A stretch of 64,000 nt of DNA, taken from positions 310,001 to 374,000 of the forward strand of contig NZ_VCEJ01000004.1 of NCBI RefSeq assembly GCF_005860805.1. Reading direction: 5' to 3'. The translations under genes and the position numbers were made by a program. The stretch comes from Dyadobacter luticola. Lineage in GTDB: Bacteria; Bacteroidota; Bacteroidia; Cytophagales; Spirosomataceae. A model generated the notes under the pieces. The model searched no databases. It was given only the letters and a program-made list of their open reading frames with translations, and had not been told where the DNA came from. Positions 1 through 64,000 of the stretch are shown here, piece after piece (the stretch's first letter is position 1; each line of letters begins with the position of its first letter).

Positions 1-496
1 TCGCCAGATAATCACCAGGAAGCATGAATTTATATACTTTGCCGAAAACTTCTGGCTCATTTTGCTTCACCCAGCCGAGCTTGGAAGCAGTAAAGTTGCC
101 GGGGGAGTTGAGCAGATGTGGAAGAACATATTCTTCCCCAATAGTTTCCATCGCATGGTTGCCTACCTCCACCGCCCGGCTGTCGCACCAGATGATCGAT
201 GGCCGCAGCACATTCATGTCTTTATCAATAACTACCAGGCCATGCATTTGATAGGAAATACCGATTGCACCGACTTCCTCAGCCGGGATACCCGCTTTTT
301 GAATGACAGATTTAGAAGCCAGGCAGGCGTTTTCCCACCACATTTCAGGTTGTTGTTCGGCAAAACCTGGCTTGGGAGAGGCTATCGTCATTTCGCGCTC
401 GGGATAAAATGCGGATGCAACCACTGCGCCCGAGTCTGCGTGTATCAAACATGCTTTGACGGAAGAACTGCCTAAATCAAACCCCAGAAAATACAT
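1..496 (-). CDS. xylB: xylulokinase (FGGY carbohydrate kinase), N-terminal part
   Basis: Phosphorylates D-xylulose to xylulose 5-phosphate in the cytoplasm, feeding the pentose phosphate pathway. Only the first 165 codons are inside the window; the C-terminal half lies off the left edge. Visible features are the FGGY phosphate-binding start (GFDLGSSSVKA, residues 5-15), the MHG motif (84-86) typical of xylulokinases, and WCDSR (103-107). The ATG at 496-494 starts exactly at the conserved N-terminus. Upstream lies a region with large inverted repeats that may be an operator. Another FGGY sugar kinase is possible, but the MHG context favours xylulokinase. Identification is from motif reading only. 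Confidence 0.85.
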   Translation of the reverse strand, partial: MYFLGFDLGSSSVKACLIHADSGAVVASAFYPEREMTIASPKPGFAEQQPEMWWENACLASKSVIQKAGIPAEEVGAIGISYQMHGLVVIDKDMNVLRPSIIWCDSRAVEVGNHAMETIGEEYVLPHLLNSPGNFTASKLGWVKQNEPEVFGKVYKFMLPGDYLA

Positions 497-812
497 TGTT
501 ATATCAGGTTAATGGATCAGAATGCTTTAATTTTTAAATATAAGAGTTGAAAAGTACAAAATTGGTCAAAAAGTTCAAGGAAAGGAAGTTAATTAAGTGT
601 AAAATTTACACTTAATTAATAGCGCTGCAAATCGACCAGAAAGCTGATAGAACTAGGCGTTATGTGCTGCGTAGAAAAAATTCTGCATGCGCTATAACAT
701 AATTGATTTCATGGAATCTATTTTGAGCCTATTTTGTGTTTATCTTGCACAAGGTCAAATATCCGTGGATATTTGAATTACGATTAAATCACAGCATCCT
801 TTATCGGGAAAT
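497..812. promoter_or_regulatory. divergent intergenic region with three inverted repeats
   Basis: This 316-base region separates the divergent xylB and M28 peptidase genes and contains no convincing gene. It holds a palindrome at 589-619 with perfect 15-base arms (TTAATTAAGTGTAAA and its complement, one base between). A weaker repeat lies at 659-698 (GTTAT and ATAAC ends). A second perfect palindrome at 755-776 has 10-base arms (TCAAATATCC and GGATATTTGA, two bases between). The first lies 93 bases before the xylB start and the last 36 bases before the M28 start, so both fit operator sites. The assignment as regulatory is inference. Confidence 0.5.
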
Positions 813-2276
813 ATGAAAAAAGTTTTACTAGCAGTCTTGGTTGGTGGGTTGATTGTGCCCTTTTCCGGGTTTCTTCCAGGCGAAAAAAAATGGGAAAAGC
901 CCTTCTCGAAAATTGACAGTGAGGTCAGAAAAAACAGTAAGGCTTATACTACACTCGAAGATGCTACAAAGACCATCGGTCACCGGCTAACCGGCAGCGC
1001 CAACGGTGAAAAGGCCGAGGAGTACGCATTTAAGCTTTTGAAAAGTTACGGTTTTACCGATGTGGCTTACCAGCCGTTTGAGGTTGAAGCGTGGATGCGC
1101 GACACTGTCACACTCTCCATCGCGCCAGGCAGCAGCGATAATTTTAGGGACGTGCCCGTGGTTTCACTCGCACATTCTCCCGTTGAGGCAAACTTGCAGG
1201 GTGAGATTGTGGATGTGGGAAACGGCTTGGAGGAAGATTTCGAAGCCGTCAAGGAAAAAGTGAAGGGAAAAGTCGCCCTGGCTAACATTAACCTGGTGGG
1301 CGTGACAGGGAAAAAGAACCTGCACCGCTCTGAAAAAACAGCATTGGCTATCAAGTATGGGGCACGTGGTGTCATCATGGTAAATGGCGCGCCGGGCAAA
1401 ATTCTGCTGACGGGCACAGCTTCTGTTACCGGAGCAATTATTTCAATTCCAGCGGTTTGCGTATCTAATGACAGCGGCAAGGAGATTAGAAAATGGCTAA
1501 GTGAAGAAGCTCCGCTGGAAGCACATATCGATATGCACAACCTGTCGAAGCCGATCAAAGCCAGAAATGTGATTGCCACATTGAAAGGAAAATCGGATGA
1601 AAAAGTGATCATCGGCGGGCACCTTGATTCGTGGGATTTGGCAACCGGCGCGATCGATAATGGTATCGGATCATTTGCAGTGATGGATATAGCAAGAACA
1701 TTTAAAGCATTGAAGGTCAAACCTGAAAAGACGGTGCAATTTGTTTTGTTTATGGGCGAGGAGCAGGGGCTTTTGGGATCTAAACATTTTGTGAGCGAAC
1801 TGAAAAAGTCGGGAGGGCTCGACAAGGTGAGTTATATGATGAACCTGGACATGACCAATGATCCGAAGGGCGTGAATGCGTTTGGCTGGGATAATATGAA
1901 TGATTTTTTCGCGAATGTCGGTGCGGCGATACACGATGTAGATCCAAATTACAAAAATGAGACGATCAACCGGGCAGGTTTGCACAGCGATCATCAGCCG
2001 TTTATGCTGCAAGGCGTGCCCATTGCAGGGCTATCGGGTAATTTGGAACCGGGCGTACTGCAATGTTACCACGCCGATTGTGACGATTTTAGTTTGGTAA
2101 ATAAAGCGCAGCTTGAAAATACGGTCCGTATTGCCTCCATGTATTTGTATGCCTTAGCGAACACCTCGGACATACCTGTTAAAAGATTGTCCGACCAGAA
2201 AACCAAAGAATTCCTGATCACGCAAGGTTTGAAAGAGGAGTTGATTATCGGCCAGGATTGGCGCTGGGAGCAATAA
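813..2276 (+). CDS. secreted M28 family zinc peptidase (carboxypeptidase Q-like)
   Basis: A 487-residue exported metallopeptidase that probably trims peptides in the periplasm. It starts with a hydrophobic signal peptide (MKKVLLAVLVGGLIVP). A PA-like insertion follows at about residues 130-250. The M28 catalytic domain shows the co-catalytic zinc pattern: H270 and D272 in HLDSWD, D282 in AIDN, E316-E317 in GEEQG, D346 in MNLDM, and H391 or H394 in LHSDH. Length and PA insertion match plasma glutamate carboxypeptidase-like members. Which of H391 and H394 is the metal ligand cannot be settled by eye. It stands alone, 32 bases before ispE in the same direction. Confidence 0.9.
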   Translation: MKKVLLAVLVGGLIVPFSGFLPGEKKWEKPFSKIDSEVRKNSKAYTTLEDATKTIGHRLTGSANGEKAEEYAFKLLKSYGFTDVAYQPFEVEAWMRDTVTLSIAPGSSDNFRDVPVVSLAHSPVEANLQGEIVDVGNGLEEDFEAVKEKVKGKVALANINLVGVTGKKNLHRSEKTALAIKYGARGVIMVNGAPGKILLTGTASVTGAIISIPAVCVSNDSGKEIRKWLSEEAPLEAHIDMHNLSKPIKARNVIATLKGKSDEKVIIGGHLDSWDLATGAIDNGIGSFAVMDIARTFKALKVKPEKTVQFVLFMGEEQGLLGSKHFVSELKKSGGLDKVSYMMNLDMTNDPKGVNAFGWDNMNDFFANVGAAIHDVDPNYKNETINRAGLHSDHQPFMLQGVPIAGLSGNLEPGVLQCYHADCDDFSLVNKAQLENTVRIASMYLYALANTSDIPVKRLSDQKTKEFLITQGLKEELIIGQDWRWEQ

Positions 2277-2308
2277 TTTTTGATAAGGCTGTTGCCTAAT
2301 TTCGCAGA

Positions 2309-3121
2309 ATGATGCTGGTATTTCCGAATGCAAAAATTAACATTGGTTTAAACATTGTAGAAAAAAGACAGGATGGTTTTCACAACATCGAGTCCTGTTT
2401 CTATCCGGTAGATTGGACCGATGCCCTAGAAATTTCGGTTGCCGACAATTTTCGTTTTCAATCCAGTGGTATTACAATACCGGGTGATGGCTCTGATAAT
2501 CTGTGTTCCAAGGCATACCAGTTGATCGCCAGTGACTACGATTTGCCGCCGGTAAATTTGCATTTGCTCAAACATATCCCGATCGGAGCGGGGCTGGGTG
2601 GAGGTTCTTCTGACGCTGCGTTTACGATCAAAGCGTTAAATCAACTGTTTAGCCTTGAAATTTCTGTTGAAAAACAAATTTCTTACGCACGTAGATTGGG
2701 CAGCGATTGTGCTTTTTTCATTCTTGACCGTCCGGCTTACTGTTATGGTAAAGGCGATGAGTTTGAAGAAATAGCATTGAGCTTACAAGGAAAATGGATC
2801 GTACTCGTCAATCCGGGTATACATATCTCATCTGCGGAGGCTTATGCGGGAGTGAGGGCGCAACCAAGTGAAGAGGATTTGCGTAAGATCTTGAAAGACC
2901 CGATTACCAGCTGGAAAGACCGGGTAAGAAATGATTTTGAGGCAACACTTTTCAGCAGGTATACGCTTTTAAAAGAAATAAAAAGCGAGTTATACAACGT
3001 TGGCGCAGTTTATGCGTCTATGAGTGGGTCGGGTTCAACACTGTTCGGGATTTTTGATCAGGAAACAGATTTGAGAGCCACTTTTCCGGAATTTAAAGTC
3101 TGGCAAGGTCACTTAAAGTAA
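2309..3121 (+). CDS. ispE: 4-diphosphocytidyl-2-C-methyl-D-erythritol kinase
   Basis: ATP-dependent kinase of the non-mevalonate (MEP) isoprenoid pathway, phosphorylating the 2-hydroxyl of CDP-methylerythritol. The 270-residue length is normal. The GHMP-kinase ATP motif PIGAGLGGGSSDAA is at about residues 91-104, the N-terminal NAKINIGL segment is present, and a C-terminal MSGSGSTLFG glycine motif is intact. Two ATG codons occur in tandem (2309 and 2312), and either may be used. A TAATTTCG element ends five bases before the first ATG and could be a -7 box of a nearly leaderless transcript, but no good -33 element is evident. Confidence 0.95.
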   Translation: MMLVFPNAKINIGLNIVEKRQDGFHNIESCFYPVDWTDALEISVADNFRFQSSGITIPGDGSDNLCSKAYQLIASDYDLPPVNLHLLKHIPIGAGLGGGSSDAAFTIKALNQLFSLEISVEKQISYARRLGSDCAFFILDRPAYCYGKGDEFEEIALSLQGKWIVLVNPGIHISSAEAYAGVRAQPSEEDLRKILKDPITSWKDRVRNDFEATLFSRYTLLKEIKSELYNVGAVYASMSGSGSTLFGIFDQETDLRATFPEFKVWQGHLK

Positions 3122-3206
3122 ATTAGAAATATAATATGTCCGGTTACTTGAAATAGTCGTTATATTCAGCAGCCGACATGCTTTTGTATCCCTATTGCAT
3201 TATTAA

Positions 3207-3818
3207 ATGAGTCCGAAACCAACTACCAAATTAAGGGAAAGCCCTTTTACAAAGCGACGTGAACCGCTCGGGTTCATGCTTTGGCTTGGTGTTGCGGGCA
3301 GCTCATTACTTTTTACATCTATTTTTCTCATCTTCCTGGTGCGGATGCATCGGGAAACCGGACATCTGGTAGCATTGCCGGACATGTTCTGGCTGAGTAC
3401 GCTGGTCATCCTTTTCAGCAGCATTACTTTGCATGAAGCCCATCTGGCATTTAGTAATGAGCGGTTTTTGCATTACCGGGTATTCCTGGGCGCTACGCTG
3501 CTGCTCGGGCTGACATTCATTCTGCTGCAAGTGGGTGGCTGGGCCGAGATGGTAAAAACCGGGGTGTTTATTGGTGCCAGTACTTCTCAGGGATTTATTT
3601 ATTTGCTAACCGGTCTGCATTTGGCCCACATTCTGGGCGGTGTTTTTTACCTAATCTATCTATTCCGCAAGGCAATCAAAAACCGGAGCTACGTCGATTC
3701 TTTCGTTTATAGCGTGAACCCACCAAACCGGCTTCGTATCAAGCTTTTTACACGATACTGGCATTTTACAGGCGCTCTCTGGCTGGTGGTTTTTATTTTC
3801 CTGGTACTTCTTTACTAG
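3207..3818 (+). CDS. heme-copper (cytochrome c) oxidase subunit III
   Basis: A 203-residue integral membrane protein of the cox3 family, a non-catalytic subunit that stabilises the oxidase in the cytoplasmic membrane. About five hydrophobic helices are visible. The conserved pieces include [12 protein letters not shown] in the second helix region, GWAEM, and the late motif [11 protein letters not shown] followed by [14 protein letters not shown], typical of the family. The other oxidase subunits are not in this window, so it is a lone gene here. Its last 26 bases overlap the end of the convergent MFS gene. It could serve a caa3-type or another oxidase; the partner cannot be deduced. Confidence 0.88.
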
Positions 3819-5034
3819 GCTCAATCAAATTTTTCTTCAAACTTCTTCTCGCCAAAATAGTGCTGGCTAGTGTCAGGATTGCGGCAGTAAGCATAGGTGC
3901 GCCCGGGAAATAAATTTTCGCCTCAGGCCGCGTGAATGTGGAAAAAAGATTGGTCATCAGCGGAGGGCCGATGATGGAAGTAAGGCTTTGCAGGCTTGTC
4001 AATGCACCCTGAATTTCACCTTGCTCATTGGCTGCCACTTGCGTAGAAATGATGCCCTGGATAGAAGGCCCTGCGATACTGCCTAGAATGTACGGGATCA
4101 TGAAAACATACATCATCCAGCCTTCGGTAGCAAATGCATACAAGACAAAACCGAGCGCATACAGCAACAAACCCACATATACACCTCTGCGCTGCCCCAG
4201 CTTTGGTAAGATCAGCCTGATCAGATAGCCTTGTACCACAGCGCTCAGAATGCCGACTGCCCCGAGCGAGTAACCAATGTGCGCCTCGTCCCACTTGAAT
4301 TTTTCAATCACATAAAATGCCCAGTTACTTTGGACAGCATGTACCGCAATGTAGACAAGCCCCAGCGAAAAGATCAGTCCATAAATAACCGGGTAGCGTT
4401 TGAGGTTTTGCAGCGAGCCGATAGGGTTAGCACGGGACCACTGAAATTTGCGGCGGTTTTCAAGCGCCAGGGATTCCGGGAGAATAAAGTAGCCGTACAG
4501 CCAGTTAAGCAATGAAAATCCAGCCGCCGCCATAAACGGAACCCGGGTGCCAAACTGACCCAAAAGTCCGCCTACCACCGGCCCAATGATAAAACCCAGC
4601 CCAAATGCTGCACCGAGTAAGCCAAAATTCTGCGCTCTTTTCTCAGGTGTACTGATATCCGCAATGTATGCCGCACCCGTCGTAAAGCTGGCGCCCAGGA
4701 TCCCAGCGATGATCCGGCCAACATATAACCAGGCCAATGTAGGTGCGAAAGCAAGGAAAATGTAGTCGATCCCAAAACCAAATAAAGAGGCCAATAAAAC
4801 CGGCCGACGACCGAATTGATCGCTCAAAGCCCCGATGATGGGTGCGCAAACAAACTGCATGGAAGCATAAGCAAACAAAAGCCAGCCGCCGTCCCGGGAT
4901 GCGGCGCTAATGTTGTCCCCTGTCAATTCGCTGATCAGTTTTGGCATGACCGGAATGATAATTCCGAGCCCGATCACATCTATAAGAAGCGTAATAAAGA
5001 TAAAGCCAAGTGCAGGCGTACGTTTTGCGGTCAT
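3793..5034 (-). CDS. MFS transporter, TetA/TCR-like drug-proton antiporter family
   Basis: A 413-residue major facilitator protein with about 12 membrane helices. The loop 2-3 motif A is clear ([14 protein letters not shown]), as is the helix 5 antiporter motif region ([15 protein letters not shown]), which points to a drug:H+ exporter of the TetA type rather than an importer. The substrate cannot be read from sequence. The C-terminus reads into the cox3 gene from the opposite strand by 26 bases. Upstream, an 8-base inverted repeat (GATTTTCC/GGAAAATC, 5043-5070) sits between it and the OmpA gene and could be an operator or a weak terminator. Confidence 0.88.
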
Positions 5035-5042
5035 ACAGAAAT

Positions 5043-5070
5043 GATTTTCCCTAAAAATAAAAGGAAAATC
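5043..5070. repeat. short inverted repeat before MFS gene
   Basis: GATTTTCC at 5043-5050 pairs with GGAAAATC at 5063-5070 across a 12-base A-rich loop, in the 54-base gap between the OmpA gene stop and the MFS start on the minus strand. It lacks a clear run of T on either side, so it is not a strong terminator. It may instead be a regulator binding site for the exporter gene. Confidence 0.35.
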
Positions 5071-5088
5071 CGGCGTGTTGACGAAAAC

Positions 5089-6678
5089 CTACTTCTTTAA
5101 AATCTTGAATTCCACGCGGCGGTTTTGCTGCTGGCCCTCAGGCGTGTCATTTTTCGCAACCGGAGAAGTTTCCCCGTAACCTTTGCTGGCTACCCGGTCG
5201 GGCTCGATGCCTTTGCCGATCAGATATTCCCGCACGGAGTCGGCGCGGTCCTGCGAAAGCTTGATGTTGGATTCCGCACTACCCGTATTATCGGTGTGTC
5301 CGCCCAGTTCAATGGTCAATGTCTTATTTTCGGTCATCGAAATCGCGATGCGGTTCAGCTCCGGGAATGATTCGGGGTTTAATGTTGACTTACCTGTGGC
5401 GAAAAAGATGTTATTCAACCGCACGATCTGACCTTCCTCTATCGGGATCAGTTTCAGTGATTTGTTTGCAATTTCTCTAAAACCTTTGTCCTTTCCGCTG
5501 CCGGTCGAGTCGGTCAGGTCAATGTTCTCACCTTCGGCGATGAAGTTTGGCGCTACCGCCCGCCAGCTGTATTTCTGGCCGTAAGGAAGTACGATTTTGT
5601 ATTCTCCGGTTGTAGGGTTTGTCGTAGCCGTGCCCACTTCCTCGCCATCCGCCAGGTTTTCATAAATAATGGTAGCCTCGACCGGTTTTCCGGTTTTGGA
5701 ATCGATCACTTTTCCACTGATCATCACCACAGGATCGGCCACCGGAATGTTGGCGATAGGCGCCTCGGCAGTGGTATCGGCCGGAACCGTTTTGGGGCGC
5801 AAGTCAAAACGTACGACATCACCTTTGCCCTCGGTACCTTTGAAAGAGATCATATAAGCATAATCTCCCAGCGCGGAAATCGTATAATATGCATCATAAC
5901 CATCAGTATTAATCGCTGGGCCCAGATTCACCGGGCGGCTCCACCGCTTCCACGACTTGTCGATGCGCTTGCTGTAATAAATGTCGTTGCTGCCCTGGCC
6001 GCCTTTCCGGTCACTGGAAAAATACAATGTTACTCCGTCAGGGGCGAGAAAAGGGGTAGTTTCCGTAAATTCTTCGGTATTGATTTCAGGTCCCAGGTTT
6101 AGCGGTTTTGTCCATTCTCCGCTTTTTTGCTTGAAACTGACATAAAGATCGTCGGTCTTGCTATTCTTTTTTTCACTGAAAGACATTACAAGTACTTTGC
6201 CGTCAGTCGACATATAGCCGCAATCAAATTGCCCTTTGCTGATCTTGGCATATCCGGGAATTTCAATTTTATTAGGAGCAGACCAGCCGCGGGCAGTTTT
6301 TTTACTGGTAGAAAATCCCCGGGTTTCGTAAACCCCGTTTTTATACGAACCCTTGATCAGCAAGGTGTTACCGTCAGGCGTAATGCTGTAAAGGCTGTTG
6401 TAATCTTCTTTATTAAGTGGTGGCGGAAGCCGTCTTGCCTGCGACCATTTGTCGTTTTTCAACTCCGAATACCAGATATCCTGGCTGCCTTTCGAGCCGT
6501 GCGTGTTTTGCGGGTGACTTATCCTTGAAAAGTAAATGGTCTTCCCGTCCGGGGCGATAATCGGGCTTATTTCATTGTATTCGGTGTTGACTGTCTTTCC
6601 CAGATTTTCCAGCTGCGCGTGGGCGCACAGGGAAGCAGACAAAGTAAAAATTGTGATCAGTAGTGAGTGACGCATCAA
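5089..6678 (-). CDS. PD40-repeat / OmpA-family outer membrane protein
   Basis: A 529-residue exported protein. It has a signal peptide (residues 1-21, ending CAHA). WD40-like PD40 beta-propeller repeats follow at about 35-285, with recurring APDGKTIYFS, SITPDGNTL and APDGVTLYFSS units. A carboxypeptidase-regulatory-like or Cna-B-type domain lies at about 318-405. A C-terminal OmpA peptidoglycan-binding domain at about 415-529 has GGHTDNTGSAESN and LSQDRADSVREYL followed by NRRVEFKI. This architecture is common in Bacteroidota, and it probably anchors the outer membrane to murein while presenting a propeller. The TolB-like propeller does not make it TolB, because domain order and the OmpA end differ. 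Confidence 0.9.
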   Translation of the reverse strand: MMRHSLLITIFTLSASLCAHAQLENLGKTVNTEYNEISPIIAPDGKTIYFSRISHPQNTHGSKGSQDIWYSELKNDKWSQARRLPPPLNKEDYNSLYSITPDGNTLLIKGSYKNGVYETRGFSTSKKTARGWSAPNKIEIPGYAKISKGQFDCGYMSTDGKVLVMSFSEKKNSKTDDLYVSFKQKSGEWTKPLNLGPEINTEEFTETTPFLAPDGVTLYFSSDRKGGQGSNDIYYSKRIDKSWKRWSRPVNLGPAINTDGYDAYYTISALGDYAYMISFKGTEGKGDVVRFDLRPKTVPADTTAEAPIANIPVADPVVMISGKVIDSKTGKPVEATIIYENLADGEEVGTATTNPTTGEYKIVLPYGQKYSWRAVAPNFIAEGENIDLTDSTGSGKDKGFREIANKSLKLIPIEEGQIVRLNNIFFATGKSTLNPESFPELNRIAISMTENKTLTIELGGHTDNTGSAESNIKLSQDRADSVREYLIGKGIEPDRVASKGYGETSPVAKNDTPEGQQQNRRVEFKILKK

Positions 6679-6688
6679 AGGGAGGTAG

Positions 6689-7285
6689 TTAATTATTGTC
6701 TACATATAACGACCTGTCCAGAGGCTTATTTCCCGGATTTTCTTTGCGGTAAATTTCCATTTTTTCCAGCAACGCATCTGGGTTTTCATCCACCAAAAGC
6801 AGCTTCCGGTTATCGGGATGCATAAACCCTTCTTCCACCATCTTATCCAGCTGAGCCAGAAGCAGGTCGTAGTAACCGTTGACATTTAACAAACCCACCG
6901 GGCCGTGGAAAATCCTCAGCTGCGACCAGGTTAATATTTCAAAAAGCTCATCAAATGTGCCGTATCCGCCCGGCAGCGCAATCACGCCATCCGACATGGA
7001 CACCATTTTGGCCTTTCTTTCGTGCATGGTTTCCACGAAATGCAGTTCAGAAAGTGTCTTATGCGCATTTTCCAGTTTTGACAGAAAATTAGGAATGATA
7101 CCCGTCACAAAACCGCCGTGATCCATCGCCCCGTCGGCAACCCGGCCCATCAAACCCATATTTCCGCCGCCGTAAATCAACTTAATACTCCGCTTTGCCA
7201 GCTCGTGGCCGAGCGCGTAGGCAGCTTCACTATATAATGCTTTTTTGCCGGGATTAGAACCACAATAAACGACTATGGACTGCAT
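6689..7285 (-). CDS. LOG-family nucleotide 5'-monophosphate phosphoribohydrolase (TIGR00730)
   Basis: A 198-residue Rossmann-fold enzyme of the LOG (LONELY GUY) family, which releases a free base from nucleoside monophosphates. Members are often annotated as lysine decarboxylases in error. Diagnostic motifs are GGGNMGLMG at residues 39-47 and PGGYGTFDE at 105-113, the latter carrying the catalytic glutamate, with R90 and K91-K93 just before the MVSMSD segment. Full family length. It lies 10 bases before the OmpA gene and 32 bases after mpl on the same strand, so the three may be co-transcribed. Confidence 0.92.
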   Translation of the reverse strand: MQSIVVYCGSNPGKKALYSEAAYALGHELAKRSIKLIYGGGNMGLMGRVADGAMDHGGFVTGIIPNFLSKLENAHKTLSELHFVETMHERKAKMVSMSDGVIALPGGYGTFDELFEILTWSQLRIFHGPVGLLNVNGYYDLLLAQLDKMVEEGFMHPDNRKLLLVDENPDALLEKMEIYRKENPGNKPLDRSLYVDNN

Positions 7286-7317
7286 ACTTTTTATTTAAAT
7301 GTGTGATTATTAGTTAC

Positions 7318-8709
7318 TTATTCTGCTTTTGCAAGAATTTCTTCCGCCAGTTTTTTAAGATCCGTATCGCCGAAAGTGCCGGAACTCATAAGCAGCAGAC
7401 TGGCATTTTCCCAGCTCAGCGATTTCAGGAATGAGGTCAATTCGCCGGCATCCGTGAATACCTTTAAATCGTCCCGCTTAAAAGCCACCCGGATATCTTC
7501 CTCCGAAATCGCTTCCAATCTTTTGTGCTCGACGGTAAGTGGATTGTAGTATACGACTGCAATGTCAGCGGCTTTCAGCTTTCTCCGGTATTGTTTCAAG
7601 AAAGCCTTGTTCAAACTGCTGAAAGTATGCAGCTCGGCGCAGGCTACGAGGGTACGTTCCGGAAATTGCTCTTTTAATGCTGCAGTGGTGGCTTCCACTT
7701 TGGAAGGCGCGTGCGCAAAATCACGGTAAATGCTTACGGAACTATTGGCACCCAGCAATTCCATTCTTTTGGAAGCACCTTTAAATGATTGGATTGCCGC
7801 GTAAAAATCCTCGTCAGTCACACCCAGCCTTTCGCAAACGATCCGTGCGCCGCTGATATTCTTCATGTTATGGTTTCCAAAAACCAGCACCGGAACTTCT
7901 CCCTGCTCCTGCGTGATCAGGATCGTTTTACCATTTTCAATTTTGTTGGGATGTACATTATAAGGAGCGCTCACTACATCGGGGCGTTCTTTCTGGCCGA
8001 TCACATCAAGCATATCATCGGTTTCATCGAAAATGATCGCGCCGGCTTTTGGGATGGCATCTGCCAGGAGTTCAAATTGTTTTACATAAGATTCCCAGGT
8101 TGGAAAAACATTGTAATGGTCCCACGCAATACCGCTGATTAATGCAATGTGCGGCTGATAATGCATGAATTTCGGCGTGTGGTCGAGCGGCGAAGTGAAA
8201 TATTCATCTCCTTCGATCACGATCACCGGCGCTTCATCGGACAGCTTCACCATATTCTCAAAACCCTCGATCTGCGCGCCTACCAGGTAGTTGAAAATCC
8301 GGTTGTTGAATTTCAGTACATGCAGGATCATAGAAGTGATGGTCGTTTTTCCGTGACTTCCGGCAATCACTACACGCTGCTTATTCTGGTTTTGTTCAAA
8401 TATATATTCGGGATAAGAATACACTTTAATTCCCAGATCGTGGGCTTTTGCCAGCTCGGGATTGTCCTGTCGGGCGTGCATGCCCAGGATGACGGCGTCC
8501 AGATCTGCCGTGATTTTTTCGGGAAACCAGCCTATTTCCTGAGGAAGCAAATGGTGTTTTGCCAGCCGGCTCGACGAGGGTTCATATATTTCATCGTCGG
8601 ACCCCGTAACTATATAACCTTTCAAATGAAGCTCGATGGCCAGATTGTGCATCACGCTGCCACCGATAGATATGAAATGTATTTTTGACGAAGTTGGATT
8701 TTGACTCAT
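7318..8709 (-). CDS. mpl: UDP-N-acetylmuramate:L-alanyl-gamma-D-glutamyl-meso-diaminopimelate ligase
   Basis: Murein-recycling ligase that attaches the recovered tripeptide L-Ala-gamma-D-Glu-mDAP to UDP-MurNAc in the cytoplasm. The 463 residues contain the N-terminal UDP-binding Rossmann segment (HFISIGGSVMHNLA), the Mur-ligase ATP loop GSHGKTT at residues 117-123, a central ATPase domain with EGDEYFTS, and a C-terminal domain with DFAHAPSKVEAT. The family split from MurC is supported by MHAR (77-80), AHAPSKV and overall length. It implies mDAP-type peptidoglycan and a recycling pathway. Confidence 0.93.
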   Translation of the reverse strand: MSQNPTSSKIHFISIGGSVMHNLAIELHLKGYIVTGSDDEIYEPSSSRLAKHHLLPQEIGWFPEKITADLDAVILGMHARQDNPELAKAHDLGIKVYSYPEYIFEQNQNKQRVVIAGSHGKTTITSMILHVLKFNNRIFNYLVGAQIEGFENMVKLSDEAPVIVIEGDEYFTSPLDHTPKFMHYQPHIALISGIAWDHYNVFPTWESYVKQFELLADAIPKAGAIIFDETDDMLDVIGQKERPDVVSAPYNVHPNKIENGKTILITQEQGEVPVLVFGNHNMKNISGARIVCERLGVTDEDFYAAIQSFKGASKRMELLGANSSVSIYRDFAHAPSKVEATTAALKEQFPERTLVACAELHTFSSLNKAFLKQYRRKLKAADIAVVYYNPLTVEHKRLEAISEEDIRVAFKRDDLKVFTDAGELTSFLKSLSWENASLLLMSSGTFGDTDLKKLAEEILAKAE

Positions 8710-8734
8710 TGATGGTGGATACTGATGAATATTC

Positions 8735-10402
8735 TTATGCTAACTTCTTGTATTTGATTCGTTTGGGTACAGATTCCGTTCCCAGGCGTTTTTTTCTGTT
8801 TTCTTCGTATTCGGAAAAGTTACCTTCAAACCAGTAAACCTGAGAATCTCCTTCAAATGCCAGGATGTGTGTTGCCACGCGATCCAGGAACCAGCGGTCG
8901 TGGGAGATGATTACCGCGCAGCCTGCAAAGTTTTCCAGACCTTCTTCCAAAGCACGTAATGTGTTTACGTCCAAGTCGTTGGTAGGCTCATCGAGCAGCA
9001 GCAGGTTACCGCCTTCCTTCAAGGTCATTGCCAAATGTACCCGGTTGCGTTCTCCACCCGACAGGTTACCGACTTTTTTCTCCTGGTCGCCGCCGCCGAA
9101 ATTGAACCGGCTCACATAAGCCCGCGCATTGGATTGTTTTCCGCCGATCATGATCCAGTCGTTTCCGTCCGCAATGCTCTGATACACCGTTTTGTTAGCG
9201 TCCAGGTTATCATGCTCCTGGTCCACATAAGCCAGTTCCACGGTTTCGCCTACATCAAAATGTCCTTCAAGCGGCTTCAACTGACCGGTGATCAGTTTGA
9301 AAAGTGTCGTTTTACCAGCTCCGTTGGGCCCGATAATGCCGACGATACCATTTGGCGGAAGCGAGAAATTCAGGTTTTCATAAAGCAGGCGGTCACCAAA
9401 TCCCATCGAAACATTGTGTGCTTCAATGACTTTATTACCCAGTCGAGGCCCTGCCGGAATGAAGATTTCCAATTTTTCTTCTTTCTCCCTGCCTTCCTCG
9501 CCGAGCAATCTTTCGTATGCTCCGAGACGTGCTTTTGATTTCGCCTGACGACCTTTCGCGCCCATTCTTACCCATTCCAGCTCACGCTGCAAGGTTTTTT
9601 GACGTTTTGATTCGGTTTTTTCTTCTTTTTTCAAACGTTCCTGCTTCTGTTCCAGCCAGGACGAATAATTTCCTTTCCACGGAATACCTTCGCCCCGGTC
9701 AAGTTCCAGGATCCAGCCGGCCACGTTATCCAGGAAGTACCTGTCGTGGGTCACGGCGATAACCGTTCCTTTATATTGTCTTAAATGTTCTTCCAGCCAG
9801 AGTACCGACTCGGCATCCAGGTGGTTGGTAGGTTCGTCGAGCAGAAGCACGTCCGGCGTCCTCAGGAGCAGCCTGCAAAGTGCTACGCGGCGTTTTTCAC
9901 CACCTGAAAGTGTAGCTACCGGCGTGTCGGAAGGCGGGCAGCGCAGGGCGTCCATGGCAATTTCGAGGCGGTTGTCCAGGTTCCAGGCATCGGCAGCGTC
10001 CAGTTTTTCCTGCACTTCTCCCTGGCGTTCAAGCAGTTTGTCAAAATCAGCATCTTCCGCACCGAAAGCCTCATTGATCTCATCGAATTCTTTCAGCAGG
10101 TTGACGATCTCCTGAACACCCTCTTCTACTACTTCTTTTACCGTTTTGTTGGGGTCGAGTTTAGGCTCTTGTTCCAGCATTCCCACCGAGTAGCCGGGAG
10201 AGAAAACCACGTCTCCCTGAATGTCTTTATCAATGCCCGCGATGACACGGAGCAGTGTGGACTTACCTGAACCATTTAAACCTAGTACCCCGATTTTTGC
10301 ACCATAAAAAAAGGATAGATAGATGTTTTTAATAATATGCCGGTTTGGCGGAATGACTTTGTTCACTCCCGACATTGAGAAAATAATGGTTTCGTTACTC
10401 AT
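8735..10402 (-). CDS. ettA: energy-dependent translational throttle protein (ABC-F)
   Basis: A 555-residue soluble protein with two tandem ABC ATPase domains that acts at the ribosomal E site and gates translation according to energy state. The first Walker A is GLNGSGKST (residues 41-49), and the signature motifs are LSGGEKRRVAL and LSGGERNRVHL. The second Walker A is GPNGAGKTT (about 358), and Walker B segments LLLDEPTNHLD and LLLDEPTNDLD carry the catalytic glutamates. An arm-type insertion and the charged linker (about 240-310) fit EttA better than Uup or ABCF3. I chose the start at MSNETI. A start 87 bases upstream would overlap the divergent gene and adds an unconserved hydrophobic stretch. 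Confidence 0.95.
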   Translation of the reverse strand: MSNETIIFSMSGVNKVIPPNRHIIKNIYLSFFYGAKIGVLGLNGSGKSTLLRVIAGIDKDIQGDVVFSPGYSVGMLEQEPKLDPNKTVKEVVEEGVQEIVNLLKEFDEINEAFGAEDADFDKLLERQGEVQEKLDAADAWNLDNRLEIAMDALRCPPSDTPVATLSGGEKRRVALCRLLLRTPDVLLLDEPTNHLDAESVLWLEEHLRQYKGTVIAVTHDRYFLDNVAGWILELDRGEGIPWKGNYSSWLEQKQERLKKEEKTESKRQKTLQRELEWVRMGAKGRQAKSKARLGAYERLLGEEGREKEEKLEIFIPAGPRLGNKVIEAHNVSMGFGDRLLYENLNFSLPPNGIVGIIGPNGAGKTTLFKLITGQLKPLEGHFDVGETVELAYVDQEHDNLDANKTVYQSIADGNDWIMIGGKQSNARAYVSRFNFGGGDQEKKVGNLSGGERNRVHLAMTLKEGGNLLLLDEPTNDLDVNTLRALEEGLENFAGCAVIISHDRWFLDRVATHILAFEGDSQVYWFEGNFSEYEENRKKRLGTESVPKRIKYKKLA

Positions 10403-10473
10403 TTTTTGTTTAATTTGTGCGTAACAAATATCGTTATATATCCCTACACTTAGCAGATAAAAAAATTGAAAGA

Positions 10474-11766
10474 ATGGAAAATGCCACATTGAATGATGAA
10501 TACGGCTACGTCAAAGACAGCAAAGTATTTTTAAAGGGGTACCTGGAATTCCCCGACCGGCAAATTGGAGAAGTAAAAAGGACAGAGCAGGAAGCGATAG
10601 ATTATTTCAAGAATCGTTTTAACATTGTCCTGAACAAAGTAGAGCAACTGGAACAGGAAATAGACGAGGCACTTAATAAAGGCTCCTATCTGACCAAGCT
10701 GATCCAACTGCAACGTAAGCTAAAAGGTTTTGATGCGCTCGGCGATTTTGTCCCCCTGCTGCAAAGACTGGAAGAGAAAGAAGAATACCTGAAAGGCCTG
10801 ATTGAAGTAAACCAGTTGAAAAACCTGGAAATCAAAAGGGCATTGATAGAGGATGTGAAAGTGGCCGCCGCCGTGGAAGATTACGCAGCTGCTACCGATC
10901 AGATCCAGGAAATCAAAGCGAAATGGATACGCACCGGACCGGTTGAAAAAGAGTATCAGGAAGAAGTTGAGACTACTTTTCAGCAAATCCTGGACGATTT
11001 CTTCCAGCGCCGCCGTGACTATTTCGATGAGCAAAACCGGGTGAACCAGGCGCGTATCGAGGAGTACGAAAAGTTGATCAAGATCACGAAAACACTGAGC
11101 TACTCCCGCGACCTGGACGATGCGTACGCAAAAGCAAGAGATGTTCGCAATGCCTGGAACAATGTCGGAGAAGTGCCTCCCAAACGTTTTTTCAAGGTCA
11201 ACAAAGCTTATCGCCACTTCCTGAAACTGTTTTACGACAAGTATAACCTGGCCAAAGGTATCGAGCCAAAAGTACGTGTAGACCCGCGTATTGTGGAACA
11301 ACAGAAATTGTTGCAACAAGCCGAAGCATTGCTGAAAGGGCCGGATATCATTGAGGCATCGCAGGAAGCCAAAATTTTGCTGAGCAAATGGAAGGAGATC
11401 AAAATTCCTTTCAAAATGGCCGACAAAGAGCTGGCAGAACGTTTCCGGATGATTTGCGACAAGATTTTTGAGCTCAGTTACCTGGCGCGCGTGATCAGCC
11501 GCAAGTATCCTGCATTTGAAATGAAAAGTCAGGAAGAGCAGATCCGCACCAAGTACCGCGAGCTGGAATGGCTGGCCAAACGCGAGAAGAGCGACCTCGA
11601 ATTTGCGATCCTCGAATTTGACAGAACTGCCACTGGCGACCCTGAGATAGACAAACAAGCCGCAGGACGCATTAACATTCAAAAGCGCAAAGTGCAGATG
11701 AAAGAGCGCATCCTGGCCGAGTTCGACAGAAAGCTGAGATCACTGACCGGCGGAACAGGCGCTTAA
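10474..11766 (+). CDS. DUF349 domain-containing protein
   Basis: A 430-residue, highly charged, mostly helical protein built of repeated DUF349 units. Each unit has a WIRTGPVEKEYQEEVETTF-like or WNNVGEVPPKRFFKV-like core, and three can be picked out between about residues 115 and 370. It is probably coiled-coil and cytoplasmic, as no signal peptide or membrane helix is present. Members are widespread in Bacteroidota and function is not established. The start at 10474 (MENATLNDEYG) is chosen over 10417 because the extra 19 residues look like untranslated leader and would nearly abut the divergent ettA start. It ends three bases before the convergent lacI gene. Confidence 0.85.
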   Translation: MENATLNDEYGYVKDSKVFLKGYLEFPDRQIGEVKRTEQEAIDYFKNRFNIVLNKVEQLEQEIDEALNKGSYLTKLIQLQRKLKGFDALGDFVPLLQRLEEKEEYLKGLIEVNQLKNLEIKRALIEDVKVAAAVEDYAAATDQIQEIKAKWIRTGPVEKEYQEEVETTFQQILDDFFQRRRDYFDEQNRVNQARIEEYEKLIKITKTLSYSRDLDDAYAKARDVRNAWNNVGEVPPKRFFKVNKAYRHFLKLFYDKYNLAKGIEPKVRVDPRIVEQQKLLQQAEALLKGPDIIEASQEAKILLSKWKEIKIPFKMADKELAERFRMICDKIFELSYLARVISRKYPAFEMKSQEEQIRTKYRELEWLAKREKSDLEFAILEFDRTATGDPEIDKQAAGRINIQKRKVQMKERILAEFDRKLRSLTGGTGA

Positions 11767-11769
11767 AGA

Positions 11770-12792
11770 TTAGTTTTTTAGCGAGGATTTATTAATAACA
11801 AGATTAGAAGGAAGTACCCTGGTCTCAAATTCGACCGGGGTATTTTTGCTTTCTATCAAATCCAGCAAAAGCGAAGTCGCCTGCTGGCCCATTTCAAAGG
11901 AAGGCTGCGTGATGGAGCTCACCGGCGGGTCGAGAAGTGACGACATGGCAAGGTCACAAAAGCCGATCACTGCTACATCGTCCGGCATTTTGTAGCCCAG
12001 CTGCCGCAGCGCCCAATGTATTCCCATCGTAATCCGGTCGCTGGCGCCGAAAATGGCGTCGGGTCGCTCCCGCAAAGCCATCAGCTGGTAAGTTCTCTCA
12101 GTCCCGCCCGACTGCGTGATCTCGCTGTGCAAAACCCACTCTTCCTGAAATTCAATATTATGTTTCCTTAACGCATCCTTATAACCTTCCAGCCTGAACC
12201 GCGTGATGGATACCGGCTTCGGTCCCGCAATGTGCGCAATGCGCCGGCAGCCGCGCTTGATCAAATGTTCGGTCGCCTCAAATGCGCCTTTGTAATCGTC
12301 TACCCGCACCTTATGCGTCTGCATCGCATCACTCACACGGTCGAAAAAAACCACCGGGATACCTTGTTCCTGCAGGGAAACAAAATGGTCCACATTCTCT
12401 GACTGACTGGAAATCGCCACCACCAGCCCGTCAACGCGGCGGGAAGCAATGTGTCTGGACGCCGAGCGCTCACGTTCCAGCAGCTCGTGACTTTGGTAAA
12501 TCATGGTATGGTATCCCCGACTGTACGCAATATCTTCCACGCCACCAATCGCCGAGGAATAAAACCGGTTCGCAATGTCGGGCACAATGACGCCGATCGT
12601 TTGCGTGCGGTTTTTTAACAAACTGATGGCGATGGGGTTGGGGTAGTAATTGAGTTTTTCCGCCAGATCGATCACCCTTTTCTTCGTTTCCTCGCTGATC
12701 TCACTGCTGTCGCGCAGGGCCCGGGATACGGTGGATTTTGAAATGTTGAGCTGCCGGGCAATCTCTTTGATGGTGATAGAAACTTTTTTCAT
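11770..12792 (-). CDS. LacI-family transcriptional regulator
   Basis: A 340-residue regulator with an N-terminal LacI helix-turn-helix (TIKEIARQLNISKSTVSRAL, about residues 6-25) and hinge (NYYPNPIAISLLKNRTQTIGV). A periplasmic-binding-protein-like sensor domain runs to the C-terminus (DGLVVAISS, FFDRVSD, DAIFGASDRITMG, DVAVIGF). The start MKKVSITIKEI at 12792 is favoured; a start at 12858 adds 22 unconserved residues. It is divergent from the sigma/uxuA operon, and three LacI-type operator-like repeats lie in between. It therefore most likely controls hexuronate catabolism, with a uronate or KDG-type inducer. The target assignment is inference from position. Confidence 0.9.
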   Translation of the reverse strand: MKKVSITIKEIARQLNISKSTVSRALRDSSEISEETKKRVIDLAEKLNYYPNPIAISLLKNRTQTIGVIVPDIANRFYSSAIGGVEDIAYSRGYHTMIYQSHELLERERSASRHIASRRVDGLVVAISSQSENVDHFVSLQEQGIPVVFFDRVSDAMQTHKVRVDDYKGAFEATEHLIKRGCRRIAHIAGPKPVSITRFRLEGYKDALRKHNIEFQEEWVLHSEITQSGGTERTYQLMALRERPDAIFGASDRITMGIHWALRQLGYKMPDDVAVIGFCDLAMSSLLDPPVSSITQPSFEMGQQATSLLLDLIESKNTPVEFETRVLPSNLVINKSSLKN

Positions 12793-12885
12793 GATGTTAT
12801 TGGAATAATGCAATCGTACTAAATTTTCTAAAAATTCACCCATCGCTTCAAGTTGCACAAAGTAATAAAAATCCGCGCAGGTTCC

Positions 12886-12928
12886 GGGAAAAATTGCGTA
12901 ATCGGGAACGGTTCCGGGAACGGTTGCG
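12886..12928. promoter_or_regulatory. three operator-like repeats between lacI and the sigma/uxuA operon
   Basis: Three copies of a 13-base unit occur: GGGAAAAATTGCG (12886-12898), GGGAACGGTTCCG (12904-12916) and GGGAACGGTTGCG (12916-12928). The last two share their boundary base. Read on the minus strand the last two contain AACCGTT, the central-CG half-palindrome layout typical of LacI/PurR-family operators. They lie 94-136 bases upstream of lacI and just upstream of a TAnnTTTG element facing the sigma gene, so they could serve both directions. Confidence 0.5.
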
Positions 12929-12954
12929 TAGATTTATTGCTTTTTTTCAAGATT

Positions 12955-12962
12955 TATTTTTG
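12955..12962 (+). promoter_or_regulatory. candidate -7 promoter element for sigma/uxuA operon
   Basis: TATTTTTG matches the Bacteroidota -7 consensus TAnnTTTG. It lies 107 bases before the sigma gene ATG and 27 bases after the last operator-like repeat. A well-spaced TTG -33 element is not obvious (TTG at 12937-12939 is a little too close), so this is only a candidate. Confidence 0.3.
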
Positions 12963-13068
12963 TGTATCAACGAATCTCTCTTTAACTAGATATCATTCTG
13001 ACGGTCTTCCTATACCCGTCCCCATTACACATCCAGGAAATTTTCTATAATTAACCTAGCCCAGTTAA

Positions 13069-13680
13069 ATGGAGACTCAATCATTTACCAACAACCTTAA
13101 GTCTGTGTATTCTCAAAAAAATGTACTTGAAAATCTGTTCGGCAGAGTCGTAAAAAGTGGAGATTACCAGGCATTCCGCGAGCTTTTCACAAATCATTAC
13201 AGGGCGCTGTGCAACTATGCCATGCGGGTGGTGGTGACGAGGGAAATTGCCGAAGAAGTGGTTTCTGATGTATTTGTAAAACTTTGGAAAAATCGCGATC
13301 AGATTGAGGTTCATACTTCATTTCAGGCTTACATTTACAGGGCAGTTCGCAACCAGGCACTCGATTATCTCAAACTTCGGGTACATCGCCAGAACGAGAG
13401 GGAGTCGCTGGAATCGGTTCAGTGGAATATGACCCATGCCGATCACTTCTCGCCTGTTGAAGAACTTTCCTTTAACGAATTTTACGCACACATCGAAGGA
13501 TGTATCCAGGCGCTTCCACGCCAATGCCAGCTGATTTTCAGGCTGAGCAGGGAGGAAGGGCTGCGTTACCGCGATATCGCCGAGCGCCTGGAAATTTCAG
13601 TCAAAACCGTTGAAACGCAGATGAGCCGGGCATTAAAAGTTTTGCGCGAGCGTGTACCGGAACATCGATTAGTAGCATAA
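13069..13680 (+). CDS. ECF RNA polymerase sigma factor, FecI-like Bacteroidota type
   Basis: A 203-residue sigma-70 family ECF factor. Region 2 is at about residues 28-100 ([46 protein letters not shown]) and region 4 at about 140-195 ([35 protein letters not shown]). No anti-sigma (FecR-like) or SusCD gene is adjacent, which is unusual for this class. Instead uxuA begins 14 bases downstream on the same strand, so the sigma gene appears to be the first gene of the uronate operon. Whether it activates this operon or a distant uronate-polymer uptake locus cannot be seen. Confidence 0.9.
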
Positions 13681-13694
13681 AAGATTTAGTAAAA

Positions 13695-14891
13695 ATGGCA
13701 TTAGAACAAACCTGGCGCTGGTTCGGCCCAAACGATCCGGTTTCCTTGCAGGATATCCGCCAAGCCGGGGCGACGGGCATCGTCACCGCGCTGCACCACA
13801 TTCCCAACGGTCAAGTCTGGGAAATCGCCGACATTCAGGAACGAAAATCCATCATTGAAGCGGCCGGCCTCACCTGGTCGGTGGTGGAAAGCGTGCCGGT
13901 CCACGAAGCGATCAAAACCCGCACCGGGGACTTTGAGACATACGTTCAAAACTACCAGCAAACACTGCGTAACCTTGGCCAATGCGGCATTGATACGGTT
14001 TGCTACAATTTTATGCCGATCCTGGACTGGACCAGGACCGATCTGGATGCGCCGATGAAAGACGGCTCGACGGGGTTAAGGTTTGATGCAACACATTTCG
14101 CAGCATTTGATCTTTATCTTCTGAACCGGCCCGAGGCAGCAGCATTATATACCGAAGAACAAAAGTCAGCTGCAAAAGCATGGCTCGACGGAGCTTCTGA
14201 GGCTGACATTCATAAACTTGTCCGCAACATTATCGCGGGTTTGCCTGGATCAGAGGAAAGCTTCACGATTGAAGAATTCCGTAAAGTGCTGGAAACTTAC
14301 AACAATGTAGGGGACCTGGAATTACGTACGAATTTGTACCAGTTTATCCAGGCCATCGGCCCGGTAGCGGCGGAAGCGGGGGTAAGGTTATCCATCCACC
14401 CCGATGATCCTCCTTATCCGATCCTGGGTTTGCCGAGGGTAGTAAGTACTGAAAATGATGCCCAAATGTTACTGGATGCTTTTGATCATCAGGCAAATGG
14501 CATTTGTTTTTGTACCGGATCTTATGGCGTGCGGCCGGATAATGATCTGCCCGGTATGGTAACCAGATTGGGAAGCAGGATACATTTCATCCACTTGCGG
14601 GCCACAAAACGCGAACCTGACGGCAGTTTTTACGAGGCCGATCATTTGGATGGGGATGTGGATATGTACAGCGTGATGAAAGCTTTGGTAGCCGAACAGA
14701 AAAAAAGACAGGAGGCGGGACGCACAGATCTGCGCATGCCTTTCCGGCCGGACCACGGCCACCGGATGCTCGACGATCTTTCGGCGACAAAAAGAACCAA
14801 CCCCGGCTACACGGCTATCGGCAGGCTCCGCGGCCTGGCAGAGCTCCGGGGATTAGAATATGGCATTGAGAGGGCAGCTCAAACTCACTAA
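13695..14891 (+). CDS. uxuA: D-mannonate dehydratase
   Basis: Dehydrates D-mannonate to 2-keto-3-deoxygluconate (KDG) in the glucuronate branch. The 398-residue length is normal. Recognisable UxuA features are the N-terminal [19 protein letters not shown] and [11 protein letters not shown], the metal-site SIHPDDPP, the CTGSYG segment, [27 protein letters not shown] and the C-terminal [10 protein letters not shown]. The gene follows the sigma factor by 14 bases and its stop is one base before the uxaC ATG, so translation of the two is probably coupled. Confidence 0.96.
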
Positions 14892-14892
14892 A

Positions 14893-16314
14893 ATGACAAC
14901 AATAGCTACTGCGCAAAAAACTTTTATCAGCGAGGACTTCCTGCTTCGCTCCGAAACGGCACGCATCCTTTATCATGATTATGCGAAGGAAATGCCGATC
15001 ATTGATTACCACTGCCATCTGCCACCCGATCAGATTGCCGGCGACAAGCAATTTGAAAACCTGACGCAGATCTGGCTTTACGGCGATCATTATAAGTGGC
15101 GGGCCATGCGCGCAAATGGTATCAATGAAAAGTATTGCACGGGCGATGTCAGCGACTGGGAGAAATTCGAGCAGTGGGCTGCGACGGTGCCTTACACGAT
15201 GCGTAACCCGCTTTATCATTGGACACACCTGGAATTGCTGCGCTATTTTGACGTAGATATTTTGTTAAATAAAGATACCGCGAGAGAGATATACGATGAA
15301 TGTTCCGCGAAACTGAGGCAGCCGGATTTTTCTGTAAAAAGCCTGCTGACACGCATGAATGTGAAAGTGATCTGCACCACAGACGATCCGACCGATAACC
15401 TGGAATACCACCAGCAAATCGCCGATAGTGGTTTTGATATCAAGGTTTTACCGACGTTCCGGCCTGATAAATCCATGCTGCTGATCGACTCTCCGGTAGA
15501 TTTCAAAGAGTACTTAGACAAACTGGAAACTTCTTCCGGCTTGACAATCAGCACGTATGATGATTTGCTAGCAGCTTTGCAAAACCGTCACGACTTTTTT
15601 GCCGCGATGGGCGGGAAGCTTTCGGATCATGGTTTGGAGCACATTTATGCAACTTACGATGAGGCGGCGGCAAAGGAAGGATTCAATCTGGCATTTAATG
15701 GTCAGTTACCAACTGAAATGCAGCGGACTGCTTTCAAATCGGCATTGCTCTACGAAGTGGCCAAAATGGATCACGCCAAATCCTGGACGCAGCAGTTTCA
15801 CCTCGGGGCTTTACGGAATAATAATGCGAGAATGTTGCGCGAAACCGGCCCGGATACCGGCTGGGATTCCATTGGCGATTATAGTCAGGCGCAGGCATTG
15901 TCCCGGTTTTTAAATAAACTGGATTCGACCAATCAACTCGCGAAAACAATACTTTACAATCTTAATCCATCTGATAACGAGGTGCTTGCTACCATGACGG
16001 GTAACTATAACGATGGTAGCGTGGCAGGTAAGATGCAGTTCGGCTCCGGCTGGTGGTTTCTGGACCAGAAAGATGGTATGGAGCGCCAGATGAATGCATT
16101 ATCGAATATGGGCCTGCTGAGCCAGTTTGTAGGAATGCTTACGGATTCGAGAAGCTTTTTGTCTTATCCGAGACACGAATATTTCCGCCGGATTTTGTGT
16201 AATCTCATCGGCGCCGACGTCGAAAATGGCGAGTTACCCAATGATATTCCCTGGCTTGGCAAAATGGTGGAGGATATTTCTTATCACAATGCCAACAGGT
16301 ACTTTGGTTTTTAG
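14893..16314 (+). CDS. uxaC: glucuronate/galacturonate isomerase
   Basis: A 473-residue cytoplasmic isomerase that converts D-glucuronate to D-fructuronate and D-galacturonate to D-tagaturonate, the first step of hexuronate breakdown. It belongs to the amidohydrolase-fold uronate isomerases: N-terminal metal motif DYHCHLPP, TTDDPTDNLEYH, TFRPDKSM, HLGALRNNNARM and C-terminal FVGMLTDSRSFLSYPRHEYFRRILC. I start at MTTIATAQ, one base after the uxuA stop. A start 33 bases upstream would lie inside uxuA. A weak stem-loop follows the gene. Confidence 0.96.
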   Translation: MTTIATAQKTFISEDFLLRSETARILYHDYAKEMPIIDYHCHLPPDQIAGDKQFENLTQIWLYGDHYKWRAMRANGINEKYCTGDVSDWEKFEQWAATVPYTMRNPLYHWTHLELLRYFDVDILLNKDTAREIYDECSAKLRQPDFSVKSLLTRMNVKVICTTDDPTDNLEYHQQIADSGFDIKVLPTFRPDKSMLLIDSPVDFKEYLDKLETSSGLTISTYDDLLAALQNRHDFFAAMGGKLSDHGLEHIYATYDEAAAKEGFNLAFNGQLPTEMQRTAFKSALLYEVAKMDHAKSWTQQFHLGALRNNNARMLRETGPDTGWDSIGDYSQAQALSRFLNKLDSTNQLAKTILYNLNPSDNEVLATMTGNYNDGSVAGKMQFGSGWWFLDQKDGMERQMNALSNMGLLSQFVGMLTDSRSFLSYPRHEYFRRILCNLIGADVENGELPNDIPWLGKMVEDISYHNANRYFGF

Positions 16315-16344
16315 AATAAACCTGGTTTTAACGACATTTTAAAG

Positions 16345-16372
16345 ATAGCCCCGACCGATTGTTGTGGGCTAT
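16345..16372 (+). terminator. weak terminator after uxaC
   Basis: ATAGCCC (16345-16351) pairs with GGGCTAT (16366-16372) across a 14-base loop and is followed by TTTTAATGTTTAA. It lies 31 bases after the uxaC stop and before a new promoter candidate for the kinase gene. The stem is short, so termination may be partial. Confidence 0.5.
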
Positions 16373-16388
16373 TTTAATGTTTAATCCT

Positions 16389-16396
16389 TATTTTTG
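16389..16396 (+). promoter_or_regulatory. candidate -7 promoter element for the KDG kinase/aldolase pair
   Basis: TATTTTTG matches TAnnTTTG and lies 66 bases before the kinase ATG, just after the weak terminator. A TTG at 16362-16364 gives a spacer of 24 bases, slightly long for a Bacteroidota -33 element. Confidence 0.35.
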
Positions 16397-16461
16397 ACCG
16401 TCATTCATCTATCAAAGTCCTGGAACTGACTTCAAGGAGCAGGCAGGCAATAGTTAATAAT

Positions 16462-17457
16462 ATGGCTCAGATTGTTTCCTTCGGCGAAGTCCTGATGCGG
16501 CTTTCCACTCCCGGTTTCTCACGTTTCGAACAAGCCCGTCAGTTTAATGTAACCTATGCAGGCGGCGAGGCCAATGTGTCTGCCGCACTAAGCTACTGGG
16601 GTCACCACGCAGCACACGTCACCCGTTTTCCCGACTCACCGATCGGCAGGGCTGCCACCCAATACCTCGATTTTATCGGACTCGATACTTCGCACATTGT
16701 CTACGGCGGAAACCGGATCGCTGTTTATTTCCTCGAAACCGGCGTTGCCATGCGCGGAAGCCAAATCGTGTACGACCGTGCCAATTCTGCTTTGGCCGAA
16801 ATGCAGCCGGAAGATGTGAACTGGGAGGAGATTTTGAAGGATGCCAAATGGTTTCACTGGGCAGGAATTACGCCAGCATTGTCTCAGGGTGCTGCTGACA
16901 CTTTGCTCGCTGGTGTGAAGGCTGCCAAAAAATTGGGGGTAACTGTTTCAGGAGATATTTTTTACCGGCCCAATTTGTGGAAATACGGTAAAAAGCCGAC
17001 GGAAATTCTGCCAGAAATCACTGCTAACACGGATATTGTGATTGCAAACGGTGAAAATATCAAGGAGATTTTTGACATTGACGGGAATGATTTTGTCGAA
17101 TCCTGTGTCAATTTACAGAAGGCTTATCCCGGAGTAAAAATGGTTGTAGATACCAAAAGAACTTCCATTAGCGCCTCTCACAACCTTTTGCGGGCCTATT
17201 TGTGGAACGGAAAAGAGCTGCTTGAAACGGGCGACATTGAAATCAACCCGATCATCGACAGGGTAGGAGGAGGAGACGCTTTCATCGCCGGGCTTATCCA
17301 CGGTCTGATCACTTTCGACGATCAACTGAAAGCATTGGAATTCGGCGTAGCGGCTTCAGCGCTGAAACACACGATCGAGGGAGACGCATTAATTTCGACG
17401 GTCGCGGAAGTGGAAGCGATCAGAAAAGGAGAAACTTCGGGAAGGATCAAAAGATAA
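16462..17457 (+). CDS. kdgK: 2-keto-3-deoxygluconate kinase (PfkB family)
   Basis: A 331-residue PfkB-type sugar kinase that should phosphorylate KDG to KDPG. The N-terminal substrate region (FGEVLMRLSTPG, FNVTYAGGEANVSAALSYWG) and the C-terminal PfkB signature with catalytic Asp in RVGGGDAF (D272) are intact. The assignment as KDG kinase rather than another PfkB kinase rests on the LMRLSTPGFSRFEQA start common in KdgK and on its place between uxaC and the KDPG aldolase gene, which begins 12 bases downstream. Confidence 0.9.
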   Translation: MAQIVSFGEVLMRLSTPGFSRFEQARQFNVTYAGGEANVSAALSYWGHHAAHVTRFPDSPIGRAATQYLDFIGLDTSHIVYGGNRIAVYFLETGVAMRGSQIVYDRANSALAEMQPEDVNWEEILKDAKWFHWAGITPALSQGAADTLLAGVKAAKKLGVTVSGDIFYRPNLWKYGKKPTEILPEITANTDIVIANGENIKEIFDIDGNDFVESCVNLQKAYPGVKMVVDTKRTSISASHNLLRAYLWNGKELLETGDIEINPIIDRVGGGDAFIAGLIHGLITFDDQLKALEFGVAASALKHTIEGDALISTVAEVEAIRKGETSGRIKR

Positions 17458-17469
17458 ACACCCCAGAAT

Positions 17470-18132
17470 ATGGACAGAGAAACAACATTGGTGCTGATTA
17501 ATGAAGTCGGCATCGTCCCTTTATTTTATCACGCAGACATAGAAATTGCCAAGGAAGTGATCAACGCAAGTTACCGCGGCGGTGCCAGGGCATTTGAATT
17601 TACCAACCGCGGCGAGAATGCGTATCACGTTTTTACCGAGCTTTTGGCCTATACCAAAGAAAGCCTGCCCGGATTATCACTCGGGATCGGCACTATTTAC
17701 GATGCCGAGACTGCACAAAAATTTATCGATGCCGGTACCGATTTTATCGTAACACCCTGCCTGAACCCGGAAGTGGGCCAGGCATGCCAAAAGGCAAACA
17801 TTCCCTGGATACCAGGCATTTCCACATTAACGGAAATCTATAACGCCCAGCAAGCCGGCGCGGAAGTCGTGAAATTATTTCCGGGAGAAGTCGTAGGCTC
17901 AGCATTCGTCAGAGCGATCCGCGGCCCGATGCCAAAAGTAAAAATCATGGTAACCGGCGGCGTCCAACCCACCCGCGAAAGCATCAACGAATGGTTTGGA
18001 GCTGGCGCTTACGCAGTTGGTTTAGGATCCAATCTTTTTCCAAAAGACGTCGTAGCCGAAGGAAATTATCCCTGGATCGAGCAAAAAGTTGCGGAGAGCA
18101 TCGCGCTGGTGAAAGAGTTTCGGGGTAAGTAA
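17470..18132 (+). CDS. kdgA: KDPG / 4-hydroxy-2-oxoglutarate aldolase
   Basis: A class I aldolase of 220 residues that cleaves KDPG to pyruvate and glyceraldehyde 3-phosphate, the last step of the pathway encoded here. The Schiff-base lysine is K135 in VVKLFPGEVVG. The catalytic glutamate is probably E43 in FEFTNRG. The phosphate-binding end (MVTGGVQPTRESINEWFGAGAYAVGLGS) is present. It forms a pair with the kinase gene. The stop is immediately followed by the stop of the convergent Uma2 gene with no gap, so no separate terminator fits between them. Confidence 0.94.
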   Translation: MDRETTLVLINEVGIVPLFYHADIEIAKEVINASYRGGARAFEFTNRGENAYHVFTELLAYTKESLPGLSLGIGTIYDAETAQKFIDAGTDFIVTPCLNPEVGQACQKANIPWIPGISTLTEIYNAQQAGAEVVKLFPGEVVGSAFVRAIRGPMPKVKIMVTGGVQPTRESINEWFGAGAYAVGLGSNLFPKDVVAEGNYPWIEQKVAESIALVKEFRGK

Positions 18133-18714
18133 CTAGTATTCAAGAATATCGCCGAGTCTGACCGAGAAATCGGTCAGCACTTCTGCGCCTGATAATATTT
18201 CGTCAAATGTTATAGTCGAAACCGGCGAATCAGGCGTATAAATGTAGGTAAGCTGTTGATCTGTGCAAATAAGCCAGGCCAGTCTCACACCGTTTTCCAC
18301 CCATTTTATCATTTTTGCCTGCAGGTCGGTAAGACTATCCGTTTCTGATTTTAATTCTATGATAAAATCAGGCGCGAGATGCGGAAATGATTTCTTCTCC
18401 GCCATACTTAATGCCTTCCAGCGATCCAGTTTGATCCACGCTACATCCGGAACGCGCATGGAAGAATCCGCCAAAAAATAGCCTCCGTTGGATTCCAGGA
18501 CCTTGCCCGCTTTATACTTACGGTTCCAGATGCCAAGTTCTGTAATTAACTCACTGTTATTTGAACTGCTGATCGCAAAAGTGGGTGTCATATTAATGAA
18601 GAGTTGTCCGCGCTCATCCCTTTCAATTACCAATTCCGGATTGGCAATGCTGAACGCAACCAGCTCTTCATCATTGAAAAATTCGTGGACAGGAATATTT
18701 AAAGGGACAATCAT
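18133..18714 (-). CDS. Uma2-family (DUF820) PD-(D/E)XK nuclease-fold protein
   Basis: A 193-residue protein of the Uma2 family, putative restriction-endonuclease-like proteins with no settled function. The core nuclease residues fit the pattern: an aspartate in RVPDVAWIKLDRW, then DFIIELKSETDS with the E-x-K pair, followed by KMIKWVENGVRLAWLI. The start at 18714 (MIVPLNIPV) is preferred; an ATG at 18732 adds six residues. It interrupts the uronate locus between kdgA and uxaB and has no evident role there. Such genes are often mobile or multiplied in Bacteroidota and cyanobacteria. Confidence 0.8.
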   Translation of the reverse strand: MIVPLNIPVHEFFNDEELVAFSIANPELVIERDERGQLFINMTPTFAISSSNNSELITELGIWNRKYKAGKVLESNGGYFLADSSMRVPDVAWIKLDRWKALSMAEKKSFPHLAPDFIIELKSETDSLTDLQAKMIKWVENGVRLAWLICTDQQLTYIYTPDSPVSTITFDEILSGAEVLTDFSVRLGDILEY

Positions 18715-18783
18715 AATGGTGTATTTTCTCAAATATAAACATAAGATTGTCCACGAATATAACCGGGTCGCACATATCTTATC

Positions 18784-20289
18784 TCAAAACCCTGTCACCT
18801 TAATGCTGGTATCGTCGGTGTCGATTAATTCTTTCATGTTTTCCTTCACGGCGTCGGCGAAGCCGGGTAGCAGAGTCAGGTCGGTGTCCCATAATGTGGT
18901 ATCGCTCAGGACTTGGTCGGCGAGGTCGAGCGGGGAGGCGGCGTTTTGCCATTTTTCGTCGAAATAGGCGGCCGAGTCGCAGCGGATGGAGTATGGTTCA
19001 CCGTTTCGGTCGCCGTAAAATGCGCCTTCCTTGTGCACGACTGGCTTCATAAATCTTAGAAAAGCAGCGAAACCTTTGGCAAAAAGCATTGGTACCTCGT
19101 CTGTTTTTTCATAGTGATTTAAAAGCGTCGGAATGTTCCGCATTTTCATTTTGGCGGTGTACTGTACTGTAATATCGATCAGTTGGTGGCGGATAAAAGG
19201 ATTTCTAAACCGGTCCAGAACCTGGTTGCCAAATTCCGCAGCCCTTTGCGGATCCACTTCATAAGGTATGGCGGGCGCCAGTTCATTCAACATTAAGTCC
19301 GCGATAAAAGCCGAGGTTTCCGCATTTTCCATGCTTTCGCGCACCGTATCCAGTCCATGCAGGAAGCACAATCCCGAAGCCAATGTATGTGTCCCATTCA
19401 GCAAACGCAGTTTTAGCTCGCGGTAAAGATCAATGTTAGGCTCGATCACTACGCCGCTGTCGGCATCCGCAAAGCTTAAAACCTTCCGCACATTTTCATC
19501 ACCCTCAATCGCCCAGAGACGGTATACCTCCGAAACGATCAACAAATTGTCTTCAAAACCCTGCTTCTCGCATATCTCACTTACCGTCGCTGAATCGGGC
19601 TTGCCCGGTACGATCCGGTCTACCAGCGAGCTGCAAAAATGATTTGACTTTTCAAGCCACTGGATAAATGCCTCCTCCAAGTTATGTCTCGTAGCCTGTT
19701 CCAAAATAATCGAGCGCAGTTTCGGCCCATTTCCCACAATCAATTCCGTTGGCACAATCACCATACCCGATTCTTCCGAGCCGCCAAATGCTTTGAAACG
19801 CTCATACAAATAAGCCGTCAGTTTACCTGGAAACGATACCGGCGGAGAAGCCAGAATATCATCGTCTACCAGTTGAATACCCACTTCCGTCGTATTCGAA
19901 ATAACAATTTTCAGCTCAGCATTGTGCGCACATTGCAGGATATCCGCCCAATGTGTGCTCGCCGAAAGTGTCCGGCTAATCGCCGCATTGATCACCGTCT
20001 CGTCCACCTGGCTGCCATTTTCAATGCCACGAATGCTATGCGAATACACATTATTTTGCTCCGCAAAAGCATCGGTACCCCCATTTCCAGTTGATTTCAC
20101 CACCACGATCCGGCCGTTAAAAATCCCCTGCTGATTGGCTTTATTCACAAAATAATCGGGAAGGCCGCGGAGCAAAACACCGGTGCCAAACTGGATGATC
20201 TTTTCGGGAAGGGACAGTAAAGCCTGGTGATTGGGGAGCAGCTCGGGGCGCTGATCCAATAATGCCGGAGAGAGAAGTGGTAAAGCCAT
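18784..20289 (-). CDS. uxaB: tagaturonate reductase (altronate oxidoreductase)
   Basis: A 501-residue NAD-dependent reductase of the mannitol dehydrogenase-like family that turns D-tagaturonate into D-altronate in the galacturonate branch. The nucleotide-binding start IIQFGTGVLLRG (about residues 29-40) is followed by VVVKSTGNG. The catalytic region contains LRLLNGTHTLASGLCFLHG, with a lysine-free N-G-x-H motif as in UxaB/UxuB types. I use the ATG at 20289 (MALPLLSP). A longer frame reaches back through the lon terminator and is unlikely. UxuB (fructuronate reductase) cannot be fully excluded, but the sequence resembles UxaB more. Confidence 0.88.
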   Translation of the reverse strand: MALPLLSPALLDQRPELLPNHQALLSLPEKIIQFGTGVLLRGLPDYFVNKANQQGIFNGRIVVVKSTGNGGTDAFAEQNNVYSHSIRGIENGSQVDETVINAAISRTLSASTHWADILQCAHNAELKIVISNTTEVGIQLVDDDILASPPVSFPGKLTAYLYERFKAFGGSEESGMVIVPTELIVGNGPKLRSIILEQATRHNLEEAFIQWLEKSNHFCSSLVDRIVPGKPDSATVSEICEKQGFEDNLLIVSEVYRLWAIEGDENVRKVLSFADADSGVVIEPNIDLYRELKLRLLNGTHTLASGLCFLHGLDTVRESMENAETSAFIADLMLNELAPAIPYEVDPQRAAEFGNQVLDRFRNPFIRHQLIDITVQYTAKMKMRNIPTLLNHYEKTDEVPMLFAKGFAAFLRFMKPVVHKEGAFYGDRNGEPYSIRCDSAAYFDEKWQNAASPLDLADQVLSDTTLWDTDLTLLPGFADAVKENMKELIDTDDTSIKVTGF

Positions 20290-20347
20290 TTTGGGTAATG
20301 ATAAGTACAATATGTTTGACGCGATTTGGGCAGGTATGCCCCTAAAA

Positions 20348-20373
20348 AAAGAGACGCTTTTACACGTCTCTTT
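20348..20373 (-). terminator. rho-independent terminator of lon
   Basis: AAAGAGACG (20348-20356) and CGTCTCTTT (20365-20373) form a 9-bp stem with an 8-base loop. On the minus strand it is followed by a run of T (the A-run at 20344-20350 on the plus strand). It lies 31 bases beyond the lon stop and upstream of uxaB. Confidence 0.85.
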
Positions 20374-20404
20374 CTCATTTTGAACCTTAACTAAAAAATC
20401 GGGG

Positions 20405-22921
20405 CTAGACACTCAGCGTTACATAGCCGCTTTCCTCTTTTTCTCTTCTTTCTTCAGGGAAAATGAAGGTTGTCGCATTTTTAACTTTATCCGGCAAAAG
20501 CGCGTAAGCCAAAACTTCATCGATCTGGTCCACATAATGGAAGCTCAGATCTTTAATGTAGTTCGCAGGCACTTCCTCCACGTCTTTTTTATTTTTAATA
20601 CAAAGAATAATTTCTTTTACACCTGCCCGGCGCGCCGCCAAAATCTTTTCCTTCACGCCACCCACCGGAAGCACTTTTCCGCGTAAGGTTATCTCGCCGG
20701 TCATCGCAATAAATGGTTTCACCCGGCGCTGCGTAAAAATAGAAGCCATCGAAGTCACCATCGTCACACCCGCAGAAGGTCCGTCTTTGGGCACCGCGCC
20801 CGCAGGAACGTGCACGTGCAGGTCGTAGTGATTGAAAATCCGGTAATCAATACCCATGCGATCGGCATTGGCTTTGAGGTACGACAATGCTGCTACCGCC
20901 GACTCTTTCATCACATCCCCAAGCTGGCCGGACAATGTCAGGTTACCTTTTCCGCGGCTCAGGCTCGTTTCTATAAAAAGAATTTCACCGCCTACCGAAG
21001 TCCACGCAAGCCCGGTTACCACGCCCGCAAAATCATTATCCTGATACAGATCTTTATCAAAAATCTCCGCACCCAGGTATTTTTCAATGTGCTCCGCTTT
21101 GATCGTTTTGGGATAATCCTGCTCCATCGCCACGGATTTTGCAATTTTCCGAACCACACCGCCTACCTTTTGTTCCAGGTTTCTGACGCCCGATTCGCGG
21201 GTATAGCCTTCGATAATTTTAAGCAATGCCGAATCATCTACCTTCACGTCGGTAGCTTTCAAACCGTGGTCCTTGCGTTGTTTCGGAACCAGATACCGTT
21301 TTGCGATTTGTAATTTCTCCTCAATCGTGTAGCCGGTCATTTCTATGATCTCCATTCTGTCCCGCAGCGCCGGGTGAATGGTGTCCAGCGCATTGGCAGT
21401 GGCTACAAATAATACCTTTGAAAGATCGTATTCGACTTCCAGGTAATTATCTGTAAATGAAGAGTTTTGTTCTGGGTCGAGTACTTCCAACAAAGCTGAC
21501 GAAGGATCGCCGCGGTAATCGGAGCTTACCTTATCGATTTCATCCAATATAAATACCGGATTGGCAGAACCTGCCTTTTTAATGTTCTGAATGATCTTGC
21601 CCGGCATTGCACCAATGTAGGTTTTCCGGTGCCCGCGGATTTCCGCCTCGTCGTGCACACCACCCAGTGCCATGCGGATGTATTCCCGGTTGAGTGCTTT
21701 GGCAATGGATTTTCCAAGTGAAGTTTTACCCACTCCCGGAGGGCCATACAAACAAAGGATCGGCGCTTTCAAATTGCCTTTCAGCTTCAAAACGGCCAGG
21801 TATTCGATGATGCGTTCCTTCACTTTTTCAAGACCAAAGTGATCGGCGTCCAGCACTTTTTGTGCCCGCACCAGATCAAAATTGTCCTTGGTATATTGTC
21901 CCCAGGGCAGATCCACCAATGTTTCGAGGTAGTTCATGGTCACGGGATATTCCGGCGCCATGGGGTTGATGCGTTGCAGCTTATTGAGTTCTTTTTCAAA
22001 ATGCGCCCGCGTCTGGTCCGACCATTTTTTTTGTCCGGCTTTCAGGCGGATATCGTCCAGGTCACGCTCGGGGCTATCCATGCCCAGCTCGTCGTGCAGC
22101 ACTTTTATTTGTTGGCGGAGAAAATAATCACGCTGCTGCTGGTCAATGTCGGAGCTTGCTTTCGTCTGAATTTCCCGTTTCAGTTCCAGCATTTCAATTT
22201 CCCGCATCATGTATTGCAGCAGGAGCGTCGCCTGTTTGTGGCCGTTCCTTTCTTCCAGCAGCTTTTGTTTATCAGCTACTTCAACATTAATGTTCGAGGA
22301 CAAAAAGTGAATCAGGAAAATCGGGCTTTCAATGTTATCCAGCGCGATCCGGGCTTCCTGAGGGATTTCCGGGTTGAGGCGCATAATCTTATGCGCACCA
22401 TCACGCAGCGATTGCAGTAAAGCCTTGGACTCCTTTTTGGTGGGTCCTACAAATGAATCCTCAATCCCGCGTACTTCGGCTGTCAGGTAAGGCTCCTCAC
22501 TCACGATCGACTTGATCTCAAAACGCTGCCTGCCCTGCACGATGATCGTCACATTCCCGTCGGGTAATGTGATCATTTTCAGTATTTGAGCAACCGTACC
22601 TACATTATACAAGTCCTCAGCCGTAGGGTCTTCCTTATTGGGAATCGCCTGAGTAACAGCGCCTAGTATACGTTGGTTTATGTCTGAGTTGCGGTATATC
22701 TTCTTAACAAGCCGAATGGCTTTCTGACGCACGACGGTAACCGGAATAACCATCCCGGGAAAAAGTACTGTTTGCCTGATCGGCAGTATGGCTAGTTCAT
22801 TGGGAAGTTCAAAAGGCTCATCGGAGCCGTCGGGGCTACCGAGGGGGACAATTTCAAGGCTATCCATATCCGAATCGGACATAAGTAGCCGACTATATAA
22901 GTCAGAAGGTTCAAATTTCAT
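20405..22921 (-). CDS. lon: ATP-dependent Lon protease
   Basis: An 838-residue AAA+ serine protease that degrades damaged and regulatory proteins in the cytoplasm. The domain order is a Lon substrate-binding N-domain (LPNELAILPIRQTVLFPGMVIPV onwards), a coiled linker, the AAA+ module (Walker A GPPGVGKTS, Walker B FILDEIDK) and the S16 protease domain with catalytic serine S716 in KDGPSAGV and the partner lysine about 43 residues later in VGGVKEKIL. Start at MKFEPSDLY (22921); ATGs at 22927 and 22951 are alternatives. The 84-base C-terminal region ends in TLSV. A terminator follows. Confidence 0.97.
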   Translation of the reverse strand: MKFEPSDLYSRLLMSDSDMDSLEIVPLGSPDGSDEPFELPNELAILPIRQTVLFPGMVIPVTVVRQKAIRLVKKIYRNSDINQRILGAVTQAIPNKEDPTAEDLYNVGTVAQILKMITLPDGNVTIIVQGRQRFEIKSIVSEEPYLTAEVRGIEDSFVGPTKKESKALLQSLRDGAHKIMRLNPEIPQEARIALDNIESPIFLIHFLSSNINVEVADKQKLLEERNGHKQATLLLQYMMREIEMLELKREIQTKASSDIDQQQRDYFLRQQIKVLHDELGMDSPERDLDDIRLKAGQKKWSDQTRAHFEKELNKLQRINPMAPEYPVTMNYLETLVDLPWGQYTKDNFDLVRAQKVLDADHFGLEKVKERIIEYLAVLKLKGNLKAPILCLYGPPGVGKTSLGKSIAKALNREYIRMALGGVHDEAEIRGHRKTYIGAMPGKIIQNIKKAGSANPVFILDEIDKVSSDYRGDPSSALLEVLDPEQNSSFTDNYLEVEYDLSKVLFVATANALDTIHPALRDRMEIIEMTGYTIEEKLQIAKRYLVPKQRKDHGLKATDVKVDDSALLKIIEGYTRESGVRNLEQKVGGVVRKIAKSVAMEQDYPKTIKAEHIEKYLGAEIFDKDLYQDNDFAGVVTGLAWTSVGGEILFIETSLSRGKGNLTLSGQLGDVMKESAVAALSYLKANADRMGIDYRIFNHYDLHVHVPAGAVPKDGPSAGVTMVTSMASIFTQRRVKPFIAMTGEITLRGKVLPVGGVKEKILAARRAGVKEIILCIKNKKDVEEVPANYIKDLSFHYVDQIDEVLAYALLPDKVKNATTFIFPEERREKEESGYVTLSV

Positions 22922-23055
22922 AGGCATTCTGTCAAAATGACAGATAATCATTTCCCAATATATATAAAACGACTCTCTAAAGAAAGGTTAGTATAAACAA
23001 AAATACCTATGCCACCAAACAATGTGGCAGTAGTTTTTCTACAAACTTTCTCGTA

Positions 23056-23583
23056 TTAAAGCGAATGTGTGGTCTGACCTTTCTTAAACAGGAAAGTCTT
23101 TTTCTCAGTGGAAATTTTGAGGTTTGTCATATTCACCTGGTCCTCAAAAACCTCCATGAGCGTAGTATTTTGGAGCTTGCAGCCGCTCAATGTTCCCTGA
23201 AAAGGGATTTCCAGATAAATCCAGGTAGCGTCTTCTTCCTGCTCTTTCCCGACGTAGCGGATCGCGGCGGGCTTTTTCTGGCTGTCTGTAAAAACAAAAG
23301 ACTTCCGGATATACTGCTCGACGGCCTGGTCATTCTTGTCATCATTTTTGATCGTAAACCGGCGCTTGTCGTTATCCTCCGACAAACCCTTTTCCAGGTC
23401 GTCCGTAAACGCCCTGATACTCACTTCAAATGATTTGGCAGAAGGATTGTATAGCATCTGGGTCACGGACACGTGGTATTCGTGGTTCCGTAACCCAGTA
23501 AGCGAAAGCGCCAGGCAGAGCAGCAACACGCTCCATTTTCCCGGGTTAAAAAACAGCTTTCCAGACATCATTGAATATTGCAA
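23056..23583 (-). CDS. DUF6702 family exported protein
   Basis: A 175-residue protein with an N-terminal hydrophobic signal (SVLLLCLALSLTGL, about residues 18-31), then HEYHVSVTQMLYNPSAKSFEVSIRAFTDDLEKGL, the characteristic opening of DUF6702 proteins. It resembles secreted proteins that in other Bacteroidota lie beside membrane peptidases or M1-type peptidase genes. Function unknown. Its first 38 bases overlap the end of rseP in another frame, so it is almost certainly translated from the rseP message. ATGs at 23571 and 23568 are alternative starts with less overlap. Confidence 0.75.
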   Translation of the reverse strand: MQYSMMSGKLFFNPGKWSVLLLCLALSLTGLRNHEYHVSVTQMLYNPSAKSFEVSIRAFTDDLEKGLSEDNDKRRFTIKNDDKNDQAVEQYIRKSFVFTDSQKKPAAIRYVGKEQEEDATWIYLEIPFQGTLSGCKLQNTTLMEVFEDQVNMTNLKISTEKKTFLFKKGQTTHSL

Positions 23584-24871
23584 AAGCCATCAGGCCCAAC
23601 AAAAGTACCATTCCGACTTTCTGGGCATTTTCCAAAAACCGGTCGGAAGGCTTGCGGCCTGAAACGATTTCGTAGGTAAGGATCACGGCGTGTCCACCGT
23701 CAAGAGCAGGGATCGGCAATGCATTCATGAAGGCAAGCACCATCGAAAGCAGGCCGGTCAGGTACCAGAAACGTCCCCAATCCCACACACCGCCAAACAT
23801 TCTGGCGATACCGATCGGGCCGCTCAATGCTTTAGAGGCGGAGACTTCGCCGCGGAAGATTTTACCAAAACCTTTAATGTTGTCAAAAACCACTTTGAAT
23901 GCATCATTCGCGCCAATTTTGATCGCCTCGTTCAATGTGTATTCGATGGTGGTATATTTCAAAAGACTAAGCGGATAAAAACCCAGCGTGCCATCTTCCG
24001 ACACTTCCACATTCAAAGTTTTCTGTTCCCCGCCGCGCTGGATGACCAGCTGCGTTTTCTTTCCTTTCAGCTGCTGCAATTCATTTTGCATTTCATGAAA
24101 GAAATGGATCGGCTTTCCGGCGATCGAAACCACCTTATCACCTGTTTTTACTCCGGCTTTTTCAGCAGGCAGGCCGGGTACCAGCTCACCGATTTCAAAT
24201 GGTTCGGCGGCGCGAATAAAGTTACCTCTCGCTTCCGGGCCTTTTTTGCCGTCCAGCTTCTCTACAAAGTTGTTTGGAATCTCGATCTGGATTTCTTCTC
24301 CGTTCCGGTTAATGGTGTAGGAACTGTTTGTGCCCAAGAATACGTCCGAGCTTACCACATCACTGAAATCGGTGATCGCCTTTCCATTGACTTTAACGAT
24401 TTTATCCCCGGTTTTAAGGCCGATTTCCTGTGCAAGCGGGCCTGCCGCGATACCATATTTATTGACTTCGTCTACCGAAAGGACTTTATCACCTTCTTTA
24501 TAAGCGATGACTATAAAAATGAAAATCCCGACGATCACATTAACGATGATACCGCCTAGCATCACGATCAGACGCTGCCAGGCTGGTTTCGAGCGGAATT
24601 CCCACGGCTGCGGCTCTTGTGCCATCGCGGCAGTATCCATCGATTCGTCGATCATCCCCGATATTTTCACAAATCCACCCAGGGGGATCGCGCCTATGCC
24701 ATATTCCGTTTCGCCTCTTGTAATGCTGAAAATCTTTGGAGGGAAACCAATAAAGTACTTTTCTACCCGCATTCCGAACAACTTGGCGGCCGCCATGTGG
24801 CCCCACTCGTGTAATCCTACCAAAATGGACAAGCCCAATATGAGCTGTCCCGCCATTATTAATACTTCCAT
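23546..24871 (-). CDS. rseP: RseP/YluC-type site-2 zinc protease
   Basis: A 441-residue intramembrane metalloprotease that cleaves membrane-embedded anti-sigma factors or signal peptides. The zinc motif HEWGH is at residues 21-25 in the first helix, and the third ligand lies in the LPIPALDGGH motif near residue 395. Two PDZ-like modules fill the periplasmic part (about residues 130-300: GLKTGDKIVKVNGKAI, GVKTGDKVVSIAGKPI). At least four membrane helices are evident. In this window it is a plausible processor of the dual-membrane anti-sigma protein at 29361, but this is speculation. Confidence 0.94.
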   Translation of the reverse strand: MEVLIMAGQLILGLSILVGLHEWGHMAAAKLFGMRVEKYFIGFPPKIFSITRGETEYGIGAIPLGGFVKISGMIDESMDTAAMAQEPQPWEFRSKPAWQRLIVMLGGIIVNVIVGIFIFIVIAYKEGDKVLSVDEVNKYGIAAGPLAQEIGLKTGDKIVKVNGKAITDFSDVVSSDVFLGTNSSYTINRNGEEIQIEIPNNFVEKLDGKKGPEARGNFIRAAEPFEIGELVPGLPAEKAGVKTGDKVVSIAGKPIHFFHEMQNELQQLKGKKTQLVIQRGGEQKTLNVEVSEDGTLGFYPLSLLKYTTIEYTLNEAIKIGANDAFKVVFDNIKGFGKIFRGEVSASKALSGPIGIARMFGGVWDWGRFWYLTGLLSMVLAFMNALPIPALDGGHAVILTYEIVSGRKPSDRFLENAQKVGMVLLLGLMAFAIFNDVWKAVF

Positions 24872-25014
24872 TCAGGTTTTGTAATCGTTATCAGTTAATT
24901 TATTAAACCAGAGAAGGGTTCTTGGACCATCCTTTTTTTATAGTACTTATAAACGTAAATGTAATGAGTAAAGTTACGTAATTCATTTTGTAACATTAAA
25001 ACCGACCCGGCGGA

Positions 25015-26847
25015 CTACTTCGGGAGCGGTTTATTTGTCAGGTCAATGTTAATGCCCATCATCCGCATCAATTCGGAAGCATTGAAACTGCGGCAAATTC
25101 CTTCATAAAGCCGGTAGTCAAAATGCAGCTGGCCATTCTCCACATCCGACCGGAAATGAAAGTTGTGCACATAATTTTCCGTCGCGCCCCACTCACCCAG
25201 TTCCAGATCGTGCGTCGAAACCAGGCCGGAAGCATTTTTGGCATGCAGCTGGCGGATCAACGCCTCGGCACCCCGGTGACGGTCGGCGGAGTTTGTACCT
25301 TTCAGGATTTCATCGAGCAGATAAAAAACCGCGGAGGAAGCATTTTCATCAGCCAGTTCAAGAAGCTTTCGCAGTCTTTTTAGTTCAGCATAAAAAGACG
25401 AAGTGCTTTCTTCGAGCGAATCCTGGGTGCGCATGCTGCTGAAAATCCGCACCGGCGAACAGCTGAATGCCGTCGCGCTCACCACCGCGCCCATTTGCGC
25501 CAGTACCAGGTTCAGCCCGATCGTACGCAGGAACGTACTTTTTCCTGACATATTGGAGCCGGTTACCAGCATCGTGTGGCCAGTACCTTCCAGGCCGAAA
25601 TCATTGCTGACCCTTTTTTGCGCCGGGATCAGCGGGTGTCCCATCGCCGTAGTTTTGATAAAAACGGCTTCCTGCGAGAGCACATTTGGGGTAACACATT
25701 CCGGATTGGCAAATGCGTGACCGGCCAGGCTGTTCATCGCTTCAATGTCCGCCAGCACGTCCAGCCAGTCAAGGAGTTTGGTGTGATTGGCTTTTTTCCA
25801 ATTTTCAATTGCAGCAAGGCAATGCAGGTCCCACAAGGTCGGGAGCCCGATGAGCAGTGAAAAAAATGGGTTATTTCTGTAATCGAGTCTTTCAAAAAGC
25901 TGACCGATACGGTTCAGCTCTCTGGCTGAATGATCGATCAATGTGCGGCGCTGCGCCCACCAGGCTGATTGGAATGGTGCGGCTTCGGCATTTTTTAGCA
26001 AATCCCCATAAGCTACCAGCGTCTTGCCCAGCGAGCCGGTGCGGTTGGTAATGTCTTGAATGATGGGAAGAAACCGCCTAAGAATAAGACCATTGACCAG
26101 AAAGCTAATCAGCAGTACCCACGTCGGGATAATCCCGGCAGTTATCAAAATTGCAATGATGATGGTGATGACCGCAAACCACCTCAGACGGAGCATAGCA
26201 GCAAGTTCCGTTGCCAGAGATTCGGCCACCCAGGCGCGAAGCACGCCCACATTGCCGGCGGCCGCTTCGTGGAGCAGCGCCGTAGCTTCCCATTCCTGCA
26301 TTAGATGCGGGTGCTCGGTGAAATTAGAAGATGCTTGCTGCCGCTTTGAAATTTCATCCGGCGCAGCGTGATTTTTCAGCCAGTTGGCCAGTCGCCGGCT
26401 ACCTTCGGAGGTGCGGGTGCGGTTTAGCAATTTGTATAAAGAATATTCCCCGAAAATGTCCAGATCGGTCGCATAAGCGTGGTCTTTTTCCTGGTGCTGG
26501 ACTCCGGTATCAGTTCTTTTAAAGCGAAATCCCAGCCTTTCCAGCTCGTCCTCATTAACCGTTGTCAGGTTTTTTTGAAAATCCCTAGTCCTTCTGACGC
26601 GCTGATGTTTTTTCATTAAAAACAAAAAAACAACCAGCAGCAGCGCCACACCGATCCCCCAAAAGTTTTGTTCCGTGCGGTTCCAGATCCACGCCAGGCC
26701 AATTATTAGTAAGAAAATGGCGACCCGGGCTACGGATAACTGTGCGAATTGTTCACTGGCCCCGGCTTCCGCCTGGCGCGCTTTATTCAGCTCCGTCTCA
26801 AAGAAAACCTGGGACGAAGATTGATTGACTTCAATGTTATTTTCCAT
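25015..26847 (-). CDS. membrane-anchored MutS-like ATPase
   Basis: A 610-residue protein with the MutS ATPase domain but none of the mismatch-recognition domain. Two helices lie at about residues 40-55 and 62-77, and two more at about 222-258. The core/clamp-like helical middle follows, then the ATPase with Walker A GSNMSGKST (about 430-438), the Q-loop/Walker B segment FYLLDEILKGTNSADR, and the STHDLELG switch. The membrane helices make a role in ordinary mismatch repair unlikely. The function of this Bacteroidota family is not established. The start overlaps the stop of the upstream ABC exporter gene by one base (TAATG arrangement), implying translational coupling. Confidence 0.85.
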   Translation of the reverse strand: MENNIEVNQSSSQVFFETELNKARQAEAGASEQFAQLSVARVAIFLLIIGLAWIWNRTEQNFWGIGVALLLVVFLFLMKKHQRVRRTRDFQKNLTTVNEDELERLGFRFKRTDTGVQHQEKDHAYATDLDIFGEYSLYKLLNRTRTSEGSRRLANWLKNHAAPDEISKRQQASSNFTEHPHLMQEWEATALLHEAAAGNVGVLRAWVAESLATELAAMLRLRWFAVITIIIAILITAGIIPTWVLLISFLVNGLILRRFLPIIQDITNRTGSLGKTLVAYGDLLKNAEAAPFQSAWWAQRRTLIDHSARELNRIGQLFERLDYRNNPFFSLLIGLPTLWDLHCLAAIENWKKANHTKLLDWLDVLADIEAMNSLAGHAFANPECVTPNVLSQEAVFIKTTAMGHPLIPAQKRVSNDFGLEGTGHTMLVTGSNMSGKSTFLRTIGLNLVLAQMGAVVSATAFSCSPVRIFSSMRTQDSLEESTSSFYAELKRLRKLLELADENASSAVFYLLDEILKGTNSADRHRGAEALIRQLHAKNASGLVSTHDLELGEWGATENYVHNFHFRSDVENGQLHFDYRLYEGICRSFNASELMRMMGINIDLTNKPLPK

Positions 26848-28658
26848 TAATGACTTTCGGCGGTTTCAAACTGCAGCTTGATGAGATTGGCGTAAAGACC
26901 GTTGTCCATGACGGTCAGTTGCTGGTGCGTGCCCGACTCGGCGATGCGGCCCTCGCGGATGACGTAAATCATATCCACTTTCCGGATCGTAGCCAGGCGG
27001 TGGGCGATGACAATGGTCGTGCGGTTTTGCATGAGTTCGTCCAGCGCGATCTGCACCAGCTTTTCAGACTCGGCATCAAGCGAGCTGGTAGCTTCGTCGA
27101 GGATGAGGATTTTAGGGTTTTTCAAAATGGCCCGTGCGATGGCAATGCGCTGACGCTGCCCACCGGAAAGCTTGATACCGCGCTCGCCGACGATGGTTTC
27201 GAACTTTTCAGGGAAGGTATCGATAAATTCAGATGCATGTGCCCGCCTTGCCGCGTCCTGTATTTCTTCGCGCGTGGCCGACGGTTTTCCGTAGGCAATG
27301 TTCTCGTAAATGGTACCGCCAAAAAGCATTACTTCCTGCGGCACGATGGCAATGTTCTTCCGAAGTTCCGAAATGCCAAAAGCCTGCAGCGGTTTGTCGT
27401 CAATGCGTATCTCGCCGGATTGGTGATTATAAAAACGCATCAGCAGCTGCACGATCGTGGATTTTCCCGCACCGCTGTACCCGACGAGCGCGATTTTTTC
27501 ACCTGGATTGATGTGAAAGGATATGCCTTTCAAAACCGGCAAATCGGCTCGTGAAGGGTACGAGAAATGTACATCGTCGTAGGTGATCTCGCCGGTCATG
27601 CGTCCGGCTTCGGCCGTATTGGCTTCTTCTACCGTCACTTCCGGGGTTTCTTCCAGGATTTCAAAAATCCGCTCCGATGCACCGATGACGCGATTTATCT
27701 GCGCATATAAGTCGCTCATACCACTGATGGATGCACCGATAAATGTGGTGTAAAGAATAAAAGTAAACAGATCCGCAAGCCCGAATTCACCGGCTTGTAC
27801 CAACCCGGCACCGTACCAGATCACACCTACGATCCCGCCAAACAAGGCGAAAATGATAAACGAAACAAAACCACCGCGAAACTTGGCCGCGTATAGCGAC
27901 AAATCCACCACTCTTTGCAGGATGGTTTGGTACCGGTTAATTTCGAGCGGTTCGTTGGTAAATGCTTTGACTACATTCACGGACTGCAATGTTTCTTCCA
28001 CCACCACATTCGCGGCAGCGAGCTCGTCCTGCGCTTTTTTAGCCAGTTTCCGCATGTGCCGGCCGAAGAAAACGGACGCTACGACGAGTACCGGAAATGT
28101 GGCCAGCATAAAAAGGGTCAGTTTCCAGGAGGTATAAAAAAGGATTCCGATACCGACAACCAATGTGGCGATCTGCCGGAACATTTCGGCCAGGGTGAAG
28201 GAAAGCAGACCTTGCAGCTGCGACACATCGGAGGTAATGCGGCTCGTGAGCTCCCCGACGCGTCTTTGTTCCAGAAATGCGATGGGCAGTGTGATAATCT
28301 TGCTGAAAACATCCCTCCGGATATTGGTCATCGCCAGCTCGCTGACTTTGGTAAAAAGATAAATCCGGTAGTACGAGAATAATGCCTGGGCTACCAGCAC
28401 AAAAAAGAGGAAGACGGTGATCTGGTTGATCGTATATTGTGATTTACCCTCCACTACCTCAACAATGCTTCCGACGAGTTTCGGAAAAGCCAGCGAGGTG
28501 GCAGTAGAAAGCGCCAGGAACACCATTCCGATGATAAATGTGCCCCGGTAGGGCCGTAGATAGCGCAGCAGGGCGAGTGTGGTTTTCAATCCCTGCCAGC
28601 TCATTTTCTTCACGCCAAGAACAGCCGTCCGGTCACTGCTATTTTCATTATTTGCCAT
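26847..28658 (-). CDS. ABC exporter, fused permease-ATPase (MsbA/BmrA-like)
   Basis: A 603-residue half-transporter working as a homodimer in the cytoplasmic membrane. The six-helix transmembrane domain occupies about residues 30-330. The nucleotide-binding domain has Walker A GYSGAGKST (about 393), the Q-loop in IAIVPQEVMLFGG, signature LSGGQRQRIAIARA, Walker B ILILDEATSSLD and the H-loop IVIAHRL. Lipid A flippase or multidrug export are both possible; sequence alone does not decide. The stop codon overlaps the ATG of the MutS-like gene, so the two are an operon. Confidence 0.9.
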   Translation of the reverse strand: MANNENSSDRTAVLGVKKMSWQGLKTTLALLRYLRPYRGTFIIGMVFLALSTATSLAFPKLVGSIVEVVEGKSQYTINQITVFLFFVLVAQALFSYYRIYLFTKVSELAMTNIRRDVFSKIITLPIAFLEQRRVGELTSRITSDVSQLQGLLSFTLAEMFRQIATLVVGIGILFYTSWKLTLFMLATFPVLVVASVFFGRHMRKLAKKAQDELAAANVVVEETLQSVNVVKAFTNEPLEINRYQTILQRVVDLSLYAAKFRGGFVSFIIFALFGGIVGVIWYGAGLVQAGEFGLADLFTFILYTTFIGASISGMSDLYAQINRVIGASERIFEILEETPEVTVEEANTAEAGRMTGEITYDDVHFSYPSRADLPVLKGISFHINPGEKIALVGYSGAGKSTIVQLLMRFYNHQSGEIRIDDKPLQAFGISELRKNIAIVPQEVMLFGGTIYENIAYGKPSATREEIQDAARRAHASEFIDTFPEKFETIVGERGIKLSGGQRQRIAIARAILKNPKILILDEATSSLDAESEKLVQIALDELMQNRTTIVIAHRLATIRKVDMIYVIREGRIAESGTHQQLTVMDNGLYANLIKLQFETAESH

Positions 28659-28810
28659 TCTTATTCAATTCTTTTTAAACAATATTACAGTGGGTCTTTT
28701 TTGCAAAAACTCAGATTGTAAAAGTAGATAATAAAGTTTATTTTAATTTTTCAAGCTTTCAAGCAACCGTCTTTTTGGTTTGCACGTATAAGTGAAAAAA
28801 AGCGAATAGC

Positions 28811-29380
28811 ATGCCCGAGTATAACTCCGCCGTTCTTCATGAACTACTCGACGGCTGTTTAGAAAAAAACCGCCGCAGTCAGGAGCTGTTGTATAAACAG
28901 TTTTACGGCTATGCTATGAGTATATGTTTACGCTATACACGGAGCCGGGATGAGGCAAAAGAGATTCTAAACGACGGATTTTTAAAGGTTTTTACCAAGC
29001 TGGAAAGCTTCGATCAGAGCCGACCTTTTAAGACCTGGCTGGGACGGATCATGATCAACACAGCGCTGGACCATTACCGGCAGGAAGTGCGCAGGGATGT
29101 GTTTGATGATGTGGAAGTAGCCGACCAGGTGTCTGTTGACGAAACGGTGATCAGTAAACTGGCCCATGAAGAGCTGGTGGCCCTGATCCAGAAACTTACG
29201 CCCTCTTACCGGATTGTATTCAGTTTATCAGTGATCGACGGCTATACACACGAAGAAATTGCAGAGCAGCTGGGTATTTCGGTCGGAGCGTCGAAATCAA
29301 ATTTGTCGCGTGCAAGAGAAAAATTGAGAGAAATGTTATCCAAAATTAATATTGACGACTATGATAGAGTTGCCAGATGA
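28811..29380 (+). CDS. ECF RNA polymerase sigma factor
   Basis: A 189-residue ECF sigma factor. Region 2 reads YGYAMSICLRYTRSRDEAKEILNDGFLKVF and PFKTWLGRIMINTALDHYRQE (about residues 35-100). Region 4 reads LTPSYRIVFSLSVIDGYTHEEIAEQLGISVGASKSNLSRAREKL (about 130-175). Its last 20 bases overlap the start of the next gene, whose product looks like its anti-sigma partner. The pair is therefore a self-contained signalling unit that probably responds to outer membrane state. Confidence 0.93.
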   Translation: MPEYNSAVLHELLDGCLEKNRRSQELLYKQFYGYAMSICLRYTRSRDEAKEILNDGFLKVFTKLESFDQSRPFKTWLGRIMINTALDHYRQEVRRDVFDDVEVADQVSVDETVISKLAHEELVALIQKLTPSYRIVFSLSVIDGYTHEEIAEQLGISVGASKSNLSRAREKLREMLSKINIDDYDRVAR

Positions 29381-30893
29381 CGAACTGGACAAGCTCTTCA
29401 GAAAGTCATCCGAAGAGCTTGATCCACACTTTGACCCAGCAGACTGGGACAGTCTGAAAAAACGGCTTGACCAGCAGGATGGAAAGACTGCGGGCGGCTG
29501 GCTCAAAAAATGGTGGCCGCTGGGAATGCTGCTCCTGCTGATCCCGGCCGGAATCGCATCGTACTACTGGGTGTCTTCCAGAAATGAAGAAGCCAGGAAA
29601 TTGCAGCAGCCGACGGTGACAGCAGCTCCGAAAACCAGTGCGGAGAATGTTACCGAAGCAAATACTGAGGATTTGAACAAAACAGCAGACCGTGAAAAAA
29701 TAACTGGTTCAGAAAAAATAGCAGGTTCGGAAGATGCTGCTTCGGAAAATGCTGATTTTAAAAAGACAATAGATTTAGAAAAAGAAAATAACATTAAAGA
29801 AAGCCCTGCTGTAAAAGTAGAAAAGCCGGTTGCCAGCATTGAGAAACCGGTGAAAGTAAATAGGATTTATCACGATGAGAAGTTAGCAAATAGAATCAAC
29901 AGTAGTTCAAAATCATTGCCCCGGAGCCAATCTAAGGCAGGCGGAGTGTACTTAGAGCCTAACCGCTCAAAGACGGGAGGAGGCGACGGGGCTCTTATTT
30001 TATCCAGTGAAAACAAAAACCTTATAAGCGACTCTAGAAGGACCGTTGCCTCCGAACTTGGGGCAAGGAAGGTAACTGGTCCTGACGGGGTTGGAGCGGA
30101 AGCTGGCAATATTGAAGGTAAAAATCTGGAAGGTGTCTCAAATGTTTCAGAACAAAAACTTTTGATCTCTGCTTCGATGCTTGACGGAAGGTCTTTGACC
30201 TGGAAAAACAGCATTCCTTATCCTGGTATTGTAATAGAACCAAATGATCAGATACGAGCAGAATCTTCGGCCGGATCAAAAGATATTGAGGTGATCGAAT
30301 CACCAAAGTGGGCGATCAGACTAGGTTATTCTCCGGATCTGAGTACGGTAGGTTTCAAGAATTTCACGAAACCAGGCGCTGCCTTTTCATTGCTCGGAGA
30401 ATATGGAATTTCCAAGAGACTATATGTGCAGGCAGGTGTGGTAAGAAGTGTAAAAGATTACTACGCCAATGCCAGTGAGTATAAATTGAATAAATATGTT
30501 ACGGATATCAACACTCCTTATGGGGTAGATGGAACTTGTACCATGTTTGAAATTCCTATCGGAGTAAGGTTTGATATTGCGCAGATGCCACATTCCAGAT
30601 GGTTTGCTGGGACCGGATTTTCATCGTACTATGCTCAGAAGGAGAAGTATACCTATTATTACAAAGAATATAAACATAATCAAAGACCAGGTTGGGAAGG
30701 TAAAACAGGCTTGTTTCTCCTCAGTCACCTGAATGCATCTGTCGGTTATGAGCATACCATCACGAGAAAACTCTCCATCCTGGCCGAGCCGTACGTAAGA
30801 ATCCCTTTGAAAGGGGTTGGTTATGGTAAGGTAAACCTGTTTACGACAGGTGCATGGCTGTCCGTACGTTACACGCCAGCGTTTTACAGGTAA
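29361..30893 (+). CDS. dual-membrane-spanning anti-sigma factor candidate (Dma-like)
   Basis: A 510-residue protein with an unusual layout. Residues 1-48 are a short acidic helical segment (DELDKLFRKSSEELD, then FDPADWDSLKKRL) suited to bind a sigma factor in the cytoplasm. A single hydrophobic helix follows at about 51-71. Next comes a low-complexity linker of about 240 residues rich in S, E, K and P. The last 195 residues (about 314-510) look like an outer membrane beta-barrel, with alternating hydrophobic strands, WAIRLGYSP, aromatic girdles and a terminal SVRYTPAFYR. Proteins of this type were described in Bacteroides thetaiotaomicron as Dma regulators of vesiculation. The start is ATG 29361, overlapping the sigma gene by 20 bases. 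Confidence 0.8.
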   Translation: MIELPDDELDKLFRKSSEELDPHFDPADWDSLKKRLDQQDGKTAGGWLKKWWPLGMLLLLIPAGIASYYWVSSRNEEARKLQQPTVTAAPKTSAENVTEANTEDLNKTADREKITGSEKIAGSEDAASENADFKKTIDLEKENNIKESPAVKVEKPVASIEKPVKVNRIYHDEKLANRINSSSKSLPRSQSKAGGVYLEPNRSKTGGGDGALILSSENKNLISDSRRTVASELGARKVTGPDGVGAEAGNIEGKNLEGVSNVSEQKLLISASMLDGRSLTWKNSIPYPGIVIEPNDQIRAESSAGSKDIEVIESPKWAIRLGYSPDLSTVGFKNFTKPGAAFSLLGEYGISKRLYVQAGVVRSVKDYYANASEYKLNKYVTDINTPYGVDGTCTMFEIPIGVRFDIAQMPHSRWFAGTGFSSYYAQKEKYTYYYKEYKHNQRPGWEGKTGLFLLSHLNASVGYEHTITRKLSILAEPYVRIPLKGVGYGKVNLFTTGAWLSVRYTPAFYR

Positions 30894-30972
30894 GATACTA
30901 GCATTACCTGATACCGGATTTATATCTACTAATTCCACTAATACAGTTTATCTATATACTAAACAGATCACC

Positions 30973-31476
30973 ATGGAGACTCACAAACCAGAAACTATGA
31001 AACGGGGAGAATTCCTGAGAAGCCTTGGGCTTAGTACCTCCACATTGATGGCATTTTATTGCATCGGAACCACCATGACCGCCTGCGGTTCCAGCAGCGA
31101 CAATGACCCTACACCTGACCCGGGGACTGGAACAGGTACAAATGGCATCAGCGGAACAACGACAGGCAGCGCGATCAACTTTACCGTGGATCTTACCAAA
31201 GCTACCGGGCTAGCCGCCGCCGGAGGTTTTCAGGTAATCGGCGATACGATTGTGGCACATACCGCCAGCGGATCATACGTGGCGCTTTCGAAAACGTGTA
31301 CACATGAGGGTACTACCATCGGGTTCCGTCCAGCGCAAAACGATTTTAGGTGTCCAAATCATGGTTCTGAATTTTCTACAACCGGTGCGGTAGAAGAAGG
31401 ACCTGCCACAACTGCCCTCAAAGCCTACAAAACGGCGCTGTCTACCGACGGAAATACACTTACAGTTACAGCTTAA
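30973..31476 (+). CDS. Rieske [2Fe-2S] lipoprotein-like protein
   Basis: A 167-residue exported Rieske protein. The cluster ligands are C109 and H111 in CTHEG and C127 and H130 in CPNHGS, with 15 residues between, which is the normal Rieske pattern. The N-terminus (KRGEFLRSLGLSTSTLMAF) resembles the export signals of Bacteroidota redox proteins and ends in TMTACGSS, a possible lipobox. A linker rich in D, P, T and G follows, so the domain is probably tethered to a membrane in the periplasm. I start at ATG 30973; an upstream frame overlaps the barrel gene end. The gene leads an operon with the DUF5777 and YceI genes. Confidence 0.88.
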   Translation: METHKPETMKRGEFLRSLGLSTSTLMAFYCIGTTMTACGSSSDNDPTPDPGTGTGTNGISGTTTGSAINFTVDLTKATGLAAAGGFQVIGDTIVAHTASGSYVALSKTCTHEGTTIGFRPAQNDFRCPNHGSEFSTTGAVEEGPATTALKAYKTALSTDGNTLTVTA

Positions 31477-31489
31477 ACTGCACATCTTT

Positions 31490-32380
31490 ATGAAGTCACT
31501 CCGCCTGATAGTGTTGCTGATTTGCTCAGCAACAGGTGCTTACGCACAAGATGATTTATTAAATGAGCTTTCCAAGCAGGATAGTTCGCAAAAAGTACCG
31601 GTTACCGCCACATTCAAATCGACGCGGGTTGTCAACGGACAATCGGTGGAGACGATGAAGAAAAAGCACATGGACTTCCGGATCTCGCATCGTTTCGGAA
31701 AGCTGAATTCCGGCGCGTACCAGTTTTTTGGGCTAGACCAGGCGACGATGCGACTAGGATTTGAGTACGGGCTCACCGACGATTTCATGATCGGGGTAGG
31801 ACGCAGCACGAACCAGAAAGCCTATGATTTTTTGGGGAAGTTGAAATTGCTGAAACAAAGTTCAGGCGCGGGCGCTATGCCCATTTCGGTGACGGCGTTT
31901 GGTAGTCTGGCGATTGCTACCCTCAACAAAGAGCTCGAATTTCAGGATAAGATCACCTACACTGCGCAGATCCTGATTGCCCGGAAATTCGGAGAAAGGC
32001 TTTCGCTGCAACTTTCACCAAGCTTTTTGCACCGGAATCATCCGGATGTAACCGGCGACGAAAAGGTGCTGCTCGCGATGGGAATCGGCGGGCGGTACAA
32101 GATCTCGAAACGGGTATCTATCAATGGTGAGTATTTTTATACGGCCAGAGAAAAAAATACGCAGACCGCGCCTTACTACGATTCCATGTCGTTCGGGGTG
32201 GATATCGAAACCGGCGGGCACGTTTTCCAGCTGCATTTTACTAACTCGCTGGGAATGATTGAAAAGCAATTCATCGGCGAGACGGCGGGGAGCTGGGGCA
32301 AAGGCGACATTCACTACGGTTTCAACCTGTCGCGGACATTCAGCTTCGATAAAAAGAATAAAAGAGTATCCAACAACTGA
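31490..32380 (+). CDS. DUF5777 family beta-barrel outer membrane protein
   Basis: A 296-residue exported protein with a cleavable signal (residues 1-19, ending AYAQ). The sequence then shows repeated amphipathic strands (MDFRISHRFGKLN, ATMRLGFEYGLTDDFMIGVGRS, YKISKRVSINGEYFYTA, VFQLHFTNSLGMIE) as in DUF5777 proteins, predicted outer membrane barrels. It begins 13 bases after the Rieske gene and ends 14 bases before the YceI gene. The three-gene set suggests a periplasmic electron or lipid/quinone handling function, but no direct evidence of substrate is visible. Confidence 0.85.
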   Translation: MKSLRLIVLLICSATGAYAQDDLLNELSKQDSSQKVPVTATFKSTRVVNGQSVETMKKKHMDFRISHRFGKLNSGAYQFFGLDQATMRLGFEYGLTDDFMIGVGRSTNQKAYDFLGKLKLLKQSSGAGAMPISVTAFGSLAIATLNKELEFQDKITYTAQILIARKFGERLSLQLSPSFLHRNHPDVTGDEKVLLAMGIGGRYKISKRVSINGEYFYTAREKNTQTAPYYDSMSFGVDIETGGHVFQLHFTNSLGMIEKQFIGETAGSWGKGDIHYGFNLSRTFSFDKKNKRVSNN

Positions 32381-32394
32381 CCAACTAACAAACT

Positions 32395-32961
32395 ATGAAA
32401 CTGCATTTGAGTCGCGCGGTCATGCTTACCGTGCTCAGTATCGCTTTGTGTTCTGGTAGTGTTTTCGCCCAGGGAGGCATGTTTTCGACTTCATCCGGCT
32501 TTACGCGTTTCATATCGGCAACACCTTTGGAGAATGTGGATGCGAAGAATAACAAATGTCAGGTGATCCTGAATACGGCCAACAATCAGCTCGCGATCCG
32601 GATGAACATGCGCGATTTTGATTTTCCCAATAAATTAATGCAGGAACATTTCAATGAAAACTACATTGAATCGGCCAAATACCCGACGGCCACATTCAGC
32701 GGTACGATTGACAAGGCTCCTGATTATTCAAAAGACGGAGAATACGACGCCTCGGCAACCGGAAAATTCACCGTGCACGGCGTGACGAAAGAGCGGACGA
32801 TCAAAGGAAAAATGAAGATTGAGGGCGGAAAAATCACAATTACTTCTGAATTTGAAGTACCTCTGACCGATCACAAAATCGAAGTGCCACAGGTGGTTTT
32901 TGTGAAAATCGCGCAGATTATCACGGTGAAGACGGAATACGCGCTTTCGCCGAAGAAATAA
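32395..32961 (+). CDS. YceI family periplasmic lipocalin-like protein
   Basis: A 188-residue secreted protein with a signal peptide (residues 1-25, ending VFAQ) and a YceI-like beta-barrel that in characterised members binds a polyisoprenoid. Typical pieces are RMNMRDFDFPNKLMQEHFNENYIESAKYPTATFSG, TGKFTVHGVTKERTIKG and ITSEFEVPLTDHKIEVP. It is the last gene of the Rieske operon and is followed by a strong terminator shared with the convergent beta-galactosidase gene. Confidence 0.92.
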   Translation: MKLHLSRAVMLTVLSIALCSGSVFAQGGMFSTSSGFTRFISATPLENVDAKNNKCQVILNTANNQLAIRMNMRDFDFPNKLMQEHFNENYIESAKYPTATFSGTIDKAPDYSKDGEYDASATGKFTVHGVTKERTIKGKMKIEGGKITITSEFEVPLTDHKIEVPQVVFVKIAQIITVKTEYALSPKK

Positions 32962-32969
32962 AGCAATCA

Positions 32970-33007
32970 AAAAGCCGGATCTGACCGATGTGTTAGGTCC
33001 GGCTTTT
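32970..33007. terminator. bidirectional terminator between yceI-type gene and beta-galactosidase gene
   Basis: AAAAGCCGGA (32970-32979) pairs with TCCGGCTTTT (32998-33007), with T-runs on both strands. It lies 8 bases after the YceI gene stop and 3 bases from the end of the convergent beta-galactosidase gene, serving both transcripts. Confidence 0.9.
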
Positions 33008-33010
33008 TGT

Positions 33011-36481
<3,471 letters not shown>

Positions 36482-36501
36482 TCAGGATCTAATTCAAATG
36501 T

Positions 36502-37269
36502 ATGCTTTTAGCCGTCGACGTGGGTAATACCGACACTGTTTTTGGACTGTACCAATTTGGAAACTGGGAGCATATATGGCGTACGCGCTCGCTGGTGCAG
36601 GAAAATGAGGTACATTATGAGTCGAAGCTGCGGCTGCATTTCCTGGAAGCGGGATTATGGTTTGGCGATGTGGAAACCGTGGTTTTGTGCAGCGTAGTAC
36701 CCGCCCTGACGCCGGTGATCCAGCGCATGTTACGGACGATGTTTGGGGAAGATATCATTGTGGTAGGCCCCGAAATTTATCCCGCACTCAGCATTGAAAT
36801 CGACCATCCCCACGAGATTGGCGCCGATCTGATTGCCAATGCCGTAGCGGTAAGTAACAGGTACAAAGAGAATTGCGTGGTGGTAGACTTCGGTACCGCG
36901 CTGACATTCACGACGGTTTCAAAAGAAAGCAAAATATTGGGCGTGGCAATCCTGCCTGGTTTGGTGACAGCTGTAAAAGCTTTATTTGCTAATACCGCCC
37001 AGCTCCCGGAAGTCCCGCTGCAACTACCTGCTACTGCGATTGGTAAAAACACTACTGAGGCGATCCAGGCCGGAATTTTATTGGGTTATGAAGGTTTGGT
37101 AAAATCATTATTAGCCCGCATCCGCGCTGAGCTGGGCGGTGAATGTATCGCCGTAGCCACCGGCGGGTTATCCTCGATCATCGAAACCTTGCAGGATGAA
37201 TTTGTAGAAATCGACCGGAAACTCACATTGGACGGCCTGCGTATTATCGGCGAAAGCTTGCAAGCCTAG
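36502..37269 (+). CDS. coaX: type III pantothenate kinase
   Basis: First enzyme of coenzyme A synthesis, phosphorylating pantothenate; the type III form is cytoplasmic and feedback-insensitive. The 255 residues contain the ASKHA start VDVGNTDTVFGLY (residues 5-17), the pantothenate-site HEIGADLIANAVA and the phosphate-2 motif VVDFGTALTFT, plus GLVTAVKALFANTAQLPEV. Length is normal. The stop codon overlaps that of the convergent gene in a shared CTAG. A TAATTTG element 23 bases upstream of the ATG, with TTTTTTG 23 bases further up, could be its promoter. Confidence 0.96.
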   Translation: MLLAVDVGNTDTVFGLYQFGNWEHIWRTRSLVQENEVHYESKLRLHFLEAGLWFGDVETVVLCSVVPALTPVIQRMLRTMFGEDIIVVGPEIYPALSIEIDHPHEIGADLIANAVAVSNRYKENCVVVDFGTALTFTTVSKESKILGVAILPGLVTAVKALFANTAQLPEVPLQLPATAIGKNTTEAIQAGILLGYEGLVKSLLARIRAELGGECIAVATGGLSSIIETLQDEFVEIDRKLTLDGLRIIGESLQA

Positions 37270-37661
37270 CTTTTAAAGATTCCGTCTTTTATTTGTTCCA
37301 AAAATTCTACGGGCTGGTTGTACAGGTAAGTCCAGCATGCAATTTCCCCGCCACTTTCCAATGTGACCGGAATGATTTTGCGGACGTACAAACTGGCATT
37401 TTCGTCTTCCAGCACATCCTCATATTCGTCCAGCTCCTTCCAGATTTCCTGTGCATGCAGCCGGTAAATTTCTCCGTACACTTTCGTTTTTTCCAAAACA
37501 TTAAAAACCGCACCGGGATACCAGCTGATCCGGTACAGTTTTCCGGTAAATGTACCTCTGCCAATAAAGCTGGAATTTGACCTTAATTTCTCCGAAAAAG
37601 GATTCTCGAAGCTGCTCATCAATGTTCCGTAGGTAAAAAAATAGGGGCTTTCCGGGACCAT
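37266..37661 (-). CDS. gamma-glutamylcyclotransferase-like (AIG2/GGCT) protein
   Basis: A 131-residue protein of the GGCT/AIG2 fold. The start motif FFTYGTLMSSFENPF has the Y-G-(T/S)-L substrate loop typical of the family. A middle segment (WYPGAVFNVLEKTKVYGEIYRLHAQEIWKELDEYED) carries the expected acidic catalytic residue in ELDEYE. Substrate is unknown; family members act on gamma-glutamyl peptides or amines. I start at MVPESPYFF (37661) because the 22 residues upstream do not fit the fold. Its last four bases overlap the end of coaX. Confidence 0.85.
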   Translation of the reverse strand: MVPESPYFFTYGTLMSSFENPFSEKLRSNSSFIGRGTFTGKLYRISWYPGAVFNVLEKTKVYGEIYRLHAQEIWKELDEYEDVLEDENASLYVRKIIPVTLESGGEIACWTYLYNQPVEFLEQIKDGIFKS

Positions 37662-37805
37662 ATTTTGATTTAAAATTGAAATTAACCCAACATTAAGAAT
37701 TAGAACTTTTCCATTCTCATGCCACAAGACTATTAAATGTAATGATATGGTCGTGTATTTTTCCTATATTTACAAGTATAGCGTTTCATATTACCTATTA
37801 AAGTT

Positions 37806-39266
37806 ATGTACGAAAAGAACCTTGGTACAAAACAAAAAGCACTGAGAATTAACCTGGATCGGCGGATTTACGGTTCTTTCGCTGAAATCGGGGCTGGTCA
37901 GGAAACAGCAGCTTATTTTTTTAAGGCAGGCGGGGCGTCGGGAACGGTTGCGAAAACGATGTCTGCCTATGATATGACATTCAGTGACGCGATTTACGGG
38001 ACGGAAGAGGGCGGCAGGTATGTGGTGGAATCGCGGCTGATGAAAATGCTCAACCGGGAATATAACCTGGTCGAAAAACGACTTTCGGAAAAACGCGGCG
38101 AAGACAGTCAGTTCTTTGCTTTCGCGAATACAGTAGTAGCACTCAACTTTCAGAAAACCAACGAATCACACGGCTGGATAGGCCTGCAGTTCCAGCTCAC
38201 GCCGATGGGGCCGACCAATTACGTCGTGATCCACGTGCGGATGCGGGACGATGAGAATATTTTGCAGCAGCAGGCACTGGGCATCATTGGGGTGAACCTG
38301 ATGTACGGCTGTTTTTTTTATTACAAATCACCTGAAATCCTGCTGCTTTCGCTGATGGACGACCTGACGACGGATCGTATCGAAATCGATATGGTACGTT
38401 TCAGCGGGCCAGATTTTTCGAGGGTGGACAACCGGCTAATGAGCCTTCGTCTGGTGAAAAATGGGTTTACAGATGCGGCGCTGTTCGGTAGCGATGGGGG
38501 CGTGCTGCAACCTTCGGAGGCCTTATACAAAAAGCATATCCTCATGATGAGAGGCCGTCTGCGGCCGATCACGAATGTGCATATTGACCTGATCAGCAAT
38601 GGTACGAAGCAATTTCTGGCCGAGCCGGATGTCGACGAATCGAAAGTGGTGCTGATTTCGGAACTTACATTGCATAACCTCAAAGCGGGCGACCGCGACA
38701 TTGACGAAAAGGATTTTCTCGACCGCGTCGATATTCTTTGCTCGCTGGGCCACATGGTAATGATCTCGAATCACCATGAATATTATAAGCTCGTGTCATT
38801 CTTGTCGAGGCTTACCAAATTAAAGGCAGGGTTGCTGCTGGGAAGTCCGAGTTTGCAGGATATTTTTGAAGAAAAACATTATGAATTTCTTCCGGGAGGT
38901 ATCCTGGAATCTTTCGCAACATTGTTTAGCAGGAAGGTTAAGTTGTTCATTTACCCTACATTACAACCCGACGGTTCGGTTTACAGCTGCGAGAATTTTG
39001 TGGTACCCGATCATTTGCGGCCTTTGTTCCAGTATCTGATTATTAATGATAAAATCGAGGATATCCGGAATTATAACAAAGAGCGGATGCACATTACCAC
39101 CGATTTTGTTTTGGAAAAAATAAAACGTGGCGAGCCTGGCTGGGAAGAACTCGTGCCGGAAAACGTGGCAAAAATCATCAAGGAAAAGTCACTTTTCGGA
39201 CTGCCCAGCGAAGATAATTATGCGGATACGGTGACGCAGATTCATCAGGCTGTTGGGAATTTATAA
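37806..39266 (+). CDS. conserved protein of unknown function, 486 aa
   Basis: A soluble-looking 486-residue protein without signal peptide or clear membrane helix. It has no catalytic motif that I can name. Notable segments are KTMSAYDMTFSDAIYGTEEGGRYVVE, SQFFAFANTVVALNF, HGWIGLQFQL, SGPDFSRVDNRLMSLRLV and GSPSLQDIFEEKHYEFLPGGILESF. From memory, homologues in Cytophagales and cyanobacteria sometimes carry the label nicotinate- or nicotinamide-nucleotide adenylyltransferase. I see no HxGH-type nucleotidyltransferase signature, so I do not adopt it. It stands alone and is followed by a repeat-rich intergenic region. Confidence 0.8.
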   Translation: MYEKNLGTKQKALRINLDRRIYGSFAEIGAGQETAAYFFKAGGASGTVAKTMSAYDMTFSDAIYGTEEGGRYVVESRLMKMLNREYNLVEKRLSEKRGEDSQFFAFANTVVALNFQKTNESHGWIGLQFQLTPMGPTNYVVIHVRMRDDENILQQQALGIIGVNLMYGCFFYYKSPEILLLSLMDDLTTDRIEIDMVRFSGPDFSRVDNRLMSLRLVKNGFTDAALFGSDGGVLQPSEALYKKHILMMRGRLRPITNVHIDLISNGTKQFLAEPDVDESKVVLISELTLHNLKAGDRDIDEKDFLDRVDILCSLGHMVMISNHHEYYKLVSFLSRLTKLKAGLLLGSPSLQDIFEEKHYEFLPGGILESFATLFSRKVKLFIYPTLQPDGSVYSCENFVVPDHLRPLFQYLIINDKIEDIRNYNKERMHITTDFVLEKIKRGEPGWEELVPENVAKIIKEKSLFGLPSEDNYADTVTQIHQAVGNL

Positions 39267-39273
39267 GGTTTTT

Positions 39274-39350
39274 ATGCCACGAATACACCGCAGCGGCGGC
39301 CGCGAATCAACCACGAATACATTCGTGCATCATTCGTGTATTCGTGGCAT
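39274..39350. repeat. nested inverted repeat of CACGAATAC units
   Basis: A perfect 15-base inverted repeat (ATGCCACGAATACAC at 39274-39288, its complement at 39336-39350) encloses a smaller one (CACGAAT at 39312-39318, ATTCGTG at 39321-39327). The CACGAAT word and its complement recur several times in 77 bases. It lies between the 486-residue gene and the Nramp-like gene. It could form a cruciform or long RNA hairpin and looks like an extragenic repeat element. Confidence 0.75.
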
Positions 39351-39402
39351 TAATAAAGAGTAATCGGAAAACAAATTTGACTTTGGACATTAAAAATATT
39401 AA

Positions 39403-40725
39403 ATGTCCAAGATACTTTCTCCTCCCAAAACCTTCTCGGGCAGACTTCGTTATCTCGGGCCCGGCTTTATACTTTCGGCTGCCATCGTCGGATCCGGCGA
39501 ACTCATCGCAACCACCGCATTAGGCGCCAAAGCAGGTTTCGTCATGTTCTGGCTGATCATTCTGAGCTGTCTGGCGAAAGTGGCGCTTCAATTGGAATTC
39601 GGGAAAAACGCCATTTACACCGGCACATTCATCATGCATAACTTCAATAAGCTGCCTGGGCTCCGGCTCGGCAAAGCGCATTGGAGTATCTGGCTGTGGC
39701 TATCGCTGCAGGGATTGAAGCTTTTGCAGGTTGGTGGGATCGTGGGTGGGGTTGCTATTGTGTTAAGTATGGCGATTCCGGCGATACCAGTAAATGTGTG
39801 GGCAATCATTGCGGTATTGCTCACTTCATTTCTCGTGTATCGCGGCAACTACGGACCAATTGAAAAAGGTGCGCTGGTGATGATCATCCTGTTCACCGCG
39901 GTTATCCTGATTTCGCTCATTTTACTTCAAGGCACGCGATACGCCATCCACTGGCCGCAGATCGAAGAGGGCTTAAAGTTCACATTACCAGCCAGTATGG
40001 TAGCGATGGGCTTCGGGGCTTTCGGGATCACCGGCGTAGGTGGCGACGAAATCATGTACTACAATTATTGGTGTATTGAAAAAGGCTACGCCGCCTACAC
40101 CGGCCCAAATGACGGCAGCACGGAGTGGACGGAGCGGGCCAAAGGCTGGTTTAAGGTCATGTATCTCGATGCGGTTTTATCGATGGTGGTTTATACCGCG
40201 GTGACCGCAGCATTTTACCTGCTGGGCGCGGCGGTGCTGCACAGCGGCGGCAATGTGCCCGAAGGGTACGAAATGATCGATGTGCTTTCGCGGATATTTA
40301 CCGAGACATTGGGTCCCTGGGCCAAAAACCTCTTTTTGGTCGGCGCATTTTTTGTTTTGTACTCAACACTTTTTACGGCAGCGGCCAGCTGGGCGAGGGT
40401 TTGGGCAGATGCATTCGGGCAGTTAGGCTGGATGAAATTCAATACTTCGGAGGAGCAGCGAAAAACGATCGGCATACTTTCCTGGGCTTTGCCGGGCATC
40501 TGGTGCGTGCTGTTTTTATTCATGCAGTCGCCGGTCCAGATGGTGATTTTGGGCGGAATTGCCACTTCCATACTCTTATTGCTGGTCGTCTACGTCTCAC
40601 TGGTATTCCGATATCGCGAACTGCCCCAGATGTTGAGGCCATCGGTGATTTACGACATCTTTTTCTGGATCAGCGTCATTTCGATTTTAACCGTGAGCGG
40701 CTACGGCGTCATACAAATTCTGTGA
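39403..40725 (+). CDS. Nramp-like metal ion transporter with altered metal site
   Basis: A 440-residue integral membrane protein with about 11 helices of the Nramp (MntH-like) fold. The start matches the family (RYLGPGFILSAAIVGSGE). However, the helix 1 DPGN motif is replaced by GSGE, and the helix 6 MPH motif by a GVGGDEIMYYNYW segment. Both are the usual Mn2+/Fe2+ ligands. It may move a different cation such as Mg2+, as do the Nramp-related magnesium transporters, or something else. It is transcribed with no close partner; a Gfo/Idh gene follows after 137 bases. Confidence 0.85.
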   Translation: MSKILSPPKTFSGRLRYLGPGFILSAAIVGSGELIATTALGAKAGFVMFWLIILSCLAKVALQLEFGKNAIYTGTFIMHNFNKLPGLRLGKAHWSIWLWLSLQGLKLLQVGGIVGGVAIVLSMAIPAIPVNVWAIIAVLLTSFLVYRGNYGPIEKGALVMIILFTAVILISLILLQGTRYAIHWPQIEEGLKFTLPASMVAMGFGAFGITGVGGDEIMYYNYWCIEKGYAAYTGPNDGSTEWTERAKGWFKVMYLDAVLSMVVYTAVTAAFYLLGAAVLHSGGNVPEGYEMIDVLSRIFTETLGPWAKNLFLVGAFFVLYSTLFTAAASWARVWADAFGQLGWMKFNTSEEQRKTIGILSWALPGIWCVLFLFMQSPVQMVILGGIATSILLLLVVYVSLVFRYRELPQMLRPSVIYDIFFWISVISILTVSGYGVIQIL

Positions 40726-40862
40726 CCGGGTATAGTCCGAATGAGGATTTCAACAGTATTTTTTAATAAGTAACCGATAGGGTATGCAACCTTAAATGTC
40801 GTCTAACCGATTGCATGCAAGAACATTACCTTACTTGTTTTGCGATTCTAAACCTTATACTC

Positions 40863-42170
40863 ATGGAAAAACCAAACGAAGTTTCAAGAAGGGACTTTAT
40901 CAAAAATTCGACCGGTGCTGCCGTGGCACTTTCTATTCCGAGCATTATTCCGGCCAGCGCTTTCGGCGCGAATGACAAAGTGCGTGTGGCGGTATTGGGT
41001 GTAAATGGCCGCGGCCAGTCGCACATTTCCGGTTTTAATAATCTGGCTAACGTGGAAGTCGCCACATTCTGCGACCCGGATAACAACATTCTGCAAACCC
41101 GGGCAAAGGAATTCGAAACGAAAACCGGCAAGAAAGTAAAGACCGAAAATGATCTTCGGAAGGTTTTTGACGACAAATCCATCGACGCGGTAAGTATCGC
41201 GACGCCCAACCACTGGCACGCACTGGCGACCATCTGGGCTTGTCAGGCCGGTAAAGATGTGTATGTGGAAAAGCCAGGTTCGCACAATTTGCATGAAGGC
41301 CGCAAAATGATCGAGGCGGCAAATAAATATAAAAGAGTGGTGCAGCACGGCGTGCAACTACGCAGCTCGGAAGCATTAAAGGAAGCTGTAAAACATTTGC
41401 GCGACGGACTAATCGGTAATGTGTACATGGCGCGCGGCCTGGTCTATAAATGGCGCCCGGACATCGGCGATAGAGGTACGGAAGCAGTACCGGCAGGTTT
41501 GAATTACGATATTTGGACTGGCCCGGCCGAAATGAAGCCATTCTCAAAAAACTACGTGCATTATGACTGGCACTGGCACTGGAACTACGGAAATGGCGAT
41601 ATCGGCAACCAGGGAATCCACGAAACCGATATGTGTATGTGGGGCTTGGGCGTCGAAAGTTTCCCGGAAAAAATCACTTCGTCAGGCGGTAAATTCCTGT
41701 GGAATGATGCGAAGGAAACGCCGGAGGTGCTGAGTTCTTCATTTGTTTATCCAAAAGAAAAAAAGATCATTGAATTTGAAGTCCGTCCGTGGATGACTAA
41801 TGATGAAGGCGGCATGGGTATCGGAAACATCTTTTACGGCTCTGAGGGCTACATGGTCGTAAAAGGCTACGACTTCTACGAAACATTCCTGGGCAAAGAA
41901 AAGAAACCCGGCCCCACCAGAAAAGCTGGCGGCGACCACTTCAAAAATTTCATCGACGCAGTAGTAGCACGCGATCCAAAATTGTTGAATGGACCCGTCG
42001 AAACAGCGCACTTATCATCCGGCCTGGCACATTTGGGTAACATTGCTTACCGAACTGGACGAGCATTGACATTCGACCCGAAAGCGGAGAAATTTGTTGG
42101 GGATGATGAGGCTAACAAGATGCTGACGAGAAAATACCGGTCGCCTTATTCGTTGCCTGGGGTTGTTTGA
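40863..42170 (+). CDS. Tat-exported Gfo/Idh/MocA family oxidoreductase
   Basis: A 435-residue NAD(P)-dependent oxidoreductase. The N-terminus has a twin-arginine signal (SRRDFIKNSTGAAVALSIPS), so the enzyme is exported folded with its cofactor. The Rossmann domain follows (VRVAVLGVNGRGQSHISG, about residues 40-57), then the conserved EKPGSHN and the C-terminal alpha/beta domain with HYDWHWHWNYGNGDIGNQGIHETDM. Substrate is unknown; such secreted members often act on sugars or glycosides. I start at MEKPNEVS; an ATG 48 bases upstream precedes an unconserved stretch. A terminator-like hairpin follows. Confidence 0.9.
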   Translation: MEKPNEVSRRDFIKNSTGAAVALSIPSIIPASAFGANDKVRVAVLGVNGRGQSHISGFNNLANVEVATFCDPDNNILQTRAKEFETKTGKKVKTENDLRKVFDDKSIDAVSIATPNHWHALATIWACQAGKDVYVEKPGSHNLHEGRKMIEAANKYKRVVQHGVQLRSSEALKEAVKHLRDGLIGNVYMARGLVYKWRPDIGDRGTEAVPAGLNYDIWTGPAEMKPFSKNYVHYDWHWHWNYGNGDIGNQGIHETDMCMWGLGVESFPEKITSSGGKFLWNDAKETPEVLSSSFVYPKEKKIIEFEVRPWMTNDEGGMGIGNIFYGSEGYMVVKGYDFYETFLGKEKKPGPTRKAGGDHFKNFIDAVVARDPKLLNGPVETAHLSSGLAHLGNIAYRTGRALTFDPKAEKFVGDDEANKMLTRKYRSPYSLPGVV

Positions 42171-42195
42171 TTATTCTTAAAAATCTAAATTGTAG

Positions 42196-42218
42196 AAAGT
42201 TCTCTTCATGAGAACTTT
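42196..42218 (+). terminator. hairpin with T-run after the Gfo/Idh gene
   Basis: AAAGTTCTC (42196-42204) and GAGAACTTT (42210-42218) form a 9-bp perfect stem with a 5-base loop, followed by TTTTT. It lies 25 bases after the oxidoreductase stop and 23 bases before the higB ATG. Most likely a terminator, but the perfect symmetry next to a toxin-antitoxin start also fits a HigA operator. Confidence 0.7.
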
Positions 42219-42240
42219 TTTTATATTTACACACTTACTT

Positions 42241-42573
42241 ATGAGAGTCCATCTGATTAAGAAGCAAAGTGTCAATGACTTTGTAAGAGCGCATACTAGA
42301 AGTAAAACTTCCTTTGAAGATTGGCTTGAAAGATTGAAATGGGCGGATTGGCAATCGCCGGAAGATATTAGGGACACATTTTCCACGGCTGATTTTCTGG
42401 GAAATGGATCTCGACGTGCGGTGTTTGATATTGGTGGAAACAATTATCGGGTGATTTGCAAGTATGTGTTCGGCTCAAATAATGTGCGCTTGTATGTATG
42501 TTGGATTGGCACCCATGCCGAATACACCACTTTGTGCAGACGGGGGCTTCAATATTCGATTAATCAATTTTAA
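42241..42573 (+). CDS. higB: HigB-type mRNA interferase toxin
   Basis: A 110-residue RelE/HigB-family toxin, which cuts mRNA on the ribosome. The sequence MRVHLIKKQSVNDFVRAHTRSKTSFEDWLERL and the later DFLGNGSRRAVFDIGGNNYRVICKYVF and WIGTHAEY are typical of the HigB family in which the toxin gene precedes the antitoxin gene. The start at 42241 is preferred; an ATG at 42208 overlaps the terminator hairpin. It is followed after two bases by the antitoxin gene, so the pair is one operon. Confidence 0.9.
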   Translation: MRVHLIKKQSVNDFVRAHTRSKTSFEDWLERLKWADWQSPEDIRDTFSTADFLGNGSRRAVFDIGGNNYRVICKYVFGSNNVRLYVCWIGTHAEYTTLCRRGLQYSINQF

Positions 42574-42575
42574 AG

Positions 42576-42992
42576 ATGGAAGTTTTGAAATATAAGGTTA
42601 TTAAGACGAGAGAGCAGTATGATGAATATTGCAGGGAATTGGAGAGGCTCGACGATTTCGAGGATGCAAGTCAATTTGTGGATGAAATTGAGCTTTTGAC
42701 GCTGCTAATTGAAACCTATGATGCACAGCAAGAAACTTTACCAAATTATGATCCGGTTGAAATGCTCCAATCTTTAATGGCTGATCATCAGCTAAAAGCG
42801 CGTGACATTGCCGGTATTTTAAATACAAGTAAGGGTTACGTTTCTGAAATCCTGCATTATAAAAAAGGCATGTCAAAAGAAGTCATTCGTAAACTTTCTG
42901 AACATTTTAAAGTGAGACAGGAAGCCTTTAATCGGCATTATAAATTAATGTCTGACTATCCTGACATTTCCGAGGAAGCAATATTGGGATAA
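42576..42992 (+). CDS. higA: HigA-type antitoxin with XRE helix-turn-helix
   Basis: A 138-residue antitoxin with an N-terminal helical toxin-binding part and a C-terminal XRE helix-turn-helix (LKARDIAGILNTSKGYVSEIL, about residues 69-89, then KEVIRKLSEHFKV). It neutralises the adjacent HigB and probably represses its own promoter. Length is larger than the minimal HigA because of the N-terminal extension seen in this subfamily. Downstream is a terminator shared with the accC gene. Confidence 0.9.
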   Translation: MEVLKYKVIKTREQYDEYCRELERLDDFEDASQFVDEIELLTLLIETYDAQQETLPNYDPVEMLQSLMADHQLKARDIAGILNTSKGYVSEILHYKKGMSKEVIRKLSEHFKVRQEAFNRHYKLMSDYPDISEEAILG

Positions 42993-43009
42993 TCAAGAAA
43001 ACCAAAAAC

Positions 43010-43036
43010 GCCCTGCAAACATCTCGTTTACAGGGC
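43010..43036. terminator. bidirectional terminator between higA and accC
   Basis: GCCCTGCAAAC (43010-43020) pairs with GTTTACAGGGC (43026-43036) with one mismatch and a 5-base loop. T-runs follow on the plus strand and on the minus strand (the A-run near 43005). It is placed 17 bases after the higA stop and 25 bases before the accC stop. Confidence 0.88.
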
Positions 43037-43061
43037 ATTTTTCATTATATCAAACCAAAAG

Positions 43062-44405
43062 TCAGAGCGTCGAGAAATCGAATGTTTCCAAATATTTGGT
43101 TGTGAAGTTTCCTGATTTGAAGCTGGGATCGTCCATGAGTTTGATGTGGAAAGGGATCGTGGTTTTGATTCCTTCTATCACAAATTCCTGTAAAGCACGC
43201 TTCATGCGGGTAATCACTTCTTCGCGAGACTGTCCGCTGACGATCAGCTTCGCAATCATTGAGTCATAGTTTGGTGGGATGGTGTAGCCGCTGTAAACGT
43301 GGCTATCGATCCGTACACCATGGCCGCCTGGGAAATGCAGATTAGTGATCTTACCAGGAGCCGGGCGGAAATTGTTGGCCGGGTCCTCAGCATTGATCCT
43401 GCATTCCATCGCATACAATTTCGGCGTATAATTCTGGCCTGAAATCGGCTCGCCGGCAGCCACTTTGATCTGCTCTTTAATCAAATCAAAATCTGTAACC
43501 TCTTCTGTGATAGGATGCTCTACCTGAATCCGGGTGTTCATTTCCATGAAGAAGAAATCGCCGTGCTTGTCGACCAAAAATTCAATGGTACCCGCACCTT
43601 CGTATCCGATGGCCTGCGCGCCTTTGATGGCAGCCGCACCCATTTTCTCGCGAAGTTCCGGCGTAATGATCGGTGAAGGTGTTTCTTCTACCAGTTTCTG
43701 ATGCCGGCGCTGGATGGAGCAATCGCGCTCGGATAAGTGGCAAACTTTACCAAACTGATCTCCGATAATCTGGATTTCAATGTGGCGGGGCTCTTCTACA
43801 AATTTTTCAAGATATAAGCCGTCGTTGCCAAATGCCGCAGCAGATTCTGTACGGGCATCGTTCCAGGCTTTTTCAAATTCGTCGGGCTTGTTGATAATCC
43901 GCATTCCGCGGCCACCACCACCCGCAGTAGCTTTTACGATCACCGGATATCCGATTCCCTCAGCAAGTCTTTTTCCTTGCTCAATGGATTCAAGCAGACC
44001 TTCTGAACCAGGTACAACCGGTACGCCGGCAGCGATCATGGTCGCTTTCGCAGTGGCTTTATCGCCCATTCCGTTGATCTGCGTGGCAGTGGCACCAATA
44101 AATTTGATACCATAATCAGCGCAAATCTGTGAGAATTCAGCGTTTTCGGACAAAAAGCCGTAACCCGGATGAATAGCGTCGGCGCCGGTTACTTCGGCAG
44201 CGGAAATGATGCTCTGAATGCTGAGGTATGACTGGCGGCTGGGCGGAGGACCGATGCACACCGCTTCGTCGGCAAATCTTACATGAAGGCTGTCCCGATC
44301 AGCTGTTGAGTACACCGCAACAGTCTTAATGCCCATTTCGCGACAGGTCCTGATAACACGCAAGGCGATTTCGCCCCGGTTCGCAATGAGTATCTTTTTA
44401 AACAT
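43062..44405 (-). CDS. accC: acetyl-CoA carboxylase, biotin carboxylase subunit
   Basis: ATP-grasp enzyme of 447 residues that carboxylates biotin on AccB, the first half-reaction of fatty acid synthesis. Clear features are [22 protein letters not shown] at the start, the glycine-rich loop [36 protein letters not shown] and a C-terminal biotin carboxylase domain. Start at MFKKIL; an ATG nine bases upstream is possible. It is the last gene of the accB-accC pair, 36 bases after accB. Confidence 0.97.
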
Positions 44406-44441
44406 GAAAATCAATTTAGTTTAATAAACCGGCCTTTTGGA

Positions 44442-44927
44442 TCAGGCTGGCTCCACGAGGAACAACGGCTGGTCGAACTCCACAGGCGTAGCATTTTCAA
44501 CCAGTACTTTCACGATTTTACCCGAGATTTCAGATTCGATCTCGTTGAAAAGTTTCATTGCTTCGATCACGCAAACGACTTTACCCGGCTTGATCTCGTC
44601 GCCGATGCTCACAAAAGATGGCGTTTCGGGACTTGATGCACGATAAAATGTTCCGATCATCGGGGATTTAATGGTAATCAGGTTTTGCGTGGCAGACTGG
44701 CTGGAAGCAACTGCCTCTGACGGAGCCGACTGGGTAACCGCCGTGGTAGGTACCGCTGGTGCAAAAGATGGGGCTGGCGTAGCCGGGGCCGTAGAAACGC
44801 TGGCCACAGCAGGCGCGGAGCCGTAACGTTTTACTTTTATTTTTAAATCTGTCGTTTCAATATTGACTTCATCAAGACCGGATTGGGCAATGAAATCGAT
44901 CAGCTTCTGGATTTCTCTGGTTTCCAT
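44442..44927 (-). CDS. accB: acetyl-CoA carboxylase biotin carboxyl carrier protein
   Basis: A 161-residue carrier. The N-terminal segment and an Ala/Pro/Ser/Val-rich flexible linker (about residues 35-80) lead to the C-terminal biotinyl domain with the biotin lysine in the EAMKLF motif (K about 123). The IKSPMIGTFYRASSPETPSFVSIGDEIKPG segment is typical. Located between efp and accC on the same strand. Confidence 0.96.
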   Translation of the reverse strand: METREIQKLIDFIAQSGLDEVNIETTDLKIKVKRYGSAPAVASVSTAPATPAPSFAPAVPTTAVTQSAPSEAVASSQSATQNLITIKSPMIGTFYRASSPETPSFVSIGDEIKPGKVVCVIEAMKLFNEIESEISGKIVKVLVENATPVEFDQPLFLVEPA

Positions 44928-45020
44928 TTATTGTAATTTAAACTGTGTTGACTGACCCAATATGCGGCTCAGTTATAAGTATTTGAGAAAGATCATTTAC
45001 CTCTCACAGAAAACAAATAA

Positions 45021-45587
45021 TTATGATTTTACTCTTTCAACGTAATCGTAAGTGCGGGTATCGACTTTGATTTTCTGGCCTTCCTCGATAAACAAAGGAA
45101 CCATAATTCTCGCGCCAGTCTCTACTTCGATTGCTTTTTTGGGCGAGTTGGCCGTATCACCTTTCAAACCTGGTTCTGAATAAGTTACTTCCAGTTCAAC
45201 AAAAGGGGGCAATTCGCAAAGCAATGCTGCGTCAGTTTCAGTATTGATCAGGATCTCCACTTCCTGGCCTTCTTTCATCAGATCCGCATTGGTTACCAGT
45301 TTTTCGTCGATCAAAACCTGGTCAAAAGTTTCGGCATTCATGAAATTATAGCCGACTTCGTCTTTGTATAAATATTGGAATTTATGTCTTTCGACGCGTA
45401 CAGGGGTGATTCCTGCGCCGGAAGAGAAAGTATTGTCCAGTACTTTCCCGGAAGTCAGGCTTTTCAGCTTGGTACGCACAAATGCATTACCTTTTCCTGG
45501 TTTAACGTGCTGAAATTCAATTACCTGAAACAGATCATGGTTGAAATTGATTACCAGTCCGTTACGCAAATCTGCAGTAGTTGCCAT
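45021..45587 (-). CDS. efp: translation elongation factor P
   Basis: A 188-residue three-domain factor that prevents ribosome stalling at polyproline stretches. The modification-loop segment is in KPGKGNAF (about residues 29-36). The later EF-P signature (about residues 150-170) and the C-terminal Asp/Tyr-rich end are present. It lies between fabH and accB in the same direction. Confidence 0.97.
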   Translation of the reverse strand: MATTADLRNGLVINFNHDLFQVIEFQHVKPGKGNAFVRTKLKSLTSGKVLDNTFSSGAGITPVRVERHKFQYLYKDEVGYNFMNAETFDQVLIDEKLVTNADLMKEGQEVEILINTETDAALLCELPPFVELEVTYSEPGLKGDTANSPKKAIEVETGARIMVPLFIEEGQKIKVDTRTYDYVERVKS

Positions 45588-45629
45588 TTTGTGTCAATAA
45601 AATTAAATGAAAGCTTTTCAAATCACTTA

Positions 45630-46625
45630 CTAGGCCTGGTACCCCCATTTAAGGTAGATGGAGCCCCAGGTAAATCCTCCCCCGAAAGCGGCCAGGATCA
45701 GATTGTCGCCTTTTTTGAGTTGTGATTCGTAATCCCACAAACATAGCGGGATGGTTGCTGCTGTTGTATTACCGTATTTTTGAATGTTTACCATCACCTT
45801 TTCCATCCCCACGCCCATGCGGTTGGCAGTGGCTTCGATTATGCGGCGATTGGCCTGATGCGGTACCAGCCACGAAACATTGTCGCCGGTCAGGCCATTT
45901 CTGCCCATGATTTCGGCAGCCACATCGGCCATATTGGTAACCGCGAACTTGAACACCTGCGCGCCGTCCTGGTACACAAAATGTTGTCTGTTATCTACCG
46001 TTTCGCGGGTGGGAGGGTATCTGCTTCCGCCGGCTTTCTGGTTGAGATAAGGATACCCCGCGCCGTCGGATTTAATGATGGAGTCAATGATTCCGTTTCC
46101 TTCGGTATCCGGTTCCAGCAAAACTGCGCCGGCTCCGTCGCCAAAAAGAATGCAGGTTTTGCGGTCGGTATAATCGACGATCGCTGACATTTTATCGGAA
46201 CCGACAACAATCACCTTTTTATATTTTCCAGTCTCAATAAACTGGGAACCCAATGTCAATGCATATAAAAATCCGGAGCACGCAGCCTGGATATCAAAGC
46301 TACCGACATTCCGGATGCCGACCATATCGCAAATCAAATTTGCGGTGCAGGGAAAAACAAAGTCGGGTGTAGTGGTAGCACAAATCAGCAAATCAATTTC
46401 TCCGGGCGACGTATTGGTTTTGGCAAGCAAACCTTTTACAGCTTCGGCACCCATGTGTGAACTCCCCAGACCTTCCCCTTTCAAAATACGCCTTTCTTTA
46501 ATACCGGTACGACTTACGATCCACTCATCGTTTGTCGCAACCATTGTTTCCAATTCGGCATTTGTCAAAATATATTCAGGCACATACCCTTGTATTCCTG
46601 TTATGGAGGCTCTTATTTGGGTCAT
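45630..46625 (-). CDS. fabH: beta-ketoacyl-ACP synthase III
   Basis: Starts fatty acid synthesis by condensing acetyl-CoA (or a branched acyl-CoA) with malonyl-ACP. The 331 residues carry the catalytic triad: Cys in [13 protein letters not shown] (about 113), His in VPHQANRRI and Asn in [10 protein letters not shown]. Length and motifs are normal. It is in the conserved plsX-fabH cluster. Confidence 0.97.
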
Positions 46626-46709
46626 GATAAATTAACTATTCAAAATCCGAATAGGTTTTGGTAAAAAAAGACAGTATCAGCTTTATACATGTGGTTGTCT
46701 GTATCCGGA

Positions 46710-47648
46710 TCAATTCAATGCTTGCGCAATATGTAAATATGCCTTGGATTTTACTTGTTTATAAGCCCAGCCGATCATGTTCTTGATTGCCAGGGGAGAA
46801 GAAATGCCATGCGCGATCATCACATTGCCGTTCACACCTATGATGGAGCTTCCCCCTATTGATTCGTAGTTGGTCTGATCAATAAAATCGTCCTGGAAAC
46901 CTCGCTTTTTCGAGATTTCGTAAAGCGATTCTCCGAGCTTGAACAGGATATTACCTGTAAAACCGTCGGTTACGATCACATCGGCCTTATTGGTAAAGAG
47001 GTCTTTACCTTCAATATTACCGATAAAATTGATTTTCTTATTTTGTTTGAGAAGAGGAAATGTAGCCTGGGAGGTGAGGGAGCCTTTTTGTTCTTCCTCG
47101 CCGATATTCATGAGGGCTACACGGGGACGTTCGATCTGGAACGTGTATTGGGCAAAAATGGAACCGATTTCGCCAAATTGCGCCAGTACCTCGGGTTTGC
47201 AATCGGCATTGGCGCCAATATCCAGCATAATCGAATAACCGCCGCCGACCTGTGGTACAAATCCCGCAATGGCAGGCCTCAGGATTCCTTCAATCGCCTT
47301 AATGCTGAAAAGTGCTCCTACATGCATGGCACCGGTATTTCCGGCACTACAAAAAATATCAACTTCCTTTTCTTTAAGCAGCTTAAAACCAACACCGATA
47401 CTGGAATTTGGTTTTTGGGACAGGGCTTTTGTAGGATGCTCCCCCATCTCAATAACATCTTCTGCGTGAACGACGTCAACATTAGTAGGCGTGAAATGAT
47501 GCTGGTTGAATATGTCCCAAATCGCACTTTCACGGCCAATCAAAACGATTCTCGCCTCCGATGGTAGTTCAGAAGAAGCCTGAATGACCCCTTCAACAAT
47601 TGCCTGTGGAGCTAAATCTCCCCCCATAGCATCTACCGCAATTTTCAT
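46710..47648 (-). CDS. plsX: phosphate acyltransferase PlsX
   Basis: A 312-residue peripheral membrane enzyme making acyl-phosphate from acyl-ACP for phosphatidic acid synthesis. The start KIAVDAMGGDLAPQAIVEGV is diagnostic. SAGNTGAMHVGALFSI and GFTGNILFKLGESL further support it. It is followed by fabH after 84 bases and preceded by rpmF. Confidence 0.96.
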   Translation of the reverse strand: MKIAVDAMGGDLAPQAIVEGVIQASSELPSEARIVLIGRESAIWDIFNQHHFTPTNVDVVHAEDVIEMGEHPTKALSQKPNSSIGVGFKLLKEKEVDIFCSAGNTGAMHVGALFSIKAIEGILRPAIAGFVPQVGGGYSIMLDIGANADCKPEVLAQFGEIGSIFAQYTFQIERPRVALMNIGEEEQKGSLTSQATFPLLKQNKKINFIGNIEGKDLFTNKADVIVTDGFTGNILFKLGESLYEISKKRGFQDDFIDQTNYESIGGSSIIGVNGNVMIAHGISSPLAIKNMIGWAYKQVKSKAYLHIAQALN

Positions 47649-47780
47649 TTACACGCTGTTATTTTAGACTAATAAGTTGGAAATCGAAGGTGTAAATTTA
47701 GCAGATGTGCCGCAGTAAAAAAGAATTTCGCAACAACTTTTATAGGGCTGCTGCGAAATTGATATCTTCATTGACTGATT

Positions 47781-47975
47781 TTAAACGGTTTTGGTGTAGT
47801 TCTCAACTACCACTTTTCCCCGGTAAACCAAGTTTCCTTCATGAATGTGAGCGCGGTGTAACTGGTGGATTTCTCCGGTTGAAGAATCTGTACCAAGCTG
47901 CTTTCCGGTAAGGAAGTCATGCGCTCTGCGTGTATCGCGACGAGTAGAAGAATGTCTCCGCTTAGGATGTGCCAT
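47781..47975 (-). CDS. rpmF: 50S ribosomal protein L32, cysteine-free form
   Basis: A 64-residue ribosomal protein starting with MAHPKRRHSSTRRDTRRAHDF. The C-terminal part lacks all four cysteines of the zinc-ribbon form and has TGEIHQLHRAHIHEGNLVYRG instead, so it is a zinc-independent version, as is usual in this lineage to my knowledge. Located between yceD and plsX, the common bacterial order. Confidence 0.95.
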   Translation of the reverse strand: MAHPKRRHSSTRRDTRRAHDFLTGKQLGTDSSTGEIHQLHRAHIHEGNLVYRGKVVVENYTKTV

Positions 47976-48019
47976 GATGCTTTATGTCTATTTGTTTATG
48001 TATTGCTTTTTTGTCTTAG

Positions 48020-48081
48020 CCGTCGGCTGAAGCCGACGGTAAACGATCTATTTTTCATTCTCCGTCGGTTTTAACCGACGG
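48020..48081. repeat. two palindromes of the CCGTCGGYT...ARCCGACGG type
   Basis: The first palindrome spans 48020-48039 (CCGTCGGCT, two bases, AGCCGACGG). The second spans 48062-48081 (CCGTCGGTT, two bases, AACCGACGG) and ends three bases before the yceD stop. A third copy is at 61515-61534. They are 9-bp perfect stems and lie in intergenic DNA; they could be terminators or extragenic palindromic elements. The second is followed by TTTT on the plus strand. Confidence 0.75.
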
Positions 48082-48083
48082 TT

Positions 48084-48650
48084 TTATTCGCCTTTCAATT
48101 TTTTCAATGCCTCCCACCTGGGGTCTACTTTTTCTTCTTCCTCGGTTTCAGGATCTTCCATGTCAGCCGAAGAATAAACTAATACGCCGTCTTCTTCACC
48201 CTCTTCCAGTTCCACTTCGTCTTCCTCGCTGCGCAGATCCGGGTGGATCTTTTTCACTGGAAGTGATAGCGCGATGAAATCGAAAATGTACCGGGCTATG
48301 TTGATTCTGTGCGTATTCCTGTTGATGATCTCGATCTCGTCTGTCAGCTCTTCGTCGTGGTCCCCGAATTTCAGAATGATCCTTTCATCGGAGTCAAACG
48401 GTTCTTCGAAGGGTTCAAGGCTGCGGTCACAAGTCAGCGTAACACTTCCGATGGTGTGGAAATTGAGCTGGATCATGGTGGCCGACTTGTTCAAAACAAC
48501 ATGCGTTTTGAAATGTCCCTGCTCGATCAGGTCCTGCTCTAATTCCTGAAAAAATGCGTCGCCGGATTCCATGTCATAGTCATACTGTTTGTCTTCCAAA
48601 CCGTAAATGTCTATGTTATATTTACTTAGCTCTTTCACTTTTTCTGTCAA
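48084..48650 (-). CDS. DUF177 (YceD) family protein
   Basis: A 188-residue acidic cytoplasmic protein of the YceD family, associated with ribosomal RNA accumulation in other bacteria. The DUF177 core contains NFHTIGSVTLTCDRSLEPFEEPF and a C-terminal EEEEKVDPRWEALKKLK tail typical of the family. An acidic stretch (about residues 140-175) is rich in E and D. Upstream of rpmF in the conserved yceD-rpmF-plsX-fabH arrangement. Confidence 0.92.
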   Translation of the reverse strand: MTEKVKELSKYNIDIYGLEDKQYDYDMESGDAFFQELEQDLIEQGHFKTHVVLNKSATMIQLNFHTIGSVTLTCDRSLEPFEEPFDSDERIILKFGDHDEELTDEIEIINRNTHRINIARYIFDFIALSLPVKKIHPDLRSEEDEVELEEGEEDGVLVYSSADMEDPETEEEEKVDPRWEALKKLKGE

Positions 48651-48700
48651 AAGGACTGCAAAAGTAATGGTTACAGTTTAATAAAAAAACAAAGGAGGAA

Positions 48701-49333
48701 TTAAATCTTCTTCGCAGGGTTACCAAAATACGTCGCTCCGGCTGGCACATTCTCCACCACGACAGAACCCGCGCCGATGCGGGCGTTTTTGCCAACCTGT
48801 ATGCCGGCCACGATAATCGCCCCCGAACCTATAAAAACACCATCATTCAGCCGCACGCGATCATTGATAACAGCGCCTGCTCCGATGGTCACGAAATCGC
48901 CGATCTCAGCCGAAGTATCGATAACCGCAGCAGTTTGCACCAGACAATGATGGCCGATTTTAGAACCTGCACCGATCGTCGTCCGGGCGCCGATAAAGTT
49001 GCCGTGACCAATCGAGGCGATATCGGAAACCACCGCGCTGTCGTGAATCGCATTGACGGGCATCGCTTTGTATTCATCGGACAACATTTCGACGATCCGC
49101 TCTCTCACCGATTTTTCACCGATAGCCACGAAAACTTCACATTTGGAGCCGATAATGCTGAGATAACTCGTGTCGTCCGTATGCCCGAGCACACTTACCT
49201 CACCGAATTCTTTGCCTTGCAGCTCCGTATGATCGTCCAGAAAACCATAAACGAGCACATTATTTCTTCTGAAAATATCAAGCGCCTGCAATCCCAGATC
49301 GCCTGCGCCAAAAATTAAAACCGGATTTTCCAT
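48701..49333 (-). CDS. NeuD/PglD-like sugar O-acyltransferase
   Basis: A 210-residue hexapeptide-repeat acyltransferase. The N-terminal Rossmann-like PglD_N domain (VLIFGAGDLGLQALDIFRR) is followed by a left-handed beta-helix made of repeated I-G-x-G units (SIGHGNFIGARTTIGAGSKIGHHC, GDFVTIGAGAVINDR). Probably acetylates a nucleotide sugar or surface glycan precursor; the acceptor is unknown. It is not next to other glycan genes here. Confidence 0.85.
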   Translation of the reverse strand: MENPVLIFGAGDLGLQALDIFRRNNVLVYGFLDDHTELQGKEFGEVSVLGHTDDTSYLSIIGSKCEVFVAIGEKSVRERIVEMLSDEYKAMPVNAIHDSAVVSDIASIGHGNFIGARTTIGAGSKIGHHCLVQTAAVIDTSAEIGDFVTIGAGAVINDRVRLNDGVFIGSGAIIVAGIQVGKNARIGAGSVVVENVPAGATYFGNPAKKI

Positions 49334-49366
49334 GATGGTATATTTAAGTTTAATAAGGTATCATTT

Positions 49367-50011
49367 TTACAAAAATGTTACCCGGAACACAAACGGGCTT
49401 CCATAAGGTGAAAGGTTCTGCCCGCTATATTTATCGATCTGATTATTGTAATTCAAATTATATAATGCTGTGAAATGCACGGCTTTAATGAATTTTCCGC
49501 CGATCGGCGTGGAGTAGGAGGCCCCGACCAAAGGAGAGCCGAGCCACTGACGTTTCTGGTAAGATCCCTCCACATTCATCGACTCAAACTCGGCGATGAC
49601 ATTCACCACCGGAAAGATCTGGTACATCATAAAAGCTCTGCCGCCATAATAAGCCGTATTGATATCGTAATATTTATATCTGAAATACATCAATGTTGGT
49701 CCCACACCTGCCACCAACTTTTCGGTGAGTTCGTAACCAGCCATCGGCGAAAGATTAATATTGGTAACGGTCCCGAAACTCAGCCCGAAACTTCCACCCA
49801 GCCTGATACGCTCCTTAAAGGGCCGCTGGCTGAAATCTACATCACTTTTTTGCGCTTCCGGCTTTTTATATTCCACTGGCGGCACCTCTTTTTCTACCGG
49901 TTTTTCCTTGCCGATCGAGTCGGGACGGTAGTAATCGTCCTGCGCCAGGAGTGGCAGACTAGCCAGTATCGTGAGCAGGAAAATGCAGGATAGGAGGATT
50001 TTGCTTTTCAT
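49367..50011 (-). CDS. small outer membrane beta-barrel protein
   Basis: A 214-residue exported protein with a signal peptide (residues 1-24, ending LLAQ), a proline/lysine/glutamate-rich spacer (about 30-60), then a barrel-like part with alternating strands (RLGGSFGLSFGTVTNINLSPMAGYELTEKLVAGVG, GRAFMMYQIFPVVNVIAEFES) ending in VFRVTFL, a typical C-terminal barrel strand with final hydrophobic residue. Function not identified. Confidence 0.7.
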   Translation of the reverse strand: MKSKILLSCIFLLTILASLPLLAQDDYYRPDSIGKEKPVEKEVPPVEYKKPEAQKSDVDFSQRPFKERIRLGGSFGLSFGTVTNINLSPMAGYELTEKLVAGVGPTLMYFRYKYYDINTAYYGGRAFMMYQIFPVVNVIAEFESMNVEGSYQKRQWLGSPLVGASYSTPIGGKFIKAVHFTALYNLNYNNQIDKYSGQNLSPYGSPFVFRVTFL

Positions 50012-50121
50012 CTTAAAATCATTTATTTTATATAATGGTAACTAGTAACGCAGGATTCGCGGATTTTGGTTTACCTGCCTTCTATTGCTCAAAAGCTCCT
50101 CTAAATACCTGTTGACGACGT

Positions 50122-51597
50122 ATGCATTATCACATTTCGGTATCAGATCCTCAGTCCCGCCTTTTAGAAATTACTTACAACATTCCCGAAATCAGCAGCG
50201 ACTTTATCGAAGTTCAGCTGCCAGCGTGGAGACCAGGACGATACGAAATTCAAAACTTCGCCAAAAATATTCAATTTATCGAAGCGATTTCGGAGGGAAA
50301 CCAGAAAGTGCCGCTTCATAAGGTAACCAAAGACCGCTGGCGCGTTGGAACCGCTGGTCTCAGCGAGGTAAGCATCCGATACACATATTACGCTAATATC
50401 CAGAATGCGGGCAGCAGCTACATTGACAGCGAGTTATGGTACCTCAATTTCATCAACTTCTGCATGTACACCGAAGGCCGCATCCAGGAGCCTTATACCA
50501 TTCGCCTGGATTTGCCGGAGGGTTACCAGATCGCCTGCGGGCTGCCTTCGAGCGGATTGAATACACTTTCGGCGAGGGATTTTTATCAATTGGTAGATAG
50601 TCCGCTGCTGGCTTCGCAATCACTTCAAAAATGCGAATATCATGTCCGAGGGGTACATTTCAAGATCTGGATGCATGGAAACCTGAAACCCAACTGGCGG
50701 CGGATCGAGCGGGATTTCAGAAGGTTTTCGCGGGAGCAGATTGCAATGATGCAGGAGTTTCCTGAAAAAGATTACCATTTTCTAAACCTGATTTTACCCA
50801 CTGCATTCTACCACGGCGTGGAGCACCAGAATTCCACGATGATCGTGCTGGGGCCTGATGATGAGGGCGAAGGTCTATACGCCGATTTGCTGGGCGTAAG
50901 TTCACACGAGCTTTTTCATACCTGGAACATTATCCGCATTCGCCCGAAAGAGCTCCTGCCTTATGATTTTACCAAAGAAAATTACTTCCGCACCTGCTTT
51001 GTGGCCGAAGGCTGCACCACTTATTACGGAGATCTTTTCCTGAAACGCGCCGGGGTTTTCAGTCACGATACCTATATAAAGGAATTGCAGGTGTACATGA
51101 AGCGGCATTTTGAAACCGCTGCTTATGCCACGCAATCCCTGGCTGATTCTTCTTTTGATCTCTGGCTTGATGGTTACGAAAAAGGTATCCCGAACCGTAA
51201 AGTCTCGGTGTACCATAAAGGTGCGCTGGCGGCACTGATCCTCGATTTGTACCTCAGAAAGAAAACCAATCACGCACATTCTCTGGACGATGTGATGCGG
51301 CTGCTCTGGGTGCGTTTTGGAAAACCGTTTATTGGTTATACGCTCGAAGATTACATTCAAATTGTAGAAGAAGTGGCGGGTGAATCGCTGGAATGGTACT
51401 GGCATGACTGCATTTTTACCGCAGAGCCGCTCGAAAACAGGCTGAATGAAGCGCTGGCTTTTGTAGGTCTACAAATGTCGACTTTCAGTAATGGAAACAT
51501 TCAGCTGAATGTGCTGGATGATTTCAAAGCCAAATTGCAGCGCGATAAGTGGCTGTCGACTTCGCAGGTTTTAAGCATTGAGGAAGAGGAGGAATAG
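50122..51597 (+). CDS. M61 family glycyl aminopeptidase-like metallopeptidase
   Basis: A 491-residue zinc peptidase of family M61. The zinc motif HELFH is at H262-E263-H266, with the third ligand glutamate probably in FVAEGCTTYYGD further on. An N-terminal beta-domain (residues 1-180) has the WRPGRYEIQNFAKNIQ segment seen in this family. No signal peptide is visible, so it may be cytoplasmic. The C-terminal half is helical. It is a lone gene next to a convergent oxidoreductase gene with only three bases between their ends. Confidence 0.9.
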   Translation: MHYHISVSDPQSRLLEITYNIPEISSDFIEVQLPAWRPGRYEIQNFAKNIQFIEAISEGNQKVPLHKVTKDRWRVGTAGLSEVSIRYTYYANIQNAGSSYIDSELWYLNFINFCMYTEGRIQEPYTIRLDLPEGYQIACGLPSSGLNTLSARDFYQLVDSPLLASQSLQKCEYHVRGVHFKIWMHGNLKPNWRRIERDFRRFSREQIAMMQEFPEKDYHFLNLILPTAFYHGVEHQNSTMIVLGPDDEGEGLYADLLGVSSHELFHTWNIIRIRPKELLPYDFTKENYFRTCFVAEGCTTYYGDLFLKRAGVFSHDTYIKELQVYMKRHFETAAYATQSLADSSFDLWLDGYEKGIPNRKVSVYHKGALAALILDLYLRKKTNHAHSLDDVMRLLWVRFGKPFIGYTLEDYIQIVEEVAGESLEWYWHDCIFTAEPLENRLNEALAFVGLQMSTFSNGNIQLNVLDDFKAKLQRDKWLSTSQVLSIEEEEE

Positions 51598-51600
51598 TTA

Positions 51601-52515
51601 TCAGTTTTCTTGTAACTCTTTCCTGACTGCGGCTTCAATGTTGGGAAATGTGTATTTGAAAGATGTTTTCGAGATCCGCTCATTAATAAGGTAGCTACTT
51701 CCGATTACCACATTCGCCATTTCTCCGAAAACCAATTTTAACGCAAATGCCGGAACATTAGGGAGCCACTGGGGTTTGCCGAGGGCTTTGCAGATTTGTT
51801 TGGTCAGTTCTTCATTGGTGACCGGATTTGGTGCCACCGCATTGTAAGCGCCTGTCCAGCTTTCATCTTCCAGCGCCGCGACGTACATGCTGCAAATATC
51901 TTCCATGTGAATCCAGGGTATCCACTGATTTCCCGATCCCAGCGGGGCGCCGAAGCCTAATCTAGCAGGAGCGGCCATTCTCGGCAGTGCGCCACCTTCT
52001 TTATCCAGCACTACGCCGGTCCTCAATTTTACAGTCCTAACGCCCATTTCCGCAATTTGATCAGCGGCTTTTTCCCACTCAACTGTCACGTATGATAAAA
52101 AATCGTTGCCGGGCGGGGAGGATTCTGTATGTTTTACATCGCCGGTATCTTCGCCATAATAGCTGCTACCGGAGGCGGATACAAATGCCGCCGGTTTAAT
52201 ACCTTTCACTTTTAATTGATTGGTCAAAAATGTGATCGTATCTACCCGGCTGGAAAGGATGAGCTTTTTTTGTTTTTCAGTCCACTTTCCTTCGGCTACA
52301 CCTTCGCCTGCCAGGTGGATCAGAAAATGCAGATTGTCGAGCGCGCCTTCTTCGAGGTATCCTTTTTGAATGTCCCACTCAAAAACCTGAACAGACGGAA
52401 TGCTCTTTTTTTGTCGGCTCAGATAAGCTACTTCATATCCTTTTTCCAAAAGAATTTTAGTCAAATGCTTTCCGATTACGCCGGTACCGCCGGTGATCAA
52501 TACTTTTTTACCCAT
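51601..52515 (-). CDS. TIGR01777 family NAD-dependent epimerase-like oxidoreductase
   Basis: A 304-residue SDR-like protein of the YfcH family. The nucleotide-binding GGTGVIGKHL at residues 8-17, HLAGEGVAEGKWTEKQKK, SASGSSYYGE and the C-terminal DUF1731 region (PNPVTNEELTKQICKALGKPQWLPNVPAFALKLVFGEMA) are the recognised features. No pathway is assigned. Its end is three bases from the convergent M61 gene end. Confidence 0.92.
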   Translation of the reverse strand: MGKKVLITGGTGVIGKHLTKILLEKGYEVAYLSRQKKSIPSVQVFEWDIQKGYLEEGALDNLHFLIHLAGEGVAEGKWTEKQKKLILSSRVDTITFLTNQLKVKGIKPAAFVSASGSSYYGEDTGDVKHTESSPPGNDFLSYVTVEWEKAADQIAEMGVRTVKLRTGVVLDKEGGALPRMAAPARLGFGAPLGSGNQWIPWIHMEDICSMYVAALEDESWTGAYNAVAPNPVTNEELTKQICKALGKPQWLPNVPAFALKLVFGEMANVVIGSSYLINERISKTSFKYTFPNIEAAVRKELQEN

Positions 52516-52548
52516 AGTATATATGTTGAAAAAAGCATACCATGAAAG

Positions 52549-53361
52549 TTAATTTACAACTGCGCTACCATCGCTGGGTGCTTCCTGCTCGATGGCTTTG
52601 GTGATGCGCTGCACCATACTTTCGACGGATTCATCGGGGAGGAAATGCATGGGAGGCTTAAAATAGACGGTTAGTTTGGTATTCCGCTTTTTGAAACGTA
52701 ACCCTTTTTTATCAAATGCCCGGCGGAAACCATTGATTACCACCGGAATTACAATCGGATTGTGTTCTTTGATTAAATGCGCGGTGCCTTTCCTCACCGG
52801 CGCGTATGGTTTGGTGGTACCCTGCGGAAAGCTTACCACCCACCCATGCCCGAGCCCCAGCCCAATGCGGTCCTGCGCGGAATTGTCCAGCTCTCTTTTT
52901 ACATTCTCCCCATTTGCCCTCCACGATCTTTCGATGGTGATCGCGCCGCCCATGCTGAACAGTTTTGGCAGAATACCTTCCTTCATGGTTTCCGCCGCCG
53001 CAACATAATAGCACCGTGCACGCGGGGAAAACAGGTAAAAAGGAGGTGAAAGCGTATCCTTGTAGCCCCATTTGGCAGCGCAAAAAATATGGAAAAAGGC
53101 GATGACGTCGGCGAAGTAAGTCTGGTGATTGGATAAAAACAGCACGCCGCTGTCGGGCAATTCTAGGAGCTGCTCGCCGCCGATAATGTTGATTTTGTTG
53201 ACCGCCGTGTAGCGATAATAGGTAAACCAGCCTAAAATGAAAATCAGTACCCTTTTGATAAACAGGAAGTTGCCGAAAGGATCCTTTTCAAAAAGCCCAA
53301 AAACATCAAACCGGATCAGCCAGGAAGGGAGCAGACTATATGTGGTCTTTTTCGGGTTCAT
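52549..53361 (-). CDS. PlsC-family acyltransferase with variant active-site spacing
   Basis: A 270-residue 1-acylglycerol-3-phosphate acyltransferase-like protein. The block 1 motif reads LSNHQTYFADV. The histidine and aspartate are separated by five residues instead of the usual four of HX4D. The block III region is FPQGTTKPYAPVRKGTAHL, with the expected glutamate replaced by glutamine in FPQGT. An N-terminal hydrophobic region (about 25-45) would anchor it to the membrane. It may be a lyso-lipid acyltransferase or an ornithine-lipid type enzyme. Because both key motifs vary, the substrate is uncertain. Confidence 0.8.
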   Translation of the reverse strand: MNPKKTTYSLLPSWLIRFDVFGLFEKDPFGNFLFIKRVLIFILGWFTYYRYTAVNKINIIGGEQLLELPDSGVLFLSNHQTYFADVIAFFHIFCAAKWGYKDTLSPPFYLFSPRARCYYVAAAETMKEGILPKLFSMGGAITIERSWRANGENVKRELDNSAQDRIGLGLGHGWVVSFPQGTTKPYAPVRKGTAHLIKEHNPIVIPVVINGFRRAFDKKGLRFKKRNTKLTVYFKPPMHFLPDESVESMVQRITKAIEQEAPSDGSAVVN

Positions 53362-53588
53362 AGGGCATGTAAAGTATGGCGCATAAAGCTTCGGTTTTGC
53401 TTGGAATGTTTTTGGACAACTTCTGTACCAATCGATGGTAATTTATAGATTACAGCAGATAATGTAAAAATTAATTGAAATCCACGTTTGCCTTCCATGA
53501 GGTGATTTGGCATGATTCTTTGCATAAATCCGTTACTAAAACTAGATTTGAACAACTCCGTAGTCCAACCGCATTTTACAAAAAACGT

Positions 53589-55058
53589 ATGAAAGTGAAA
53601 TTTCAGAATCACATTCTGACAGGCCTTGTCGCAATCAGTTTGTTGACAGGGTGTTCCAAAAATCCTGTCACCGGCAAGAAGGAAATCATATTCATGTCCA
53701 AGGAAAAAGAGATTGCCCTTGGTGCCGAATCACACCCCGGAATCGTCGCTACGATGGGTATTTACGACGATAAGAGCCTGAATGCCTTCATTAACGAGAA
53801 AGGAAAAGCGATGGCCAACATCTCGCACCGGCCCGATTTGCCGTACCAATTTTTCATTGTGGACTCGCCGGTAGTCAACGCTTTTGCTGTGCCTGGCGGT
53901 TACGTATATTTCACAAGGGGCATTATGGCACATTTCAATAATGAGGCAGAATTCGCCGGCGTTTTGGGTCACGAAATCGGGCACATTACGGCACGGCACT
54001 CGGCACGTCAGCAGACTTCACAGATTTTCGGTCAGGTAGGTTTGCTTGCCGGGATGGTACTTTCCGAAACGGTGCGCGGTCTGGCCGACCAGACGCAGCA
54101 GGCACTGGGGCTCCTACTTTTAAGTTATAGCCGCGAGCATGAAACCGAATCAGATAAAATTGGCGTGGAGTATTCAAGCAAGATTGGCTACGATGCTCAT
54201 CAAATGGCGGATTTCTTTGGCACATTAAAAAAGATTAGCGACAAAAGCGGCCAGTCTATCCCAACATTCCAGTCCACCCACCCAGATCCGGGCGGACGGC
54301 AATCAAAAGTTGAAAAGTGGGCTACGGAATATCAGACCGCGCATCCTGCAAAATATAATGTAAACCGCGACACTTATTTACGCAAAATCGACGGCATTAT
54401 ATATGGTACAGATCCCAAGCAGGGTTTTGTTGAAAACAATGTCTTTTATCACCCAACATTAAGGTTCCAACTTCCGGTACCGAGCGGCTGGCAATATGAA
54501 AACTCCCCGGCTCAATTCCAGATGGCAGCAAAAGACGGTAAGTCTATGATGCTCTTTATGCTGGCGCCGGGCAAATCTTTGGAAGAAGCCGCACAGACGG
54601 TTGTTAAAAATTACAGTCTGCAGGTTTCTGAAAATAACAAGACGACCATCAATGGTAACCCGGCGATTGTCATGATTTCGACGCAGGCTGCACAAACCCA
54701 AACCGGCCAGCCGGCAGCAGCGACAGCCAATTCTATCCAGGTAGCAACCTGGCTGATCCAGTACGGCGGCAGCATTTACGCGATTCATGGCATAGCACAG
54801 GCATCTAACTTTGGAGGCAGTGTGGGTCAGTTTAAATCGGTGGCCGAGGGTTTCAAATCGGTTTCCGATCCCAACATTATCAACCGCCAGCCTGACCGCA
54901 TCCGCATCAAAACGGTTCAGCGCGACGGATCTTTGAGAGATGCTTTGCGCGACAGCAACCAATCGGACAAGCAAATGGACGATCTGGCGATTATCAATGG
55001 TATGTCGCTTTCAGATAAGGTGACAAAGGGAATGCTGATCAAGACACTGAGTAAGTAA
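53589..55058 (+). CDS. M48 family zinc metalloprotease, lipoprotein
   Basis: A 489-residue protease with a lipoprotein signal ending in LLTGC (residues 14-18) and the M48 motif HEIGHITARHSA; a later HETESDKIGVEY is the third-ligand segment. The C-terminal half (about 310-489) may recognise substrates. It belongs to the BepA/YcaL-like group that works in the periplasm on outer membrane proteins. I place the start at MKVKFQNH; a frame open 114 bases upstream lacks a conserved start and would hide the lipobox. A strong terminator follows. Confidence 0.9.
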   Translation: MKVKFQNHILTGLVAISLLTGCSKNPVTGKKEIIFMSKEKEIALGAESHPGIVATMGIYDDKSLNAFINEKGKAMANISHRPDLPYQFFIVDSPVVNAFAVPGGYVYFTRGIMAHFNNEAEFAGVLGHEIGHITARHSARQQTSQIFGQVGLLAGMVLSETVRGLADQTQQALGLLLLSYSREHETESDKIGVEYSSKIGYDAHQMADFFGTLKKISDKSGQSIPTFQSTHPDPGGRQSKVEKWATEYQTAHPAKYNVNRDTYLRKIDGIIYGTDPKQGFVENNVFYHPTLRFQLPVPSGWQYENSPAQFQMAAKDGKSMMLFMLAPGKSLEEAAQTVVKNYSLQVSENNKTTINGNPAIVMISTQAAQTQTGQPAAATANSIQVATWLIQYGGSIYAIHGIAQASNFGGSVGQFKSVAEGFKSVSDPNIINRQPDRIRIKTVQRDGSLRDALRDSNQSDKQMDDLAIINGMSLSDKVTKGMLIKTLSK

Positions 55059-55080
55059 TAAGCTCTTTCTTTAGTCATTT

Positions 55081-55106
55081 AAACCCAGGATTCAGGTCCT
55101 GGGTTT
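55081..55106 (+). terminator. rho-independent terminator after the M48 protease gene
   Basis: AAACCCAGGA (55081-55090) pairs with TCCTGGGTTT (55097-55106) around a 6-base loop, followed by a run of T. It is 23 bases after the protease stop and separates it from the efflux operon. Confidence 0.92.
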
Positions 55107-55162
55107 TTTTGTAACCGCCTATCCCTGAATTTTCTCCACTTACAAAACTTTTCTTTTGAACA

Positions 55163-55194
55163 TTTGGTTGATATGTCAACGCAAATTACTTTTG
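55163..55194 (+). promoter_or_regulatory. marR promoter with embedded MarR box
   Basis: TTTG (55163-55166) and TACTTTTG (55187-55194) fit the Bacteroidota -33 and TAnnTTTG -7 elements with a 20-base spacer. The spacer contains the perfect palindrome GTTGATATGTCAAC core (GTTGA 55167-55171, TCAAC 55176-55180). The -7 box ends only seven bases before the marR ATG at 55202, so the transcript is probably nearly leaderless. Confidence 0.6.
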
Positions 55195-55201
55195 TAACAA
55201 C

Positions 55202-55669
55202 ATGGATGCAGGAATTAACAAGTGGGAAAACCTTCGGGAAGAGATGAAGAACTCTTTGCAGTTCAAATTAGGCTCGGTTACCAAAGTTGTTTTCAAAAAA
55301 ATGAATGCGCAACTCATCAGTGAGGGGATTCCGGTACTGGCCGAGCAGCTGCCTATCCTGATGGTTGTATATTTCCAGGTTAATGCCATGACGCAGCAGG
55401 ACATTGCCAATGTGTTGCAAAAGGATAAAGCAGGAATTCAGCGATCTGTGCAGACTTTGCACAAAGATGGTTTCCTGAAAATCGAAAGTGACATGGAGGA
55501 CAAAAGAAAGAATATGGTTTCACTTACACCAAGCGGAAAGTTTGTCTGTGAACGTATCCAAACATTAGCCATCGCATTTAATAACCAGATCATGGAGCAT
55601 TTCTCTGAGGAAGAGAGAAAGACTTTTATCGGCTTTCTCGACAGGGTGCTCACCGTCATTGAAAAATAA
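55202..55669 (+). CDS. MarR-family transcriptional regulator of efflux operon
   Basis: A 155-residue MarR repressor with the winged helix-turn-helix at about residues 60-105 (MTQQDIANVLQKDKAGIQRSVQTLHKDGFLKIESDMEDKRKNMVSL) and helical dimerisation ends. It is followed 74 bases later by tolC, with an operator-like inverted repeat in the gap. The layout suggests it represses its own promoter and the efflux genes, with release by a small toxic ligand. The start is ATG 55202, seven bases after the -7 element. Confidence 0.92.
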   Translation: MDAGINKWENLREEMKNSLQFKLGSVTKVVFKKMNAQLISEGIPVLAEQLPILMVVYFQVNAMTQQDIANVLQKDKAGIQRSVQTLHKDGFLKIESDMEDKRKNMVSLTPSGKFVCERIQTLAIAFNNQIMEHFSEEERKTFIGFLDRVLTVIEK

Positions 55670-55683
55670 AATTTTTTGAAATA

Positions 55684-55718
55684 ATAGTTGATATATCACC
55701 AGTAGAGGTATCAACTAT
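55684..55718 (+). promoter_or_regulatory. MarR operator-like inverted repeat before tolC
   Basis: ATAGTTGATA (55684-55693) and TATCAACTAT (55709-55718) form a perfect 10-base inverted repeat with a 15-base spacer. The left arm continues as GTTGATATATCACC, close to the GTTGATATGTCAAC box upstream of marR. It lies 26 bases before the tolC ATG. Confidence 0.6.
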
Positions 55719-55743
55719 CTAAAAGATTAGCCACAATAATTAC

Positions 55744-57090
55744 ATGAAAAATCCAATGAATCTGAAACAAATATGGGTGATGCTCGCTGCGGTGCTCATA
55801 GCTCAGGCAGCGTCGGCCCAGACGACGCGGCTTACGCTGAGAGATTGTATCGCCTACGGTGTCAAGAACAACAGCAATGTGAAAATTGCGCAGTATCAGG
55901 AAGGAGTTGCCAACCAGCAGTCGCGCGAGGCGCTTTCTTACTATTTGCCGCAGGTAGCAGGTAATGGTGCGCTGGACGATAACCTCAAATTGCAGTCGAC
56001 GGTTTTGCCGGGTGCATTGTTTGGCGGGGAAGATAGGCGGGTGGCGCTGGGTACCAAGTATACCACCAACGTTTCGGCACAAGCCGATCAGGTGATTTTT
56101 GACCAGCAGCTCCTGGCCGGTATCAAAGCCAACAAGCCTAACATTGCCAATGCCGAGCTGAACTCGAAAAAGACGCAGGAGACGATCATTTATAACATTG
56201 CAAATGCTTATTATCAGGTATTTGTGACGAATGCACAGATCGATCTTTTGAAAGATAACCTTGAAAAAACGAACCGTATCCTCCAAACATTACAACTGCA
56301 ACTGGACAATGGCGTGATCAAAAAAGTGGATTACGACCGTACGAAGGTGAGTTTGAACAACATTCAATCGCAGCTGACATTGGCAGAAAGTAACCTGATT
56401 CTGGCAAACAACCAGCTGAAATTCCAGATGGGTATGCCGCTCTCGGAGCAGCTGGAACTGACGGATAATCCTCTGGACAAACCATTTAAGCTGATGGACC
56501 CGGGAAAGTTTGATGCCTCGAACCTGACGGATTTTCGCATCCAGAATGTGAATATGGAATTGCAGCAGATTGAAAAAGAGCGTATTAAGGCAGGTTATCT
56601 TCCCAAAGTTTCGGTCTACGGCCGCTACGGTATGCAGGCGCTGGGAAGTCATTTGGGTGAGTCCTGGGGAAACTGGTTCAGTTACGGTGCTGTGGGACTG
56701 AAATTGACCATTCCGATTTTCGATAGTTTCCGACGCGATGCCCAGTACAAGCAGGCTGATCTCAATTTATTAACCCAAAAAGAACAGCTGAAACTAAACA
56801 CCCAGAATTACGAATTACAAAACCACAATGCTACCACACAGCTGCAAAAAGCGAAGCTGAACCTGGCAAACGACGAGGCGAATGTGACGCTGGCAAAGGA
56901 AGTGTATGATGTGACAACCCTCCAATACCGTGAAGGTACCATCCCGCTTTCAGACCTGCTGAATGCTGAAACCTCCTACAAAGAAGCGCAAAGCAACTAC
57001 ATCAACTCCATGCTGAGCTACTACCAGGCGCAACTGGGCATCGAGCAGTCGCAAGGCACATTAAACGATTTTTATACAGCACTTCCGTAA
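55744..57090 (+). CDS. TolC-family outer membrane efflux protein
   Basis: A 448-residue outer membrane channel of the OEP family with a signal peptide (residues 1-26, ending ASAQ), then two coiled-coil repeats (KTNRILQTLQLQLDNGVIKKVDYDRTKVSLNNIQSQLTLAESN and VYDVTTLQYREGTIPLSDLLNAETSYKEAQSNYINSML). It forms the outer duct for the RND pump encoded two genes downstream. It starts 26 bases after the operator-like repeat and ends 92 bases before the adaptor gene, a gap with GTCATTA repeats. Confidence 0.93.
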   Translation: MKNPMNLKQIWVMLAAVLIAQAASAQTTRLTLRDCIAYGVKNNSNVKIAQYQEGVANQQSREALSYYLPQVAGNGALDDNLKLQSTVLPGALFGGEDRRVALGTKYTTNVSAQADQVIFDQQLLAGIKANKPNIANAELNSKKTQETIIYNIANAYYQVFVTNAQIDLLKDNLEKTNRILQTLQLQLDNGVIKKVDYDRTKVSLNNIQSQLTLAESNLILANNQLKFQMGMPLSEQLELTDNPLDKPFKLMDPGKFDASNLTDFRIQNVNMELQQIEKERIKAGYLPKVSVYGRYGMQALGSHLGESWGNWFSYGAVGLKLTIPIFDSFRRDAQYKQADLNLLTQKEQLKLNTQNYELQNHNATTQLQKAKLNLANDEANVTLAKEVYDVTTLQYREGTIPLSDLLNAETSYKEAQSNYINSMLSYYQAQLGIEQSQGTLNDFYTALP

Positions 57091-57093
57091 AAG

Positions 57094-57128
57094 GTCATTA
57101 ATAGTCATTAAGTCATTAGTAGTCAATA
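57094..57128 (+). repeat. short direct repeats of GTCATTA
   Basis: GTCATTA occurs at 57094-57100, 57104-57110 and 57112-57118, with a degenerate copy (GTCAATA) at 57122-57128. They sit in the 92-base gap between tolC and the adaptor gene. Their role, if any, is unknown; slipped-strand duplication is a simple explanation. Confidence 0.4.
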
Positions 57129-57182
57129 AAAATTATCATTCATCGCCCGGCGGCCCGGTCAGTCATTCAAAATTGAAAAGTC

Positions 57183-58232
57183 ATGAAACGAAAAATAATC
57201 ATAGCCAGCTCTATCCTCGTCATCGGCCTGCTCATCGGCTTCCGGCTGGTTGCTAATAAGTCCAAACTGGACGAGAAGAAAAAAATGCCTGATACCAAGA
57301 ATGTTACCATTCCGGTGACGGCCGCGACGGTGAAAGAAGGCAGCACGGACCAGCAGCTGGTCAAAACCGGAAGTCTGATCCCATTTAAAGAAGCCGAAAT
57401 CATGGCAACTTCTGCCGGTAAGGTGCTTTCGGTGAAATATGAGCTTGGAACTTACGTAAATCAGGGAGCCACATTGGTGAAAGTGGATAGTAAGCTGAAA
57501 GAACTCTCGCTGCAAGCCACTGAGCTGAATATCAACAAGCTGAAAAAAGATTCGGAGAGGTATACAAAGCTTCTGGCAGGAAATGCAGCCACCGAAGTAC
57601 AGGTAAATGATACCAAATACAACTACGAAAATGCCTTGAATCAGGCTGAGCAGATCAAGCAGCAAATTAGTGACGCGTCGATCCAGGCACCGATCAGCGG
57701 CCGGATTGTGAAAAAGAACATTGAGCCAGGTGAATTTGTGAATGTAGGTACTTCGCTCGGTACCGTACTGGATGTTTCGCGGCTGAAAGTGCAGGTGATG
57801 GTGGGTGAAAATGATGTGTATAAATTGAAAGAAGGCCAGCATGTACAAGTTGCCGCGGACATTAATCCTAATAAAATCGATGGTGTGATTTCCTATATCG
57901 CGCCGCAGGGTGACGAATCGCACAATTATCCGGTGGAGATTGTGATCAAAAATGCCGGTCAGCTTCGTGCAGGGACATTTGTTTCGGTGTCATTTCTTCA
58001 AAAAACAAGTCAGCAATCCCTGCTGATCCCGCGCAGCGCATTGGTGGAAAGTATCCGAAATCCTTATGTATATGTGGTTGAAAACAATGTGGCCAAGCAG
58101 CGCAAAATAGAAGTTGGACGTGAATTGGGCAGTAACATTGAGGTGTTAAGTGGCTTGAAATCAGGCGAAACAGTGATCACAACCGGTCAGATCAACCTGA
58201 GCGATGGTGCTGCGGTGAATGTCACAAAATAA
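57183..58232 (+). CDS. RND efflux periplasmic adaptor (membrane fusion protein)
   Basis: A 349-residue HlyD/AcrA-like adaptor linking the RND permease and TolC. It has an N-terminal membrane helix (about 5-22), a lipoyl-like part (LIPFKEAEIMATSAGKVLSVKYELGTYVNQGATLVKVDSK), a coiled-coil hairpin (about 100-165), and the second lipoyl half (IQAPISGRIVKKNIEPGEFVNVGTSLGTVLDVS). Beta-barrel and membrane-proximal domains follow to the end. It does not have a lipobox. Located between tolC and the permease gene. Confidence 0.93.
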   Translation: MKRKIIIASSILVIGLLIGFRLVANKSKLDEKKKMPDTKNVTIPVTAATVKEGSTDQQLVKTGSLIPFKEAEIMATSAGKVLSVKYELGTYVNQGATLVKVDSKLKELSLQATELNINKLKKDSERYTKLLAGNAATEVQVNDTKYNYENALNQAEQIKQQISDASIQAPISGRIVKKNIEPGEFVNVGTSLGTVLDVSRLKVQVMVGENDVYKLKEGQHVQVAADINPNKIDGVISYIAPQGDESHNYPVEIVIKNAGQLRAGTFVSVSFLQKTSQQSLLIPRSALVESIRNPYVYVVENNVAKQRKIEVGRELGSNIEVLSGLKSGETVITTGQINLSDGAAVNVTK

Positions 58233-58256
58233 TTTTCATCAGGAAACTACAAGATT

Positions 58257-61200
58257 ATGTCAATCACAGAGGTAGCCGTAAAAAGACCGCTCTTCATCAC
58301 CGTAGTATTCGTAGTATTGATACTCTTCGGTTTGATCAGCTATAACCAGTTGTCTTACAATTTGTTGCCAAAATTCGAGGCCAATGTTGTAAGCGTCATG
58401 ACAACCTACCGCGGCGCTGCGGCGGATGAGGTTGAAACCAATGTTACCAAACATATCGAGGACGCGGTTTCTGCGATCGAAGGTTTGGACCAGATCAATT
58501 CCACTTCGCAGGAAGGCGTTTCGTCGGTGATTATTCAGCTGAAACAAGGCGTGAGCGTCGATTTGGCGCAGCAGGAAGCCCAGCGCAAGGTAGAGCAGGT
58601 GATTTCTCTTTTACCTGACGACGCCGACCGCCCGGTGATCAATAAATTCTCGACCGACGAAATTCCGGTTTTGAGAATGGGTGTTACTGCCAATTTATCG
58701 CCATCTGCATTATATGATTTGCTCGACGATAAACTAAAACCGCAGCTTTCGAACGTGCCGGGAGTAGGGCAGGTGACCATTATCGGTGGTACCGAGCGTC
58801 AGATTCAGGTAAATGTGAGCCAGGAAAAACTGAAAGGTTACCGGCTCTCGATCGGGCAGGTAGCACAGGCAGTAAACGCTGCAAATACTTCATACCCAGC
58901 GGGTCAGGTAAAAACGCAGGACGATCAGCTGTCGATCCGCTTTGATGCGAAACTGACTACGGTGGAGAATTTGAGAAATATTATTATCGGTCGCTCGCAA
59001 ACTGGCGGACAGATTTTTCTGAAAGATGTGGCCGAGGTAGTTGACGGGATCGCCGATGCAACTGCCGTGAACCACATTAATGGCCGGCCTTCGGTTGCGG
59101 TGCAAATTCAGAAACAATCCGACGCTAATGCAGTGGATGTAAGTAAGTTGACCCGAGAAAGGCTGACTATACTTGAAAAGCAATATGCGGCCCAGGATTT
59201 GAAATTCAACATTGCTTCCGACCAGTCGATTTATACGTTGGCTTCTGCGGACGCGGTGGTTTTTGACCTGGGACTGGCGGTTCTGATCGTGTCCGTGGTG
59301 ATGCTGCTTTTCCTGCACAGTTTCCGAAGCTCGATGTTTATTCTTGTCGCGCTGCCTTCTTCGATGATCCCGACATTCATTCTGATGAGTTTGCTCGGAT
59401 TTTCGCTGAATTTGATGACGCTGATGGCGCTTTCGCTCGTGGTCGGTATCCTCGTGGATGACTCGATTGTGGTCTTGGAAAACATTAACCGCCACATGGA
59501 AATGGGCAAAGCCAAGCGGCAGGCTGCGCTGGACGGTCGGAGCGAAATTGGGTTTACCGCGCTGGCTATCACCTTGGTAGACGTCGTGGTATTCGTTCCG
59601 CTGGCTTTGACCTCAGGTTTGATCGGTAACATTCTGAGGGAATTCTCGCTCGTGGTCGTTTTCTCAACATTGATGAGCTTGTTCGTATCCTTCACATTGA
59701 CGCCGCTGCTAGCTTCGCGTTTTGGTAAAATCGAAGTTTTAAGTAAAAACAGCCTCTGGGGCCGCTTGAACATTGCTTTTGAAAATTTTCTGGATCGGAT
59801 CAAAGACGAGTACGGTCGCATCCTGACCTGGATTTTGGGTCACAAAAGATACATTTTCATTCTTTCGCTGATGCTGATCGTAGGTTCCATCGCACTGGTA
59901 CCGGGTGGATTTATCGGAGCGGCATTCATGCAGCAAAGCGACCGCGGCGAGCTGAATATTTCACTCGAACTCGCGCCGACGGTTTCGGTATATCAAAGTA
60001 ACCAGGTTTCTCAGCGTGTCGAAAAGTTGCTTTTGAGCAAAAAAGAGGTGACCAAGGTATTTACCAATGTGGGTTACAGCAATACCGGTCTTGGAAATAC
60101 GTCAAGCAGCAACATTTCAAATTTGACGGTGCAACTGGTTGATAAAAAGGACAGAACGATTTCTTCGGAAGATTTCGGGATTGAAATACAAAAAGAAATT
60201 TTGCAGATACCGGGCGTGAAAGTGACCGTTTCGCCGACTTCGATTACGGGTAATGCCAACCAGGCGCCGATCCAGGTGGCGATTAAGGGGACCGATATGA
60301 ATGTGATCCGGAAAACTGCGGCGCAGGTGAAGGACATTGTAGCGTCGATCCCTGGAACTCAGAATGTTGATTACTCCGTGGATGATCCGAAACCGGAAGT
60401 AGGCGTGACGCTCGACCGTGAAAGAATGGCTGAGCTGGGTATCAATGCAACCGAAGTAGGTACTGCGCTGCAAACCGCATTCCGTGGTGACGATCGCTCG
60501 AAATTTAAGCAAAATGGTCGCGAATATGACATTATGATCAGCCTCGACCAGTTCGACCGCTCAAAAGCCGACGATATCCGCCACCTGACATTTGTAAATA
60601 ACCAGGGCCAAACATTCGAGCTGGCGCAATTTGCGACCATCCGGGAAGGTATGGGCGAAAGCGTCCTGCAAAGAATCGACAGGTTGTCTTCGATCACGAT
60701 CAACTCGCAGGTAGTAGGTCGTCCGTCGGGTTCTATCGGTGCCGACATTCAGGCAAAAATGGCCACTGTGAAGTTGCCTGAGGGTATTTTCATCGAATAC
60801 CGTGGTGATTTGAAAAACCAGGCTGATGCATTTGGAAGTCTGGGCGTAGCGCTGATCCTGGGTATCGTGCTGATTTATCTTATCATGGTGGCGCTTTACG
60901 AAAGTACCATTTATCCTTTCGTGGTTTTGTTCTCGATCCCGGTAGCATTGGTCGGCGCACTGACGGCATTGGCTTTGACGATGGAAAGTTTGACGATTTT
61001 CTCGATTGTCGGTATGATCATGCTCCTCGGTCTGGTCGCTAAAAACGCGATTCTGATCGTCGATTTTACGAATCAGCTAAAAGAAGAAGGCCACGCTTTG
61101 AAAGATGCATTGATCGAAGCCGGCAAAGAACGTCTCCGCCCGATCCTGATGACGACCATCGCGATGATCGCCGGTATGCTCCCCATCGCCCTCGCCTCCG

Positions 61201-61385
61201 GCGACGGTGCCGAAATCAAAAATGGTATGGCATGGGTGATTATTGGTGGTCTTACAAGCTCACTTTTACTGACAATTTTCTTGGTTCCGAGTGTGTATTA
61301 CGTGGTGGATCGGATCAAAGAACGATTTGCGAAACGTTCACAAAAGAAAAAAGCCAAAAAAGAAGAATTGCTTCTGGAAGCGTAA
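58257..61385 (+). CDS. RND multidrug efflux permease (HAE1/AcrB type)
   Basis: A 1042-residue inner membrane pump of about 12 helices in two repeats, each with a large periplasmic loop. The proton-relay residues are conserved: the paired Asp in VVGILVDDSIVVLENI (helix 4) and the lysine in GLVAKNAILIVDFTNQ (helix 10). It starts MSITEVAVKRPLFITVVF, like AcrB-class pumps, and ends in a basic KKKAKKEELL tail. Substrate may be drugs, bile salts or solvents. The operon is marR-tolC-adaptor-permease and ends with a terminator. Confidence 0.95.
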   Translation: MSITEVAVKRPLFITVVFVVLILFGLISYNQLSYNLLPKFEANVVSVMTTYRGAAADEVETNVTKHIEDAVSAIEGLDQINSTSQEGVSSVIIQLKQGVSVDLAQQEAQRKVEQVISLLPDDADRPVINKFSTDEIPVLRMGVTANLSPSALYDLLDDKLKPQLSNVPGVGQVTIIGGTERQIQVNVSQEKLKGYRLSIGQVAQAVNAANTSYPAGQVKTQDDQLSIRFDAKLTTVENLRNIIIGRSQTGGQIFLKDVAEVVDGIADATAVNHINGRPSVAVQIQKQSDANAVDVSKLTRERLTILEKQYAAQDLKFNIASDQSIYTLASADAVVFDLGLAVLIVSVVMLLFLHSFRSSMFILVALPSSMIPTFILMSLLGFSLNLMTLMALSLVVGILVDDSIVVLENINRHMEMGKAKRQAALDGRSEIGFTALAITLVDVVVFVPLALTSGLIGNILREFSLVVVFSTLMSLFVSFTLTPLLASRFGKIEVLSKNSLWGRLNIAFENFLDRIKDEYGRILTWILGHKRYIFILSLMLIVGSIALVPGGFIGAAFMQQSDRGELNISLELAPTVSVYQSNQVSQRVEKLLLSKKEVTKVFTNVGYSNTGLGNTSSSNISNLTVQLVDKKDRTISSEDFGIEIQKEILQIPGVKVTVSPTSITGNANQAPIQVAIKGTDMNVIRKTAAQVKDIVASIPGTQNVDYSVDDPKPEVGVTLDRERMAELGINATEVGTALQTAFRGDDRSKFKQNGREYDIMISLDQFDRSKADDIRHLTFVNNQGQTFELAQFATIREGMGESVLQRIDRLSSITINSQVVGRPSGSIGADIQAKMATVKLPEGIFIEYRGDLKNQADAFGSLGVALILGIVLIYLIMVALYESTIYPFVVLFSIPVALVGALTALALTMESLTIFSIVGMIMLLGLVAKNAILIVDFTNQLKEEGHALKDALIEAGKERLRPILMTTIAMIAGMLPIALASGDGAEIKNGMAWVIIGGLTSSLLLTIFLVPSVYYVVDRIKERFAKRSQKKKAKKEELLLEA

Positions 61386-61413
61386 TATTCTGTAAATCTT
61401 CCTCTTAAAAAAC

Positions 61414-61438
61414 AAAAATCCCCCGGAAGGGGATTTTT
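61414..61438 (+). terminator. terminator of the efflux operon
   Basis: AAAAATCCCC (61414-61423) pairs with GGGGATTTTT (61429-61438) around a 5-base loop, then GTTTTTT. It is 29 bases after the permease stop. The A-run before the stem also makes it possible as a weak terminator from the other strand. Confidence 0.9.
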
Positions 61439-61514
61439 GTTTTTTGGATCAATTTCAATCAACTCAAATCATTTGACTCACACAAGATCGTTCCAGATCA
61501 TTCTGAATCCCTTG

Positions 61515-61534
61515 CCGTCGGCTTAAGCCGACGG
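61515..61534. repeat. CCGTCGGCT...AGCCGACGG palindrome, third copy
   Basis: A perfect 20-base palindrome (CCGTCGGCT, TA, AGCCGACGG) 20 bases beyond the end of the small minus-strand gene. It matches the two palindromes near 48020-48081, so this is a dispersed element, 13 kb away from the first pair. Confidence 0.8.
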
Positions 61535-61554
61535 GAAAAGAAAAAAATGGATTC

Positions 61555-61797
61555 TTAAGCAGCTTTTAATGCTGCCATTTTTTCACAGAAGAAAACAAGG
61601 TCCCGGAAAGTGTAAAAGATGTCGAGTTTCCGCGGATTGTGGCCGGTTTGTTGCTCATACAATTCGAAACTGCTGTACATTTCCCAAAGATGCTCTGCCA
61701 TTTGGGAAGGCGTGTTGAGCTCAAAGAGCTGCTGGATTTGCTCGGCAAAAGCCTCGCACTTCGAGTCCGTAGACTCGGGAGAGTGTGTTTTGTTCAT
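61555..61797 (-). CDS. small hypothetical protein, 80 aa
   Basis: A short soluble protein rich in E, Q and F, MNKTHSPESTDSKCEAFAEQ at its start, with helical pattern (LFELNTPSQMAEHLWEMYSSFELYEQ, DIFYTFRDLVFFCEKM) and no signal or membrane helix. No family is recognised. I start at ATG 61797 because the upstream frame extends into a region that may form a structured RNA. Support is moderate: coding-like amino-acid composition and no overlap with a better gene. The CCGTCGG palindrome lies just beyond its 3' end. Confidence 0.5.
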   Translation of the reverse strand: MNKTHSPESTDSKCEAFAEQIQQLFELNTPSQMAEHLWEMYSSFELYEQQTGHNPRKLDIFYTFRDLVFFCEKMAALKAA

Positions 61798-61824
61798 TGT
61801 ATTGTTGTTTTTAGGATTAATAAA

Positions 61825-61900
61825 GCCCTGTCTAAGGTGTCCTAATGCACACAATACGAGGCATCCGGGGGCTTTCGCCGGATCCGCACCATAACAGGGC
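61825..61900. ncRNA. candidate structured RNA between two divergent genes
   Basis: GCCCTGT (61825-61831) and ACAGGGC (61894-61900) can close a domain that contains a hairpin ATCCGG/CCGGAT (61863-61868, 61878-61883) and a small GTGT/ACAC stem (61837-61840, 61849-61852), a three-way-junction layout. On the minus strand the larger loop contains GGCGAAAGCC, a GAAA tetraloop candidate. It sits about 28 bases before the small gene's ATG on the minus strand. No known RNA family recognised; strand unclear. Confidence 0.35.
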
Positions 61901-61991
61901 AGTTCGTCTAAGAGTTTTCATTGGTATTGTGTTTATAGGAATTCGAAAATTCGGGAAGTGGGAGGAGAAAAGCAAATCGGGGATTGGCATT

Positions 61992-62009
61992 GGTCACGTA
62001 AAAGTGACC
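61992..62009. repeat. GGTCAC/GTGACC inverted repeat
   Basis: GGTCAC (61992-61997) and GTGACC (62004-62009) flank a 6-base spacer, 76 bases before the broken gene at 62085. No T-run follows. It may be an operator or chance symmetry. Confidence 0.3.
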
Positions 62010-62084
62010 TCTGGATAAATGATAGGGGATAAATCAGAACCCAGGGGGGCTTTTTACTTATTTCGAGAAACTTAATCTGGCAGT

Positions 62085-62675
62085 ATGGGACTTAATTGGA
62101 TTCCGATGCGGAAACCTAAAAACGGATTTGAAAGACGTTTTGAAGAAATATATTTTGTGCTTACCGGAAAGGAGAAAGCAAAGAAGCCTGGACGGTTCGG
62201 AAAATTACTGGGTCGTCGGGTTTTAAGTGGAGAAGAGCTTCGAAATGAATGGAATAACATTTAAGATTCTCCTCTCGACATAATAGGAGCTCCCATCGTG
62301 GGAAGGGATAAGGTTGCGGACGATTGGCTTTGGTTAAAATATGATTCGCTTGCGGCTTGGCCTAAAATTTCAAAAAGTGACTTTCAAAGGGAATATCATG
62401 GATACTATGTTCTCGAACTTGCAACTGAATTTGATGGGTTATCCGTGTATTTATCCGGAGTTGAGGAAATCAATGTGTTTCGAGCGCAGTTTTTAAAAGA
62501 TACTGAGGACCTTATAGGTACAGACCTATTTGAGTTGGCTTGGGAAACACAATTCGCTTCTCAGGCTTTGATTTATGCCGAAAGGGTTTCAAAGGTGGCG
62601 GATAAAATCGCTGATAAGAACAATTTGCTGCATTTAAAGACTCAAAGATTACCCCCCAACTTCACCGGAGGATAG
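62085..62675 (+). pseudogene. unknown gene interrupted by one in-frame TAA
   Basis: An ATG at 62085 opens a 59-codon frame starting MGLNWIPMRKPKNGFERRF. It ends in a TAA at 62262-62264 and continues in exactly the same frame without further stops to 62673-62675. The continuation reads DSPLDIIGAPIVGRDKVADD, then DWLWLKYDSLAAWPK and so on to LPPNFTGG. The intact protein would be about 196 residues. A GTG at 62298 could start a shorter product of 125 residues. The family is unknown. The simplest reading is a nonsense mutation in a recently inactivated gene; a split gene or readthrough are alternatives. Confidence 0.6.
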
Positions 62676-62987
62676 CCTTGCAAGCAAAATTCACATTCTT
62701 TACTCCGCCGCAAGGTGGCTCAACTTTTACGCGAGCCGCGGGCATGGATATGAGGCGGATTATTAATGCTGGGACTGCAAACCTGCCCAAACCGCTTATC
62801 GTACTTATTCGTCCCCGTCCCTAGCAAATACTCCTGTACCAAAAGTACTATTTGCAAATCACCCACTTCCCGCAACCGTAAAATAAACCACCCCCGCCAG
62901 ATGCTCGTTTCTAGGCATTTATAGCAGACGACAAACTTCTTTTGTAGCCCAAAATAAAAACAATGTTTAACTACAAAAGCTAGAAAA
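62676..62987. other. 312-base intergenic region with one copy of a 63-base repeat
   Basis: No gene is supported here. The region starts right after the broken gene. At 62797-62859 it holds the first copy of a structured 63-base repeat whose partner lies at 63932-63994. The lipoprotein gene starts 128 bases after this repeat. Nothing else of note is seen in the first 120 bases. Confidence 0.6.
62797..62859. repeat. 63-base structured repeat, copy A
   Basis: Same length and 54 of 63 identical bases as copy B at 63932-63994. The differences fall in two short blocks (62812-62820 and 62836-62841). The constant parts are a 15-base start (ATCGTACTTATTCG core), a middle CTAGCAAATACTCCT and an end AAAGTACTATTTGCAAAT. 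GCAAATA and TATTTGC can pair, as can GTACTT with AAGTAC. Copy A is upstream of a lipoprotein gene, copy B at the window edge. Confidence 0.8.
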
Positions 62988-63737
62988 ATGAAATTAGTAC
63001 AAATGTGGTCAGTTGGCCTGAGCCTGGCCTGTGGAATGATAGTAAGCAGCTGCTCGAAAGAAGATATTCAAACGCCGCAACCGGAGGAGAAAAGTGTTAA
63101 TGCAAATTCAAGTCTTAGGCAAATTAATGCAGTATTGTCAGCTGCACCTTCGTTCCCGTCTACAAACGGTCCAGTGGGATGGAATGTTTACCCGGCAAAT
63201 TGGAAGCGCGGAGAAAATGAATCGTTGGATATGGCGGCTTTGCCGACAGGAACTTCTACTCTGACGCACCAGTGGGGGGATACGAAATTCCCCTGGGCTA
63301 AGCCGCTGACAGCCAATGTTTTTGTGCCGGGAAATGCCACGATCCTTACAGCAACCACACAATTTTCCCCCAATTCGCCGCAGGGAGAACGGTCGGCTGT
63401 GACAACCAAGATCAAGTATCTGAAACCTGGTAAGAAATACGCGATCATTTTTAATGTGTCTACTACGCTCGGCGATCTGCGGCCCGGAGCGGTTTCCGCC
63501 GCGTACTCGAAAGGAATAGAGATAGCCAAATATGCTTCGGGGGCTGACTTTGGCTTTGCCAACAGCGACTATGTCGACTTTGCGGGAAAAGAAGGCCAGT
63601 GGATTTCAAAAACGATCATATTCACGGCGATCTCCCAGGATGTGCAGTTTACCTTCGCACCCAAGTTGGCTGGAAAAGGTGAATATTCCTGGGTCAATAT
63701 TTATGTCGATAAAACTTCGATTAAAGAGCTCAACTAG
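62988..63737 (+). CDS. hypothetical lipoprotein, 249 aa
   Basis: An exported protein with a lipoprotein signal (hydrophobic 5-20, lipobox VSSC with Cys at residue 22). After an E/P/N/S-rich spacer, a beta-rich domain (about 60-249) follows with PVGWNVYPANWKRGENES, LKPGKKYAIIFNVSTTLGD, a DYVDFAGKEGQWISKTIIFTA strand and a C-terminal WVNIYVDKTSIKEL. The late strands resemble carbohydrate-binding or jelly-roll-like domains seen in Bacteroidota surface lipoproteins, but I cannot name a family. A terminator follows. The 63-base repeat lies upstream. Confidence 0.75.
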   Translation: MKLVQMWSVGLSLACGMIVSSCSKEDIQTPQPEEKSVNANSSLRQINAVLSAAPSFPSTNGPVGWNVYPANWKRGENESLDMAALPTGTSTLTHQWGDTKFPWAKPLTANVFVPGNATILTATTQFSPNSPQGERSAVTTKIKYLKPGKKYAIIFNVSTTLGDLRPGAVSAAYSKGIEIAKYASGADFGFANSDYVDFAGKEGQWISKTIIFTAISQDVQFTFAPKLAGKGEYSWVNIYVDKTSIKELN

Positions 63738-63765
63738 GCCGATTTTTGGACCATTTAAATGCTTG

Positions 63766-63796
63766 AAATGTCGCCCAGGGCTCCCGGGCGGCATTT
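63766..63796 (+). terminator. terminator after the lipoprotein gene
   Basis: AAATGTCGCCC (63766-63776) pairs with GGGCGGCATTT (63786-63796), with one G-U type pair, and is followed by TTTT. It is 29 bases after the lipoprotein stop. Confidence 0.85.
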
Positions 63797-63931
63797 TTTG
63801 TTTTTAAAAAGCCAAGTCTGAATTCTTAGGTAATGCCTGCGATTTAAAAATGGATTATCCAGCGGTATATCTCAATGAATGATCGGCGTTATCAGCTTCT
63901 CTACTAAAAAACCAAACCCCTCCGCGCAGCA

Positions 63932-63994
63932 TATCGTACTTATTCGCATCCGCCACTAGCAAATACTCCTATATGGAAAGTACTATTTGCAAAT
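63932..63994. repeat. 63-base structured repeat, copy B
   Basis: The second copy of the element at 62797-62859. It runs almost to the right edge of the window. The gene it may precede is outside the window. The remainder of the final 200 bases (63797-63931) shows no gene. Confidence 0.8.
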
Positions 63995-64000
63995 AGGTCA

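Follow-up and report, generated by a model that had tools for sequence, protein, structure and literature searches.

The question raised by this locus is what kind of protein is encoded next to an ECF sigma factor of Dyadobacter luticola, and what the pair may control. The window, i.e. the whole stretch of 64,000 nucleotides that was analysed out of a 6.4 Mb genome, carries the sigma factor gene at positions 28811–29380 (plus strand, 189 aa) and, at positions 29361–30893 of the same strand, an open reading frame for a 510-residue protein. Both genes are found where the first-pass annotation had placed them. The sigma gene ends at position 29380, so that 20 bp are shared with the second gene. 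Pfam searches of the first product show Sigma70_r2 (E = 2.4e-15) and Sigma70_r4_2 (E = 6.5e-19) matches, and its identification as an ECF sigma factor is confirmed by these and by its tree position given below. The second product is a predicted anti-sigma protein, as judged by homologue alignment, a structure model and profile comparison. The reading preferred here, with a probability of about 0.75, is that it is an anti-sigma factor of the Dma/Reo type that spans the envelope. It would free the sigma factor upon a change at the surface or in the assembly of the outer membrane, the sigma factor then driving its own operon and a lipoprotein gene.

The 510 aa sequence displays no Pfam match at E-values up to 1, FecR included, and its sole NCBIfam match is to a barrel family, with 14.5 bits against a cut-off of 135. 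Homologues occur almost throughout the genus (35 of 36 congeneric genomes) and in a minority of the other relatives (6 of 22). An alignment of 32 Dyadobacter proteins shows that residues 1–70 and 315–510 are conserved, with a mostly variable linker between them. A chance open reading frame, considered as a candidate, is ruled out by the congeneric homologues together with the conservation of both ends.

The family was also searched for more widely, with a profile of 12 members and 395 genomes of 171 genera. Matches are found in 57 genomes and 35 genera, the window genome counted, and the family reaches another class (family f42, by its kinship label). The neighbourhoods were read at all 40 listed places with an E-value of 2.3e-36 or less outside the window genome and one other genome (G054). 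A sigma factor gene is situated directly upstream in every one of these 40 places outside Dyadobacter, and in 28 of them the two genes overlap. No relative was detected by tblastn among 108 stretches of viral contigs. A plasmid search, with the orphan paralogue described below as query, gave one weak barrel match, in Bernardetia.

The N-terminal residues 1–50 (positions 29361–29510, plus strand) form a predicted cytoplasmic domain of a sigma-binding-like type. This segment is part of the conserved block in the 32 Dyadobacter proteins and has a profile match to proteins of other genomes that is given below. It is followed by a predicted single inner-membrane helix at residues 51–73 (positions 29511–29579, plus strand). 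The single helix had been proposed before, and the hydropathy maximum of the 510 aa protein, at residues 54–72, agrees with it. The strongest hydrophobic stretch lies within residues 48–80 in 41 of 42 rows (the exception is L048); the 42 rows count the window protein a second time in truncated form, and two of the orphans among them are nearly identical. A full-length structure model built from three sequences is poor (mean pLDDT 30.7). At this low confidence it displays a helix at residues 26–79, and pLDDT values are below 50 from residue 74 onward.

Residues 74–314 (positions 29580–30302, plus strand) appear from alignment and composition to be a variable, disorder-like periplasmic linker. 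A length of about 240 residues had been estimated; the count is 241, of which 78% are disorder-promoting and 2% aromatic. Across 38 rows of the family the linker length ranges from about 148 to 324 residues. The Dyadobacter alignment reveals one conserved island within it, at residues 186–212 (LPRSQSKAGGVYLEPNRSK..GGDGA, positions 29916–29996, plus strand), whose core is kept in 31 of the 32 proteins. Such an island amid variable sequence could be a contact for a protease or for peptidoglycan. It would thus suit a different reading, i.e. that the one chain is split in the periplasm, which would leave the barrel as a separate outer-membrane protein and the N-terminal part as an ordinary inner-membrane anti-sigma factor. 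However, the remaining Dyadobacter protein (L013), the orphan paralogue and the seven other-genus proteins checked all lack the island and nevertheless have the long chain with both conserved ends. The one-chain layout, with both ends, is moreover present in two classes. Periplasmic cleavage is therefore considered unlikely, and an uncut chain that spans the envelope is retained as the preferred reading.

The C-terminal residues 315–510 (positions 30303–30890, plus strand) constitute a predicted 8-stranded outer-membrane beta-barrel. The domain has 196 residues, close to the ~195 first proposed, and 17% of these are aromatic. The strand prediction suggested earlier as a check was run on residues 306–510 with AlphaFold2, and shows eight long strands (mean pLDDT 68.3; the modelling was good in two of five models). 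A Foldseek search of the PDB with this model gave 40 matches at an E-value of 0.001 or less, of which 39 are titled outer-membrane barrel proteins. The fortieth comes from the Bacteroides barrel-assembly machine, and from its title one cannot say which kind of chain it is. The top matches are Ail, OmpA, Pla, NspA and OmpW, and the OmpX kind is also found; TM-scores are moderate, the best being 0.62 on the query side. A soluble C-terminal domain is rejected on the basis of the eight-strand model and the 39 of 40 barrel matches. In addition, PF13568 is matched at an E-value of 0.1 or less by 8 of 12 family members, the window protein not being among the eight. The model and its PDB matches thus predict for the C-terminal domain a barrel of eight strands in the outer membrane, similar in kind to OmpA, OmpX and NspA.

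The conservation of the barrel bears on what it may do. Outer parts show no significant difference from inner parts (p = 0.14; p = 0.19 for strand halves), and sensing at the surface is therefore without evidence from this comparison. The same result would suit a reading in which the barrel is an anchor and a monitor of its own assembly, such that failed folding or insertion, i.e. outer-membrane damage, frees the sigma factor and no ligand is sensed. The response of published relatives to antibacterial toxins and oxygen, as given in the available parts of PMC9308784 and PMC13114119, is also in its favour. On the other hand, five single residues near the outer end of the barrel (Y367, C393, E428, Y430 and G487) are 96%–100% conserved in 46 proteins, and these would hardly be needed by a bare anchor. 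The assembly monitor is a real possibility with somewhat less than an even chance. In the preferred reading the change that releases the sigma factor may arise either at the surface or in the assembly of the outer membrane.

In B. thetaiotaomicron, proteins termed Dma1-3 are described together with Das1 and Das2 (PMC13088901, available part). The likeness to the window protein lies in the order of parts: an N-terminal domain, sigma-binding in Dma and putatively so in the window protein, then a helix, a disordered tether and a barrel, with an adjoining ECF sigma gene. The discussion section of that paper states that the signal sensed by Dma-type proteins is not known. A second described type is EcfO-Reo of Bacteroides fragilis and Phocaeicola vulgatus, likewise an anti-sigma factor across all compartments and a proposed sensor of outer-membrane stress (PMC9308784 and PMC13114119, as far as their available text goes). 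The NigD gene family has been linked to Dma1 and Reo in print. Proteins from NigD-bearing genomes (families f29 and f30) were used as stand-ins for the B. thetaiotaomicron Dma and the Reo proteins.

Five NigD-bearing genomes were searched for PF13568 and 11 regions were taken. In seven of these, a sigma factor gene is found directly before, or overlapping, a gene for a protein of 409–439 aa with the same layout, and two of the seven pairs (L257 and L258) are divergent to a NigD gene. An eighth region (L264, 3265–4905) shows sigma factor, helix, linker and PF13568 barrel in one protein; this resembles Dma3 as described in print.

The likeness between the window family and the seven NigD-genome proteins is visible by profiles only. 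The window-family profile recovers four of the seven, with E-values from 3e-11 to 6e-4. When profile is compared with profile, the barrel matches at 98.2% (E = 3.4e-14 over 123 columns), a match that is unspecific on its own because many outer-membrane proteins have that fold. The N-terminal domain with the helix matches at 95.8% (E = 7.8e-9), falling to 46% without the helix. The best of 60 column shuffles of the N-terminal match has a score of 17.0, and the real score is 46.5. Since both ends match sigma-linked barrel proteins of NigD-bearing genomes, the resemblance to Dma in the first-pass annotation is borne out as architecture and as homology. By architecture and profile, the 29361–30893 protein is a divergent member of the Dma/Reo type, and its subfamily is set apart by a promoter of its own and by the genes that often share the operon.

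Two further suggestions made earlier do not fare as well. A member outside the gut was taken to extend the class; this is overstated, as the available text of PMC13088901 already has Dma proteins "found solely among Bacteroidota", and a non-gut member is therefore expected. A link to vesiculation is unsupported, there being no NigD_N match in the window genome and a different operon content. The neighbours of Dma2 in B. thetaiotaomicron are DUF4943, DUF4858 and a predicted reductase-like protein (PMC13088901, available part), in contrast to Rieske, DUF5777 and YceI proteins in the window. The window pair also differs from the B. thetaiotaomicron Dma pairs, compared here by their partly available description, in having its own sigma subgroup and its own conserved promoter. 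The EcfO-Reo system differs in that the Reo-side regulon includes nigD genes and that O-antigen length is affected, according to the accessible portions of the two papers. The literature searched held no paper joining Dyadobacter and anti-sigma factor.

The sigma factor was placed in a tree of 90 sigma factors, in which many branches are long and the bootstrap has not settled. The window sigma and those of the NigD-bearing genomes form a group of 68 rows (support 100/97). Within this group the window sigma belongs to a subgroup of 52 rows (99/99), apart from a seven-row group of the NigD-bearing genomes. Sigma factors of the Dma family belong to group ECF21; the window sigma is placed here by the tree, relative to sigma factors of NigD-bearing genomes.

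FecI-FecR systems also pass an outer-membrane event on to an ECF sigma factor. An ECF sigma factor with a membrane protein is the usual FecI/FecR layout, and at least seven such pairs are present in the window genome; the pair could thus be read as a FecR-like regulator of a TonB-dependent receptor system. FecR, however, is a separate inner-membrane protein that acts with a receptor, whereas the window protein has both ends in one chain. The N-termini of seven FecR proteins of the window genome (FecR domain present in 7/7), used as a control, match the N-terminal profile at 10%. The first-pass statement that the linker shows no FecR homology agrees with the lack of a Pfam FecR match in the protein. 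The seven FecR-linked sigma factors of the genome are in a separate group of the tree, and the genes downstream of the pair are Rieske, DUF5777 and YceI genes. A FecR-type regulator is refuted by domain content and is very improbable.

A predicted ECF-type promoter, GCAACC-N16-CGTA, is situated at positions 28763–28788 (plus strand) and ends 22 bp before the start codon of the sigma gene. The same motif is found 20–25 bp before the sigma start codon in all 33 Dyadobacter loci read (31 aligned loci plus L014 and L015; L016 and L054 have identical anti-sigma proteins and are not independent), and its surroundings vary. Outside the genus, GCAACC is present in 41 of 46 upstream regions (shuffled mean 2.3, maximum 7), and the two-part pattern GCAACC-N15-18-GTA in 26 of the 46 (0.1 when shuffled). 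As a control, the anti-sigma genes themselves were searched: 19 of the 46 contain bare GCAACC, and one contains the two-part pattern. In family f42, GCAACC is invariant in 12 of 12 aligned upstream regions and the −10 part is changed.

The motif alone does not serve to predict a genome-wide regulon: in most genomes the counts are near those of the reversed control. The window genome has 12 sites and the reversed control 8, so most of the genome sites are due to chance and single sites mean little. The surroundings of motif sites were read in 56 of 71 places, 14 of the 56 being picked for a spacer that looked recurrent or AT-rich. One site, found by this selection of recurrent spacers, lies 42–45 bp before the start of one lipoprotein gene in seven of seven Dyadobacter genomes; the hexamers are conserved there and the spacer varies. 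The lipoprotein has PF03640 secreted repeats (window-genome copy at L222, 1437–2291; E = 3.2e-38). The leader of the lipoprotein gene is also conserved, so part of the promoter conservation may have other causes.

The anti-sigma gene is followed on the plus strand by three genes of the same operon. These encode a Rieske [2Fe-2S] protein (operon gene 3, positions 30973–31476; PF00355, E = 1.5e-11), a DUF5777 membrane beta-barrel protein (gene 4, 31490–32380; PF19089, E = 9.7e-97) and a YceI-like protein (gene 5, 32395–32961; PF04264, E = 1.3e-13). YceI and/or DUF5777 genes are located within five genes of the pair, on the same strand, in 30 of the 40 places outside the genus, and both are found in 27; ten pairs have neither nearby. 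This linkage spans six families and two classes: 2/3 places in f1, 2/2 in f12, 1/1 in f19, 16/16 in f42, 4/10 in f23 and 5/8 in f22. In four places in f42 the module is in front of the pair, not behind it. In the window genome, 32 regions with other sigma genes were examined, and neither YceI nor DUF5777 is found in any.

DUF5777 is distributed more widely than the Dma family (153 of 395 genomes). Fifteen DUF5777 loci were sampled away from the known Dma places, and the genes shown around each were examined. All 15 show YceI, which in two cases is encoded on the opposite strand, and 12 have a Rieske or CxxCH protein. Fourteen of the 15 have no Dma protein among the genes shown; a sigma-Dma pair is found at L276 only. 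A second Rieske-DUF5777-YceI module of the window genome (L268, 3470–7529) has genes for a response regulator and a histidine kinase in front of it, where the first module has the sigma-Dma pair. From the sampled loci and this second module it follows that the module is the constant part and the regulator varies; the module is often under control other than Dma. Its job may be redox or metal protection of the envelope. The literature searched contained no paper naming DUF5777, none joining YceI, Rieske, Bacteroidetes and sigma factor, and none joining YceI, Bacteroidota, outer membrane and copper.

The window genome also has a paralogue of the anti-sigma gene without an adjoining sigma gene (L043, 8974–10383). 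It is surrounded by genes for two E1-E2 ATPases, of which one has a heavy-metal domain, for a DUF2279 protein and for a bestrophin, and this island of P-type ATPases is nearly identical in another species (G026, L044). Another orphan paralogue is found in G054 (L046). The N-terminal block of the window-genome orphan is close to that of the window protein (41% over residues 1–94), and the orphan may therefore hold the same sigma factor.

Some other sigma genes of the window genome can be mentioned. Those at L063, L064, L065 and L070 overlap genes for proteins of 410–501 aa with a similar-looking layout, and L071 may be a fifth. The family profile matches L063 and L065, and a weak PF13568 match is seen in L064 alone. 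At L067 (2735–4237) a 500 aa frame has a sigma domain and further C-terminal sequence with no barrel match. Within the window, the gene after another ECF sigma match, at positions 13183–13656, encodes not an anti-sigma factor but a UxuA mannonate dehydratase, at a distance of 14 bp. A c4-2 RNA (Rfam RF02944) is located at positions 61822–61901 on the minus strand.

The preferred reading can be set out as follows. Residues 1–50 would bind the sigma factor and keep it in the cytoplasm, a single helix would pass through the inner membrane, the flexible linker would cross the periplasm, and the eight-stranded barrel would be inserted in the outer membrane, its loops exposed on the cell surface; the protein would thus be located in both membranes. 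If the surface or the assembly of the outer membrane changed, the barrel or the linker would be altered, and the N-terminal domain would then free the sigma factor. The freed sigma factor would use GCAACC-N16-CGTA promoters to transcribe the operon that it belongs to (sigma, anti-sigma, Rieske, DUF5777 and YceI genes) and at least one PF03640 lipoprotein gene elsewhere in the genome. We infer from this an autoregulated inside-to-surface switch over an envelope redox module. A wider proposal is tentative and rather doubtful, i.e. that the subfamily is a phylum-wide surface-to-gene switch dedicated to a redox module of the outer membrane that has not been described before and consists of a Rieske or haem lipoprotein, YceI and DUF5777, with orphans in copper islands recapturing the same sigma factor.

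What is new here is the surroundings of the pair: the promoter, the operon partners and the putative lipoprotein target. In these non-gut bacteria the subfamily is often accompanied by the module, its promoter is exactly defined and a second putative target gene is conserved, and with these the question of what the barrel senses and the pair controls comes down to a small set of direct tests. The sigma-Dma linkage provides a regulatory context for the DUF5777 barrel family. The envelope redox genes that are frequent neighbours of the pair across the phylum offer a testable guess at what the switch may control.
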